A stretch of 64,000 bases of DNA from Tridacna crocea (Eukaryota > Mollusca > Bivalvia > Cardiida > Cardiidae): NCBI GenBank assembly GCA_943736015.1, contig OX031061.1:64672192-64736191 (forward strand), given 5' to 3'. A model generated the notes under the pieces. It was not told where the DNA came from. It saw only the letters and a list, made by a program, of their open reading frames with translations, and did not search any database. Below, piece after piece: positions 1 through 64,000 of the stretch. The position numbers were made by a program, and so were the translations under genes. The first letter of the stretch is position 1; each line of letters starts with the position of its first letter.

Positions 1-792
1 TTTACATATTTACACATGTACCATTCAATCAATCATACTACACAGAACAAGACAAGTGCCATGTTTCATAATTTACAGACTTACACAATGTTCAATGTAT
101 CAAACTACACAAGACAATACAAGAGCCATCCATCCTGGTGTAGAGAACAAAACAAGAACTACCATACTGTCTATCTTCTCATGAAAGCACTTCTTGACAT
201 ATTCCATTTTGAAAAAAAAAAAAAAAAAATGGGGATAATAGTGAGATTACTGAAAATTTTTGTTTGTTCATCATAGTTTCCTGACAATTTTTCCAATTTA
301 ATATATGCCAAGTCCACATTATTCCAATCAGTAACATATAGAAAGGTTGATACAGAGAGTAGGAATAGAATAGAATGAATAGCATTTTAAGGCCCGTCAA
401 CAACTTAGGTCATACAGAGAGTAGGAATATGCCTCGTCAAAACCAGAGATCTATCTATTGTTGGCATTTATTAACTCTAGTAATAGGAAAACTATTATTT
501 CATATGTGTCGATTTTGAAAGCATTTTCAGATAAAAATTTAAATTTGGCTCCAGTGATGGAATACCGGTATGTACCGTTGAAAGATAGATCCTTGGTTAA
601 TTAAAGTTTAGTTAAATAATTCAAATTTGTCCAAATTATGCACCACAAGTAATATACAAAAGGGTTCAAATGACTTTGAGATCATTGGAAAAAGCAACTT
701 CTGGCAAAACATAGGATGTACAATGACCGGTCTGATCTTGTTATCTATTATGTTTACCAATTTGTGACACATGTTAATACCATGGTGATATT
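1..792. other. Unassigned left edge
   Basis: AT-rich with an 18-A run at about 212-229; no exon, RNA gene or known repeat recognised. Confidence 0.4.
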
Positions 793-1013
793 TTAACTCA
801 TTACCAAACAAAAATATTTCAGGCTTGTCCAAATCAAAAGCATTTGCAGACAACAAAATAAAAAGTGCATGAAAATTTCAAATTTGTATTGTGAAGGATA
901 GAAAACATTATAGGAAAAGGAGAAAATGCTGGTTACCAGCATTTTCTCCTTTTCCCACAATGTTTTCTAAAAGCTTCTTTCTCAGGACCGTCAAAAGTAG
1001 GGATTGCGTTTCT
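793..1013 (-). mobile_element. TTAA hairpin MITE copy (right end decayed)
   Basis: Family description, used for the entries below: about 228 bp, ends in TTAA with TIRs such as TTAACCCATTACCACACAAT, one end continuing CCCTACTTTTGACG (P end), the other GACAAAATTTTAGGCTTGTCC (Q end), and a central hairpin ACATTGTGGGAAAAGGAG / CTCCTTTTCCCACAATGT around GCTGGTTACCAGC. Plus strand means P end on the left. TTAA specificity and the CCC start suggest a piggyBac-type MITE. This copy has its Q end at 793-796 and lacks the distal TTAA. Confidence 0.85.
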
Positions 1014-1418
1014 GCTTTTCAGTTTATAAGTGCATGAAGGGTTACCTCCGTAATTGCAAATTTCATGAATATATTAACTTTAAAATTGTGACCATTATGA
1101 CAAGGTACATATGGAAGCATTTTGTCATCTTAATTTATGTCCATTTTACTCCTAAACCTGCCTTCAACAGTAAAATTTATTCATGATATTTGTTGGTCGC
1201 TTAAGATAGTAACTGCAACATAGATAAAAATTTCTTGTTATCTCAGGGTCGTACAATCCAGCGATTGTTTGGTAAAGGGCTAACACAATTTTAAAACATT
1301 TTCTTGCTCATATTGCAACAACAGCTTACTTGTTCATATATGTCTAGTGTTTAACCAGTGCTAGGTTAGGACCTTGAAGTGCCTTGCCTAAGAAAATTTG
1401 CATGAAAATCCCAGTGCT

Positions 1419-1654
1419 TTAACCCTTTACCCAACAACAACATTTTAGAAAAGTCTAAAATCAAAGCATTTGCAGTCAAAAAAATGAAATGTGGCTAAAA
1501 AAATAAAATTTGGTTTGGGAAGGGTAGAAAAAGAAAAACACTGTTGGAAAAGGAGAAAATGCTGGTTACCAGTATTTTCTCCTTTTTCCATAATGTTTTT
1601 AAAAGGTTTCTTTCTAAGGGTCGTTAAAAGTCGGAATTTGTGGTAAAGAGTTAA
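1419..1654 (-). mobile_element. TTAA hairpin MITE copy
   Basis: Both TTAA ends present (1419-1422, 1651-1654). The core has TTGGAAAAGGAG against CTCCTTTTTCCA. Confidence 0.85.
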
Positions 1655-1740
1655 ATTAGTCTCTTACACCTTGCCTCCAGGATACCAGTGCTACACTATA
1701 ACAGTATGCTACAGAGGACCGTTCTTTTGCATTTTGTGAT

Positions 1741-2100
1741 TAAAGGTGGGTATCTAGATTTTTCACATCTCACCAAATTAAAAGTATATATATATCACTG
1801 AAATTTATATGAAAAAAAAAAAACAATACAAATCATCAATAATTAAGAATAATAAAACTACAAAAAATTCTTTTTTTTTTTTTTGATGGGTGCTCCCTTA
1901 AAAGGCTACATACCCTCTACATGTTGTCAGTCAGTGTCAATCTTGGGCATAGTAAATCTATAATTTCTCTTATAGTCGGAAGGTTTTTGACTACTGGGGT
2001 TTTATGAATGAAAATTAAAAGGCTTTGGGAGTACAAATATGTTTTTTTTTGTATTTTGTAAAAATTTTGTTCCAAAATCTGAAAGGCCACCTTTAAACTT
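1741..2100 (+). repeat. Dispersed repeat C with AAAGGTGG termini (empty-site copy)
   Basis: Begins AAAGGTGGGTAT and ends GGCCACCTTTA, i.e. short inverted ends. A second copy lies at 18234-19000. The TTAA at 1898-1901 is unoccupied here but holds a MITE in the other copy. Confidence 0.7.
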
Positions 2101-2147
2101 AGGTCACTGCAACCTACAGTGAGGGTGGGTTATGAAACTAAAAGATA

Positions 2148-2375
2148 TTAACCCTTTCCCAAACAAGCCCTGGTTTTTACGTGTCTGCAGTGCAAGTCTT
2201 TTGAAAACACTGTGGGAAAAGGAGAAATTGCTCGTAACGAGCAATTTCTCCTTTTCCCACAGTGTTTTCAACCTTTCTGAAGAACTTTCTACCATTTTCA
2301 ATGAAGTTAAAATTGTTGTCTCCAAACTCTTTCTGTTTAGAAGAGTCTAAAATATGTTGTTTGGGAAAGGGTTAA
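2148..2375 (+). mobile_element. TTAA hairpin MITE copy, GCTCG-core variant
   Basis: 228 bp with TIR TTAACCCTTTCCCAAACA. The hairpin tip reads TTGCTCGTAACGAGCAA and the stem has CACTGTGGG paired with CCCACAGTG. Confidence 0.9.
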
Positions 2376-2482
2376 TTTCTGTACAAAACGAGACACAGGT
2401 TTGCATAATGAGGCAAAACGGATACTGCCTGAGGAGATTTCACACTGACATTATATTGATAAACAGTTAAAAGCATAACTTG

Positions 2483-2625
2483 TTTAACCCCTTTCATTCT
2501 TTAGCAAAAAATCCCATGTTTTAACAACTCAAAAACAAGAGGTAGGCCACCAGCATTTCCTCCTTTTCCCTCAATGTCTTTAAAGGCATTCTTCTTCAAG
2601 GTGTTTCAAATTCTGACACCTAAAT
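2483..2625 (+). mobile_element. Decayed TTAA MITE remnant
   Basis: TTAACCCCTTTCATTC followed by a degenerate P arm and CTCCTTTTCCCTCAATG; the second half is missing. Confidence 0.55.
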
Positions 2626-2670
2626 TAAGCACAGGGCCATAAGATTCTGGCCTTTTTAGGCAAGTGGCTG

Positions 2671-2908
2671 TTAACTCTATATACCAAATGATACAATTTT
2701 AGACTGGTCGAAATGGAAAGCATTTGCAGAGGGCAAAATAAATGTGACTAAAAAATTGAAATTAAATTTTGTTTTTGAAACAATACAAAACATTGTGGGA
2801 AAAGGAGAAAGTGCTGGTTACAAGCATTTTCTCCTTTTCCCTTAAAGTTTTCAAAAGCCTACTTCTTCAGAGTCATTAAAAGTCAGGATTGTGTGATAAT
2901 GGTTTTAA
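2671..2908 (-). mobile_element. TTAA hairpin MITE copy
   Basis: TTAA at both ends (2671-2674, 2905-2908); the hairpin stem has a few one-arm substitutions. Confidence 0.82.
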
Positions 2909-3099
2909 CATGATAATTTAATATCCAAAAGTAGGATCTGGAAAATTGAAGTGATGATTATTACGAACAGGTGGCTGTTTATGACAAATGTTCTATAACG
3001 CAGGGTTTAATGTCTGATATAAAAATTAAGGCACTATTTTGAGGTAAAATAAATATAAGAACAACAGACACAAACTCCCGTTCATTGTAAACTTTTGTC

Positions 3100-3301
3100 T
3101 TTTCCAAAAGACAATATTCTAGACTTGTCCAAGTTGGAATCTTTAATTTGTAGATAAAGAAACTAAGGGTGCTCTGAATGGCAATATCAATTCCCAATAG
3201 AATAGAAGGTGCTGTTGGAAAAGCAAAAAAGACTATAACCAGCATTTTTTCCCACAATGTTTTCTTCCAAAGGGCCAATAACTGTCAGTATTGTGTGTTA
3301 A
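3100..3301 (-). mobile_element. TTAA MITE copy, decayed, sharing its right TTAA
   Basis: Q-type arm (CTAGACTTGTCCAAG) and a shortened core; its P end finishes at TTAA 3298-3301, which is also the left end of the next copy. Confidence 0.65.
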
Positions 3302-3523
3302 CTCTTTAACGCACAATCCTGGGTTTTAGCGACCATAGAGCAAAAAGCTTTTGAAAATTTTAAGGGACAATAGAAAAATGCTGGTAACAAGCATTTTTTG
3401 CTTTTCTAACAATATTTGTATCCTTTCAAGCAAAACTCTTGTCATTTTAGCCACAATATACTTTGTTTGCAAGTACTTTTGATTCAGACAAGACTGAAAT
3501 TTTGTTGTTTGGTAAAGAGTTAA
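3298..3523 (+). mobile_element. TTAA hairpin MITE copy, chained on both sides
   Basis: Shares TTAA 3298-3301 with the preceding copy and 3520-3523 with the following one. The core is diverged (AAGCATTTTTTGCTTTTC). Confidence 0.8.
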
Positions 3524-3748
3524 CTCATTACCAAACGACAACATTTTAGGCTTGTCTAAATCGAAAGCATTTGCAGACGACAAAATAAAAGTGACTGAAA
3601 ATCTGAAATTTGTTTTGTGAAGGGTAGAAAACATTGTGGGTAAAGGAGAAAATGCTGGTTACCAGCATTTTCTCCTTTTCCCACAATGTTTTCTAAAGGC
3701 TTCTTTTTCAGGGGCGTCAAAAGTAGGGATTATGTGGTAATGGGTTAA
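3520..3748 (-). mobile_element. TTAA hairpin MITE copy, chained on the left
   Basis: 229 bp, well preserved, near-perfect hairpin. Begins at the TTAA that ends the previous copy. Confidence 0.9.
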
Positions 3749-3768
3749 ACCTGTAAAAAATCTAGGTC

Positions 3769-3988
3769 GTGACCCTTTACCAAACAATCCCTGATCTTAA
3801 CGACCCTTGGGTAGAAGCCTTTTGAACACATTGTGGGAAAAGGAGAAAATGCAAGTAATCAGCATTTTCTCCTTTTCCCTCTATGTTTCTACCCTGCTGG
3901 ATAAAATTTTTGAGTGTGTTTACTTTGTTGTCTGTAAGTGCTTTCAACTTGGACCAGTCTAAAATTTTGCCATTTGGTAAATGGTTAA
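3769..3988 (+). mobile_element. TTAA hairpin MITE copy, left TTAA mutated
   Basis: P end reads GTGACCCTTTACC; right TTAA at 3985-3988. Fourth member of the 3.1-4.0 kb cluster. Confidence 0.8.
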
Positions 3989-4037
3989 AAACATAATTAT
4001 GGGTGATAACAGCTTTATGTGATCATCCCATACTTTG

Positions 4038-4125
4038 AACCTCTATCAAAAAATCTTGCCTATAAACCTGGAAAACAAGGCCTTCCGAAAACATTGTGAG
4101 AAAAGGATAAATGCTGGCAAATCAT
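4038..4125 (+). mobile_element. Truncated TTAA MITE, first half
   Basis: P-like arm and CATTGTGAGAAAAGG, then unrelated sequence. Confidence 0.5.
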
Positions 4126-4294
4126 GCCATATGTATTGCATTTGTTGTCTGCCATTGATTTCACTATCCATAATTATAAAAACATTTGTTATCAGAAAAA
4201 AATCAGTTTTTTTTTTTTACATATCTAGAATACATAACTTTGACTTTTTAATCAATACCTCAAGGCATGGTTCATTCTATGTCATGCATCATGA

Positions 4295-4505
4295 TTTTAA
4301 CAACACCAAAGAAAGAAGCCAATTGAAAACGTTAAGGGGAACAGTAGAAGATGATAGGTAACAAGCAGTTTTCTCCTTTTACCATAATGTTTTCTACTCT
4401 ATCAAGCAGTTTTCTCCTTTTACCATAATGTTTTCTACTCTATCAAAAAAATATTCCATCATTTGAGTAAAATTGTATAACACATTTTCAAATACTTTCA
4501 ACTTG
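4295..4505 (+). mobile_element. Decayed TTAA MITE with 41-bp internal duplication
   Basis: The segment starting CAAGCAGTTTTCTCC (4362) is repeated exactly 41 bp later (4403). The TTAA ends are lost. Confidence 0.6.
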
Positions 4506-4659
4506 TGACCCGTCATACAAAAAGGGAATTTCAAAGGGAATTCCATACATCAAATAGATGAAAACCGATCAAAGATAGTACAGGTCAATTTAAGTTGATA
4601 GTTCAAAAATGATTATATAGTAAGGTAAAATGACAACTTTTGGTACAGAAATTATCCTA

Positions 4660-4740
4660 AAAGTGAAAAGTTTCAACCCTGGTCAGACTGCACAATTTGT
4701 GCAGTCTGACCCGTGTTGACACTTTTCACAGTTCCCAGGT
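4660..4740. repeat. Palindrome with CCCTGGTCAGACTGCAC arms
   Basis: AAAGTG..AACCCTGGTCAGACTGCACAA pairs with its inverse about 40 bp on, ending TTGACACTTTTCAC. A sibling is at 43268-43342. Confidence 0.7.
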
Positions 4741-4924
4741 GGTCCTTTTTTGTGTGACAAGTCACATATGAAAATATCTAAAATTTTGTCATTTGGTACG
4801 GAGTCAATCCAATGTTTATAAATTTATAATTGAATAATAGCTTGAGAGAAAATCATCCATTAGCCCTGTACCTGATAAGCCTATTTTTCAAACCCTTCTC
4901 GAGATAAGCGTGACTTGCTGACTG

Positions 4925-5010
4925 ATCATGGACAGTGCAGATCAAGATCAGACTGCACATTCATCACACTTCACTAAATGTACAGTCTGATCTTAGATCT
5001 ACACCATCCA
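4925..5010. repeat. Palindrome with GATCAGACTGCAC arms
   Basis: Arms GTGCAGATCAAGATCAGAC and CAGTCTGATCTTAGATCTAC. Siblings are near 8755, 29855, 32800, 42420, 45507, 50470 and 54971. Confidence 0.7.
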
Positions 5011-5285
5011 ATCAGAAGATGATTTTCTCCACAAAAAATAGTTTTGAAAAAGTAACATGCAGTTTTTTACCATTGGCTTGATAGACTCATCTGAGTTATA
5101 TTAGGGCGTTAAAAGCCTTGATAAATTTAGCTTTTAACTATTTTCAAAGGCCTTTTTTGTCAAGGTTAGTAAAACACCTGTAAGGCCCTATTTTACTAAG
5201 GTAGTTGCGAACAAAATTTGCATATGTTTTACCTAACTATAGTATAGTGGAATAAATCTTCTACCAGAGACATAACTAGCATGAT
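5011..5285. other. Unassigned spacer
   Basis: AT-rich sequence upstream of the next MITE; no coding signal, and apart from a short inverted motif (TTAGGGCGTTAAAAG / TAAGGCCCTA) I see nothing further. Confidence 0.4.
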
Positions 5286-5513
5286 TATTCCTTTACCACA
5301 CAACGAAATTTTACGCTCGGCCGAATTGAAAGTATTTGCTGATAAAAGTTTCTGTGTGGCTCATATCAATTTATTTTTCTTTGATAGGGCAGAAAACATT
5401 GTGAGAAAAGGAGAAAATGCTGGTAACCAGTATTTTCTCCTTTTCCCACAATGTTTTCAAAAGCTTTCTTTCTCAGGGGCCTTAAAAGTCGTTATTGTGT
5501 GGTAAAGGGTTAT
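5286..5513 (-). mobile_element. TTAA hairpin MITE copy, both TTAA ends mutated
   Basis: Well-formed core; ends read ATTCCTTTACC and GGTAAAGGGTTATT. Confidence 0.82.
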
Positions 5514-5758
5514 TTCAGAAAATTTCGCTATATATCAAAGTTTCCTCCAAATAATCTTTTTTTTGATTTTATTTAGAAAAAAAACTTCCAGGAAATGTTT
5601 ATTTATCGCAACAGTTTTCTAGAAAATAATTATGATGGTTATCTTGTATCTCAAAGCAGATTAATACCACTATACTAGTTACGTAAACTTACACAAATTT
5701 TGTTCCTAACTATTACTCAAATAAATTGACCTGAAATTGACCTTTATGCAAATAATAA

Positions 5759-5831
5759 TTAACCCATTACCATACAATCCCTACTTTTGACGACCCTGAG
5801 AGAGAGGCCTTTAGAAAACATTGTGGGAAAA
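5759..5831 (+). mobile_element. TTAA MITE, P half only
   Basis: TTAACCCATTACCATACAAT through CATTGTGGGAAAAA, then truncated within the hairpin. Confidence 0.75.
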
Positions 5832-6134
5832 ACCTGTAATGTATTAACAATTCAGACAAACAAAACAGTGTTTATTTCAGGTATTTTAGGTATTCTCTGA
5901 AGACACGATAAATCTATTTGCTGCACAGAGAGTTGAAAAGCATGCACATAGTTCTGCATGCAGACGACATTAACTGAAAATAAGTTTGGACAATAATTCA
6001 AGCCTGTTTGATATATATGATAATAGAGGTCATTTATTTCCTGTCAATTTGTTCAAGTATTACCTTAGTAAAACAGGGCCCAGATCATGTTGAAATGAGT
6101 TGATAAAATGAGCCATGGTTCGATAAAAGTTGAC

Positions 6135-6364
6135 TTAACCCTTTCCCAAACGACAAACTCCTGGACTAGACCAAATTGAAAGCATTTGCAGACGACAATT
6201 CAACTCTTGCTAAAAAGATGATTTCTGTCTATGATAGGGTAGAAAACATCGTGGGAAAAGGAGAAAATGCTGGTTACCAGCATTTTCTCCTTTTCCCACT
6301 ATGTTTTCAGAAGGCTACTATTCCAAACCCGTAAAAAACCAGAGATGGTTTGGGAAAAGGTTGA
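6135..6364 (-). mobile_element. TTAA hairpin MITE copy, CCCTTTCCC-end variant
   Basis: Left TTAA 6135-6138; right end TTGA (6361-6364). The stem carries ATCGTGGG against CCCACTAT. Confidence 0.88.
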
Positions 6365-6565
6365 TACATTTCCACAGTGCATTGTTTCAAGTGAATAATC
6401 ACATAGTAAGGGATTCATAAAACCCTCGTAGGAAGAAAAACACTGACTAAATCAGGAGGTAAACTAGTCCTTTGTCATGCTGAAAAATTCACAAACGGCA
6501 AAATGTTTTGGCCCAAGTCAGACTGCACAGACTGCTGACATGAATCAACACTTCTTATAAATATA

Positions 6566-6794
6566 TTAACCCATTACCACACAATCTCTACTTTTGATGC
6601 TCCTGAAAAAGAAGCCTTTAGAAAACATTGTGGGAAAAGGAGAAAATGCTGGTAACCAGCATTTTCTCCTTTTCCCACAATGTTTTCTACCCTTCACAAA
6701 ACAATTTTCAAATTTTCAGTCATTTTTATTTTGTCGTCTGCAAATGCTTTCGATTTCGACAAACCTAAAATTTTGTCATTTGGTAATGAGTTAA
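6566..6794 (+). mobile_element. TTAA hairpin MITE copy
   Basis: 229 bp, intact ends, near-perfect hairpin. Confidence 0.92.
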
Positions 6795-7149
6795 GACCCC
6801 TTTTCAAAACACATGGCTAAAATGTAATCATATGAAATACCTGATATGACTAGACTACAGATATATCTGTGCATTATGGAGTCAATTTGATTTTACATAA
6901 TTGCAATAACACAATGTGACAAGACATATACAGCAGATCAACCATTAAGTTTTTCTTTTTAAAAAAAAAAAAGACATCTGAAAAATAAAATCTGTAAACA
7001 TTAGGCCAAAAAGTATGTGGTAAAAATATCTTAAAATCTAGCGAAAAAAAAAAGAAAATCATTAAAAAACACAACCTGTATAAAACACAACCAGTGTTAA
7101 ACTTATCTTCATTTTAATTTGAACCTACATGTACTACCACAAAATTGTG
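6795..7149. other. Unassigned AT-rich spacer
   Basis: A-runs and low-complexity sequence; no repeat family or coding exon recognised. Confidence 0.4.
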
Positions 7150-7306
7150 AACACTACTTTTGAAAACATTGTGGGGAAAGGTGAAAATGCTGGTAACCAG
7201 CATTTTCTCCTTTTCTCACAATGTTTTATACCCTTTCAAATACATATCCTATCATTTGAACCATATCTGATTTATAGTGTAAATTCTTCAATTTAGAGTG
7301 GTCGAA
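7150..7306 (+). mobile_element. TTAA MITE remnant, distal part possibly displaced
   Basis: Hairpin and part of the Q arm are present up to AGAGTGGTCGAAGG. A Q-end-like piece ending CAAAGGGTTAA is found at 7540-7599, so about 230 bp may have been inserted between. Confidence 0.6.
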
Positions 7307-7539
7307 GGGAAGGAAAGTTTCTTTTTTTAATGCTTATGAGTTATGCATATTGTGGTAATCTTTTTACTTTAAGATTTTACATCTTTTACAGATCAAGATC
7401 AGGCTGTAAAATACCTAGTGTAAATGCTTGACAGTGTTTCACCTACAAAGGATTAGAAGGATCCCAAAATTCCAGCCCCATCCTTCTTACAAACCCTCAA
7501 CCCGAATATTTTGCAGGCCATTGCCCACTCCCCCCCCAC

Positions 7540-7599
7540 CCCTTGCAAATGCCCTCAGGCTAGCATAGTCTAAAATTTCTTCATCTGGCAAAGGGTTAA
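7540..7599 (+). mobile_element. Q-end fragment of a TTAA MITE next to claudin-like exon 4
   Basis: GCAAATGCCCTCAGG..TAGTCTAAAATTTC..GGCAAAGGGTTAA, ending 15 bp beyond the stop codon of the minus-strand claudin-like gene. Confidence 0.6.
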
Positions 7600-7613
7600 C
7601 AAAAAGTCCTGTT

Positions 7614-7813
7614 TTACATATAATAATCATCTTTCCGTCGCATACAGAAGTACATTAAGGAGGATATTAGAGCCATTACGGAGGCTCCCACAGCTACCCA
7701 GAAACTCCAGCCGAACAATGGACAATCAGCACACTCTGTCGTCACGACCGCAGCTTTGTGGTCCAAATACGCTTTAGCTCCAAAAACGCACACCGACACT
7801 GCAAGTAACAGAA
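7614..7813 (-). CDS. Claudin-like gene, exon 4 (terminal)
   Basis: Encodes the rest of helix 3, the second extracellular loop with C175 and C178, helix 4 and a nine-residue tail, then TAA at 7616-7614. The acceptor is CTTTTCAG. A second AG 15 nt inside would drop five residues of helix 3, so the upstream AG is preferred. Confidence 0.87.
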
Positions 7814-10800
7814 CTGAAAAGAGACAAAAACAAAATACAAATTAACCTCTTACCCCCTAACTCATTACCACACAATCCCTACTTTTGACGACCCTGTGAA
7901 AGAAGCCTTTAGAAAACATTGTGGGAAAAGCAGAAAATGCTGGTAACCAGCATTTTCTCCTTTTCCCACAATACAGTGTATTTTCTACCCTTCACAAAAC
8001 AAATTTCAAATTTTCAGTCACTTTTATTTTGTCATCTGCAAATGCTTTCGATTTGGACAAGCCAAAAAATTTGTCGTTTGGTAAAGAGATAGTCTAGAGT
8101 TTTTAATGACCATTGATGAAAAGCCTTTGCAAAACATTGTTGGGAAAAGGAAAAAAAATGCTGGTGATGCTTCTAACATCTGTCGAGATGTAACTATTAA
8201 ACAGAATGTTTTCACTATTAAAAATTACACTCTAAGGCTATTGCCCTTTTCAAGAGGTAGAAACACTTTGAAAGTGAAATATTGAACATTAGTGTTATTT
8301 TTCATAGTGTTATAATTATTCCGTAAGGAATTAAAATGTTTTCAAATTCACAAAAAATGTTGTGAGTTAACGATGGTAACATCAGCTGCTTCAGCATCAA
8401 AAGTGCATGCGGCATTCACATTTGAAACATTTTCTTAAAAAAAAAAATGAAAATGTCAAAGCTTTAACCAGTTTCAAGTCACTCTACCTTGGTTGCTAAA
8501 GAAAGCAAACTTTTTGATATACAACAGAAGAAGACAATGACAAAATTTGTCATTTACTTGACATAATGTTAAGGTATGATCTCTGAAAGTGTTGTGTGAA
8601 TTGAAATTGAATGTAAAACAAAGATTTTCTGCAAAAACTCCGCAAATTTATAGAACAGCCTTTGTCCATGCTGCCAAAAGTAGGAAAGCTGCCCATCAAA
8701 CTTTACATGTATGTTAACCCTCTGGCTGCAAAGCTTGACTCAATGACTTGTCAAACAGAGTAGATTAAGGTCAGACTGCACATAATGTGCAATCTGATCT
8801 TGGATCTACACTGTTCACTAAGAAGATATTATAATTCCCCACAATATACTTTTGCAAAAGCAATACTTGGGTTTGAACAATGATACTGGACCCTTCATTT
8901 AACCCATTTCCACACAATCCCTACTTTTGACGCCCCTGAGAAAAAAGCCTTTTGAAAACACTGTGGGAAAAGGAGAAAATGCTGGTAACCAGCATTTTCT
9001 CCTTTTCCCACAGTGTTTTCTACCCTTCCCAGAACAAATTTCAATTTTTCAGTCACCTTTATTTTGTCGTCTGCAAATTCTTTCAATTTGGACCAGTTTA
9101 AATTTTTCTCGTGTGGTAATGGGTTAACCCTTTACAAGACAACAAAATTTTACACCGGTCCAAATTAAGAGCATTTGCAGATTACAATTTCCATGTGGCT
9201 CAAATGGGGAAGTCTTTCTTTGATAAGGTAGAAAACATTGTGGGAAATAGAGAAAATGCTGGTAACCAGCATTTCTCTCCTTTTCCCACAATGTTTTCAA
9301 AAGGCTTCTTTCTAGGGGTCATAAAAAGTCGAGGTTGTGTGTCAACGAGTTAAAGGAACCGGACCCACCCCCAGCTCTGTTGTGGGAGAATTTTTTTATC
9401 CTACTTTTTCTATGATTTAAAACTCGAGTTTCTTTTGGCCCATCAAAAAAATATCTGTGTTAATGAGATCCCAACCCAACCTTGAAAATGTTGCCGACTC
9501 TAAACTTTTTATGCTAAAATTAAAGAAAAAAAAAAAAACGGTCGGTGAAATTTTGGTACACGGTCCACGTAAAGAGTTTCAGTGACAAAAAAAAAAGAAT
9601 CCTTACCTACAGCATCTCGGACAGAAGCCTAAAACAGATATTTTTCTTTTGTTAGGCCATGGTAAACCATAAAAGTCTATTTGTCAGTGCTGTTTGGATG
9701 TATACTTACATGTTAGGTTAGCCAGTGCCCCTGCTGCCATGTTTGGATTGCAGCTCTTACATTCACAACACAAGGAGAATAGACCAATCAGAAGAGACAG
9801 CATTGTTGTAGCTATGGCTATAGACATCAGGATCTGCACTGCTTTGAACCAATCTGAAATTATAGAACAGAGCAAAATTTTTTGTATATTTGTATAATTT
9901 CTCGATGAACAACATCACTGGTGATGATAAATATGGCATTATCAGTTTATCAATAGTGACGATTTAGTTTTAGAGTCTTTGCTGGAACTACATTTTTCAT
10001 TTTTTCCTATACTGCTCCATTCAGCATACCTCGTTTGATGGGAGCCATCATATCCCTCACCTGTAACTGGTGGATTGATATGTGTCAGATCGATACATTC
10101 ATCGCCTGGAAATAAGCCCTTTTACCATTCTGAAAATTGTCAGGCTCCTCTTACAAAAGAAAACTTGAGTTTCAATTTTCTATCAAAATCTTTCTAACTA
10201 TATTTCAGTAGACAAACAGTTAGCACATTTATTTTTTAACACGGTTTATCAATCGAATTGAAGTTTTCACCGACAAACAGACAGATGTGAATAACTTCAT
10301 AAAGGTTGTTTATGTTGTTGCTAAATGACTCTCTGAGTGACCAAACATAAACCATGGACCTGCTTCCTGGGAACTACACCAGGATTCACGCCGAATGTGT
10401 GGGCCAATTAAAAATCCCAAAGGTGATGTCTACAGTGACCTCCTCCCGGGTATCAAACTTGATTAAGATTTTGGTTAGATGCAGACTCATTAATCCTTTA
10501 CCTAATATGCCAATTTGAGGCTCTTCCATTTTAGCAGCAAATAAAGATATAATGCCAGAAATATGGACAAACGAGGACACAAATATCTGATTGAGTGGAA
10601 AACATTGTGGGAAAAGGAGAAATTGCTCGTCTCGAGCAATTTCTCCTTTTCCCACAATGTTTTCGAAGCTGTCTTTTGTTGATGCGTCAAAATGAGTACC
10701 TATGGAGTAAAGGGTTAATTCCCTGGGTCAACAAGCCCTTTTGAAAACATTGTTGCCAAAGAAGAAAATGCTGAAAATCAGCATTTTCTCCTTTTCCAAC

Positions 10801-13800
10801 AATGTTTTCTTCCCTTTTAACTCATAACAAACGACAATATTTCAGGCTTGTCCAAATAGAAAGCATTTGCAGACGACAAAATAAAAGTGACTGAAAATTT
10901 GAAAATTGTTTGGTGAAGGGTAGGAAACATTGAGGGAAAAGGAGAAAAAGCTGGTTACCAGCATTTTCTCCTTTACCCACGTTTTCAAAAGGCTTCTTTC
11001 TCAGGGTCGTCAAAAGTAGGGATTGTGTGTAAATGGGTTAAAGACAACTAATATCATTTTAGTCACATTTAGTACACAATTGTGATCTGAAAAAGTGTCA
11101 AATTTGAAAAAGTTTACCATTTTTTTGTGTGGTGAGACGACAGGTTTGAGAAAATGCTGGTTACCATAATTTTTCCATTTTCCTACATTACTTCCTGTCC
11201 ATTCAAAAAACTATCCATTAAAAAAAAAAAAGCTGACCTTAATTCAGTCATATTTGTTGTCCGCAAAAATGCACTGAATTCGGACAAGTGTACAATTTTG
11301 TCGTTCAGGTAGGAGTTAACTTTTCAGGTACAATAAACAACGAATAATTAGTCTGCCCATGTTTATAAGTAGGATAAATAAGCTAAGGGGGCTACTTTCA
11401 ACTATTTACATTCCATCATGGCTGCAACTTGGCATAGTTTCACGATAAACATGTGTAAAATTTTAGATAAAAAATCATTTGACAGGGACTGGATGGAAAT
11501 TAACCCTTTACAAGACAATGACGACTTTTAACAACCCTGAGAAAGAAGCCGCTTGAAGCATTGTTGAAAAAGGGGAAAATGCTGGTGACGAACATTTTCT
11601 CCTTCTCCCACAAAGTTTTCTACCCTATCAAAGCAAAACTGCACCATTTGAGCCACTTTCAAGTTGTCGTCTGCAAATGTTTTCAATTTAGAAAGGTCTA
11701 AATTGTTGCCAGCTTTCAATGTGGAAAGATCTAAAATGTAACCAGCATTTTCTCCTTTTCCCGCAATACTTTCTACTTCATTAAAGGTAAGTTTCATATT
11801 TACTTTTGACGACCCTGAGAAAGACGCCTATAGAAGACATTGTGGGAGAAGGAGAAAATGCTGGTAACCAGCATGGTAACCAGCATTTTCTCCTTTTCCC
11901 ACAAAGTTTTCAGCCTTCACAAAACAAATTTCAAATTTTCAGTCACTTTTATTTTATCGTCTGCTAATGCTTTCGATTTGGACAAGCCTAAAATAATTGC
12001 CATTTGGTAATGAGTTAAGCCACACTGAAATTATCCTCTGCTAATGCTTTGAATATGAATGCGTCTAAAATTTTGTTGTGTGGTAAAAAATCTAACCCCA
12101 ACACAAAAACAATTTCGACTAGTTTCAATTGAGACCATTTTTAGACAACAAAAAAAAAAATGGTACTAAAAAAACGGAAAAATACTAATTATGGTATGGT
12201 AGGTAACATGGCAAAAAAGGAGAAAATGCTGGTAACCAGCATTTTCTCCTTTTCCTACCATGTTTTCGAAAGGCTTCTTTCACAAGTTCGTTAAAAGACA
12301 GGATTGTGTGGTAAAGAGTTAAACAGTTAATACTCAACAGGGTTCCATTCTACAGCAAGCAGTTTAAGATTTTAGAGCATGGATAATTAGGAAAGCAGAT
12401 CTTGACTGAGCTATATACCTATGAGTAATGCTTCACCAGACGACAAAAATATTACACCTTTCCCAATCTGAAAGCAATTACCGACAACATTTACACAAAT
12501 AATGAGATTTGTATTTGAACATGGTAACAAAAATCATTGTGGGACATGGAGAAAACGTTGGTTATTAGCATTTTCTCCTTTTTCCACAGTGTTTTCAATG
12601 GCTTTACGCCTCAGGATTTCTTGTTAACTCTTTACCAAGCAACAAAATATCAGACTTGTCCAAACTGAAAGCATTCGCAGACAACAAAGTAATTTTGACT
12701 CAAAAGTTGAAACTTGACTTTAGAAGGGTACAAAGACATTGTGGGAAAAGGAGAAAATGCTGTTTACCAGCATTTTCTCCTTTTCCCACTATGTTTTCTG
12801 AAGGCTTCTTCCTCCACATTGTTTGGTAAAGGGTTAAAGGGGGTTACCTCTACATAACAGACAATGCTGTACAAATTCACAGCTGTTTTCAACCAGCAGA
12901 AATACTGCGGGTCTGTTTCACATATTATACACCTATACACCGTAGCAGACTATTAACTCCTAACTCTTTAATACGGGAAAAAAACTTTGGACTCGTCCAA
13001 ATTAACCCATTACCACACAATGCCTACTTTTGATGCCCCTGAGAAAGAAGCCTTTTGAAAACACTGTGGGAAAAGGAGAAAATGCTGGTAACCAGCATTT
13101 TCTCCTTTTCCCACAGTGTTTTCTACCCTTCCGAAACCAAATTTCAATTATTTGGTTACATCTACATTGTATTTTGTAATCTGTAATTGCTTTCAATTTG
13201 GACCGATCTAAAAGTTTCTTGTATGGTAAAGAGTTAAAAGCACTCGCAGTCGACACTATAAACGGAACTCCAAAATTGAAACTTGTTTCCAGCAAGGTAA
13301 AAAAAATACAGTGGAAAAAGGAGAAAATGCTGGTTGCCAGCATTTTTCTCCTTTACCAACAATGTTTTCAAAAGCCTTGTGTGGTAATGGGCTAAAATCT
13401 GAACTCTTTACCACAAATTTGAGCTATTCAAATTGAAAGCATGAATTTTGCTGATGACAAAATTAAAATGTAATTCAAAAACTGAAACTTGATTTGGCAA
13501 GGGTAGGAAAAAAAATTGTTTGAAAAGGAGAAAATGCTGGTTTTCTGTCTTTTCTCCTTTTCAAACACTGTTTTCAAAATACATCCTTTCAAGGGTCACT
13601 AAATCTCAAATCTTGTTAACCCATTACCACACGAGAAAATTTTGGACTGGTCCAAATTGAAAGCATTTGCAGAAAACAAAATAAAGGTGACTGAAAAATT
13701 GAAATTTGTTCTGCGAAGGGTAGAAAACACTGTGGGAAAAGGAGAAAATGCTGGTTACCAGCATTTTCTCCTTTTCCCCAGGGTTTTCAAAAGGCTTCTT

Positions 13801-16800
13801 TCTCAGGGGCGTCAAAAATAGGGATTGTGTGGTAATGGGTTAATATGATGATTTCTGACTTTGATACCTTGATAGGGTAGAAAATATTGTAGGAAAAATA
13901 TTGTGAGAACAAGAGCTTCGCAAAGCGGCACATATACGCCCGAAGGAGCTTGTCAGTGAAATGAGTTGAAATGACAGAAGGGCCATGAATAAAGAGTAGT
14001 TAATCTCCATGATATGTGAAAAATAATAAAGGGCAATAGCTAAAAAAAGAAGGGTGGCACAGTTACAAATTTTGTGAATTGCTGTTCTCCACAAGGTGTT
14101 CTATCAGTTTTGAAAGGTTCAAGATCATAGCTTTTATATTTTACAAATTATGGCCCAGACGAACATTCAAAGAGAAAACTAACAAAGGGCAATAACTAAA
14201 AAAGAAGGATGGCAGAGTTCTGGTTCTTGTGCAGTGCACTTCTTCATAATGTGTTCTATTAGTCTTTGAAGTTTCAAGATCATAGGTTTTAAAGTTTGGG
14301 AGTTATGGCCTGGACAAAAATTAAAACTGAAAATTAACAAAGGGCAATAACTAAAAAAATAAAATTCGCAGAGTTATGGTTCATGTGCAATGCACTTCTC
14401 CATAATGAGTTCTATCAGTGTATGAAGTTGCAAGTTATTAGCTTTTATAGTTTGGAAGTTATGGCCTGGACAAAAATTCAAACTGTGAACAAAGGGCAAA
14501 TAACTCAAAAAATAAAAGTGGCAGAGTTATGGTTTATGTGTGATGCACTTCTCCACAATGTGTTCTATCAGTGTATGAAGTTCCAAGTTAATAGCTTTTA
14601 TAGTTTAGAAGTTATGGCCTGGACAAAAATTCAAACTGAAAATTAACAAAGGGCTGTAACTCAAAAAATAACGGTGGCAGAGTTATGGTTCATGTGCACT
14701 GCACTTTTCCATAATGTGTTCTATCAGTGTATGAAGTTGCAAGTTATTAGCTTTTATAGTTTGGAAGTTATGGCCTGGACAAAAATTCAAACTGAAAATT
14801 AACAAAGGACAATAACTCAAAAAATAAAAGTGGCAGAGTTATGTTTCATGTGCACTGCACTTCTCCATAATGTGTTCTATCAGTGTAAGTAGTTTCAATC
14901 TGATACCTTTTATGGTATGGAAGTTATGGCTTGAACAAAAATTCAAAGTGAAAAGTTGGTTATTTTAGAAATCAAGGGCAGATAATTGTGGAACGCAAAC
15001 AGCGATCAAAATTCTAAGACCCAGGTGCACAACTAGACATCATGGAGATTCATTGTGGCAAGTTTCAAATAATTCTGATGAAAACTGTAGGAGGAGTTGC
15101 ACACACAAGAAATTGCTAACGGACGGACGGTCTTACAGGACTGACCTTGTGAGGTCGAATTGCCCTTTATTCAATACACCCAAATAACCCTACAAAGTTA
15201 ACCCCACAAGCTAACCCTAAGGCTAACCCCACAAACCCTAACCCTACAAACCTAACCCTAACCCTAACCCCTAACCTACCAGATGGATGGAAGGAACCCC
15301 ATAGAGACTAAATGAAAATATGACCTCTAACCCCACAATGTCGGGCTCGTAAGGCCGGACAGACAGATAGACGGACGAACGGGGGTATAACATAATACGA
15401 CCCTTCAAGCGTATAAAAAGGAGAAATTGCTGGTTACCAGCATTTTTCTCCATTTCCCTCGATGTTTTCTACATGCTTCTTTCTCAGGTTGTTAAAAGTC
15501 GGGATTGTGTTGTAAAGAGTTAAAAGACAGGAATTTATTATAAACTCAGGATAAAAAATTTTAATTACCAGCATATATTTCATAGAGCTCAACTCTTTAT
15601 AGCACAAACTCAATTTTTAACAGTTGTTGGGAAACAGCTTTTTAATTCATTACCAAAAAACAATATTTTAGGCTTGTCCAAATCGAAAGCATTTGCAGAC
15701 AACAAAATAAAAGTGACAGAAAATTTTAAATTTGTTTGGTGAAGGGTAGAAAACATTGTGGGAAAAGGAGAAAATGCTGGTTACCAGCATTTTCTCTTTT
15801 TCCCAAAATGTTTGCTACAGGCTTCTTTCTAAGGATCGTCAAAATTACCCTCAGACTACTGTAGGGATTGGGTGTTGATGGGTTAAAACAATTTGAGAGA
15901 AGGAGAAAAATGCAGGCAGCCAGTGTTTTCTCCTTGCAGGTACATGTTCACTGTGTTCTTTCGTTTTTTTCCCCCATTTTCTTCTCTATCAAGGGTGATT
16001 ATTACTATTCGAGTCATACATTATTTGTCGTCTACAAAATCATACTTTGGATTCTTTCCAAAAGGTCCTAAATTTTGTTATTTATATCGTGTTTAACATC
16101 ATTTTCAACATTATTTCACTTATTTTACAGCAGCCAGCGCACAGTCCTATTCATGTTTTCCAGAAGTCTCTTTTTTCAACTTACTTCATACAATTTTCTT
16201 TCCAAACCACTAGCTGCTTTCCTACAAAACCATCGTTGAAACAATGGTCAAAGATTTGGGAGGATGAATACTGTCACAATGACTAAATGTCAGGGCTCCC
16301 ACTGTCGATCGCCAGTGGCGCCAAATGCAAAAATATAGAAAAAATGGCACCAAAAGTGAAGCATTGGCGAATGTATTGGCGACAAGTAAATGTAAAAGAA
16401 GCTGTATTACTTTTAAAATACAAATTCTATGTCCCTGCAGCTCAAAACCTTGAAACTATTGGTGAAAAAGAAACATAAGTACGCTTGTACAGCACTATTG
16501 AGCAATGTATTTAGAAGTTTTATCATTGGCCAATAAACTGAAGTATCTAAAGCACTATGTGGCTACCTCAGTTAGCTCCTACTGGCCCCAATTTATTATG
16601 AATTGGCGAATTTGATGGCGCAAAAATTAAAATTTGCAGGGGAAGCCCTGAATGTTATGATGTATCATTAACTTTGGACAGAAATTGCCCTTGCTTCGGA
16701 TCAAATCCATGATCCCCTGTTCTCAGGTCAAGTTTATGGACTGACCTACCCTGGCTGGGCCAAACATTTTGTTGGCTAGTCGTGAGTTAGAAGAGCACTT

Positions 16801-19332
16801 CCTCCGGGATCTTTATAAACAACGGTTAGCATGTACCCTGTACATGTATTGTACATCAAAAACATTGAGGCAGAGACGAGAATAACTTTACACACAGTTT
16901 CTCCAATAGCCATAGCTTGATGATTTGTAGGACAAAATTTCATCACTCTAAGTCAAGGTTGTTTAACTCTTTACCACACGACAAAATTTTAGGCTTGTCC
17001 AAATCAAAAGAATTTGCTGATGACAAAAGTGACTGAAAAATTAAAATTTGTTTTTTGAAGGGTAGAAAACATTGTGGGAAAAGGAGAAAATGCTGTTACC
17101 AGCATTTTCTCCTTGTCCCACAATGTTTTCCAAAGGCTTCTTTCACAGGGTCGTCAAAAGTCGAGATCAAAAGAATTTGCAGATGACAAAAGTGACTGAA
17201 AAATTAAAATTTGTTTTTTGAAGGGTAGAAAACATTGTGGGAAAAGGAGAAAATGCTGTTACCAGCATTTTCTCCTTGTCCCACAATGTTTTCCAAAGGC
17301 TTCTTTCACAGGGTCGTCAAAAGTCGAGATTGTGTGGTAACGGGTAAACTCTTTATCAAATGATAAAATTGAAGCCTAGTCCAAATTTTAGGCATATTGT
17401 AGACAACAAATTATACATGAATCAAAAATGGAAATTTCATTTGGGAAGGGTCGAAAAAGTGGGAAACGGAAAAAGTGCTAGTTACCAGCGTTTTCTCCTT
17501 TTCCCACAATGTTTTCAAAAAGGCATCTTCCTAAAGGTCGTTAAAAGTTAGGATTGTGTGTGGTAGAGGGTTAAGTCAAAAGTCAGGCCCAGCAGAGTGG
17601 CTCAGAGGTTTGCATACCAGACTTATGACCTGGTGAACTTTGTGAGTTTGATACCCAGTTGAGGCAAACTTTCTTACCAGCAATTTTTTGCCTCTCAAAC
17701 CTGAATCATGTAAGAAAAGCAGCCAGTGTCTTGGAAAGAAAGCTGAGTCGGTATTGGTGTGAGAAAGCCAAGAAACACGTCCCTAGGTACACTGATTGTC
17801 CTGATATGACTCGGGCAGCCAGGCTGCTAAAATTATGTTAAAGTTCAATACAGTTAATACATCAATTATGTAGTTTGATTGACTGCATGGGGTTAAACGC
17901 CATTTTCAACATTATTTCAGCTATATCCTGGCGGCCAGTACACCTATCCATGCATTCCTGGACTCTCTTTTACCTGTACTCTCACACTAACGGCATAATT
18001 TTTTAAGCCTTAACTCTTTACCAAACAATATTCCTGGTTTCAACAACCCTTGGAGATAAGTTAAAAATCATTGTGGGAAAAAGAGAAAATGCTGGTAACC
18101 AGCATTTTCTCCTTTTCCCACAATGTTTTCTACTCTTCAAAGTCAGAATTTGTTTTTTAATCATGACCATTTTGTCATCTACAAATGATTTCAATTTGGA
18201 CCAGCCTAAGATTTTGCAGTTTGGTAATGAGTTAAAGGTGGGTATTCAGAATTTTTACATCTCACCAAATTAAACAATATATTTGTCACTGAAATTCATA
18301 TGAAAAAATAACACAAATCATCAATAATTAAGATTCGTAAAATTACAAAAAAAAAATTTTGATGGTATTCCCTTAACCCTTTACCCTATAAGGCATTTCT
18401 ATGGTATCTCTAATTGACCCTAAATAACAGTAAGGGTCACACTGTTTCCTATGTGTATATTAAACCTTTTGATAGTGTAGAAAACATTGTGACAAAAGGT
18501 GAAATTGCTCGTCATGAGCAATTTCAGCTTTTGCCACAATGTTTTCCAAAGGCTCCTACAAGCAATGCATAGAAATGAGTATCTATGGAGTACAGGGTTA
18601 AAAGGCTATGTATCCTCTTAAGGTATTTTTAGATTTCGTGCCAAAAATCAATAAAGCATTTTGGGAATGTCAAGTGACTGGCATGTGACTCATAACACTT
18701 AAATTCCATTACATAACAAACATGTAATAATTATATTCCATAATGTCTTCTTCGGACGCTATGTTTGAAACTTCGTCCGTGTATTCCTGTATGAAAATGA
18801 GCGAATTGACCAACTAAAAATAGAATGTGTCTTCCGTTGATGTAAACCTGGGCCGTGGTAAATTTCTAATTTCTCGTGTCGTTGGATGGGTTTCGACTAC
18901 TGGGGTTTCATGAATGAAAATTAAAAGAATTTGGGGGTATAAGGATGACTTTTTTTGCATTTTTGTGAAATTTTCGTCCCAAAATCTGAAGGGCCACCTT
19001 TAAAGGGAAGATTTCTCCTGCATTCTGCTAAAGTGAACGTTGTCCAAATGATATTATAGTATACATCTTTAAAACTTACCCGGCAGTTTTCTCTCAACCA
19101 GAAAGTCGTTGCTAAAGAACCATTCACAATTATCTAGACTTCCATCTGAGGATAGAGCTCCACCCGAACAAGATAGCCATAGTCCACAATCACAAGTTAA
19201 ACAACTACACAGCAGGTCGCCGGACGGATTTGTGTCGAATTCTATCCAATTTGGCGTTGAAAATGAAACAATGGTGGCTACTGTGGTTATAAGTACACAA
19301 ATTATTGCTGTAATGGCAAGACAAGATGCCAT
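7614..19332 (-). CDS. Claudin/PMP22-like four-pass membrane protein (4 exons, complete)
   Basis: The coding sequence is complement(join(7614..7813, 9710..9853, 10061..10105, 19080..19332)), 642 nt, 213 residues. Seen: four hydrophobic segments at about residues 5-25, 105-129, 140-163 and 183-204, short cytoplasmic ends, and a large first extracellular loop (26-104). That loop carries the family signature C-G-L-W-x-x-C (49-55) followed by further cysteines (C69, C88); the second loop has C175 and C178. The G-W-S-F-W entry to helix 4 also fits the family. All three introns are GT-AG and phase 1. Claudins, PMP22/EMP and related proteins shape septate or tight junctions and membrane contacts; which branch this belongs to cannot be decided by eye. 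The tail is short (MRRKDDYYM). The start is the ATG at 19332; an in-frame GTG three codons upstream is not needed. The first intron holds most of the TTAA elements in the window. Confidence 0.88.
7857..8091 (+). mobile_element. TTAA hairpin MITE copy in claudin-like intron 3
   Basis: Intact core with a small insertion (ACAGTGTATT) in the right stem; both TTAA ends mutated (CTAA, GATA). Confidence 0.85.
8092..8170 (+). mobile_element. Half TTAA MITE remnant
   Basis: P arm and CATTGTTGGGAAAAGG directly abutting the preceding copy; the second arm is missing. Confidence 0.55.
8171..8898. other. Intron 3 sequence of the claudin-like gene with one short palindrome
   Basis: Mostly unassigned AT-rich sequence; at 8755-8820 a GATCAGACTGCAC-type palindrome (GGTCAGACTGCACATAATGT and its inverse). 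Confidence 0.5.
8899..9127 (+). mobile_element. TTAA hairpin MITE copy, CACTGTGGG stem
   Basis: 229 bp, intact, both arms carry the C/G version of the stem. Right TTAA shared with the next copy. Confidence 0.92.
9124..9353 (-). mobile_element. TTAA hairpin MITE copy, chained on the left
   Basis: Opposite orientation to its neighbour, sharing TTAA 9124-9127; the stem has small defects (GGGAAATAGAG). Confidence 0.88.
9354..9709. other. Claudin-like intron 3 sequence, unassigned
   Basis: A-rich stretches, no recognised repeat. Confidence 0.4.
9710..9853 (-). CDS. Claudin-like gene, exon 3
   Basis: Encodes D-W-F-K-A-V-Q, the whole second helix, a cysteine-rich intracellular turn (C128, C129, C131, C134) and the start of helix 3. 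Acceptor is TTTCAG and donor is GTAAGT; phase 1 at both sides. Confidence 0.87.
9905..10030 (+). repeat. Fragment of dispersed repeat H
   Basis: AACATCACTGGTGATGATAA..TATGGCATTATCA and the following ~100 bp match the 5' halves of 41383-41718 and 58123-58445. It lies in claudin-like intron 2. Confidence 0.7.
10061..10105 (-). CDS. Claudin-like gene, exon 2 (45-nt mini-exon)
   Basis: A 45-nt phase-1 exon between a TTTCCAG acceptor and a GTGAGG donor. It adds 15 residues to the end of loop 1, including C88 and I-N-P-P-V-T, directly before the D-W-F-K-A-V lead-in to helix 2. Its length is a multiple of three, so skipping it would keep the frame; it is either constitutive or a cassette exon. Confidence 0.75.
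10106..10489. other. Claudin-like intron 1, unassigned
   Basis: No repeat family, RNA or extra exon recognised. Confidence 0.4.
10490..10718. mobile_element. TTAA hairpin MITE copy, GCTCG-core variant
   Basis: Hairpin tip TTGCTCGTCTCGAGCAA, perfect stem; the right end (AATGAGTACCTATGGAGTAAAGGG) resembles subfamily B. Confidence 0.88.
10715..10820 (+). mobile_element. Short TTAA MITE remnant chained between two copies
   Basis: About 106 bp with TTAA at both edges, each shared with a neighbour; the core is GAAAATGCTGAAAATCAGCATTTTC with a 4-nt loop. Confidence 0.7.
10817..11041 (-). mobile_element. TTAA hairpin MITE copy, chained on the left
   Basis: Intact TTAA ends; the distal stem has lost CAAT (CCCACGTTTTC). 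Confidence 0.88.
11130..11319 (+). mobile_element. Decayed TTAA MITE
   Basis: GAAAATGCTGGTTACC and a recognisable Q end TTTTGTCGTTCAGGTAGGAGTTAA; the left half is largely lost. Confidence 0.55.
11500..11796 (+). mobile_element. TTAA MITE copy, rearranged
   Basis: P end at TTAA 11500-11503, decayed hairpin, Q arm, then a second partial hairpin arm (ACCAGCATTTTCTCC) that looks duplicated. Confidence 0.7.
11797..12018 (+). mobile_element. TTAA MITE copy with expanded hairpin tip
   Basis: The tip reads GGTAACCAGCAT-GGTAACCAGCATTTT: a 12-bp duplication of the apex. Left TTAA lost, right TTAA at 12015-12018. Confidence 0.82.
12020..12095 (+). mobile_element. Q-arm fragment of a TTAA MITE
   Basis: TCTGCTAATGCTTTGAATATG..GTCTAAAATTTTGTTGTGTGG, abutting the previous copy. 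Confidence 0.6.
12105..12322 (-). mobile_element. TTAA hairpin MITE copy, CATGG-stem variant
   Basis: The outer stem reads AACATGG against CCATGTT, differing from the common AACATTG/CAATGTT at both arms. Right TTAA at 12319-12322. Confidence 0.82.
12425..12627 (-). mobile_element. Decayed TTAA MITE, chained on the right
   Basis: Recognisable Q arm and hairpin (GTTGGTTATTAGCATTTTC); its right TTAA is 12624-12627, shared with the next copy. Confidence 0.7.
12624..12837 (-). mobile_element. TTAA hairpin MITE copy, chained on the left
   Basis: Near-intact; a short deletion in the P arm. Confidence 0.88.
12960..13395 (-). mobile_element. Older TTAA MITE interrupted by a younger one
   Basis: Left piece 12960-13001 (TAACTCTTTAATACGGG..GACTCGTCCAAA) and right piece 13238-13395 (AAGCACTCGCAGTCGAC.. 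through the hairpin to GGTAATGGGCTAA) join into one element when 13002-13237 is removed, leaving a single TTAA. Confidence 0.85.
13002..13237 (+). mobile_element. TTAA hairpin MITE nested inside another
   Basis: Intact TTAA at 13002-13005 and 13234-13237, CACTGTGGG stem variant. Confidence 0.92.
13402..13619 (-). mobile_element. TTAA MITE with AAACACTG/TTTGAAAAGG stem variant, chained
   Basis: The stem is TTTGAAAAGGAG against CTCCTTTTCAAA, unlike the common TGGGAAAAGGAG yet still paired. Shares TTAA 13616-13619. Confidence 0.82.
13616..13843 (-). mobile_element. TTAA hairpin MITE copy, chained
   Basis: 228 bp, intact ends; its right TTAA 13840-13843 is also the left end of the split copy that follows. 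Confidence 0.9.
13990..14960 (+). repeat. Tandem array, six ~156-bp monomers
   Basis: The phrase GCAGAGTTATGG and its variants recur at 14057, 14212, 14368, 14521, 14677 and 14833: steps of 155, 156, 153, 156 and 156. Each monomer also carries AACAAAGGGC and a TGCACTTCTCCATAATG block. Confidence 0.9.
15185..15278 (+). repeat. Degenerate telomere-like CCCTAA tract
   Basis: Repeats of CCCTAA, CCCTAC and CCCCACAA, with a short perfect stretch CCTAACCCTAACCCTAACCC at about 15251-15270, lie inside the 3' part of array-bearing element 1. Confidence 0.75.
15590..15641 (+). mobile_element. P-end fragment of a TTAA MITE
   Basis: CAACTCTTTATAGCACAAACTC..AACAGTTGTTGGGAAACAG, truncated by the next copy. 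Confidence 0.5.
15642..15886 (-). mobile_element. TTAA hairpin MITE copy with 17-bp insertion in P arm
   Basis: Intact TTAA ends (15642-15645, 15883-15886); extra TACCCTCAGACTACTGT before AGGGATTG. Confidence 0.88.
15883..16085 (+). mobile_element. Decayed TTAA MITE chained on the left
   Basis: GAAGGAGAAAAATGCAGGCAGCCAGTGTTTTCTCC and a late Q arm (TTTGTCGTCTACAAAATC); no right TTAA. Confidence 0.55.
16080..16180 (-). repeat. SINE tail fragment
   Basis: The inverse of the SINE 3' region (GTGAAATAATGTTGAAAATGATGTTAAACAC). Similar minus-strand tails lie near 17885-17975, 42755-42860 and 44800-44905. Confidence 0.6.
16291..16650. mobile_element. 360-bp element with CAGGGCT..AGCCCTG termini (hAT-like MITE)
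   Basis: Ends CAGGGCTCCC and GGGGAAGCCCTG, flanked by AATGT on both sides (16286-16290, 16651-16655). The interior has repeated TGGCG motifs and no coding capacity. hAT-like is inference from the CAGGG termini; a full 8-bp duplication is not visible. Confidence 0.6.
16651..16962. other. Unassigned spacer
   Basis: No coding or repeat signal recognised. Confidence 0.4.
16963..17347 (-). mobile_element. TTAA MITE with 163-bp internal tandem duplication (two hairpins)
   Basis: The segment starting ATCAAAAGAATTTGC (17003) recurs at 17166 with essentially one difference (GCTGATG/GCAGATG), so one TIR pair encloses two complete hairpins. Confidence 0.88.
17344..17574 (-). mobile_element. TTAA MITE copy, chained on a mutated TTAA
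   Basis: Left junction GTAAAC is shared with the previous copy; right TTAA 17571-17574. Confidence 0.82.
17587..17860 (+). repeat. tRNA-derived SINE
   Basis: The head has GTGGCTCAGAGGTTTGCATA (A-box-like) and GAGTTTGATACCC (B-box-like) 50 bp apart; the body ends GAGAAAGCCAAGAAACAC..GACTCGGGCAGCC. The same body motifs occur at 46550-46709. Confidence 0.72.
18010..18235 (+). mobile_element. TTAA hairpin MITE copy at the edge of repeat C
   Basis: Intact; its right TTAA (18232-18235) overlaps the AAAGGTGGG terminus of repeat C. Confidence 0.9.
18234..19000 (+). repeat. Dispersed repeat C, occupied copy
   Basis: Matches 1741-2100 at both ends (AAAGGTGGGTAT start; CTACTGGGGTTTCATGAATG and GGCCACCTTT end). 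Interrupted by the MITE 18373-18601. Confidence 0.7.
18373..18601 (+). mobile_element. TTAA hairpin MITE, subfamily B
   Basis: TIR TTAACCCTTTACCCTATAAG; one arm GGCATTTCTATGGTATCTC, the other ATGAGTATCTATGGAGTACAGGG. Core AACATTGTGACAAAAGGTG and tip TTGCTCGTCATGAGCAA. 229 bp. Confidence 0.92.
19080..19332 (-). CDS. Claudin-like gene, exon 1
   Basis: Residues 1-84 plus one base. It contains the first membrane helix and the C-G-L-W-x-x-C signature of the first extracellular loop. The donor on the minus strand reads GTAAGT (19079-19074), leaving phase 1. The 5' untranslated part extends above 19332, but its limit is not visible. Confidence 0.88.
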
Positions 19333-19341
19333 TTTGTTCAC

Positions 19342-20060
19342 GTTTGACGCGGAAATTTAAATAAAAACCCTGATGAGATGCAACACAACTTTTTAAGTTA
19401 ATAGAAATCAACTTCCGCTCCACTGATTAAGTGTTACGCCAAATTTACCGACCAATCTTGAAAAAGTTAACGAAATGAGTTTTTATATTTATGTTGAACG
19501 TATGTATACATAATCTTTGCTTTCGTTTTTTTTTTTTTAATCAACTATTTAGAGCAAAAATTAAGGCTGGTTTTTGAAAACTGCATCTCTCTTTTTTTCT
19601 CAAAAGATTGAATGAAAACGAATCGGAAAACACGATGAGTAAATAAAAAGGGAACGAGTTTATTTTAATGTTCAAAGAAAGACAACTCTTCAAATGGAAA
19701 CTTGCTCTTTTTACACCAATTCTAGAGTAATTTCCCTTGGCTCAGTTGTACAGTTGTTATTTTATCACCTTTCTCCGAGACATTCTGTTGTTGGTTTCAA
19801 CAATTATCCATTCAGTAAAAAGCAGGTGTATTGTCCGTGATTGTGAGGTAGAGTGTGGGTCTCTGAACTAATGGTCTTATGTTCGATACCCGAGAGCGGG
19901 TCTCATTTTTGGAAATTTTCATTGGCCCACATGTTCGGCGCGAGTAGTGGTGTCGCTCCCAGGAAGCAGAATTGAGAGAGACTAGAAAAACTTGTAAGAG
20001 CTAGTTTCTCAATGAAGATAAGTTAATAATTTCAGGCTTTCAGGTAGATTATCGAGAATA
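19342..20060. other. Region upstream of the claudin-like gene
   Basis: Should hold the 5' untranslated region and promoter of the minus-strand gene. An AAATTTAAATAAAA stretch lies at 19355-19368; no core promoter motif is convincing. A fragment around 19845-19900 has a degenerate tRNA-like B box (GTTCGATACCCGA). Confidence 0.35.
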
Positions 20061-21616
20061 ACAAGAGATGTTTGTAAAACATGTATGCCCCCCTATAATC
20101 TCTTACGTTCAAAATGTAAAAACGAACAAAGGGTAATTAGTCAAAAATTATTAATGATAAATTAACAATTCTTGGGCACTGTACTTCCCATTTAAGTGAA
20201 CTATCAACTTTTAAAGTTTCATGATTTTACCTCACATACTTTTTGAGTTATGCTCCGGAAAAAAAAATAAGTACGAAAATCAACAAAGGGCAGTAATTGC
20301 AAAAATGTAATGGGCAGAGTTATGGTTCTTGTGCAATGCACTTCTCCTGAATAAGATCTATCCACATATATGGTTTCAAGATGATACCTGAAAAACCTTT
20401 TGAGTTATGCTCTGGACAAAAATTAAGTATGAAAATCAACAAAGGGCAAAAGCTCCAAAAATATAATGGGCAGAGTTATGGTTCTTGTGCACTGCACTTC
20501 TCCTTAATAAGGTTAATCCACCTATAAGGTTTCAAGGTGATACCTGAAATACTTTTTGAGTTATGCTCCAGACAAAAATTAACTATGAAAATCAACAAAG
20601 GGCAATAACTCCAAAAATATGATGGGCAGAGTTAAGGTACTTGTGCTCTGCACTTCTCCTTAGTATAATCTATCCACCTATGAGGTTTTAGGATAATACC
20701 TGAAATACTTTTAGAGTTATGCTCCGGACAAAAATTAAGTATGAAAATCAACAAAGGGCAATAACTCCATAAATATGATAGGCAGAGTTGTTGTTCTTCT
20801 GCACTGCACTTCTCCTTAATGAGATCTATCCACCTATGTAGTTTCAAGATGATACCTAAAATACTTTTTGAGTTATGCTCTGGACAAAAATTAACTATGA
20901 AAATCAACAAAGAGCAATAACTCCAAAAATGTGATAGGCAGAGTTATGGTTCTTGTGCACTGCACTTCTCCTTAATAAGATCTTTTCACATATAAGGTTT
21001 CAAGGTGATACCTGAAATACTTTTAGAGTTATGCTACGGACAAAAATTAAATATGAAAATCAACAAAGGGCAATAACTCCAAAAATATGATGGGCAGAGT
21101 TATGGTACTTGTGCACTGCACTTTTCCTTAATGAGATCTATCCACCTATGAAGTTTCAAGGTGATACCTAAAATACTTTTTGAGTTATGCTCTGGACAAA
21201 AATTAAGTATGAAAATCAACAAAGGGCAATAACTCCAAAAATATGATGGGCAGAGTTATGGTTCTTGTGCACTGCACTTCTCCTTAATGAGATCTATCCA
21301 CCTATGTAATTTCAAGATGATACCTGAAATAGTTTTTGAGTTATGCTCCGGACAAAAATTAAGTATGAAAATCAACAAAGGGCAATAACTCCAAAAATAT
21401 TATGGGCAGAGTTGTTGTTATTGTGCACTGCACTTCTCCTTAATGAGATCTATCCACCTATGTAGTTTCAAGATGATACCTTAAATAGTTTTTGAGTTAT
21501 GCTCCGGACAAACTTTGGTCTACGGACCGACGGACCGACGGACCGACCGACCGACCGACGGACCGACCGACAATTGCAAAGCAATATACCCCCATTTCTT
21601 CGAGAGGGGGGCATAA
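20061..21616 (+). mobile_element. Array-bearing mobile element 2 (ACAAGAG type, 156-bp monomers)
   Basis: ACAAGAG, hairpin ATGTTT-GTA-AAACAT (20068-20082), subterminal TATGCCCCCC (20084-20093) with a perfect inverse GGGGGGCATA at 21606-21615. Eight monomers follow at an exact 156-bp step, then a GACC/GACG microsatellite (about 21525-21572). Same architecture and a related monomer as element 1. Confidence 0.75.
20281..21515 (+). repeat. Tandem array, eight 156-bp monomers without indels
   Basis: The GGCAGAGTT block begins at 20311, 20467, 20623, 20779, 20935, 21091, 21247 and 21403, each step exactly 156. The constant register despite many substitutions is notable. Confidence 0.92.
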
Positions 21617-21934
21617 TTATTTACTCTTCTCTCTGAAAATCATTTAAAAACTGTATTGTAATTTTCTTCACCAGTATAAGGCAAAGTTTAAATTGTATGC
21701 ATTATAAACTTCCCCAGCGCCTCTAAATCTTTTCAAAATCTTGTTTTGTAGAGACATAAAAAGGGTTGCATCTGTGTCTTAAAACAACTGATCGAATAGA
21801 AAGTATTTCAGTTGACAAAACTCTTTGTGAAAACCATTTAGAAAACTCGGATGTGATTTTTCTCTAACAGTATAAGACAGAGTTCACGAAACCAAAGTTT
21901 ACATTGTATGCATTATAAACTTCCTCCTCGCCTC

Positions 21935-22163
21935 TTAACCCTTTACTCCATAGATACTCATTTCTACGCAATGCTTGTCAGAACCTTTTGAAAACATTGT
22001 GACAAAAGGTGAAATTGCTCTTGACGAGCAATTTCACCTTTTGCCACAATGTTTTCAACACTATCAAAAGGTGTCATATACACATAAGAAACGGCTTCAT
22101 CCTTGCTGTTACTTAGGGTCAATTAGAGATACCGTAGAAATGTCTTATGGGGTGAAGGGTTAA
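21935..22163 (-). mobile_element. TTAA hairpin MITE, subfamily B
   Basis: 229 bp, intact TTAA ends; tip TTGCTCTTGACGAGCAA. Confidence 0.92.
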
Positions 22164-22201
22164 TCTTGCATACAATTTAAACTGCCTTATTCTGCCGTAG
22201 A

Positions 22202-22430
22202 AAATCACATTCCAGTTTTCTAAATGATTTTCAAAGGGAAAAGTAAATAATTATTCTCGTTAACTTTACCTTATAGGGCTACTGTTGGAGGAAATCACAT
22301 TCCAGTTTTCTAAATGATTTTCAAAGGGAAAAGTAAATAATTATTCTTGTTAACTTTGCCTTATAGGGCTACTGTTAGAGGAAATCACATTCCAGTTTTC
22401 TAAATGATTTTCAAAGAGTTTTGTCAATTG
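22202..22430 (+). repeat. 90-bp tandem repeat, about 2.5 copies
   Basis: AAATCACATTCCAG begins at 22202, 22292 and 22382; copies 1 and 2 are nearly identical. Confidence 0.85.
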
Positions 22431-22669
22431 AAATACTTTTACGCCTCTGCAAAACAAAACTGAATTTGAAAAGATTAAGAGGCAAGGAGGAAGTTAGTAT
22501 TGAGTACTATTCAAAGTTTGCCTCATGTTGTTGAAAAGAATGCATATTCCATTTTTTTTTCTTTTCATGATTTTCAAAGATTTTTTTTTTTTTCCATTTC
22601 AATACTTAAAAGACTAACTGGGTAGCGACAATGTAAATAATGCGCCGATTTAAATTCGAAGAATGCCCT

Positions 22670-22789
22670 TTAATCCATTACCACACAAACCCTACCTTAG
22701 ACCACCCTGAGAAAGAAGCCTTTAGAAAACATTGTGGGAAAAGGAGAAAATGCTGGTTACTAAAATTTTGTCGTTTGGTAATGAGTTAA
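22670..22789 (+). mobile_element. TTAA MITE deletion derivative (120 bp)
   Basis: Intact P end, one hairpin arm to GCTGGTTAC, then directly TAAAATTTTGTCGTTTGG and TTAA: the second arm and most of the Q half are deleted. Confidence 0.88.
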
Positions 22790-22881
22790 GACGATGGAAA
22801 TTATTGTGAAGATGATAGTTTGTTATTGAACGATAGGTCCAAATCTAAGTCATTGGTAAAAAGATTTGAATTTTAAAATTA

Positions 22882-23084
22882 GGGTCCATATTCACCGACC
22901 ATTCTTAAGAATTATAAAATTCTTTGTCTTATTCTTCAAGATTTTCTAACAGTGAAAGTAACAGAACTTCTGGTTGGCTGAACCGAATGGTTTAGCCAAT
23001 TAGAAGTTCCGTTACTTTCACCTTGACAAAATTCTGCAGAAGAAGACTAAGAATGTTCTAAGAATGGTTGGTGAATACGGACCC
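22882..23084. mobile_element. 203-bp foldback MITE (GGTCCRTATTCACC family)
   Basis: Almost entirely palindromic: GGGTCCATATTCACC at the left, GGTGAATACGGACCC at the right, centre TGGCTGAACCGAATGGTTTAGCCAA. Other full copies are at 29330-29527 and 46970-47159. Confidence 0.85.
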
Positions 23085-23134
23085 AGAGAGTTAAAAGTAA
23101 ACAAAAGGCGAAACGACGGGGCAATAAATTATCT

Positions 23135-23370
23135 TTAACATATTACCAAACGACAAAATTTTAGGTTTGTACAAATTGTCCAAATCGAAAGCATTTGCAG
23201 ACGACAAAACAAAAGTGACAGAAAATTTGAAATTTGTTTTGTGAAGAATAGAAAACATTGTGGGAAAAGGAGAAAATACTGGTTACAAGTATTTTCTCCT
23301 TTTCCCACGATGTTTTCTAAAAGCTTCTTCCTCAGGGTCGTCAAAATTAGGGATAGTTTGGTAATGGGAA
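23135..23370 (-). mobile_element. TTAA hairpin MITE copy with paired stem change
   Basis: The tip reads AAAATACTGGTTACAAGTATTTT, i.e. both arms carry ATACT/AGTAT instead of ATGCT/AGCAT. Right TTAA lost. Confidence 0.85.
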
Positions 23371-23717
23371 TCTTTTACAGACAATGAATTATTTTTCTAG
23401 TCTTTTACAATCAACGGATTATTTTTCTATTATTGTGATAAGTTTTAAAGAAAGAAAAAAAGAAAAATGGATGTCGAAGAAAGACAGAAAGCAAAGTTAA
23501 CACATTTTCACCATATTTCACTATTTTCTAGTCGACTTGAAACCATACATTATCTTGCTATAAAAACATCAACAGAGTTCTCCTCGGGTCTGTTGTCACC
23601 TATTGTCGCCTATTGTCGATTATTGTCGGTTTACTCACCGCCGTATGTTGGAGGTTGGGGCTAATTACGGGGTATCTCTGTAGCCTTTGTTATAAGACTC
23701 CGTGCCTTACACACTCT

Positions 23718-23963
23718 TTAACTCTTTACCAAACAACAAAATTTTACACTAGTCCAAATCGAAAGCATTTGCAGACGACAAAATAAAAGTGACTGAAATT
23801 TGTTTTGTGAAGGGTAAAAACATTGTGAGAAAAGGAGAAAATGCCTTTAGAAAACATTGTGGGGAAAGGAGAAAATGCTGGTTATCTCCTTTTTCCCATA
23901 ATGTTTTCTAAAGTCTTCTTTCTCAGGGTCGTCAAACGAAGGGATTGTGTACTAATGGGTTAA
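23718..23963 (-). mobile_element. TTAA MITE copy with rearranged core
   Basis: The left arm occurs twice (ATTGTGAGAAAAGG and ATTGTGGGGAAAGG) with CCTTTAGAAAAC between; the right arm occurs once. Confidence 0.82.
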
Positions 23964-24010
23964 CCCTTTACCACAAGGCATTTTTTTCTTTTAGTTTTCC
24001 AAAGTACAAG
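23960..24010 (+). mobile_element. TTAA MITE end fragment, chained
   Basis: TTAACCCTTTACCACAAGGC then decays. Confidence 0.45.
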
Positions 24011-24197
24011 AAATTGAGCTGTACTCTGACAAAAGGAGTCTTAATGCCTCTCAGTGATGCATGACACCAAACAAGTCATCGTCCACTTATAAATCCATAA
24101 TAGCAACACTTTTTTACGGATTGGCTCAATCATGAGGTAGAGTGGGTCTTGCACAGACAAGGAAAAAATGGCCAATAGCGAAAAGTTTCGGCCCAGG

Positions 24198-24440
24198 TCA
24201 GCCTGCGCTAAAATTTCTGTAGATTCCCTTGTCAAGTATCGACGAAAACGTTTTAGACTTAATTCTGTGTTGAACTCTTGCTGTTCGACACTTTTTGATG
24301 GTGTGTTTATCAAAACTTAAATTGTTCTCCATTAAGACACCCAAGTCCTTAACATATCTGTACACATTTCACCTGGGTATCAAAGACATTAACACTTTTT
24401 ATATTGACCTTTGCTAGTAGGGATTTTGTCCTGTATAATC
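24198..24440 (-). pseudogene. Non-LTR retrotransposon reverse-transcriptase remnant
   Basis: On the minus strand from 24356, codons read Y-V-K-D-L-G-V-L-M-E-N-N-L-S-F-D-K-H-T-I, the V-K-D-L-G-V..L-S-F..H pattern found after the catalytic fingers of LINE-type (jockey/CR1-like) reverse transcriptases, and continue open to a TGA at 24198-24200. Sequence above 24356 continues in another frame. Fragment only; not functional. Confidence 0.55.
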
Positions 24441-24462
24441 TCTGTTTTGGAATGGTTCCAAT

Positions 24463-24750
24463 GATGTTTTCAAAGGCCTTCTTTTTTAACCCTTTACTCC
24501 ACAGATACTCATTCTACGCATTGCTTGTAGGAGCCTTTGGAAAACATTGTGGCAAAAGGTGAAATTGCTCGTGACGAGCAATTTCACCTTTTGTCACAAT
24601 GTTTTCTATGCTATCAAAAGATGTCATATACACATAAGAAACGGCTTCATCCTTGCTGTTATTTAGGGTCATTTAGAGATACCATAGAAATGTCTTAGGG
24701 GGTAAAGAGTTAATGTTACAACACCACGGGACTGTTTAGTAAAGGGTTAA
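24463..24750 (-). mobile_element. TTAA MITE remnant interrupted by a subfamily B copy
   Basis: Left piece ATGATGTTTTCAAAGGCC, right piece TGTTACAACACCACGGGACTG..GTAAAGGGTTAA; together the P arm of an older element, split at a TTAA. Confidence 0.65.
24486..24713 (-). mobile_element. TTAA hairpin MITE, subfamily B
   Basis: 228 bp; AACATTGTGGCAAAAGGTG and tip TTGCTCGTGACGAGCAA. Confidence 0.92.
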
Positions 24751-24758
24751 TTGTAATT

Positions 24759-25530
24759 GGCATTTTCATGTTACAGGGGTAACAGTTTCAATCGAATCAA
24801 ATAAAGAACCAAATGGTTTTGGCTGTCAACAAGGTGTATCGCATTTTTTTGTGAAGCAAAATTATTTATACGACACATACGATAAATGTTTGCGCGCATC
24901 CTATTGCACATGCGTTTTTGACATGGACAGTGATTCAAAATTCTAACATGACACGCGACTTTGGCTCTATAAACACAGTGCAAGGAAAACGTGGTAAAAT
25001 CTGCGACAATCCATGTAGAGTGACGTCATTCAATGAGTGAGTTATTCAATGGAACATAATCTTCATGCGCGTTTTTACTCTTAAGTTTGAACTTGTTTTC
25101 ATTTCACTAAGAATTGGCCATGTTAGAATCGAAATAATCTTCTTTCTATCGTGGTATATCGTTCAATAAACCACGTAATGAGTTATGAGGCGCAATGAAT
25201 AACCCACTCGGGCTATCGTCCTCGTGGATTATTTATTGCGCAGCGCAACTCACAACTGCGGTTTATTGAACGATATACCACGATAGAAAGAAGATCATTT
25301 CTTAAATGTACCAATGCCTTTTTCGCACATAATACGTGGCATTTTCATGTAACAGGGATAACAGTTTCAATCGAACTGAGTAAAGAACCAAATGGTTTTG
25401 GCTGTCAACAAGGTGTATCGCATTTTTTTGCAAAGCATAAATACTTTAACGACGTATATTACAAATGTTCGCGAGCATCCTATTGCACATGTGTTTTTGT
25501 CATGGACAGTGAATCAAAAATGTACCAATG
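24759..25530. repeat. Direct repeat pair flanking a long palindrome
   Basis: GGCATTTTCATGTTACAGGG at 24759 recurs at 25338 (offset 579), each followed by ~170 bp of matching sequence (ACCAAATGGTTTTGGCTGTC, CATCCTATTGCACATG). The palindrome is between them. Confidence 0.8.
25136..25295. repeat. 160-bp palindrome (ATCTTCTTTCTATCGTGG arms)
   Basis: Arms AATCTTCTTTCTATCGTGG and CCACGATAGAAAGAAGAT with GAGTTATGAGGCGCAATGA/TATTGCGCAGCGCAACTC inside. Related copies are at 39545-39645 (half) and 39667-39821. Confidence 0.85.
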
Positions 25531-25599
25531 CCTTTTTCGCTCATAATACATGCCATATTATGGCAATACTCTTGCAACACTGAAAGAAATAGCATTTTC

Positions 25600-26640
25600 T
25601 TCTGGTAGTATTAGTAAAGAATGAAAAATGGATCAATGAAGTGTCATCGTAGAATAATTAAAATACTGTTGACAAGGGGTTCCTCACGAAATAAGCAAAC
25701 AAAAGCATGAAATTCAAAGCTATGGATGTAAAGCTGGCCCCGCTTTGAAAATTAAAGTGGAAAAAGGAAAAATTGCTCAAAGGGATCAATTTCTCCTTTT
25801 CCCATTACGTCTGTTGAGCTTTTATTGATTTATTTCTTTGAAAAAAAAAAAAAAAAAAACATTCATTGAAAATTTCCCAGTGGCCTTCATTATTGTTTTC
25901 TGACAAAATAAGCACTGAAAGGTGCAGTTTTAACCTTTTTCTATTGTTTGGAATTATGAATACTCTAAATGTGGTAATTTTAAGAAAAAATTGTCTGTTA
26001 GAAAGTATGTGATTATTAAAGATTAACCTTTGATTTGGTCCAATTAACTCCATTATTTAACTGAATGTTCAATTTATAACATGTAAATGTGTACATTTAC
26101 CATGCTTAAAACCATGCTTTTGTGTATTTTTTGTGCAAAACTAAATGAATTTTCATAATAATGATGCTTATTTGTTTATTTTTCCTGTAGGCCTACTTTG
26201 TCTGATTGACTGACTATTAAAGAAAAGTGTGTCAAATCCAATCTAAGCTGAATTTTGGAGATGTGTCTATCACCTTTTCAAGGGCAATTAAGTTCTCAGA
26301 AATGTGTATGGTGACCCACATGTTTTTTTACCATTATCTCATAGAGACAGGGTGAACTTTGTATGTGCAAAGTTTTTTGGAAAAAGAAAATCTGTCTTTT
26401 GGAAAAATATACCTTTAGAATTCAATAATTAGAATTTTCTAACTGAAAAACCGCATTCCATATATATAATGCACTCTAAAGGTTAATTACAGAAGGAAAA
26501 TTGATAATTAAAGGGAACTCACTAGAAGAGCCTAAATACGGGAATACTAGTACACACTATTCTGTTGGGATTAACGGTGTCGATCTTGGTCTCACGTGGT
26601 TTCTTGCACCTGCGGTGATCAGATGGTCTAATTAAGCTAA
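25600..26640. other. Unassigned stretch
   Basis: At 25741-25805 a decayed hairpin (GGAAAAAGGAAAAATTGCTC / GATCAATTTCTCCTTTTCCC) looks like an old TTAA MITE core; otherwise AT-rich with no recognised feature. Confidence 0.4.
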
Positions 26641-26644
26641 TTCT

Positions 26645-26718
26645 GAGTCTTGGCGACCTCTCAAGAGACATTTTTTGAAAACATTGTTGGAAAAGGCAGA
26701 AAATTCTGATGACTAGCA
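26645..26718 (+). mobile_element. Half TTAA MITE remnant
   Basis: TTTTTTGAAAACATTGTTGG..GGCAGAAAATTCTGATGACTAGCATT, then ends. Confidence 0.5.
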
Positions 26719-27349
26719 TTGGATTTACACAGTGTGCTCCAACATTCTGATCAGCGAAGGGGCTTTGGCATTTTCGTCTATTTATTGCACGAGTCTTTTT
26801 CGGGTCGGAGTTTGGCCCTATATTGACTTTCTTCCTGACATATTTTTCATGTTTTTGACATCTTTCTTCGTTCTTGTATTTTTTTTTTTTTTTTCATTCT
26901 TACTGTTTTCCTTCATCATTTTTATTTTCTTTGTATGTTGTTGTTATATAATGATCGCCATCTAAGCGGAAAAACAATAAAATAATACTAATGATCAATT
27001 TTGACAAGTCTTTTGTTTGCTCAAGTTTTTATCTAATTATTTGTTTATTCATTTATTTGTCTATTTATTTATTTATTTATCTATTTATTTCCTCCTGATG
27101 GAGATTAATAGATAATAGTACATTACAGTTCGTTAATCTAACAATCAATCATGGATATCAAATGGAAAAACAAAAATAAAAGGAGAAAAGTCAAACAATA
27201 AACAACAGATCTGCGTATACGCCAAGATACTTTACTAGATTTACTTGCAAGATTCCCCTGTTTCATCGGGATATTCTTGTCTTTAGTGTGTAATACATTT
27301 TCCCAGAAACGGAGTGTGCATTCTCTTCTGAGAGTTCACCGTGGGTTTC
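26719..27349. other. T-rich unassigned stretch with TTTA microsatellite
   Basis: Poly-T near 26879-26894 and an imperfect TTTA/TCTA run at about 27037-27090. Confidence 0.5.
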
Positions 27350-27575
27350 TAAGACTACCACACAATCCCTACTTATGACGCCCCCGAGAAAGAAGCCTTT
27401 TGAAAACACTGTGGGAAAAGGAGAAAATGCTGGTAACCAGCATTTTCTCCTTTTCCCACAGTGTTTTCTATCCTTCCTAGAACAAATTTCAATTTTTCAG
27501 TCACCTTTATTTTGTCGTTTGCAGTTGCTTTCAATTTGGACAAATCTAAAATTTTCTCATGTGGTAAACAGTTAA
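27350..27575 (+). mobile_element. TTAA hairpin MITE copy, left TTAA lost
   Basis: CACTGTGGG stem variant on both arms, perfect apex; right TTAA 27572-27575. Confidence 0.88.
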
Positions 27576-28044
27576 GACATTTATATACATAGGATTTTCA
27601 TATGCATAGGATACTGTATATTGCAGCAAGAGAACTCTAGTTTTCTCTGTTATGGCACTAGAAAGTGATGCTCCCAGTACTTTCAGCAGAAAAGTATCTG
27701 ACGTACTGTATCTGAATTCGTCAGCAACAGAACAATCTTATTTAAATGTATTATAATGAAAATGCCGAGATTTATCTAAAGCATTAACTCGATTTATGGT
27801 AAACCCAGTGCTGACAGTTCTTGCTCCTCCTTCGATGATATTAGCCAATCAGAAAGCGGTCTAACGGTCCTGGTTTTGTCTTGTATTCCCTTTTATTGGA
27901 AATTCCATTAGCAGACATAACTACACCATTTAGTTCCAGTGCATAACTTACAATATTGACCTTATCTGTCGTGCTGGAAATGTTGTAGTAAATCTTACGT
28001 TTATTGGAGTTAAAACGATTTGTTTGAAGGTAAATTACTTAAAC
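27576..28044. other. Unassigned stretch
   Basis: No coding or repeat signal recognised. Confidence 0.4.
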
Positions 28045-28240
28045 CATTTCAGGTACAGTGCCAATAAAGGGCGTTTGAAAACATTGTGGGAAAAGGAGAA
28101 AATGCTGGTTACCAGCATTCTCTCCTTTGCCCAAAAAGTTTTCTACCTTTTCAATTGCCAAAAGTCATCGTTTGAGCTACTCTGACCTTTGTCGTCTGCA
28201 GATACTTTCACTTTGGTTTAGTTTGGAGTTATATCTTTCA
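28045..28240 (+). mobile_element. Decayed TTAA MITE
   Basis: Intact left arm ACATTGTGGGAAAAGGAG, damaged right arm (CTCTCCTTTGCCCAAAAAG), Q arm TTTGTCGTCTGCAGATAC; no TTAA ends. Confidence 0.72.
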
Positions 28241-28428
28241 GTAAAAACTACGATTATTGATATTCTAAATGGGACCAGAAAAAAAAGCAATGAATGATTT
28301 ATTTTTATCCTCTCAATTTCACTCAAAACTTTTAGATATAGACAATTCAGTTAGTGTAAGAGCGACTTTGAAACATTATAGTAGTAAAAAAAAAAAAGAA
28401 AGGAAATACAGAATCTTATCTATTATAT

Positions 28429-28776
28429 CTAAACGACTGCAGTTATTTCTTATCAAAGTTTTCAGCCATTTGACAAAGTCAACGAAAAGGTGCTGAATAC
28501 GTGTAGATACACCTGTTGTTAGATTTCATAAAAGTTTGCAAAAGGGACGATGGTTATGGTGAAGATGATGGAGATGCTTATTTCTAATCAGCCAACTTTT
28601 ATGAAGCAAGCATACAGTACAAAGATTTTTAACAGCTTGCAATAAGGATGATGATGATGATGATGCTGATGATGATCATCATCATCATTATCATCATCAT
28701 CATCATCAGCATCATTTCTTTGACTTTATCAAATGGCTGAAAACTTAGATAAGAAATAATTGCAGTCGCTTAGATG
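28429..28776. repeat. Inverted repeat around a GAT/ATC microsatellite
   Basis: ATCTAAACGACTGCAG..TTATCAAAGTTTTCAGCC (28429-28484) is mirrored at 28717-28776. The loop holds GATGATGATG running directly into ATCATCATC (28646-28714), itself palindromic. Confidence 0.8.
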
Positions 28777-28836
28777 GATGAAATTCTGCGTTTTCTTTTT
28801 GTTTTGGCCGTTCTGGGTCAAAAATAATGAAAAGAA

Positions 28837-29010
28837 CATCATCATCGTCATCATCATCACCATCATCACCTCCACCATCATCACCACCATCATCATCATT
28901 ATTATCGTCATTATCATCATCATTATCAAAAATGATATTGATGGTAACGATTATTATTATATTAATATTATCATCATCATCGCCATTATTATTATTTTTA
29001 TTATTATTGG
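28837..29010 (+). repeat. ATC/ATT trinucleotide microsatellite
   Basis: Long imperfect run of ATC, ACC and ATT triplets; the open frames over it are artefacts. Confidence 0.9.
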
Positions 29011-29329
29011 TAATATTCGGCTAAGACGTACCTCATAGTTGAATAGACGTGAAAACAGTTTTACAATCGATTAAAAATGGCAACAACTTAGGCAACAAAT
29101 TTTCCTCATGATTTGTTTTTACGACTTAACTCCTTGTGGATACGAGTATATATTTATGTAACCTGCTGTAATAAGTGTATGCCTCCGGGCCTAAATACTT
29201 TAATAAAGAAATTGGGAATTTCCACATATTTTTCTCCTCTTGAAAATCTTTATACCGTTTGCTTACTTTATGAAAGCTGGCTGCTTAGAACAGGTGGCCA
29301 TTATAAGACAAATTTACGTACAAAGACCA

Positions 29330-29527
29330 GGGTCCGTATTCACCAATCATTCTTTAGAATATTCTTAGTCTTATTCTTCAGAATTTCGTCAATATGAAAG
29401 TAACAGAACTTCTGATTGGCTAAACCAAATGGTTTAGCCAATCAGAAGTTCTGTTACTTTCACAGTTAGATAACCTTGAAGAGTAAGACAAAGAATGTTC
29501 TTAAGAATGCTTGGTGAATACGGACCC
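29330..29527. mobile_element. Foldback MITE (GGTCCGTATTCACC family), copy 2
   Basis: 198 bp; best-preserved palindrome, centre GATTGGCTAAACCAAATGGTTTAGCCAATC. Confidence 0.88.
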
Positions 29528-29990
29528 TGGACTACCACACGAGCAAAAACCATCTAGCCTTATTTACTGGCTCAACAGAAAAATTGACTAATAAAAACAT
29601 CCACTATACATTGGATAAAGAAAAACTGAAGGACAAAAACGTCTGTCAAATTTTCCTGGTGAACTCTGGCCCCCATAGTGTCAATTGTATTAGCCTGAGA
29701 CACGGGGATAGAAAATTGACGTGTATAGCACGCTACAAATTGGCTCCTTGTTGGAGTGACTAAATTACGACCATTGAGGGCAGTAAAGATACATTACCGT
29801 TAACGACATTTACCCTTTGGCTCCAGCGTAAGACTCGGGTGCGCATTTGCGGACAATGTAGATCAAGATCAGACTGCACAGAACGTGCAGTCTGGTCTAA
29901 GATCTGAACTGTCCGATACGCTGAGATTTTTCCTATGGTAAAGAACTTAAAAACCGATACTTTGGGGGGGTTTCACAACCAGCTATATAT
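29528..29990. other. Spacer with a short palindrome
   Basis: At 29855-29915, AGATCAAGATCAGACTGCAC and its inverse; otherwise unassigned. Confidence 0.5.
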
Positions 29991-30019
29991 TTTATCTACT
30001 TATTTATTTATTTATAAGT

Positions 30020-30058
<39 letters not shown>

Positions 30059-30161
30059 TTCATTTATTCATTCATTAATTCGTTCATTTATCTATCTATC
30101 TATTTATTCATTCGTTTATTTATTTAATCTTATTTTATTTACTGTATTCTTATTCATTTGC

Positions 30162-30204
<43 letters not shown>

Positions 30205-30300
30205 CTCGTTTAATCTTATGTTATTTACTGTATTTATCTATTTCATTATTTATTTATTAATTTATTTATTCTTTCACCGATTTATCTGTTTATTTATTCA
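29991..30300 (+). repeat. TTTA and TATC microsatellites
   Basis: TTTA tetranucleotides (30000-30060), then TATC (about 30164-30201), then TTTA again. Confidence 0.92.
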
Positions 30301-30340
30301 AACTTTCATATACACGTGTACAAGTAGACTATATAGAAGT

Positions 30341-30582
30341 TTAACTTTTTTGCCAGACAAAAAAAAAACCAAGAGCTGTCTTAAACTGAAAGTATGCGCA
30401 GATTGCATAATTAAACGAGACTCAATTGACAGAACATTGTATGTTAAAGTGAAGAAAATATCGTGGGAAAAGAAGAAAATGCTGGTTACCAGCATTTTCT
30501 TCTTTTCCCACAATATTTTCAAAAGGTCTGTTCCACATGTCGTTAAAAAACGAATATTTTTGTCTGAATGGTAAAAAGTTAA
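30341..30582 (-). mobile_element. TTAA hairpin MITE copy with AAGAAG stem
   Basis: The stem reads GGGAAAAGAAGAAAATGC against GCATTTTCTTCTTTTCCC: both arms differ from the usual AGGAG/CTCCT and still pair. TTAA at both ends. Confidence 0.88.
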
Positions 30583-30897
30583 AGGGCACATTCTGTGGGC
30601 AGCCCGCCTGTGTATAAAGTGACAGCCCGGGCGGTAGTTTTGTACCCTTGGGACTTTTGGCCTAACGAGTAATGATACCGCTTACTGGCTTGTGAGAAAT
30701 AAAAGAGGAAGAGATCAGAAATTAATTGGCAGGTTTCTGCTTTAAATAGATTAATGGGTGCTTTTAAATTTAACTAATTTCTCGGGGACAGACACCGCTG
30801 ATTTCTCTTAAATTATCTCAGATGGGAACCTTCTAATAGAGTGAATGTAAACTTGAACCTCTCTCGAAAGTGCCTCATGCCCACCCTATATCTTGTT

Positions 30898-31275
30898 ATA
30901 AGGTAGTAAATCCGTAATACTTCTAGTGCAACATGAAATAAATTTTCTTTATAGTAGAAAAATACGGATTTATACAGATATAATACCTTTGCACATTTTT
31001 AACCTGCCAGAAATTCCTTTGATGCCTACCGTAAAATTATTTGTTGATACTCTTGTTAGTGTTCAGAAAAGGGAAGTAATTATTGTATCCATTTGTAATG
31101 AGAATATAGTGGTTTTAGATTTATAATTGATAATTCTATGAAGGAAAAAAAGGAAAAAAGTGGCTCGGTTAAAATAGTACAATAATACTCATTTTTAACC
31201 ATAGAAAAATTTGAAGATAATATTAGAGTGGAAATAGCTGTTTTCTATTACGGGTCCACTATCTTAAGATCTAAT
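30898..31275 (+). mobile_element. ~370-bp dispersed element I, copy 1
   Basis: Starts near TATAAGGTAGTAAATCCG, ends CCACTATCTTA, so ends are weakly inverted. Internal landmarks CTTCTAGTGCAACATG, GTGGTTTTAGATTTATAA and AACAATAATACTCATTTTT-like blocks recur in the copies at 42018, 44327 and (minus) 56390. Confidence 0.75.
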
Positions 31276-31380
31276 TAATAATTGTACAAAATTTCAAAAG
31301 AATGACAACAAAATCGTAGGAGAAGATTGCTACATATGAGGTCTACCACTTTGTATTTCTGCATGTGAGATCAAAATGTA

Positions 31381-31515
31381 TTAACCCTGTATCAAACGAC
31401 CAAATTTTAGACTGGTCCAAATTGAAAGCAATTGCAGACGACAAAATAAAAGTCAAAAATTAAAATTCGTTTCCAGCACTGGGTAGAAAACATTGTGGGA
31501 AAAGGAAAAAATGCC
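31381..31515 (-). mobile_element. TTAA MITE, Q half, cut by a palindromic repeat
   Basis: TTAACCCTGTATCAAACGAC through CATTGTGGGAAAAGG, then sequence of the GGATTAGCCTGCG family. Confidence 0.75.
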
Positions 31516-31675
31516 ACATTAGATTTTGTACTACAGTAGACTTCTGCAAAACAGAAAAATACATAAAAACGAAAAGTGACCTGTCGGATTAGCCTGCGTG
31601 AAATGTGCAGGCTAATCCGAGACGACACTTTACGCAAATGTCCGAATGCCCTTTTTTGCCTGTTGCAGGTCATAA
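31515..31675. repeat. GGATTAGCCTGCG palindrome repeat, single-palindrome copy
   Basis: TCGGATTAGCCTGCGTGAAATGTGCAGGCTAATCCGA with flanks GATTTTGTACTACAGTAGAC and GCAAATGTCCGAATGCCC. Confidence 0.78.
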
Positions 31676-31890
31676 GATAAAGGGTTAGGGTTTACATTTC
31701 TTTAAAGATATCGGAGGCCGATTAAATACGATGCGATTTTTATCATAATCTGAAATAGCGCGTTTTATGGAGTGGAATAACCGCTTGCAGACGTGGAAGC
31801 GCGTGCATCGCATTTGATACCACGTGATCCTTTAATAATAAAGCTGGAACCATACGGTATAAGCAGTAAGGCCCCCGGCTTGTAGATCCT

Positions 31891-32097
31891 CTTACGAACG
31901 AAGTCCGTAACAAAGAAACAAATGAATAAATGCATGGCAGAAATAAGGATCGGAGCGGGATTCGAACTCCGAACTCCCGGACGCAAAGCCAATACCCTAA
32001 CCACTGAGCCAAAGAGATATCTCTCTGACGCAGTAGCCAGGTATTGTATTTAAATCGGGAGTATATGCCATGCAGGAAGGAGTGGTCTCCCGTAACA
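31891..32097 (-). repeat. TRIM 3' LTR
   Basis: 207 bp. On the minus strand a TTTAAATA TATA-like stretch (about 32045-32056) lies upstream of the tRNA-like segment. Within that, TGGCTCAGTGG (32011-32001) fits the A box and AGTTCGAATCC (31968-31958) fits the B box with one mismatch. Confidence 0.85.
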
Positions 32098-32195
32098 CAC
32101 CCCCTCTTAAAGTCATCATTTATTGATGACTCAAAGCCTTATTAGGCAGGAAGTCCAATTTTGGACAACAAATGGGATTAATGGCTCAATGGCCA

Positions 32196-32213
32196 ATCCC
32201 GGACGAGCCCCCA
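32196..32213 (-). promoter_or_regulatory. TRIM primer-binding site (tRNA-Pro type)
   Basis: 18 nt, complementary to the 3' terminus of tRNA-Pro including CCA; the same type is used by gammaretroviruses. One base separates it from the 5' LTR. Confidence 0.85.
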
Positions 32214-32214
32214 T

Positions 32215-32421
32215 CTTACGAACGAAGTCCGTAACAAAGAAACAAATGAATAAATGCATGGCAGAAATAAGGATCGGAGCGGGATTCGAACTCCGAACTC
32301 CCGGACGCAAAGCCAATACCCTAACCACTGAGCCAAAGAGATATCTCTCTGACGCAGTAGCCAGGTATTGTATTTAAATCGGGAGTATATGCCATGCAGG
32401 AAGGAGTGGTCTCCCGTAACA
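32215..32421 (-). repeat. TRIM 5' LTR
   Basis: Offset from the other LTR by exactly 324 bp with no difference that I can see over 207 bp, which implies a recent insertion. A box is at 32335-32325 and B box at 32292-32282. Confidence 0.85.
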
Positions 32422-32499
32422 ATCCTCTTACAGAAGATATTAAGTTTGAGCGCGGTATTTTCGATCCAAGCACTGCATAAATGAAAACTTTCTTCACCA

Positions 32500-32732
32500 T
32501 GTACCACACAATCCTGAGTTTTGACAACCCAGCGAGAAAGCATTTTGAAAACATTGCCGAAAAAAAAAAGGAAAATAATGGCGGTAACCAGGATTTTCTT
32601 CTTGTCCTATAATATTTTCAACCCTTTTGAAGAGAAACCCATTTTTGGAGCCATATTTATTTTTTTTCATCTACATAATTATCCTTTCATTTCGGCCATA
32701 TCAAACGATTTGTCATTTGCTGAGGAGTCATC
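32500..32732 (+). mobile_element. Decayed TTAA MITE
   Basis: ACCACACAATCCTGAGTTTTG start, degenerate hairpin (CGGTAACCAGGATTTTCTTC), Q-end trace. Confidence 0.65.
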
Positions 32733-32908
32733 CATAAAATGTTAAGCACACCATATAATTTTTAAGTTTTTTTTTTGACAAATATTTTCCGAATAATAGG
32801 ACTGTGTAGATATAAGATTAGACAGCATATTTTGTGCATTTTAATCTTAGATCTACACTGCCCACAAAAAGCAACCTCATCTTGAGCATCATTGTCCGCA
32901 GAAACATC

Positions 32909-33130
32909 TTAATTCATTACCAAACGAGAATATTTTAGGCTTGTCCAAATCGAAAGCATTTGCAGACGACAAAATAAAAGTGATTGAAAATTTGAAATTT
33001 GTTTTTTGAAGGGTAGAAAACATTGTGGGAAAAGGAGAAAATACCAGCATTTTCTCCTTTTCCCACAATGTTTTCTAAAGGCTTCTTTCTCAGGGGCGTA
33101 AAAAGTAGGGATTGTGAATTAATTGGTTAA
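32909..33130 (-). mobile_element. TTAA MITE copy lacking the first half of the hairpin apex
   Basis: 222 bp; the apex is AAAATACCAGCATTTT, so TGCTGGT was deleted from one arm. Confidence 0.88.
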
Positions 33131-33199
33131 GAAGTGCTTAGCACCCCTTCCCAATGTTAAATCCTGTGCTTCCGCTGTCTGTGCATGTCATTTTCTTCT

Positions 33200-33430
33200 A
33201 AGATTCGATCCGACTGAGCACTATGACGCATCACCCATCCCCCTAATACCTGGGAAAAGTAGGGTTTTTACCGAAGCTATTAGCCTATTACCCAAGCATG
33301 TAGAAGCTGTTTTAATGGTCGATGCATCTATAGGTTACATGCTAACCTAAGAAAGTCGAATGAATGGCACCAAGTAGCTTTCTATTGAATAAAATTGTAT
33401 TTCATTTTGAAATTCAAAGTAACGGTTGTT
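33200..33430 (-). repeat. Dispersed repeat D, inverted copy
   Basis: ACGCATCACCCATCCCC, GAATGAATGGCACCAAGTAG and AATTCAAAGTAACGG are the inverse of landmarks at 34196-34390 and 48400-48510. Confidence 0.65.
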
Positions 33431-33599
33431 GTTTTGAAAAAAATGGTCCGCGTCTGTATTTGAAGAATGCCACCTAGCGGAAGATAATGCCTGTGCTATA
33501 AGTCTCTAAGTGCTTTGACAACAGATATAAAATGTTGACATCGTGCAGAGTTTCTAAGATGGCATGATCTATTTCTGTTTAATCCTTGTTAATCTGCTG

Positions 33600-33886
33600 A
33601 ACCCCGACAGCTCAGTCAGTAGTATACAGGACTTGATAGCTGGAGGTCGCTCGTTTGATCCCCAACTCTGACAATTTCTTTCAGACGATTTCTGATAGTC
33701 ATTATATAACAGGATTCGTTCCTCTGTCACAGATGACCATTATTTGGACGAGGGTTATGTGTGGCTTTTGAAGAAAATTGTTCGGAGCACTGGTTTAAGA
33801 ACCTCCAGATATCCATGGATGGATAGGTGCACGGGCCGCCGCGATATAGGTGAAATAACGTTGAAAACAGCGTTAAACACAATATA
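33600..33886 (+). repeat. tRNA-derived SINE
   Basis: Head CAGCTCAGTCAGTAG (A-box-like) and CTCGTTTGATCCCCAAC (B-box-like); body GAGCACTGGTTTAAGAACC..ATGGATGGATAGGTGCACGG; tail AATAACGTTGAAAACAGCG then TTAAAC. Confidence 0.8.
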
Positions 33887-34104
33887 ATAAAAGCCTAAAT
33901 CATCTGATGAGTTTATTGTGCATCATGGAGGCATTGATTTGTACACGCTGAGTTTACATTGACCATGATTTCTACTATGACTACGAAGTCCGTTATTACA
34001 CAAACATCACGGGATTACCCAGGGTTTTTTTTTTCGTTAATTTTGCTTCCCCGCTTTCCTAGATTCTATATACGTTTTGTTACGAGCTTCAGCCATTTGT
34101 TTCT

Positions 34105-34440
34105 CATTATCTCCCACCAGATGGTATTCTACAAATACACATCTATTCAATTTGGGCATTCTGCGTACAGATCTGGACTACTTTTCAAAAACTAACAGTA
34201 ACTTTGAATTCCAAAAATTAACGTTTACTCAATCAAACCCTACCTGAAGCGGTTCATTCAGCTATGATCAGCTAGCGTGAAACCTATGCACTGGCCATTT
34301 ATAAAAACAGGCCATACGGCATGCTATGGTTACAGGTTCGGTATAAGCTCTACTTTTTCCCTAATAAAAGGGGTCGGTGATGCGTCATAGGAGACAGCTC
34401 GAATCTTTGAAGAATATGACATGCACAGACAACGATTTGT
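34105..34440 (+). repeat. Dispersed repeat D, direct copy
   Basis: ATCTCCCACCAGATGG, CATCTATTCAATTTGGGC and AATATGACATGCACAGAC recur at 48318-48545 with about 80% similarity by eye. Confidence 0.7.
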
Positions 34441-34640
34441 TACTAATCCAAAACGATGTGTGTTCTTCAGAGAGTGTAAAGAATACTGCAACTCTTTCAT
34501 ATGATTTTAATATCTAGAAAGATGTAGAGACATTTTTTGTTAATAAAAAAAAACTAGTTAAAAATACATGGATGCCCTTAAAGGTGGATATTAGCCTTTC
34601 GTCCAAATACACAATTGTAAAAGCAGAGGCGAACGCGTGC

Positions 34641-34659
34641 GGGGGGGGGGGGGGGGGGG
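34641..34659 (+). repeat. 19-G homopolymer
   Basis: Nineteen consecutive G between GCGTGC and CGAGTGGGG; G-quadruplex potential on the plus strand. Confidence 0.95.
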
Positions 34660-34749
34660 CGAGTGGGGCCGTGACCACAGGTTCAGAATATCATAGGGCA
34701 CTCCGTATCAAGAGAACTTTTTAATAGATTGCTAGGCTTGAAGCTACTG

Positions 34750-34860
34750 TTAGGACGGGAAGAATGCCCCAGAACTTATCACTCCGTCTAATTACAGACG
34801 GGATGGACTGCAACAAATTTTGAGCCGGCTCAAAGTTCTGGGGCACCCTTCCCGTCCTAA
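34750..34860. mobile_element. 111-bp element with 28-bp inverted ends
   Basis: TTAGGACGGGAAGAATGCCC at the left and GGGCACCCTTCCCGTCCTAA at the right; inside, a smaller hairpin CCGTCTAATTACAGACGG. Confidence 0.8.
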
Positions 34861-35127
34861 CCTGCCCATTAAGTTCATAAAAAGATCGTAAAAGGTTACT
34901 TATACGTCTACTCCATCCGAACACATTGTAAATCCCTTGGACAAACATTTTCAGAACGGAGTGAGGACAAGTTTCGTGTGATGGCGGTATTTGGTGAAAC
35001 AGGGGCTTCAGGCATTATCAGGCCAAAATTACACGTTCTTCCCCGACTGCAACCCGTTTTTCGTTTATGCCAGGACGTGGTAAGACGTTCTAAGAAATAG
35101 TTTGGACTAACGGGAGCTTAAACAAGT

Positions 35128-35356
35128 TTAACCCATTACCACACAATCCCTACTTTTGACGCCCCTGAGAAAGAAGCCTTTAGAAAACATTGTGGGAAAA
35201 GGAGAAAATGTTGGTAACCAGCATTTTCTCCTTTTCCCACAATGTTTTCTACCCTTCAAAAAACAAATTTGAAGCTTTTAGTCACTTTTGTTTTGTCGTC
35301 TGCAAGTGCTTTGAATTTGGACAAACCTAAAATTTTGTCGTTTGGTAATGAGTTAA
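35128..35356 (+). mobile_element. TTAA hairpin MITE copy
   Basis: 229 bp, intact; one apex substitution (GTTGGTAACCAGC). Confidence 0.92.
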
Positions 35357-35617
35357 CATGTAGCCATTCGCATGTTGGTCGATAACATACGCCTTTGCCA
35401 TTTCCACGCGTTGTACATATCGAGGTCCTAAATGTTTAATCTGTCTTGTACAAGAAGGACAATGGGGAGATTTGCGAGCTGTCCTGGACCATCTTCAACA
35501 AGATCACTATGAAAACAAGGCAATCGGATTAATATTTACATTATCACATTACACTGAGAAAACTCAATTACCGAGGACCAACGTCGACAAGCTGACAACC
35601 GGAGGAAATTATTTCTA

Positions 35618-35870
35618 TTCCAGACGACAAAATTTTAGACTTGTCCAAATTGAATACAGTTGCAGAAGACAAATAGAGTGCGGCCAAAATGGACTTTTTT
35701 TTTGTCTTGTGAAAGGTGGACACGGCAAAACTGCTGTACATCAGCTTTTCGTCGGTTTAGTTCTAGAACCTCGTAACTACAGCTTTCAAGCGTTTTTGAA
35801 CTAAACCGACGATTTTCTCGTCTCCTCTCTATAATTTCAAAAGCCCTTTCCTGTCAGGATTTTTTTCTGG
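35618..35870 (-). mobile_element. Diverged TTAA MITE with a different central palindrome
   Basis: Q arm CGACAAAATTTTAGACTTGTCC is clear, but the core is CGTCGGTTTAGTTC..GAACTAAACCGACG. A similar arm (AACTATAGCTTG..GTAGTTACGAGG..CCGACGA) occurs at 47925-47985. Confidence 0.6.
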
Positions 35871-36008
35871 TAAATGATAATACGATATTGGTTACTTATT
35901 GCTCTAGATGGTTAATTATAAAGTTCTTAAAGAAATGGGTATAGCAGAGAAAGAAGTCACGTCTTTAGAAAAAATATCAAACCTGGATTTTTTAAATATA
36001 TCAAACTT

Positions 36009-36043
36009 GAGAGAGAGAGATAGATAAAGAGAGAGAGAGAGAG
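36009..36043 (+). repeat. GA dinucleotide run
   Basis: Interrupted GAGA microsatellite. Confidence 0.9.
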
Positions 36044-36224
36044 CAATTACATAGCACACGCAATGGCTTCTTTTCCAAAAACATTGTTACGTATGCTCAA
36101 CCACAGGGATGTTAAAAGACGTAATTTTGAGGTAATTGGTTTTCTCCCCGTGAATTGAATTACTCAGAACAGTTCTTCACCTAAAAATATTAGGGTATTT
36201 ACCGAACTGCTGGTTCAACCTCGT

Positions 36225-36400
36225 ACCACACTATCTCGAGATTTCACGACCATGAAAAAAAGGTGGCCACTTGAAAACATTGTGAAACCTGGTAACCAGC
36301 ATTTTCTTCTTTTCCAACGATATTTTTTACCCTTCCAGTAGCATATTTCAACTTTTGCGTTTGGTGCATTTTGTCTAAAATTTTGTTCCGTGTTAGGTCA
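36225..36400 (+). mobile_element. Decayed TTAA MITE
   Basis: ACCACACTATCTCGAG start, CTTGAAAACATTGTG, GGTAACCAGCATTTTC; part of the left arm deleted. Confidence 0.65.
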
Positions 36401-36474
36401 TGCAAATGGTATTTAGTCGATTTAGAGATGACTGAAAATGGTTTGCAATACGCGAAAATAGGCATTCGAACATT

Positions 36475-36660
36475 TTGCGTATTTTAGTGTCGTCTCGGAT
36501 CAGCCTGCGCAGTCCGCAGAGGCTAATCTGAGACGGTACTTTACGACTTCATTAGATTTTGTGCTACAGTAGACTTGTGCAAGACATAAAATTACATAAA
36601 AACGGAAAGTGTCCTTTCGGATTAGCCTGCAAATGTCCGAATGTCGCGTGTTGAAAGTCA
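36475..36660. repeat. GGATCAGCCTGCG palindrome repeat, damaged
   Basis: TCGGATCAGCCTGCGCAGTC pairs with AGAGGCTAATCTGAGACGG; a second unit is reduced to TTTCGGATTAGCCTGC. Confidence 0.7.
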
Positions 36661-36995
36661 AATTTATTATTATAACCATCTACAATTGTTCACTCCTTTA
36701 AAAAAAAGTTGAAGTAAGAAAAATATCATGTCAGGAATCGTCCGTTTATGTTTACAAGACATCTTACCGTTGGGGGCAGCAATATCACTTCTTGGAACGA
36801 AATGCCGTGAAAATGATTGACACCTCTTGGTATTGAGGATAAATTCTATTAGGTTAACTTGAGACTCCATTATCCGTCCACAATCAATCGTTTGTCATCC
36901 TTAATTTGGGCAACCATCATCTGTTTACAATAGCCATAGTACACGAAGGCCCCAAGTACATCTAATACTGGCATTTTGGGTTTCTTTACAATAGG

Positions 36996-37160
36996 TCCGG
37001 GTCCTTGCCTTTATTCGCCCAACATTCTTTAATGCCATTGTTTAGTAGAACTTCCTAAATTTCAAAGTAATGCATTTTCTGATTAGCTAACTCTGTCAAT
37101 TTCAAAGTAACGCAATTTTTGATTGCCCATCTTTAATCATACCAAGCCTGTGTGGACCCT
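36996..37160. repeat. Decayed foldback MITE (GGTCCGTATTCACC family)
   Basis: GGTCCGGGTCC..AACATTCTTTAATGCC and TTTCAAAGTAACGC retain parts of the family. Confidence 0.4.
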
Positions 37161-38640
37161 AGTGATAAACTTGTATTATTCTCGATGTCTTGTGTAAAAA
37201 TGTTCAGACTATTTATTTGTGAAAGTTCAGTTACTGAAAATCAACAACTTCTGATTATATTTGTTAGCTTCTCTTTCATGGAATAACAGCTGTGAGTATT
37301 AGATGAGTTTTACGTAAGTGATATATAGAATAATAGAACATGTTGCCCGATGTCAGCACGGGCCCCAAAAGACTTTTGGCCACCTAAGTTTCTATGTAAA
37401 TTCAGATTAAGAATAGGTTTAGTAACAAACTCCTAAAATGATAGTTCCTTGTAGCCTCAACTTTTGTACCATAGACAAACAGAGAACCATGTCGGTCCAT
37501 GACGGACCCTACACGGTATGATGAAGGTTAATAAGTTGCAGTACATTACATATAGACCATTGCACTGTGGCTTTGATTGTAAAACCATTCTTTCGAAGAA
37601 TATTTCCGGTATGAATCTGGGGGTTAATTACGGTGCTTTTGCATACTGTAGATTAAAGAAAACGTTGCGCAGAAATTGCATTTCTTATCTAATATGTCGT
37701 ATATCTTTTATTGTATATTTTACCATGATTTAAATCAGCCGGTATAGATAGAATTGAGCTCTATTCCAACTAAACTTTAACAGTTAAAGAAAACATGCCT
37801 TGCTCATCTAGATTTCTACAACTTGAACTTCATATCATATACAAGACGAAGTGTTAACAATAAAAAACATAATAATCAGTAACAAGAAGTGCGCCTTCTT
37901 TTACTATGTACGTATAGTATGTTTTTACATTTTGTTTCAGTTTTCTTGAGATTTTTACCGTATCCATGATCCTGCAGAAAAAAATATCAGAACCATTCTG
38001 ACATCAAAATGCGGATGAAATGTATGAAGTTCAGTGCAAACAAACGAGTCCCTTGGTAACGGAACTAAAGATAGTTTTCTTGATATTCATCATCGCGCAT
38101 GCGTCGAAATTGCTCTAAAATTAGCGGGTGATTACCGAGTTATGACGTATATGGTACTCGGGGGAAACCCCCTTAATAGAATTTGTCAGATCATTCATTT
38201 ATTAAGCAATTCAATAGCGGGACTGATCTCATTAACGGGATCTTTATCACTGGCTTGTGACAACCGATATTTATAATTTTTATGTCAATTTCCACTGCCC
38301 GGAATCAACTAAAATTCCTTTATTGGGGATCTAGCTTTCTGAACCAAGGCTTTTTGTGTCTTGTGCTAATTTAATTATTTATTTATTTATTTATTTATCT
38401 TTTTACTAACTTGTTCATTTATACATATTTTTCCTTGTAAAAGAAAAAAAAAAATGTTGCGAGCAGAGTGAATAGATGCTAATTAATATATTTCATAAAA
38501 GAAGCGCATAGTGTCGTTTGTATATACATGCTAAAGGATGTTTTCTGAATTACAGACGAAGAAATGAAAAACATCTTTCTTTTTCTTTTGTACCTCAACT
38601 TGTTAGAATGTAATGATAAAGTCATCAACATAACTATACG
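37161..38640. other. Large unassigned stretch
   Basis: AT-rich single-copy-looking sequence; TTTA run near 38370-38400. No splice-consistent coding exon recognised on either strand. Confidence 0.4.
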
Positions 38641-38652
38641 TAGTGTTATCCG

Positions 38653-38779
38653 TCTGAGTAGAGTCCCGATTGCTCAGTCTGTAGCAGTCGGGACTCTACT
38701 CAGACAGATAACCAGAGACCGAATCAGCGACCTCCTGTTCTCAGTCTGAGAACAGGAGGTCGATGATTCGGTCTCTGGT
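38653..38779 (+). repeat. Two adjacent hairpins in the SINE head
   Basis: Arms GTCTGAGTAGAGTCCCGA / TCGGGACTCTACTCAGAC (38653-38705), then ACCAGAGACCGAATCA..CGACCTCCTGTTCTCAG and its inverse (38711-38779). Confidence 0.9.
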
Positions 38780-38916
38780 TCGTCAATTATTTTTCCGATG
38801 ACTGATGATAGTTATTGCAACAGGAACATTCCTTTCTCACTACTGGCAATTGCTTCGGCGATAAATTTGTGGGAAAGCAGTCAGTGGCTTGAAAAGAATA
38901 TTGTGCAGAGTACTGG

Positions 38917-39144
38917 TTAACCCTTTCCCAAACGGCAAATTTTGGACCAGACCAAATTGAAAGCATTTTGCAGGTGACAAATTAACAGTTGCTAATAAGA
39001 TGATTTTTCTATATGACAGGGTAGAAAACATTGTGGGAAAAGGAGAAAATGCTGGTTACCAGCATTTTCTCCTTTTCCCACCATGTTTTCAAAAGGCTTC
39101 TATTCCTGACCCGTAAAACCAGGGATTGTTTGGGAAAGGGTTAA
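38917..39144 (-). mobile_element. TTAA hairpin MITE inside a SINE
   Basis: 228 bp, TIR TTAACCCTTTCCCAAACG, intact ends, near-perfect hairpin (CCACCATG on one arm). Confidence 0.93.
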
Positions 39145-39289
39145 ATAAATTTCAGGTAAGCATGGATAGGTGCATTGGGTGCCGCTATATATCCGATATA
39201 ATGTTGAAGACGATCTTAAGCACCATGCAATCAATCAAATGTCCTTCTGAATAATTTTCTACCAAACCACAGAAATTCTGGCAAGATAA

Positions 39290-39465
39290 AACTGAAAGTG
39301 TGTCATGACGACAATTTAGATTTGAATCAATAAAATTCTGTTTGTTTGTTTTTTTATACGGTATAAAACGTTGTCGGTGCTTATGATTTCCAGCATGTTC
39401 TCTTTTTCCTACCTCAATGTTTTCGAGGCTTTGTTTGTAAGGGTTGTGAAATGCGTTATTGTTTG
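39290..39465 (-). mobile_element. Decayed TTAA MITE
   Basis: CATGACGACAATTTAGATTTG, CCAGCATGTTCTCTTTTTCC and ATGTTTTCGAGGC remain. Confidence 0.5.
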
Positions 39466-39544
39466 GTGTAAAATTATTTATAATTCTAACATGGCACGTG
39501 AGTTCGGCACCATAAACACAGTGCAACGACAGCGTGGTAAAATT

Positions 39545-39821
39545 AAGAAATAATCTTCTTTCTATCGTGGTTATCGTTCAATAAGCCACAGTTGTGAGTT
39601 ATGAGGCACAATGAAAAATCCATGAGGGCGATAGCCAATTAAGAATTGGTCATGTTAGAATCAAAATAATCTTCTTTCTATCGTGGTTTATCTTTCAATA
39701 AACCACAGTTACGAGGCACAATATATAAACCACGGGGGCGATAGCTATCACCCTCACTGATTATTTATTGTGCCTCATAGCTCACAACTGTGGTTTACTG
39801 AACGATAAACAACGATACCAA
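39545..39821. repeat. ATCTTCTTTCTATCGTGG palindrome family, half plus full copy
   Basis: Half copy 39545-39645 followed by a full foldback 39667-39821 with GATAGCTATCACCCTC at its centre. Confidence 0.8.
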
Positions 39822-40087
39822 AAGATTATTTCATGATTAATCTTAATGCTTTTAGGGCCATATATATGAATTTGTCTGCCCTTTTCTACGACTGGAAAGA
39901 TTATTCATTGAAAATCTAAACGATTTGTTTTTTTTATCTTAACTTTAACTAAACCGAATAAGCGGACAGTAAAAACCCAGTATCAAATCTGCTCAAAATG
40001 TGGTTAGAACATTAAAGTAAAAATAAAAGCTAAATCTAAACAAAGCGGACGTTGTGTTTAAACGCATTTGAATTTATAGCGTAACAT

Positions 40088-40316
40088 TTAACCCATTACC
40101 AAACAACAATATTTTGGGCTTCTCCAAGTTGAAAGCATTTGCAGACGACAAAATAAAAGTGACTGAAAATTTGAAATTTGTTTTGTGAAGGGTAGAAAAC
40201 ATTGTGGGAAAAGGAGAAAATGCTGGTTACCAGCATTTTCTCCTTTTCCCACAATGTTTTCTACAGGCTTCTTTCTCAGGGGCGTCAAAAGTAGGTATTG
40301 TGTGGTAATGGGTTAA
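40088..40316 (-). mobile_element. TTAA hairpin MITE copy upstream of NHLH
   Basis: 229 bp, intact, nearly consensus; 0.64 kb upstream of the NHLH start codon. Confidence 0.93.
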
Positions 40317-40880
40317 ATATATGGAAATTATTGTGAACATGACAGTCTGCCATTGTACGCCAGTCCAGAGGTTAGTTGCTGACAGAAAAATTGATTTAAA
40401 AACCACGTTAAAACATGTTGGATAGCAGTGTTTTTGGTTTACAATTTGACTGATTTTAACTTTCTTTTTTTCTGCCAGCGACATACGCATGACCAAACCA
40501 AATAATAATTTACTGTCACCTCCACAATATTTTCCATACTTTTAAATAGTATGATTTAAATCTAAATCTATTATGACACTGCTTTGATATTTTGACTTTT
40601 ACAGGGCCTTTAAGATGACTAAAAAATGCTCATCTGTGGGTAAAGAACGTCACGTTCATATATTTGGGTCTATTTTAAAATATAGACAAGTTCATTTCAA
40701 CTTTTCAGAGGTCTAAAGATTACTACTCGGTTAGAAAGAAAATTCTCTCCCATAAATGAATTAAGTCAAATACGTAAGGGACTAGCCACGCGTGCGCATG
40801 CCTCAAAATTAAATTCCAACACTTGTAACCCGTAAATGAAGTATGTTAACAAAATTAACTGTTTATTTTCTTGTAATTAC
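40317..40880 (+). other. Upstream region or intron of NHLH
   Basis: Part (40319-40570) resembles CYP20A1 intron sequence at 53510-53740 (both end TTTTAAATAGTATGATTT), so it is an old repeat. No core promoter recognised. Confidence 0.4.
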
Positions 40881-40882
40881 AG

Positions 40883-40959
40883 GCAATTTCGACATTCCAC
40901 TGACATTTTGTGAGAGACAGGACTGTTTTAAAAGAAAGCATTGCTTAATAAAACAGGCA
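40883..40959 (+). other. Probable 5' UTR part of the NHLH coding exon
   Basis: Lies between a pyrimidine-rich acceptor ending in AG at 40881-40882 and the chosen ATG. It is open in frame with the coding sequence, so a protein starting in an upstream exon cannot be excluded. Confidence 0.5.
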
Positions 40960-41340
40960 ATGTATAACAGCGCAAGTTTAGACCCTCGGACTTTTACAAG
41001 CACCGAAAACTTATATGGCCGCGGTGCTGAACATTCTGTTGTGCATTTCAATACTCGGGAACCAGTGGCTATCACTAACAGAGGTAGACGCAACGGAAAC
41101 CAGGAAAATTCGGGACTTAGTCGAGAGGAGAGGCGACGACGAAGGCGAGCAACTCAAAAATATCGATCTGCTCACGCCACGAGAGAACGAGTCAGAGTTG
41201 AAGCTTTTAATGTGGCCTTTACTGAACTTCGAAAACTTTTGCCAACATTACCACCAGACAAAAAATTGTCGAAAATAGAAATTTTGAGATTGGCAATCTG
41301 TTACATTTCATATCTCAATCATGTGTTAGAGCTAAACTAG
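40960..41340 (+). CDS. NHLH1: NHLH (HEN/NSCL) class bHLH transcription factor
   Basis: A 126-residue protein. The C-terminal half is a basic helix-loop-helix domain (about residues 69-122): a run of arginines, then [18 protein letters not shown], the loop [11 protein letters not shown] and helix 2 [15 protein letters not shown]. This is close to residue-for-residue the NHLH1/NHLH2 pattern known from vertebrates, and the domain lies at the C-terminus as in those ~133-residue proteins. Family knowledge: a nuclear E-box-binding neuronal differentiation factor that dimerises with E-proteins. Start choice: the frame stays open upstream to 40843, but a TTTTCTTGTAATTACAG acceptor at 40882 makes the region before 40883 intronic, and M-Y-N-S at 40960 gives the family's usual length. 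A 5' non-coding exon is likely further upstream. Invertebrates usually have one NHLH gene, so the vertebrate number in the symbol is nominal. Confidence 0.9.
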
Positions 41341-41382
41341 TGCCTTTGTAAAATATGTTTTATTATATCTATATCAGTGAGT

Positions 41383-41718
41383 TACTGGGATATCACAGTA
41401 AATAACATCACTAGTGATGATAAATATGGTATCGTCACTAGTTTTAGAATGTTTGCCGGAAGTACGTTTTTCATATATTGCTCATGCTGTACCGTTCGTA
41501 ATAATTACTGGATAAAAAGGGATACATTAGAAATATAACAATGTTTTGTAAATAACATGACGAAGATTGTAAGATATAGAGGATAATCAACTGATTGTGT
41601 TTGATGCAAAATGGAGTATGATGCGGTTAAAAAAACGAGTCCGAAGGACGAGTTTTTTGACGGCGTCACATCCCATTCACGTGACAGATCTTTAGTATTA
41701 CATACAACGAGTTGATTC
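41383..41718 (+). mobile_element. Dispersed repeat H, copy 1
   Basis: AAATAACATCACTAGTGATG..; the 3' part folds back: GATAATCAACTGATTGTGTT against TACAACGAGTTGATT. Matches 58123-58445. Confidence 0.75.
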
Positions 41719-42017
41719 ACTTCTATATCTTATGGTCGTCGCAATGTTATTTACCAAACAATCAACTGGTATTACAACTCAGACGAAAGTGCTTTTGAAA
41801 ACATTGTTGAAAAGCTATGATCAGCATTTTCTCTTTCCTTTTTTATCAACAATTTGTCCTACCAATTCAAAGGCAAATGCCATTATCTGAGCCTCACCGA
41901 CACCGTTGTCTGCAAATACAATCATTATTGACGATTCTTAATTTTTGTCTTCTGGTTGGGTATCAAACTTTTGGCAGCAAATAATGTAACATATTGACAA
42001 CAGAAAAATCAGTTCAT

Positions 42018-42380
42018 TAAGGTATAACCACCCTAACATTTCTAGTGCACCATGGAATAAAATTTCTTATTTGTTGCTAAATTACGAGTAGCATTTATTC
42101 TGAAAAATAGTTTTGCTCATTTCCAACCGACCAGAAATTTCTTTGGTGTCTATCTTCAAATTATTATTTCATACTTTTGTTAGTTGAAAAGGGATGTAAG
42201 TTTTATCTCCCCTTGTAATGAGATTAAAGTGGTTTTAGATTTATAAATGATAATTCTAGGAAGAAAAAAGTGGCTCTGCTGAAGAAGTACAATAATACTC
42301 ATTTTTTAATAAAAGCAAATTTTGTAGGATAATATCATAGTAAAAATAGCTGTTTTCCACTAGGAGGGTACTACCTTAAA
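42018..42380 (+). mobile_element. Element I, copy 2
   Basis: AAGGTATAACCACCCTAAC start and GGGTACTACCTTA end show the inverted termini best. Confidence 0.75.
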
Positions 42381-43267
42381 AGACACACGTTTTTTTTTGC
42401 AAATGCATGAATAACAAGGAGACAATATAGATCCAAGATCAGACTGTTCGTACTTTGCAGTCTGATCTTGATCTGTGCTGTCTGCAAAAAACCAAGTTTT
42501 TTGCTCATAGACCTGAAAGGCTTAATGATTTGAAACTGGCTCCTATCTGTTTTTACTCTGTTTAAAATATGTTTTATAGAATTCTGAAGCAATTCATAAA
42601 TTGTTTCGACTTTTAATGTGAAGAGTGTAAGTGAATAAGCCATTTTTGACAGGTAGGAAATTGCTACCTAATTAGAATTAATAACACAAAATCCTTGTTT
42701 TTCAGTGCAATACGTATATTCATTGTAAAATTTGCTATCTTACAGGCTGTAAGAGCTGACCTCGTTAATAAAGTGAATTGTATTTTAAGCCGCTTTAAAC
42801 GTTATTTCAGTCATATTACAGCAACAGCTCACATGCGATGTACGACTCTACCCATGTCAACATTATACAAGGCTAACAGCTAATATTAAGAGTTAAATGG
42901 TAAATTACTAAAAGATTAAAAAACAAAAGCAACCGACAAAAGTTACATTCACTTGAATTACTTTGAACAAGATTAACAATAAGTTGTTCCTTTTACACAA
43001 AACTTTATTTCTTCATTTCATTTATTTATTCATCTAGTCATTTATTTATACGTAGTTTTTTTTTTTGTTGATCTCTATATGAAAATATCATCTGTCAGCT
43101 TTTCAGTTTTTTTTTTTTCTTTTGTTTTTTCTTCTGTTAGTTTATGATCTGTATAGACCACAGTAAAAAAACTGTTAGAGTTCTTGTATAAGCACGACTA
43201 TTAATTTGCACACATTCTTTTTAATACATGTGTAACCTATCGCGCAAAACGGATCCTTCTAGAAACT

Positions 43268-43342
43268 GCGGAAAAGTGTTAACCCTGGTCAGAGTGCGAG
43301 AATTGCGCAGGCTGACCAGGGTTGACACTTTTCACTTTAATG
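43268..43342. repeat. Palindrome with CCCTGGTCAG arms
   Basis: GGAAAAGTGTTAACCCTGGT..CAGGCTGACCAGGGTTGACACTTTTC. Confidence 0.8.
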
Positions 43343-44039
43343 CTATTTTCTGTATAAAAGTGGCCATTGTACCTTGTAGTACAATCGTTTCTGAATTATC
43401 AACTTAAACTGACCTGGACTATCATTGATCTGTTTTCATCTAATTGATATACAGAATTCCCAGATAGCCTCTTTTTCCGTGATGGGTCACAATTATTAAT
43501 TTTTGAACAAAATAAAAATCAAAAATCCATATAGAATTTTATTATTTTAAGGTCCCTTACATATTTCACATAACTCAGACTATATGTGGATCGCGTGCAT
43601 GAAAAATGGCAGAAACGAAAGCTTTATTTGAAAGTCAAAGTTTTTATACAATGTTTAATATCTCTCTTTAAAGATAATAAAAAAGAACATGAATGTTGTC
43701 TTTTTAAAGATATCTTTGGGGAAAAGTATTTCCTCATCCGAAATTGTAGATCTAAAGTCACGGTTGCTGGCCAGATTTTTATATCTGATAATGTTAAATA
43801 CATAAAGCTCAACTGGGTACTGATTCACCAATAAAATTCAATATATCTCTCTATCTCATTTTGATAGTTATTTTGTGTATTTTTATATCTTTTAAAACAT
43901 GTTTCTATTGTACTATGAAATAACCCCCTCCCCCCACCTGCAAATTTGAAATTCTCTCTAAAAAAATCTTTCTTTTCAGAAAACAAATATTCCCAGTAGC
44001 ATTGCAGTTCTGTGTTCAACACAAAACTGAAGGCTTTCT

Positions 44040-45735
44040 GCCGGGATTACTGTCGGGAATTGACTTGCCGTCTTTTCTTTCCAAAATGTACTTGATGCTT
44101 TTGAAAACATTGTTGAAAAGCTGTGACCAGCATTATCTCTCTCCTTCTTTATCAACCATTTGTCCTACCATTTCAAAGGCAAAGGCCATCATCTGAGCCT
44201 CACTGAAATCGTTGTCAGTAAATACATTTTATACTGACAGTTCTTAATTTTGTCCTTTGGTTGGGGATTAACACTTATGGCAGCAGATAATTAACGTAAC
44301 ATGTATTGACAGCTGAAAATTCAGTTCATCAAGGTACAGTATAACCATCCTAAGGCTTCTAGTGCAACATGGAATAGAAGTTCTTATTTGTTGCTTAATA
44401 CGGATTCATACTGATGTAATAGTTTTGAAAATTTCTAACCAACTAGAAATTCCTTTTATGTCTCTCTTGAAATAATTTGGTGATTCTTTTGTTAGTTACC
44501 TGAAAAAGGAAGTAATTATTATCTCCCTTCATAATGAATTCAAAGTGGTTTTAGATTCATAAATCATAATTCTAGGATGGAAAAGAGAAAGAAAAAATGG
44601 TTCGGTTAAAGTAGAACAATAATACTCATTTTTAAAAAGGCAAATTTTGTAGAATAATATTAAATTAAATTTCATGAGTCTTAATTATTGTTGATTTGTA
44701 TTTTTTTTTTTTTCAAATAAATTTTAGTGCGATATATATTTTTTTTAAGTTGGTGAGATGTTAAAAACCTAAATATCTACCTGTAAAGGCTGTAAGTGCT
44801 GACCTGGTTGATTGGCTGAAGGGTGTTTTAAGGCGCTTTTAACGTTATTTCAGTCATATTACGGCTACAGCTCACGTGTGATTTACGATTCTACCCATGT
44901 CAATACTATACGAGACTAACCAAGCATTGAATGGAAAATTACTAATAGAATTGGAAAAAAAGTTAGATTCACTTGAATTACTTCGAACAAGGCTAACAAT
45001 AACTTGTTCCATCTACACAAAACTTTATTTGTTTCTTTCATCAACATGTATCTATTCAAATAGTCATTTATATATTCAGCTTTTTTCTGTTGACTTTCTG
45101 TGAAAAAAATCATCTGTCAGCTTTTTTTTTTCTTTTGTTGTTGTTTTATTCTTCTGTTAGTCAATGATTTGTAAAGACCACAATGAAAAGAACTGGTACA
45201 GTCGTTATGTTAGCAAGCCTATTGAGTTGCACACATTCTTGGTAATACATAATTCATTTTTGAACAAACGAAAAAAAATTTGAAAAATACAGAAATTAAT
45301 TATTTCAAGGTTCCTTATACATTCAACATAACTCAGACTGTATGAAAATGACATGCATGGAAAAGGACAAAACAGAAAGCTTTAATTGAAAACAAAGTTT
45401 TTATACAATTTTTGTTAGGTCTCTTTAAGAAATGAAAAAGAAAGAAGAACACTAATGTCGCTTTTTCAAAGATATATTTTGGGGAAAAGTATTTCCTTAT
45501 CTGACAGTGTAGATCTAAGACCACAATGCACATTCTGTGCAGTCTAATCTTGCTCTATACCGTCCGCAAAAGGTCCTTTACAAGGGCGTAACATCCTAAA
45601 TGTTGATATTTTTTTTCTATATCCTATGTGGTTTATACTGGTCATATCTTTATAGCTGATAATGTGTAAGACATTAAGCTCAAACTTAGAACTGATTCAC
45701 CAATAAAATTTTTAAAAAATCTCTCTGTCTCATTT
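44040..45735 (+). repeat. Segmental duplication, unit B
   Basis: Matches unit A with indels: decayed MITE 44090-44270, element I 44327-44650 (3' truncated), SINE tail 44800-44905, ATAACTCAGACTGTATG block 45325-45500. The CAGCATTGTAGTTTTGTGTTC junction sequence repeats at about 43995 and 45890. Confidence 0.75.
44327..44650 (+). mobile_element. Element I, copy 3 (truncated)
   Basis: Lies in duplication unit B; lacks the terminal TACCTTA. Confidence 0.7.
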
Positions 45736-45989
45736 TGATATTTATTGTGGATTTTTATATCTTTCAAATATGTTCCTATTGTACTGTGGAATACGGATCA
45801 CTGCAAATTTGAAATTCTTGAAATCCCACGAAGAGAGGGGGTACGATGATCCTTGAAACCAGTCTTTCCAGGGAGTAAATGTTCCCACCAGCATTGTAGT
45901 TTTGTGTTCAACACAATACTAAAACCTCTCTGTCGGGAATAGGCTTGCCGTCTTTTCTTTCCAAAATTAAACTAATCTACTTTTACCAC

Positions 45990-46100
45990 TCAAAATGACA
46001 TTTAACGACTCTGATATCTTTAAAAACAATGTGGAGGGGAAAAGGATTAAATTTTAGTATCCAGCATTTTCTAACTTTCGCACAATTTTTTCTTTCCTAT
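45990..46100 (+). mobile_element. Decayed TTAA MITE
   Basis: CATTTAACGACTCTG, AACAATGTGGAGGGGAAAAGG and CCAGCATTTTCTAAC remain. Confidence 0.45.
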
Positions 46101-46549
46101 CTGGAAAGAAATCTGCAAGCCAGCAATTTGAATTCCTAATCCCTGGATTTCAATCGTTGTTTTGATACTGAGCGAGCAGCTGGGCTTTGTCTGTCTGTGT
46201 GTCTGCCTGCCCGCATGCCCGCATGCTACGGTTCGCCCTCCCGTCCGTCAGTCCGTCCTGTCTGTAAAAGTCTATCAGCGTACCAATTGCTGTGTTTTCA
46301 GTAGTAGCGTGTTATACAGTTACACGTGCAATTACTTCTTTTATCTAAGTTCAAAAAGGACTTTTTTCCAAATAAATTCATATCATATTACGATAGTTTA
46401 TTCAGTAAAGTACTTATCGTTACGCTTTTCCACTTGGCAAGGTTTTATTCTTATGTACAATGATGAATGGAACAGGAAAAAAATAGAAAAAGAAACAGAC
46501 AAACACATTAAAAAGAAAAACTATCTTCATGAAAAGCCCTGTCGGGTAG

Positions 46550-46980
46550 TTCATGGTTACCGTATCGGACTCGTTACCTAGTGGTCGCGAGTTTGATATC
46601 TGGTTAAGGTAACTTTCTTTCAAGCGATGTACTGCTATGAGAAAGCCAGGAAACACATGCGTATATGTACTTACTGCCGTGATATGACCTTTAGGCTGTC
46701 AAAACGGCGTTAACCATTTACCTCATAGGACATTTCTATGGCATCTCTAATTGACCATGAATAATAGCAAGGATGAAGCCGTTTCTTATGTGTAAATGAC
46801 ATCTTTTGATAGCAAAAAAAAAACATTGTGACAAAAGGTGAAATTGCTCGTTACAAGCAATTTCACCTTTTGCCACAATGTTTTCCAAAGGCTCCTACAA
46901 GCAGTGTGTATCTATGGAGTAAAGGGTTAAATACAAATACCAAAACTTCATGTAACACCAGGAACCGTATTCACTAACCT
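46550..46980 (+). repeat. tRNA-derived SINE with MITE in its tail
   Basis: Head GTCGGGTAGTTCATGGTTACC and GCGAGTTTGATATCTGG; body GAGAAAGCCAGGAAACAC; tail AAAACGGCG-TTAA interrupted by 46710-46930. Confidence 0.72.
46710..46930 (+). mobile_element. TTAA hairpin MITE, subfamily B
   Basis: 221 bp; tip TTGCTCGTTACAAGCAA; TTAA at both ends, in the SINE tail. Confidence 0.92.
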
Positions 46981-47159
46981 TTCTTAAGAACATTCTTTGT
47001 CTTACTTTAAAAGATTTGTTATTTGTGAAAGTAACAGAACTTTTGATTAGCTAAACCGAATGGTTTAGCCAATCAGAAGTTCTGTTACTTTCACAATGAC
47101 AAAATTCTGAAGAATAAGACTAAGAATGTTTTTAAGAATGGTTGGTGAATACAGACCCC
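46970..47159. mobile_element. Foldback MITE (GGTCCGTATTCACC family), copy 3
   Basis: Centre TTAGCTAAACCGAATGGTTTAGCCAA, arms GTGAAAGTAACAGAACTT and inverse; outer ends ACCGTATTCAC / GTGAATACAGACCC. Confidence 0.85.
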
Positions 47160-47326
47160 GATGATAACAGTGAATATCTAGGAAGAAAGAAAGAAACGAG
47201 CAAACGAACAAACAAACAAAAAACAAAATGTGTATTCATGTGAAACGATAAGAAGGTTACAACCTGATGCTTACAAAGATTTTTTTTTATTTTCATTCCC
47301 CTCGTTGAGATTCTTTGTCACTGGTT

Positions 47327-47545
47327 TTAACCCCGTACGAAAAAAGGGAAGACCAATGGGAAAGATTTTCAAAAACATTTTGAGAACAGAGGGAAATGCC
47401 GGTAACTAGCAATTTCTCTTTTTCTCAGAATACTTCCTATGCTAGTAAAGACATGTCCCTTTATATAATCCTCATCGAATTTTGTCGTCTGCGCATGCTT
47501 TCAATTTAGACAAGTGTACAATATTGTTGGCTGGTTAAGAGTTAA
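47327..47545 (+). mobile_element. TTAA MITE copy, decayed core
   Basis: TTAA at both ends; AACATTTTGAGAACAGAGG against TTTTCTCAGAATACTTCC. Confidence 0.75.
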
Positions 47546-48004
47546 TAACGACGGCTTGGCTTCATTTTCATGCTATTCCCAGTCGTTAATACGATACGCT
47601 CCCTAAATAACAATGGAACTAATTAGCCAGAAATTAGAAGACGATCCTGTAAAAATAACGACATCTCTCGGACTCCTTTCGCGACATTAAAGTTTCATTT
47701 GCGGAACACGATTACGACACTCAATTGTCGGCATATGTTCCGTTTCCTGTCTAATTAAATTTTATAACTAATTGAGAGCTGATTTATTTCTAGCAAAGTT
47801 TCTTCTTTAATTGCTTCTCAAGATTCTTCAACGCCCTTAAACAACCTTTGTTAATACCAAAGCCACTATGAACCTTTAGATGTCCAGCATTTCGTATATC
47901 TTCGATTTACTTCGAAAATCTTGTAACTATAGCTTGTTACAAGCTGTAGTTACGAGGTTTTTGGAGTCAACCGACGATATTTACGACTACCAATCCGCGT
48001 TTGC

Positions 48005-48232
48005 TTAATTCTTTACCAAACGAGAGAATTTTTAGATTGTCCAATTGAAAGTGTTTGCAGCCGACATTATAAATGTGATTCAAATACTGAAACCCTTTTT
48101 GGGTAGGGTTGAAAACAATATGGGAAAAAAGGGAGAAAATGCCGGTTACCAGTATTTTCTCCTTTTTCTACAATGTTTTAAAACCCCTTTTTCATGGCCG
48201 TTAAAGCTCTGACTTGTGTGGTAGAGGGTTAA
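48005..48232 (-). mobile_element. TTAA hairpin MITE copy
   Basis: 228 bp, both TTAA present; stem partly decayed (ATATGGGAAAAAAGGG / CTCCTTTTTCTACAAT). Confidence 0.85.
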
Positions 48233-48317
48233 ATCAGCAAAATCTTTATAGATATTGTGCAAGTGAAATGGATGAGTATGTCTTTTTAATTCCTTCAAAA
48301 TATAAATCTACATATAT

Positions 48318-48545
48318 TATCTCCCGTTAGATGGCATTCTACAAATATGCATCTATCTAAATCGGGCATTCTTTAAACAGAACTGGACTACTTCTCAAAA
48401 CAACCATTACTTTGAAATTCAAAATGATATAAACCTTTACTCAATAAAACTCTACCTGGTGCGATTCATTCGACTATGATTGGCTGGCATGTAAGCTATG
48501 CATCGGCAGGTCGAATCTTCGCAAAATATGACATGCGCAGACAAC
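48318..48545 (+). repeat. Dispersed repeat D, third copy
   Basis: ATCTCCCGTTAGATGG..TGACATGCGCAGACAACGG, colinear with 34105-34430. Confidence 0.7.
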
Positions 48546-49995
48546 GGATCTATATAAAGATGATGTCGCAAAGGGATTTATGTTTTCAACATCGTTTCTG
48601 TGACTGATTCTAAAAATCAGAACATCGACTTCTTTCTGCTGTTAAAGAAGACAAATTCCATAATCGGCATGAAAGCTACATGTAGGTAGGTAATCGAGGT
48701 ATTCCAAATCTTGCAGAGTTTTTATACAAGACCCACGACAGCCTGTGACAGCCTTTTTTTCAGAAATCTGTTTCTTAAAGGATGCAAGCTAGTTGAACTT
48801 TCGGTAAACCTAGGTTGATTCGTTGATCAAGTCTGATTATATCATGTAGTTTCACATGCACCTACAGGGAACATTTCTTCGCCGGAAGGACACCGCTTCA
48901 CCATTCTTGAAATCGAAACACTCAACTTAAAAAGCATATATTACTCTTAATTTTTCATGGGAATCTTTATAAATACAATCATCCCATCGACAGACATTTT
49001 GTACATTTATTTTTAACTCACTTTATCAATTACGTTGGCATTTTTTCAGCGAGAAGTTACTTACAACCGTGTCTTTTGTTGCCGTTGATAATCATTGGCG
49101 CCGCCATGTTTAAGGTCATGTGGCCGGCAGTGCTTCAATATGCAACCCCCTTGTTACGGACGAGGTTGGATGAAGGCACGGAATCAAATTGCTCCGAATG
49201 ATGCGTAAAAAAAGACAGTTTTTTATCTTTAACTGTGACACTCACAATCGTCTTAAGAAGCTATATGGAAAAATTTATCTGATAAACAAATATAGTGACC
49301 TTGAATGAAGGCTGTAGAATTTAGCACGTGACATAGATTATCATAGGCAACTAAAATTACAATAAAGTTGACCTCGTGGCTGTTAGTGTCAGCTGATAAC
49401 TGAATAACCGAGGTTATCTTGTTGTTACTAGTGGAAGTCTGGGTTTGTTGTATCTGAAATGCTTATTATATACTTTAATAAAATATTTTTGGACTGTTTT
49501 GCGAATTACATGCATCGGGGTTTTCTCGTATAATTTGAACTTGGGAAATAATTCCTTTACTCATATCTTCTTTACAATTACGAGCCGTTACTGTAAAAGC
49601 TCAATGTTACAGTATGCGTTCACTTAAGTTACTTTTGTATCATTAAATTTGAGTCTATAGGGGTAAGATTCCAGAGAGAAGATTCTGATTTTACTGTTGA
49701 TTGTTTATTGGAAATTTTAATTAAAAAAAAATGAAAATGTCGAATAGCTCGTTTTGGCATAACTTCTGTATTTTACCATTCATTGAAAATTATTAACAAA
49801 GTTTCATTTAGATTGTCTGCAAGAAAGTAACAAATTTAAACAACTGGAAAAATGGTTTACGGCGGACATACAGTGACTGAACAGTGAATAAAGTTCTTAA
49901 TTTTATCATTAGAAGAATCGAATAGTTTGGCCTAACTAGTCTATTGGCTGATTATCATCTCAAGAGGAAACTTTAGTATACAACACAGTTCAAGG
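48546..49995 (+). other. CYP20A1 upstream region
   Basis: Should include the promoter and 5' untranslated region. A GC-rich patch (GGCGCCGCCATG, about 49095-49108) stands out from its AT-rich surroundings, but I see no reliable TATA or initiator. Confidence 0.35.
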
Positions 49996-50079
49996 ATGGA
50001 GTATATTACTATGGCATTGATTGGAACCGTGTTTATCCTGATGTTTGTTTCCCTGAAAGGGAGCAAAACAAGAAGAAAG
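49996..50079 (+). CDS. CYP20A1: CYP20A1 exon 1
   Basis: 28 codons, start ATG to donor GTAATT, phase 0. Encodes the membrane anchor and a basic stop-transfer patch (K-G-S-K-T-R-R-K). Confidence 0.85.
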
Positions 50080-53000
50080 GTAATTATCTGGTGGTTTTGT
50101 TTATATATAACGTGACACAATTTCGGATTGGCTAATCCATTTGGTTTAGCATATCCGTGTTACTTTGAAATTTAGAAAATTCTGAATAGTAAAGCCATGA
50201 ATAATATCTAGAATGGATTGGTGAACACGGGCTTTGAAATTTTGGTACGTCCTTTCTAAGGCTTAGCTTGCTACGTGCGGCTCACTGACCTTTTGAGGAT
50301 AGTGTAGATGAAGATCAGTCCGATAAGGACTTATCTCTCTCCCCCCCTCCCCCGTAATATTTTTGAAATAGGGAAACTTTGGCATAAAAGTTTGATTTTA
50401 GTTATTTAGCAAGATAACAGGTAAATTTCATATTTGCTCAGAAATTATGCTAACAATCACTTACCTTAAGCGGACAATGTAGGTCAAGATCAGACTGCAC
50501 AAAAAGGGCAGTCTGATCTTGGATTTACATTTACCGATATGAAGATATCTTTCCCCGAAATATACTTCTTAACAAGCAAAATTAGGATTTTGACTTTCAA
50601 ATTGAAAATTTCATTTTAGTAGTTCAGGAGGATTGGGGTAAGTACTAAAAAATAGAATAAGTAATTAAATATCCTTCTTCAACAGCAACCATTATATGGC
50701 CTACAACACGTGAAACAGGGTAATCGAACATTTGCGTCAAATGTCGTCTCGGATCAGCCTGCGCAGTCCGCGCAGGCTAATCAAAGACGACCCTTTCCTT
50801 TTTCCATATAATTTTCTGTTTAGCTCAGGTCTGCTGTAGCACAAAATCTAATGTAGTTGTAACGTGCCGTCTCAGATTAGCCTGCGCGGACTGCGCAGGC
50901 TGATCCGAAACGCTACTTTCTGCAAATGTCCGAATGCCCCTTTTTGCGTGTTTCAAGCCATATGGCCTGCAACACAGAGAATGGGGCAATCGGATATTTG
51001 CGTAAAGTGTCGTCTCGGATCAGCCTGCGTTGTCCGCGCAGGCTGATCCGAGACGGCACTTTACGACTACGTTAGATTTTATCCTTCAGTAGACATTCAC
51101 AAAACAGAAAATTACATAGAAACGGAAAGTGGTGTTTCGGATCAGCCTGCGTGGACCGCGCAGGCTGATCCGAAACGCCACTTTCCGCAAATGTCCGAAT
51201 GTCCCTTTTCGCATGTTGCAAGCCATATATTAGTGTCACATTGGCATAATGGGGTTAAATAAATTTCCGTGATGTACAATGCCATGCGTATCATCATATC
51301 ATTATGCATCCAAAAAATCTATTGATTGATTCTGTAATGTTTTCCTTTGACAATATGATATCGTTTCGACCTAGTTCAGCCTGCACAGACTACGCAGGCT
51401 GAACGACTCGTTACTTTTCACAAATGCATAAAACCTATCGTTCTTAATGGATTTTCCTTTTTATACTCCTATAAAAAGATTGTACTTTACAAAAGTAGGA
51501 GTAGAACACTCAACTGTCCGCACGAATGAAATTTGTACAGGTGAAACAATTTTTGAAGACACGTTTTTTGAAACTATTGGTCAACTATTATCGTTCATGT
51601 CGTTTAGCAAATGCCAAAGCTGTCGAAGACCATTCTAGGACCACCAAGAGTGAATACAAAGTAAGCATTTATTGTTCAATATTTTACTTGTTAACAAAAA
51701 AGGTAAACTTCATTAAGTATATAAACCATAAAAATAAAATAATATTACCAATCGAATAATTTCAAATTGGTCCATGATATATAGTCGTGGATTGTCTCGA
51801 GGTTCTCATTTTGTAGAATTAGGCTTATTCAAATGAAATATTGGCATGCCTATCTTGAGGAAAGAAAATAATGATTAAAAAAAACTTTTATAGAATTTGT
51901 AGTGTAATGCTAAAGAATGTATAATGCAACAGACACTATTCTTATTTTCTTTTTAAAGAGGTTTTGTGCTGAAAATCGTCTGTCCATTTCTAGAAAGTTG
52001 GATGGCACACGTAATTTAGCGAGGTACAAAACAGAAAATGTTTCTCAACTCCCGATATTATAATTCTAATATTTCGAACTGTATTGTGCATAGAAATTTC
52101 AACGTGGGAGAGTTATTTCAATAAAAAGAATTCAAAGTGAAATGTGGTTGCCATAGCATTGCGGATCTTATTCTAAAAACAAATTAAGACAGACAAATAA
52201 CTCTCTATATTGGAGTTAATGGTCTCGCAGGCCACATTTGGTGAGCGTGGAATCGATAAGACTTATTGTAGATGTACGTTTGAACACACCTGCGTCGTCA
52301 CCTTACAAAAATAAGATATAAACGTCAGTAGATAACTTTACCGTAGGTTATATACAGAATTTCTTAGAATTGTCCTATCAGCTAGAATTGTTCTATCACT
52401 TTGAATGCTTTCAAAACGCAAACATGAGTCAGAGACCGGATGAATTTAAAACCATTTGGAGAAGAAAAAAAATCCTTTTTTGTGTTGTAATTGTTTTTGT
52501 AGGTTGCTGTTTTTTTTTTAACATATAGATAAATATAGCTAGGCTACACTGATTCCCACCCTGACATTCTCTCACGTTACCTAACCTGAATTTGTAGAGG
52601 GCTTGTGTTTCCGAATGTCAGTTCTAGTTTGGAGATCTGAAAAGTTTGTTGACGGCCATTAAAGAATGTGTTTGTCTCTCACCGATAAACATTGTGCTTT
52701 TTTCCCTAAGAAAGTAGCAAACACCTATTGAACAGTGCCATGTATGTAGCCGATAGATAATGTCAGGACATAGATAAGTGCAATGGCTATTACTGTAGTA
52801 GTTTTACTGGTGTAATGTGTACAAGACGACATCAAACATGAAGGAAACACATTTAGAAAGTGATACAAAATATTTGCACGATATCATCTGATGTTTCAGG
52901 GAGGGAAATTTTCCGGATATAGTACAGGCCGGAAGTCTACATCATTTTCTGTCTAATATGCACACAAAATATGGTGACGTCATACAAATATGGTTTGGCG

Positions 53001-56000
53001 AGAAACTAGTTATCAGCACAGCATCGCCAGAAGCTTTCAAAGACCAAATGAAGTTATTTGATAAACCAGGTAATCTCTCTAGTTATGTTGTTAATTAATA
53101 TCATATTCGTTATTATTGTTGGGTGACCTTACCATTAAAGTATTGCATTGTTTATGACTCAATTAATCTCCAAGTCTGCCACATAGTGACTGTAGTTTTT
53201 ACCGATATTACTGATAATTTTCTTGCAAAGAACAACAACATTTGTTTGAGGTAAGCAGTGACATAGGTTCTTTGTAATGAATTTAGACTTGAAAAATATT
53301 TACAATGTTGCTGAATGAACAATTAGTAATATTGAATTTAAACTCGCGTGTATGACATTCCTTCAACTATCGATAACTTTAGCTAATTCTTTTACCTCGT
53401 TTGATATTATGTGTAAGTCATTGTACGAGATCAGTTAGGGGCCTAATAGCGGTCAAAGTAAACAATGTGGGTGCTTTTAAATGCGCTTGAAACTAAATCA
53501 ACGATTAAATGATATTGAAGTTATTGCGAAGATGACAATATAGATGTTATTTTGCAGTCGGTCCAAATGTTTGTCACTGGAAGAAAAATGAATTTCAAAA
53601 CCGGGTGAAAGGTGAACACAGGGTAGACCGACTTGGTAATTTTACGCTATTTTTTTCAGCAAGCGACTATCACCTGGACCGATCGTGCAATAACAAATTG
53701 TCAAGTTCACAAAAATGCCTACTTTTAAATAGTATGATTTGAATTCATGAGAATTTTCACGTCCGTATTTTTAACTTTTTGACAACCATTGGGACTGTAA
53801 TATTTGGGAACTGTAAAATTGTCATCACTGTATTGTTTTTTATTTTGCCTATATATCTTATTACATTTAAAACTGATGTTGACTTAAGAAGGTCAGGACT
53901 TGGATATTTACACCGTTTGGTTTTCTGGGTAGTAATGTACATGTAATACATGGTTTATAAAACACTCAGATAGATCAGTTTTATGAAATACTATATAATA
54001 AATTCCATCAAAACTGTCACCGATGATGGGTCTAGCCATACAAGAAAGGCTGTCAATCTATTCACGGACATTGCTTTTCTGAAGGAAATTGGACCTTTCA
54101 GAAAATTGTGATATATATTTTTTTAAACATTTTTGTCATATTTTGACTATTTATTTTTATCACCATATGCCTATTTTATTCATTATTCATTTTCCATCTT
54201 CCTATCATTAAATGACATTATCTAGCCCTTATCATAATTATACTCATGACTCACATTCTTACATTCTGTTTTTCCTTTCGTTGCTTCTTTAATGCGCTAA
54301 ATGACCTTAGATGTTGATGCGCCATAAAACACCATACATTCGTAATACAGGGTGCGATGATAAAACTTTTATTAATTCGAAGAAAAAAAACTAATTATAA
54401 TTAGAAAAGCAAACAATAAATGGAAATACATTTCAATTATTGCACAGAAAAATATCCCTTCGCAGATTAATTTCTTTAGCATATCTAAATCTTACACTAT
54501 GGCTTTTGGCATTTTACAGCCTTCCGTCATAACCACGGGTAAAATCCATTTTACATCCATATGTGACTCGTTATTGGCGTATTAATTTGTGAACGTCGCA
54601 CAAAACGTCAAAACATGGAAAGTGTGGCAAGCTGTTTTGATATTCATATCCCAAAGAGAAATGTTTTCTCCTTTTTTTTTTAACTTTTTTGTTACAGTAT
54701 TGTAATTTTGAGTATAGCAGTACTTCTCACTTTTTTCTTTCGACATACTGTTTGATATTTTCTTGATAAGGAAGCGGGGGATGTTTTACATATTTTGTCA
54801 ATTTATTCAGACCGTTAGTTACTTTTTGTCAATTGATGCCTTTTATGGAAAGGGGCAATACGATGAATTATTTTGCTAATAACTAAATTGATAAAAGGTG
54901 ATTAACTCAATATTATGATACATATATAGAGTTGGATCTAGATCATCAGCAGCCAGCAAGTAATGAGTGGTACAAATCTACGACCAGACTATACGTTCTG
55001 TGCAGGCTGATCTCGATCTACGCCGTAGCCAAAAAAAAAATAGAAAAAAATTAACGTCAGGAGTGACAAAAATACAGAAACATTTATCAGTCAACTTAAC
55101 CTAAAAAAGCTACGTTCTTTCAAAAAGTTAAAGCAATGTGTGGATCGCCAACGGCATATTTTTTTCTGTTTCATAGAGACAACACTTGATATTTTTCTTT
55201 GAAATAATGCCAGCTCTCATCTTCTGACTGCTATCGCTCAGTTTCAAACTGATAACTTTAAAACCATTTCAGTAAAAGCGTATTTTTTCAGGAAAAAAAT
55301 ACAAAATGTGTAGTAAAATCGTTTGCCATACATATTAAGCGTTTTGATCATGGATTGAATCATAACCTTAACCCTTTACCAAACAATCCCTGGTTTTTAC
55401 GACCCTGAGGTAGAAGCCTTTTGAAAACATTGTGGGAAAAGGAGAAAATGCTGGTTACCAGCATTTTCTCCTTTTCCCACAATGTTTTCTACCCTACTGG
55501 AAACAAATTTCAATTTTTGATTTACGCATATTTTGTCATCTACAACTGCTCTCAATTTGGACCAGTTTAAAATTCTGTCGTTTGGTAAAGCGTTAACCTT
55601 TGTTTTCGAGTTTTGCCCCTGTAAATTAAATACGTTGATGAAGATTCATAAAGATAATAATTTTTTGCATCGAAACGTCATTGTACAAGTGCTTCTTTAT
55701 CTTTTAAGCGATGACATTTATTGAACCAGTGTTTGGAAACCAGGGAATCCAGTTTGCGAATGGCGAAGAGGCCAAAATAAGACGTCAAAACTACGATGCT
55801 TTTTTAAGCCAAGATTATGTCCTTCAATACTTCCATGTTTTTAAAGATGTGAGTGAGTTATTAAAACACACACGGCAGTTGGAAAAACCAAAGTGTCGCA
55901 ATGAAAATTCTGTTTAATTCATAGTTTATGTCTATTAAGCTAAATTATGTTTAAATAAATTTCATTTTTTTTTTTCAGTGTAAAAATGGAACATTTTTGT

Positions 56001-59000
56001 TATCAAGCTCTTCGATTGTATACCCCTAATGGAAAACAGCTATTTCCACTATAATATCCTACAAAATTTGCTATGATAAAAAATGAGTACAGTATTATTG
56101 TATTACTTTAACCGAACCACTTATTCCTGTTTTTTCTTCATAGAATTATCATTCAGAAATCTAAAACTACTATATTCTCATTAAAAAAGGAGATACATGT
56201 ATAAATTACTTCCTTTCCAGGAAACTAATAAAATATCAATAAATAATTTCAATATAGATATCAAAGGAATTTCTAGTCGTTTAAAATGTGCAAAAGTATG
56301 ATACCGGTATACATCCTTGTTTATGAATTAACAAGAAATTTTATTCCATGTTGCAGTAGAAGCGTTAGGGGTGTAATACCTTAAATGTAATTTACAGGAT
56401 GCAAACTTGTGCAATCAATATTCAACAGCTGTGAAAATATTACGATTTGACCCATTGACACTTTTATATCCCATAGAATTATCTATCACTTACTGAACAC
56501 AAATTTCAATTAGGAGGATATTACTCATGCAAAACTGATGTTTTTTTCTTTCAGAAATGATATCGTTGTATCTGTACCAGAATAATGGGAAATTGTCTTC
56601 CTTCTTAGCTTATACTAATTTGAACAGGTAGATCTATGTGCATTTTCAAAATGTTCACTGACATACTCCGGTAAATTGTAAAATTTCATTGTCAGGTTGC
56701 TGACAGCTTCGTGCAAAAACTGAAACAACTTCAGGATGGTTCCACTGTGAACGTGTATGACGTCATGTTTCACCTGTCTTGTAAAGCTGTAGGAATTACC
56801 ATGTTCGGCGATTATTTTCTCGATGATGATAATGTTGAAAAGTTTAAAGGTCTTTATTCGAAGGTAAAGAACTTTGTAAGTCTAGACCTACATGGATAGG
56901 GAATGATCGGATTTTCCAAAGTGGTACAGAAACTTAATTTCACTCAAATACCTTGTCAACATTTTCCAAACTTTGATAGACACAGGCAGCATAACCAAGA
57001 AATATTGCATGCGTCAAACTTTTTTACTTTTGAAACTGAGTGCACCTAAACATATTTTTTTTTAAAATCATCTAACAGAATGCACTGTACACGGGATTAT
57101 GCAGCAATAGTCATCCGCAACATACAACTCAAAACTAAGATGTCATTTATAATATAGTTTCACAATTCAATAAAAGCATCGGTGCCTGCATTATGTGCAG
57201 CTAAATATACGTTATCGTTTTCACATGTAATATACAACAGAAAATTATCGTTTCAGTTTTGGCCAGTGTTGGAGAGAAACTTTACCCAAGGTCTCCCAAC
57301 AGAAGGAACCGAAGAACGACGATATTTTGAAGAAGGTAACCTGTGTAAAACCTATTTATATATCAACATGTGTATCAGGCATGCTCTGACAAATGCATCG
57401 CCATGCTGCATGGTACCAAGCAAATCATAACATTATTATGAATATATAAAGTCTCCCCAAAGTTCCGGATAGAGGGAATGCTTTTGATTTCAAAATTGAA
57501 AAAAAAAAAAAAAAAACCTTCACTAAACCCTTTGTTATGGGTACTCATTAGAATCGTCTCATTGAGACGATTCTAATGAGTACCATGAATAAAGGGTTTG
57601 GAAGAGAAATACTGGATTTCGAATACCATCACTCCCTCTTATCTGGAGCTCTGGTCTCCCTTGTGTAACAACTGTCTGAATCATAAAATAGTCTAATGTT
57701 TGTAAGGTAAAACAAAAACTTACCAAAAGCAGAAAGTTTCGACAACCGTTAGCTTGCACGGACTGCGCAGGCTAACCTGAATCGATGCCTCTTTCAGAAC
57801 CCCCATTTTTGTAGATCATTCCTCATGTACGTATGAATTATGCTCAGTAATTTCAAATGCATTTAGCCAATCGGCATGTCCTCATAGGGTCGACCAACAA
57901 AGCTAAAAGCTTTCATTCTACACATACTATGTAAGCTAATGTATTTTGCTCCTGTTCAGTATTCGTGTAAAACGACACTCTAGTCTGTCTCTAGCCTGTC
58001 AGGCATTCAGATGCAACATTATTTCTTTGCAATCTTGTCGTTTAATAAACAGAGGTAATTGCACCAGTTTTAATCTTGTTCATCCCTTTACATCCTTTTA
58101 TTATCATTTTTCCTATCTGTGACTTACTGGGATTTTACAGTAAATAACACCACTGGTAATAATAAATATGGTATCATCATTAATGACGATATAGAATTAG
58201 AATATTTGCCAGAACTACTTTTTCCCTGTATTGTTCAAATTGTACGATTCTAAATAATAATTAGAATAAATGTGGTTAATTAGGGACATAATAAATAGGA
58301 TAATCAACTGGTTGTATAAAATCTGTCAAGAGAATGGTGTTTGATGTGGTTAAAGAATTCTTCCTTCGGACTCGTTTCTTCAACCGCATCACACCCCATT
58401 CTCACGACAGATTTTTAATGTCTCACAACCAGTTGATTATCCTCCATTTCTGAGTAACGGTATGGACAATGTTTTTGGCACATACATATACACTCGCTTT
58501 TATGCAATGCTTTTATTGCAGTCGTTAACGAGGTCCATAATATGGCACGAGACCTCATTGCGTCCAGAAAGGGTAGAAAGGATAGAAAATTTATCGACGT
58601 TGTCATGGAAAATGGGAACGACGAAACTACCATCCTCGGGGACATACTTGTGTACCTGGTAGGAGGATTTCATAGCACCAGTATCAGTAAGTATACAGTG
58701 TAACATGCAGTGTCATAATGAGTTTAAAGGAAGAAAGTTAATATGCACCAAATGTAAAGGGAATGTTTACTCCTGTCATTACTTGATTTGCATTTAGTGC
58801 CCTTATAATTATACCCAACCAGTATGCGAATTACAGTCCAGCGACGTAAGGGTATGTATTTGGCATAAATATAGATTTGATTAATAATGCACAGGGGATC
58901 AACAGTGTACCCGACACATATTTTTAGCTCCACTGGCCGAAGGCCAGCGGGCTAATGTCATGGCCCGTTGTCCGTCGTGCGTCCGTCCGTCCGTCTGTGC

Positions 59001-62000
59001 GTGCGTCCGTCCGTCCGTGCGTGCGTTAACTTTTATTTCAAACATCTTCTCTGAAACCACCCATCCAATTTTGATGAAACTTCACAGAAATGATCCTGCC
59101 ATGATCCTCTTCAGAATTCCTTGAAAGAATTTTATTCCTTCAAAAACTCTGGTTGCCATGGCAACAAAACTGAAAAATATTGAAAATTTTTAAAAATCTT
59201 CTTCTCTGAAACCATAAGGCCTAGGGCTACCAAATTTGGCATGTAGCTTTATCTAGTGGACCTCTACCAAGTTCCTTCAAATAATAGCCCTGGGGTCAAA
59301 ATTGGCCCCACCCCGGGGGTCACAAATTTTATATGGGCTTATATAGGGAAAACTTTAAAATCCTTCTGGTACCTAGCCATAGGGCCTAGGGCTACCAAAT
59401 TTGGCATGTAACTTTATCTAGTAGACCTCTACCCAGAGTGCCCAAATGATAGCCCAGAGGTCAAATTTGACCCGGACCCGGGGGTCACAAGTTTTATATG
59501 GGCTTATATAGTGAAAACTTTAAAAATCTTTTTGTACCAAGCCATAAGGCCTAGGGCTACCAAATTTTGCATGTAGTTTTATCTAGTGGGCCTCTACCAG
59601 GAGGGCCCAAATTATAGCCTTAGGGTCAAGTTTGTCCCCACACCAGGGGTCACAAGTTTTACATGGGCTTTTATGGTGAAAACTTTCTAAGTCATCTTGT
59701 TACTAACCATAATAAAGACTAGGACCACTAAATTTAGCCTTGTCTCATGGATTTTATGTTTTACAGGGCCTTTTATTGAGAAAACTTTGAAAATCTTCTT
59801 GTTTATAACCACACATTCTAGACCTGTATTATTTAGTATGGGGCTTTATCTTGTAGACCTCCACCAGGATTCAAGTAATTATAGCTTTGTGGTCAAAATT
59901 GGATTAGCCCAGGGGTCACAACTTTTTCGTAGGTTTTTATTGAAAAAAATTGTATGCCCTCAAGTTTGAAACCAGTTGGCCAAATAATGTACTGTTTGGC
60001 TTGTAGTGTTTTTATGAATTAGCCAGTGGAGCGATACAGGGCCATGATGGCCCTCTTGTTTTTACAACATAACGATGTTAAGGTACAGAGAAGCGAAATT
60101 GACAGTGTATCCTTCCATGTCTCTTGGAAGGTGTATAATTCATTATCGAAGTTATTCATGTCATGTTTCTTTTTAAAGGAAAAACCAAAAAAAAAAATTG
60201 TCTAAAATCGTAAACCTTGCATGATTACTTTTTGCATGGCTTCATGAGGCATCTCTCAATCAAGGTTAAAACGTCAAAAATAGCCCGGCCGTGGAGCAGA
60301 TTTCATTTTTCAAATGGAGATTTTTACCAAGAGTAAGCTACCCTTCAAAACTCCTGGAAACAGTATTTAGTTATCTGGTTATCCTCGATCCAATCTGTTC
60401 AGGTCACGTTGTCCGTGTCAATGATTTTCTTATTCCGTTGCTCACCTTTCAAATAAATCTGCAAGTGTTTCCAAACGGTATTTCTGAACCCACAATGCCT
60501 TGAGCGTCAATATTTGGAAATCCAAAATAGTTAGGTGTTACAAAAATATCGTTAAATCTCAATAACCAACAGCGAAGGTTAACACTTTTTATGGATATTA
60601 TCATAAAAGATGCATGTATGTAGATGTCTGTTTAAGCGAACAGGATGTGATACTCTTTTGTATGTAAAAGCATAACAGGAGTTTTAAACACCCAAAAGGC
60701 AACAATAGTTGTATATTTACAGTAGTTAGCAGCGACAGGAATGAAAAAATCCAACTTTGAAATTTCAGGGTCACCCTTCATATTATTTCACAAAATAACA
60801 GACAATATAGACATAAATTCGGGCTGCATGTTCTTCCCCTTCTTTTCACCTAAAATTCTTTATACTTTTTTTTTTTGTTTCTTTTCAGCTTTGACCTGGT
60901 GTATTTACCATGCATCCAAATACCCAGCTACTAAGAAACGACTTCAAGAAGAATTATCACGTGTTTTAGAACATTCTGATGTCACACCAGCAGCCTTAAA
61001 AGAGATGAGGTAATCATGTTTATCTTTTTTTTATCATTTTTTTTTTCTTTGATTTCGATAAACTCTACCGACTTTAGTTTGCGTTGAGTTGCAAACTTAG
61101 TTATATCTATATACCATCCATCGACATCCAGTGACATACAATCACACCCGGCACACAAGCATAGAGTGCTAAAAGTAAATTTCCCAGAGCACTTTCGAAA
61201 TGGGATCCTCCTTCTACATTCTCTTAAAAGTAGTCTGGGATTTATTTTAAGATCAGTTTGTCAAGGCAACAAACGATAACGTCGTGTTTGATAATGTAAC
61301 AAATGAAGGGCCATATAAATACAGATCTTTTTTGATAAGGGAGTACCTTTCGATTCCATGGCCTTTTGTGGAGTTTTCCGAATTTATGGTCAACGGCCCC
61401 TACCTCCCATCTTAATTGACGTAAACTGCCGAGATTATCCGTATTGACTTTACGAAAACGTCGTTGTTTACTGATGAGTTAGTGAGTCTATGGCCCCTAA
61501 TTCTCATTTTAAAACACGGAAGCCGTCGAAATGGAAACGAGAGCGTCAGAATGTCAAAGGTCAATCTGTCAAGTCAGTGTAACTTACGACTACTACAAAA
61601 ATAACCACATATGTACAACATTCATACAAAAACTAATACTTAATACTGCACAGCTGCGACAGCTGCGACTTCTTCCTCGAAATGTTGCAGAAATGTTGCT
61701 TATGCAACATCTAACTCCCCCCTCCCCGGTTCAAAAGGGTCTGTGACCTCTAAGGTTAAGACATAAAAGGTTTTCTGAATAAGTCTGGTCACAATAAGTC
61801 ACATTAAATAGTGTTCTAAATACAAGACCAATAACATAAACAACGATATGCACCAATGTGACTTCTTTCATTCACATACAGGAACCAAACTTCTTTCCCA
61901 AATGCAATGACTTTTATGACCAAATCTGAAAAATACAAGAAACAGCGTGGTTGCTGACTATTTCAAGTTTAATTTCAAAATGGTTATACTGCAGACAGCT

Positions 62001-64000
62001 TGTCTTCCTCAGCTTCAAATAAAAGCGAAAAAGAATAAAAGTCGCGGTGCTAAGGTACACGAGATCTATGTGAAACTGTGAAATATCTTTGATAACAATT
62101 GGAACAGTCAACTGTTATCTTATAAGCAGTGTAAGGGAGGCAACTCAAAAAGTGAAGTGAAATCTGGTTCAAAGTAAACGAGTCGAAAACGAAACTTACA
62201 AATAAGTGTTGGATACGAAAACAATGATATAAAATGAACTGTGTCCACTAAGTATCAAAGACAAATAAGAATTGTTGAATGACCAATTAAGTAATCAAAT
62301 GTACACTCCAACATAATTAACCATATTAACCCTTTCCCAAACAAAAAAAATTGGACTCTTACAAACTGAAAGAGTTTGCAGACGACAATTTTAGATTTTG
62401 AGAAAATGGCAGAAAGTTCTCAGAAAGGGTAGAAAACACTGTGGGAAAAGGAGAAATTGCTCGTTACGAGCAATTTTTCCTTTTCCCACAGTGTTTTCAG
62501 AAGACTTACACAGCAGACACGTTAAAACCAGGGCTTGTTTGGGAAAGGGTTAATTATCCTGTTAAACATATAAGTCCAGGTTCAATGTTTTCAAACAAAA
62601 TAGTATTTGCAAAGCAAGGACTGATAATTAGTCAAATTTACAGGTGAAATGATTGCAATGTCCTCTAAAAAATGTTCCTTTTACAAGACATGGACTTCCA
62701 CAAAATTAAATGCAAAAAAAAGAAAATATCTAACTAAAACTAATTAGATGTAAAAATTAAATTAAAACAATATCTTCTGATGCACTACCTAATCTTAACT
62801 ATTCTTTCAAATAGGTTTAGCAGTGAAGTTTTCAAATACATCACATGTAACCAGTTCACATGTCTTCAACCACATGGTACAATCAACAGAAAAATGGTGG
62901 ACATAAAATTGCAATGGAAAATCACAGAAATCAAACAAATTCCTCTAGGGCTAAATTAATTCATAAACAAGAACTAAATTCAAAGAGCAGATGACTAAAG
63001 TTGATAACAACATAAAATCTTAATACAGACAAATTAACTATTATCTGACTGTGTGTAGATCATGATCAGACTGAGGTCAGAATAAAGGGGTGATTTTAGT
63101 CTGAAAAATCGGTAATCCTTTAATGAAATGAAAATAACTCTAGAGAGAAATCAAGGAAAAAAAAAGAAAAAAAGAAAGGTTGCAATGAACTGTATTCAAC
63201 TATATACAGAGTGACACAAGGTGGTAAGTCTATCGGTAGACAAGACGCCTATGTTTTCACAATACAAACGTCATGTGCTGTCAGTCAAGTTCAGTGAAAA
63301 TGAACTCTGTCAGGCATTGTATAAATGTTACTAGTCCATTGTGGAATGTCGAAAGTTAACAGAAATACGGTAAAATGTCCAATAAATTAAACTGATCAGG
63401 CCTTTTCGTCTCCTTGGAAGGACTTCCTAGTCCAAGTACTTAGTTCTGTAGGTAACTGATGTTGGGAGCTAAACGTAACGATTGTTTGGTGGGCTCTCGA
63501 CCAGCTCAGTGAATAGTCACATACACGAACACTATTGCATATTTAAAATATATTTCTACAGTTTTCTGCACAGCCCTACTGGTTCCGAGATTATTGCATT
63601 AACACCAAACATCGGTTTACCTTTCTAATCTAGTACTGTAACGGGTTTGCATCAATTCTAAGAACTGAGTACAATTCTGCAGCACACACACACACCAATA
63701 ACCACAAACTGTGCTGTGTTAATGCACGCTTAACAACCAAGACAAATTTACTTTTTGACGAAATAAGGCACGTCTTCTCTATGCAAAAGCTTCTGCCGCT
63801 CTGAATCCAGACAGGGATCCCGTGTATAGAATGCTCGTTTCAAGAAAGGGGAGAAATGGGCTAAAACAAAAAAATGCCAGAAAGGAAATCAAACTACATG
63901 TACTTAAAGAAGCGGAAGAATATGACCTTGCTATCTGTAGACGTCGATATTTCAGGTATCTACGCTCCTTTATCAACGAAACATTGAGGCTAAGATTTGT
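49996..64000 (+). CDS. CYP20A1: Cytochrome P450 20A1, exons 1-9 (3' end beyond window)
   Basis: join(49996..50079, 51608..51660, 52900..53069, 55709..55848, 56696..56863, 57257..57335, 58522..58686, 60889..61009, 63956..>64000), 341 codons plus 2 nt, with every junction phase-consistent and GT-AG. Seen: an N-terminal hydrophobic anchor (residues 4-20); the block KEGNFPDIVQAGSLHHFL near residues 46-63, which matches the diagnostic KDGNLPDIVNSGSLHEFL of human CYP20A1; I-helix G-G-F-H-S-T at 279-284; K-helix E-T-L-R at 335-338. Human CYP20A1 is 462 residues, so roughly 120, including the heme-ligand cysteine, lie downstream. Family knowledge: an orphan microsomal P450 of the endoplasmic reticulum, conserved in animals but lost in insects, substrate unknown. 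Its introns carry a TTAA hairpin element, two-palindrome repeats and an array-bearing mobile element. Confidence 0.93.
50470..50530. repeat. GATCAGACTGCAC palindrome in CYP20A1 intron 1
   Basis: TAGGTCAAGATCAGACTGCAC and CAGTCTGATCTTGGATTTAC. Confidence 0.75.
50691..51233. mobile_element. Two tandem ~270-bp two-palindrome elements, CYP20A1 intron 1
   Basis: Each unit starts ATATGGCCTRCAACAC, then TCGGATCAGCCTGCG-palindrome 1, a spacer with TTAGATTTT and CAGTAGAC, then palindrome 2 and GCAAATGTCCGAATGYCCC, ending GTTGCAAGCCATAT. Four strong hairpins lie in 540 bp; the units meet at CAAGCCATATGGCCTGC. Confidence 0.82.
51608..51660 (+). CDS. CYP20A1: CYP20A1 exon 2
   Basis: 53 nt between acceptor TCGTTTAG and donor GTAAGC; encodes Q-M-P-K-L-S-K-T-I-L-G-P-P-R-V-N-T plus two bases. 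The G-P-P is the proline-rich hinge expected after a microsomal P450 anchor. Confidence 0.82.
51661..52899 (+). other. CYP20A1 intron 2
   Basis: No recognised repeat or exon. Confidence 0.45.
52900..53069 (+). CDS. CYP20A1: CYP20A1 exon 3
   Basis: 170 nt, acceptor ATGTTTCAG, donor GTAATC. Contains the most diagnostic CYP20 block (G-N-F-P-D-I-V near residues 48-54) and the K-Y-G-D-V-I-Q-I-W-F-G beta-1 region. Confidence 0.93.
53070..55367 (+). other. CYP20A1 intron 3, proximal part
   Basis: Holds an old repeat at 53510-53740 shared with 40319-40570 and a GATCAGACTGCAC-type palindrome at 54971-55030 (decayed). Confidence 0.45.
55368..55596 (+). mobile_element. TTAA hairpin MITE in CYP20A1 intron 3
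   Basis: 229 bp, intact, perfect apex; its right end lies 112 bp upstream of exon 4, so its hairpin sits close to the splice acceptor in the pre-mRNA. Confidence 0.92.
55709..55848 (+). CDS. CYP20A1: CYP20A1 exon 4
   Basis: 140 nt from acceptor CTTTATCTTTTAAG to donor GTGAGT. A second in-frame AG at 55729 would shorten it by 21 nt; the upstream site has the better pyrimidine tract and keeps the spacing seen in human CYP20A1 (residues M-T-F-I-E-P-V-F-G). Confidence 0.82.
56019..56390 (-). mobile_element. Element I, copy 4, CYP20A1 intron 4
   Basis: Inverse of 30898-31275: GAGTACAGTATTATTGTATTAC, ATCTAAAACTACTATATTC, CCATGTTGCAGTAGAAGCG. Confidence 0.75.
56696..56863 (+). CDS. CYP20A1: CYP20A1 exon 5
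   Basis: 56 codons, phase 0 at both ends. The donor GTAAAG follows F-K-G-L-Y-S-K; a GTAAGT 18 nt further is also in frame, but using it would insert three codons relative to human CYP20A1. Confidence 0.85.
57257..57335 (+). CDS. CYP20A1: CYP20A1 exon 6
   Basis: 79 nt, acceptor CGTTTCAG, donor GTAACC, 26 codons plus one base; F-W-P-V-L-E-R-N-F-T lines up with V-W-S-E-I-G-K-G-F-L of human CYP20A1. Confidence 0.87.
57525..57599. repeat. 75-bp palindrome in CYP20A1 intron 6
   Basis: AAACCCTTTGTTATGGGTAC..GAATCGTCTCA mirrored by TGAGACGATTC..GTACCATGAATAAAGGGTTT. Confidence 0.9.
58123..58445 (+). mobile_element. Dispersed repeat H, copy 2, CYP20A1 intron 6
   Basis: Matches 41383-41718; its 3' half (58296-58443) folds on itself: AGGATAATCAACTGGTTGT / ACAACCAGTTGATTATCCT. 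Confidence 0.82.
58522..58686 (+). CDS. CYP20A1: CYP20A1 exon 7 (I-helix)
   Basis: 165 nt, acceptor TTTTATTGCAG, donor GTAAGT. Encodes I-L-G-D-I-L-V-Y-L-V-G-G-F-H-S-T-S-I, the I-helix over the heme. Confidence 0.92.
58924..60059 (-). mobile_element. Array-bearing mobile element 3 (ACAAGAG type, 165-bp monomers)
   Basis: Read on the minus strand it begins ACAAGAG, hairpin GGGCCAT-C-ATGGCCC, then GCTCCACTGGC (60032-60022), which has a perfect 11-bp inverse at the other end (58937-58927). Monomers step by 165 (GGCCTAGGG at 59218, 59383, 59548, then a decayed one). A TCCG/TGCG microsatellite (58978-59028) lies at the end opposite ACAAGAG, as in elements 1 and 2. It sits in CYP20A1 intron 7. Confidence 0.75.
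60889..61009 (+). CDS. CYP20A1: CYP20A1 exon 8
   Basis: 121 nt after a long pyrimidine tract ending CTTTTCAG; donor GTAATC, phase 2. Encodes T-L-T-W-C-I-Y-H-A-S-K through V-T-P-A-A-L-K-E-M, the J-helix region. Confidence 0.92.
61010..62325 (+). other. CYP20A1 intron 8, proximal part
   Basis: No recognised repeat or exon. Confidence 0.4.
62326..62553 (-). mobile_element. TTAA hairpin MITE in CYP20A1 intron 8, GCTCG-core variant
   Basis: 228 bp, tip TTGCTCGTTACGAGCAA, CACTGTGGG on one arm and CCCACAGTG on the other; TIR TTAACCCTTTCCCAAACA, like 2148-2375. Confidence 0.93.
62554..63955 (+). other. CYP20A1 intron 8, distal part
   Basis: AT-rich; a GATCATGATCAGACTGAGGT half-palindrome near 63057 and a short AC run near 63684. 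No exon recognised. Confidence 0.4.
63956..64000 (+). CDS. CYP20A1: CYP20A1 exon 9, truncated by window end
   Basis: Acceptor ATATTTCAG at 63955; phase 2 joins to R-Y-L-R-S-F-I-N-E-T-L-R-L-R-F, containing the ExxR motif. The same frame is also open upstream to about 63779. Confidence 0.87.

Follow-up and report, generated by a model that had tools for sequence, protein, structure and literature searches.

The window, meaning the whole 64,000-nucleotide stretch of DNA analyzed here, carries on its minus strand a complete TRIM of 532 bp, in which two LTRs of 208 bp, 100% identical to each other, enclose an interior of 116 bp (Table 1). A Pfam scan of ten open frames of the window found only one domain, a basic helix-loop-helix (bHLH) domain (PF00010; E value, 8.3e-20) in the frame at 40840 to 41340, whose protein is close to helix-loop-helix protein 1/2 of bivalves. 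The initial annotation had given the TRIM as 531 bp from position 31891, with identical direct repeats of 207 bp, a 5-bp outer duplication (ATCCT), and a tRNA-Pro primer-binding site one base inside the LTR. The identity of the repeats, the primer site, and the purine tract before the 3' LTR all hold, but the repeats are 208 bp long, the element begins at 31890, the duplication is the 4-bp ATCC, and the primer site directly adjoins the LTR end (...CGTAAGA) with no spacer. A single one-base shift, involving the A that is the last base of the LTR, accounts for the shorter repeat, the longer duplication, and the apparent gap. The primer site TGGGGGCTCGTCCGGGAT is presumably that of tRNA-Pro.

Table 1. 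Features of the TRIM and its flanks in the window. LTR positions are counted in the element's own reading direction.
Feature	Position	Strand	Basis
Complete Helenus-type TRIM, 532 bp	31890..32421	-	Repeat comparison and TSDs of other copies
TSD copy ATCC, upstream in the element's own reading direction	32422..32425	.	4-bp TSDs of other copies
TSD ATCC, second copy	31886..31889	.	4-bp TSDs of other copies
5' LTR, 208 bp, TGTTACGG...CGTAAGA	32214..32421	-	
3' LTR, identical to the 5' LTR	31890..32097	-	
Interior, 116 bp	32098..32213	-	
Primer-binding site TGGGGGCTCGTCCGGGAT, assigned to tRNA-Pro	32196..32213	-	
Polypurine tract AAGAGGGGGTG, before the 3' LTR	32098..32108	-	
GATTGGCCA, short homology where four chimeras join Gypsy gag to the Helenus interior	32190..32198	-	
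TATA-like TTTAAATA, LTR 44-51, 5' LTR copy	32371..32378	-	
RNA 5' end, inferred from other copies, LTR 74-79, 5' LTR copy	32343..32348	-	
A box TGGCTCAGTGG, LTR 87-97, 5' LTR copy	32325..32335	-	
B box AGTTCGAATCC, LTR 130-140, 5' LTR copy	32282..32292	-	
A box, 3' LTR copy	32001..32011	-	
B box, 3' LTR copy	31958..31968	-	
RNA hairpin, 57 nt, LTR 52-108, A box in the 3' arm	32314..32370 (5' LTR) and 31990-32046 (3' LTR)	-	

The length of the duplication and the end of the LTR were settled by other copies in the genome. Among 23 loci from a search with the LTR, 19 had an exact 4-bp target site duplication (TSD) and none a 5-bp one; the others were L011, L022, L028, and L004, the last of which is flanked by AGGT once its fold-back end is recognized. 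A second set gave exact 4-bp TSDs at 29 of 30 loci, or 26 of 27 distinct flank pairs, as three pairs of loci had common flanks; the exception is L051, into which the script merged an adjacent chimera. The LTR search yielded 1,596 first-look candidates, 40 of which were scored and the best 30, all 99.5 to 100% identical to the window LTR, cut out; the interior search yielded 431, and every one of the 40 scored was 100% identical. Both copy counts are lower bounds and are skewed toward close copies. The 23 loci include four single LTRs with TSDs (L006, L007, L020, and L023) and arrays of four (L003) and three (L030) LTRs within one TSD pair. The search with the LTR that had been proposed at the outset thus recovered full copies, solo LTRs, and arrays, with TSDs as the rule. 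Single units lacking primer site and duplication did not predominate: single LTRs show TSDs, as recombined solo LTRs do, and the copies examined mostly keep the primer site and TSDs, in agreement with the original reading of a TRIM rather than a SINE or a chance tandem. Diverged relatives were also present (L035 and L039). The diverged copy at 301-673 of L039 differs between the A and B boxes, both of which are nearly kept, and contains CTTTTAATC, which we take to resemble the anticodon loop of tRNA-Lys(UUU).

The element is a new member of Helenus, placed there by the described features and not by the listed consensus sequences. Helenus comprises TRIMs of fungi, animals, and plants whose LTRs are tRNA-like (Kojima 2024; PMC10886601), and this was the only relevant work found in the literature on Helenus/TRIMp3. 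Its members, like the window element, are shorter than about 1.3 kb and have A and B boxes in the LTR, a primer-binding site, a polypurine tract, and, in animals, 4-bp TSDs; the primers of bivalve families include tRNA-Pro, and solo LTRs have been reported, as have tandem arrays for one zebrafish family (PMC10886601). The window element is likewise short and non-autonomous, with two LTRs, primer site, and polypurine tract, with A and B boxes in the LTR (boxes only; no tRNA was found), and with 4-bp TSDs in its family (19/23 and 29/30 loci). The initial annotation knew of no molluscan TRIM with a tRNA-type promoter, but 51 bivalve Helenus families from five pteriomorph orders have been published (PMC10886601).

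Rfam returned no match, 5S rRNA and hammerhead ribozymes included, at E values up to 10 in positions 31700 to 32620. Retrozymes, which carry a hammerhead ribozyme in the LTR, are rejected on this ground. Cassandra is also a TRIM with a polymerase III (Pol III) promoter in the LTR, but differs in being a plant element with a 5S rRNA promoter and conserved terminators within the 5S sequence (PMC10886601). The bivalve biv-TRIM resembles the window element in its 202- to 218-bp repeats and its tandem and solo forms, but has an interior of 77 to 80 bp, a polypurine tract that is mostly GGGGAGA, and no canonical primer-binding site, and a tRNA-type promoter goes unmentioned in the part of that report drawn on here (Satovic 2019; PMC6934838). 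With its 116-bp interior, its polypurine tract AAGAGGGGGTG, and a canonical primer site, the window element is not biv-TRIM.

The tRNA-like Pol III promoter initially proposed for the LTRs stands as a pair of promoter boxes, not as a recognizable tRNA. The A box TGGCTCAGTGG has no mismatch and the B box AGTTCGAATCC one mismatch to consensus sequences that we take to be TGGCNNAGTGG and GGTTCGANNCC, respectively, and the two boxes start 43 nt apart (LTR 87 and LTR 130). None of 3,000 dinucleotide shuffles of the LTR equalled them (best sum of three mismatches versus one observed), and the two LTRs hold the only pairs in the window, on either strand, with no more than one mismatch per box. Only the boxes are recognizable, since no tRNA was found by Rfam (E value up to 10; 921 bases, 31700 to 32620) or by ARAGORN (window plus 20 loci, bacterial setting). 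No TTTT terminator marking an RNA 3' end was found. Scarcity of TTTT is itself a weak sign of Pol III selection: the P value is 0.0002 for the 532-bp element, in which the LTR is counted twice, and 0.0097 for the 324-bp unit, and in the LTRs AAAA is no commoner than TTTT (0 and 2 of 67). The LTR folds more strongly in the sense than in the antisense direction (z, -7.31 versus -3.49), as does the hairpin at LTR 52-108 (-33.2 versus -15.7 kcal/mol). Despite this strong sense fold, RNA-level selection on the hairpin is unsupported by the one diverged copy tested, in which pairing was kept no more than under random change (P = 0.40).

Certain insertions appear to record where the RNA begins. The insertion in L039 opens on an inverted U5 end, forms a palindrome about LTR 79|80, and has AGGT on both flanks, as read by eye. 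With this palindrome as query, 12 near-full-length palindromic units were found at 10 of the 40 places scored, a count taken from the stronger rows of the scored list and obtained with a query that is itself a mixed-arm palindrome, so that mixed ones rank first. Units at all 10 places lack U3 and consist of LTR 80-208 preceded by its own reverse complement, and all are centered on LTR 79|80, although the center is mutated in L081 and the left arm shortened in L039. Exact TSDs flank 8 of the 10 places (L039 by eye): solo palindromic units in L076, L081, and L084; unit-interior-LTR forms in L077, L078, and L080; the palindrome in L039, within a longer array; and L085 (478-4285; TSD ACTA), which has a palindromic unit at both ends with Gypsy leader, gag, and part of pol in between. 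Of the other two places, L079 and L075, TSD scoring covered L079, whose match is doubtful, the flank being primer-site-like.

Beyond position 74, the left arms agree with the partner arm rather than with the sequence that lies upstream in the LTR itself, which would place the end of the strong-stop DNA at LTR 74-79. In one LTR that carries an internal duplication, the joint falls at LTR 78-80. The RNA start so deduced lies 8 to 13 nt before the A box. Such a spacing suits a tRNA-type promoter, as in the anatomy of SINEs, yet the TATA-like box upstream fits Pol II equally, so that the position suits both.

The simplest account of the palindromic insertions would be that two minus-strand strong-stop DNAs paired through AGAGATATCTCT. 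We propose tentatively that the genome keeps integrated dimers of such DNA (U5-R|R-U5, with host duplications) that map the RNA start 8 to 13 nt before the A box, and that units without U3 and TATA box may act as LTRs, as in L085. If they do, the internal tRNA-type promoter would suffice.

It is also quite possible, if somewhat doubtful, that the palindromic units all descend from one dimer that replicated as a palindromic LTR, in which case the common center would reflect one event and be a weaker guide to the RNA start. Nine of the 10 tabulated units carry C110T-T111C on one arm only, and these changes occur in just 9 and 11, respectively, of 61 ordinary LTRs; furthermore, the two units of L085 share T152A, which none of the 61 ordinary LTRs has, and the rare A171G. 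The mixed arms may mean a shared founder or may reflect the query, which was taken from a mixed-arm palindrome and so favors mixed units. L084 has both arms of the same type, the variants common to the two ends of L085 would also arise from two RNAs in one particle, and ordinary LTR copying would not produce L077, L078, and L080, in which one end is a palindrome but the opposite end a normal LTR. The palindromic insertions may not all be independent, and the preferred reading remains that of integrated strong-stop dimers.

A start at LTR 74-79 could also be that of a Pol II transcript from the TATA-like box, with the A and B boxes a passive relic of a SINE insertion, an explanation that we regard as unlikely. 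Variability was counted as minor bases per sequence and column in 67 distinct LTRs; as these are close relatives, and many insertions contribute both of their LTRs, the count gives a tendency and not a test. The TATA region (LTR 44-51), 23 to 35 nt upstream of the deduced start, is the least variable part of the LTR (0.0019) and thus nearly invariant, and the diverged copy of L039 has TATAAATA at this position. The B box (0.0163) shows no special conservation: several box-free regions vary as little or less (0.0106 to 0.0172). Its one shared variant, A130G, is toward the consensus. The A box, in contrast, is nearly invariant (0.0054 versus 0.0396 in LTR 1-43), and in the diverged L039 copy, whose LTR 110-169 does not align, each box survives with a single base changed. 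In addition, AATAAA and ATTAAA are absent from the LTR, and the only AATAAA of the element precedes the purine tract. Variability therefore tends to favor the TATA region and the A box, not the B box, and Pol II could also start at the TATA box; a Pol III start nevertheless remains our preferred reading. On the minus strand of L037, at about 1590-1820, lies a SINE-like sequence of tRNA type that shares the A box TGGCTCAGTGG, and a sequence of this kind is a possible source type for the LTR promoter.

Evidence on how the element moves comes from chimeras with one Gypsy family. A query spanning the junction between gag and the Helenus interior gave 885 first-look candidates, and 4 of the 40 scored cross from one into the other. 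All four are built as Helenus LTR, primer site, Gypsy leader, gag, interior, and Helenus LTR, have exact 4-bp TSDs (ATAG, ATGG, ACTG, and ACGT), and join at 8 to 9 nt of homology within GATTGGCCA, beside the primer site; in L038, the Helenus interior resumes from position 17 after the start of the Gag-like frame. The leader and gag start of L038 (about 700 bp) are 100% identical to two Gypsy copies, L071 and L072, whereas the other three chimeras are 90.4 to 94.1% identical to these and 94.3 to 97.9% identical among themselves, so the four are not one recent copy. Either the switch would have recurred at the same spot or an older chimera would have been copied and at least L038 have arisen or been refreshed recently. 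Between its Helenus LTRs, L070 also has long Gypsy frames, which are broken, and a Gypsy LTR, and homologous joining with Gypsy DNA would account for these. In L075, a complex joint product, two palindrome-interior-LTR series, identical over 556 bp, enclose an inverted Gypsy part.

The Gypsy family is abundant. The gag piece of L038, the start of a Gag-like frame that follows the primer site and leader between Helenus LTRs, had 929 homologs at E values up to 0.001 among 7,979 scored candidates; in its own genome it gave 168 matches from 150 scored of 21,447 first-look candidates, and at least 30 of the matches listed lie within one open frame of 1,574 to 1,600 codons. Among viral contigs, no relative of the gag piece was confirmed (52 pattern matches), and no exact match to the LTR-primer site junction was found. 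The Gypsy LTRs (554 bp in L071 and about 498 bp in L072; TGTTATGT...CGTAACA) end as TGTTA...CGTAACA, compared with TGTTA...CGTAAGA in Helenus. In both copies a spacer, GAAAT, precedes the primer region, which, over the 21 nt of TGGGGGCTCGTCCGGGAT plus TGG, agrees with Helenus at 21 of 21 positions in L071 and 20 of 21 in L072, and the flanks, read by eye, have 4-bp TSDs (ACAC and CCCC). Beyond their ends, the Helenus LTR and the LTRs of L071 and L072 agree no better than chance (best E value, 0.36).

Five pieces of L071 gave the domain order zinc knuckle (weak, below the Pfam cutoff), integrase, reverse transcriptase (RT), and RNase H. A SCAN domain (PF02023) was flagged in 7 of 120 listed relatives of the gag piece and confirmed in four of six relatives scanned, those four having been picked because they were flagged and the other two being without it; the five L071 pieces scanned had no SCAN match. 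Integrase upstream of RT is the Gmr1 arrangement (PMC6238403), and SCAN-type Gag has been linked to Gmr1-like Gypsy elements (PMC4592553). The Gypsy family resembles these in placing integrase before RT and perhaps, to judge by some of its relatives, in the SCAN-type Gag, and by Gag type in relatives and domain order it is a putative Gmr1-like Gypsy.

Template switching requires both RNAs in one particle, which makes this family the best helper candidate, and the Gypsy of the chimeras is likely the helper; we infer which step copied which RNA. The dependence on another element's machinery foreseen in the initial annotation was right, and four chimeras point to the abundant Gypsy family as the candidate. 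That the real helper is another LTR element, the chimeras reflecting only occasional copackaging, seems improbable: junctions numbered just 4 among 40 scored and the searches covered one Gypsy family only, but Gypsy and Helenus have in common the 21-nt primer region, the LTR ends, and the 4-bp TSD, and more Gypsy-Helenus joints occur in L070, L075, and L085. The claim for this Gypsy as helper is stronger than that for Pol III. A SINE by chance in tandem, a single unit with no primer site and no fixed short TSD, is scarcely credible. The genome does contain, in L037, a SINE-like sequence of tRNA type that shares the A box, but the primer site, the purine tract, the solo and tandem LTR forms, and the 4-bp TSDs of both locus sets refute this reading.

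The host can be placed by its bHLH protein, which groups in a tree with Mactra, Ruditapes, Mya, Dreissena, and five further sequences at 97/96, with Sinanodonta and the scallop Ylistrum outside; Ylistrum is a long branch and the sole pteriomorph, and 7 of 18 inner branches are open. This tree, of one gene and thinly sampled, suggests a heterodont bivalve, whereas the molluscan hosts given in the consulted portion of the Helenus report are Pteriomorphia only (PMC10886601). There, bivalve families were tied to Gypsy through similarity of the primer-binding sites, whereas the link here is through chimeras; the autonomous mover of a given animal Helenus and the function of the Pol III promoter were left open (PMC10886601).

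What is observed directly is a multicopy family with TRIM anatomy, integrase-type duplications of 4 bp, copies in solo and tandem form, and chimeras that involve a single Gypsy family. The window element is, in our best explanation, a young Helenus-family copy in a bivalve, and this explanation as a whole, helper and Pol III start at LTR 74-79 included, is probable. Pol III would start Helenus RNA at about LTR 74-79 by means of the A and B boxes; the RNA would be packaged with that of the putative Gmr1-like Gypsy (integrase before RT, the same tRNA-Pro primer site, and a putative SCAN-type Gag), whose enzymes would reverse transcribe and integrate it. The palindromes would form when two minus-strand strong-stop DNAs are joined at their 3' ends via AGAGATATCTCT and the dimer is integrated by its U5 ends.

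Within its recently described kind the element is ordinary; the traces of its movement are unusually good. Through the chimeras with an abundant Gypsy family that has open frames, together with fossil RNA starts, a single genome allows a direct test of both of Kojima's questions. If confirmed, the palindromic insertions would allow the transcription starts of LTR elements to be read from assemblies alone.
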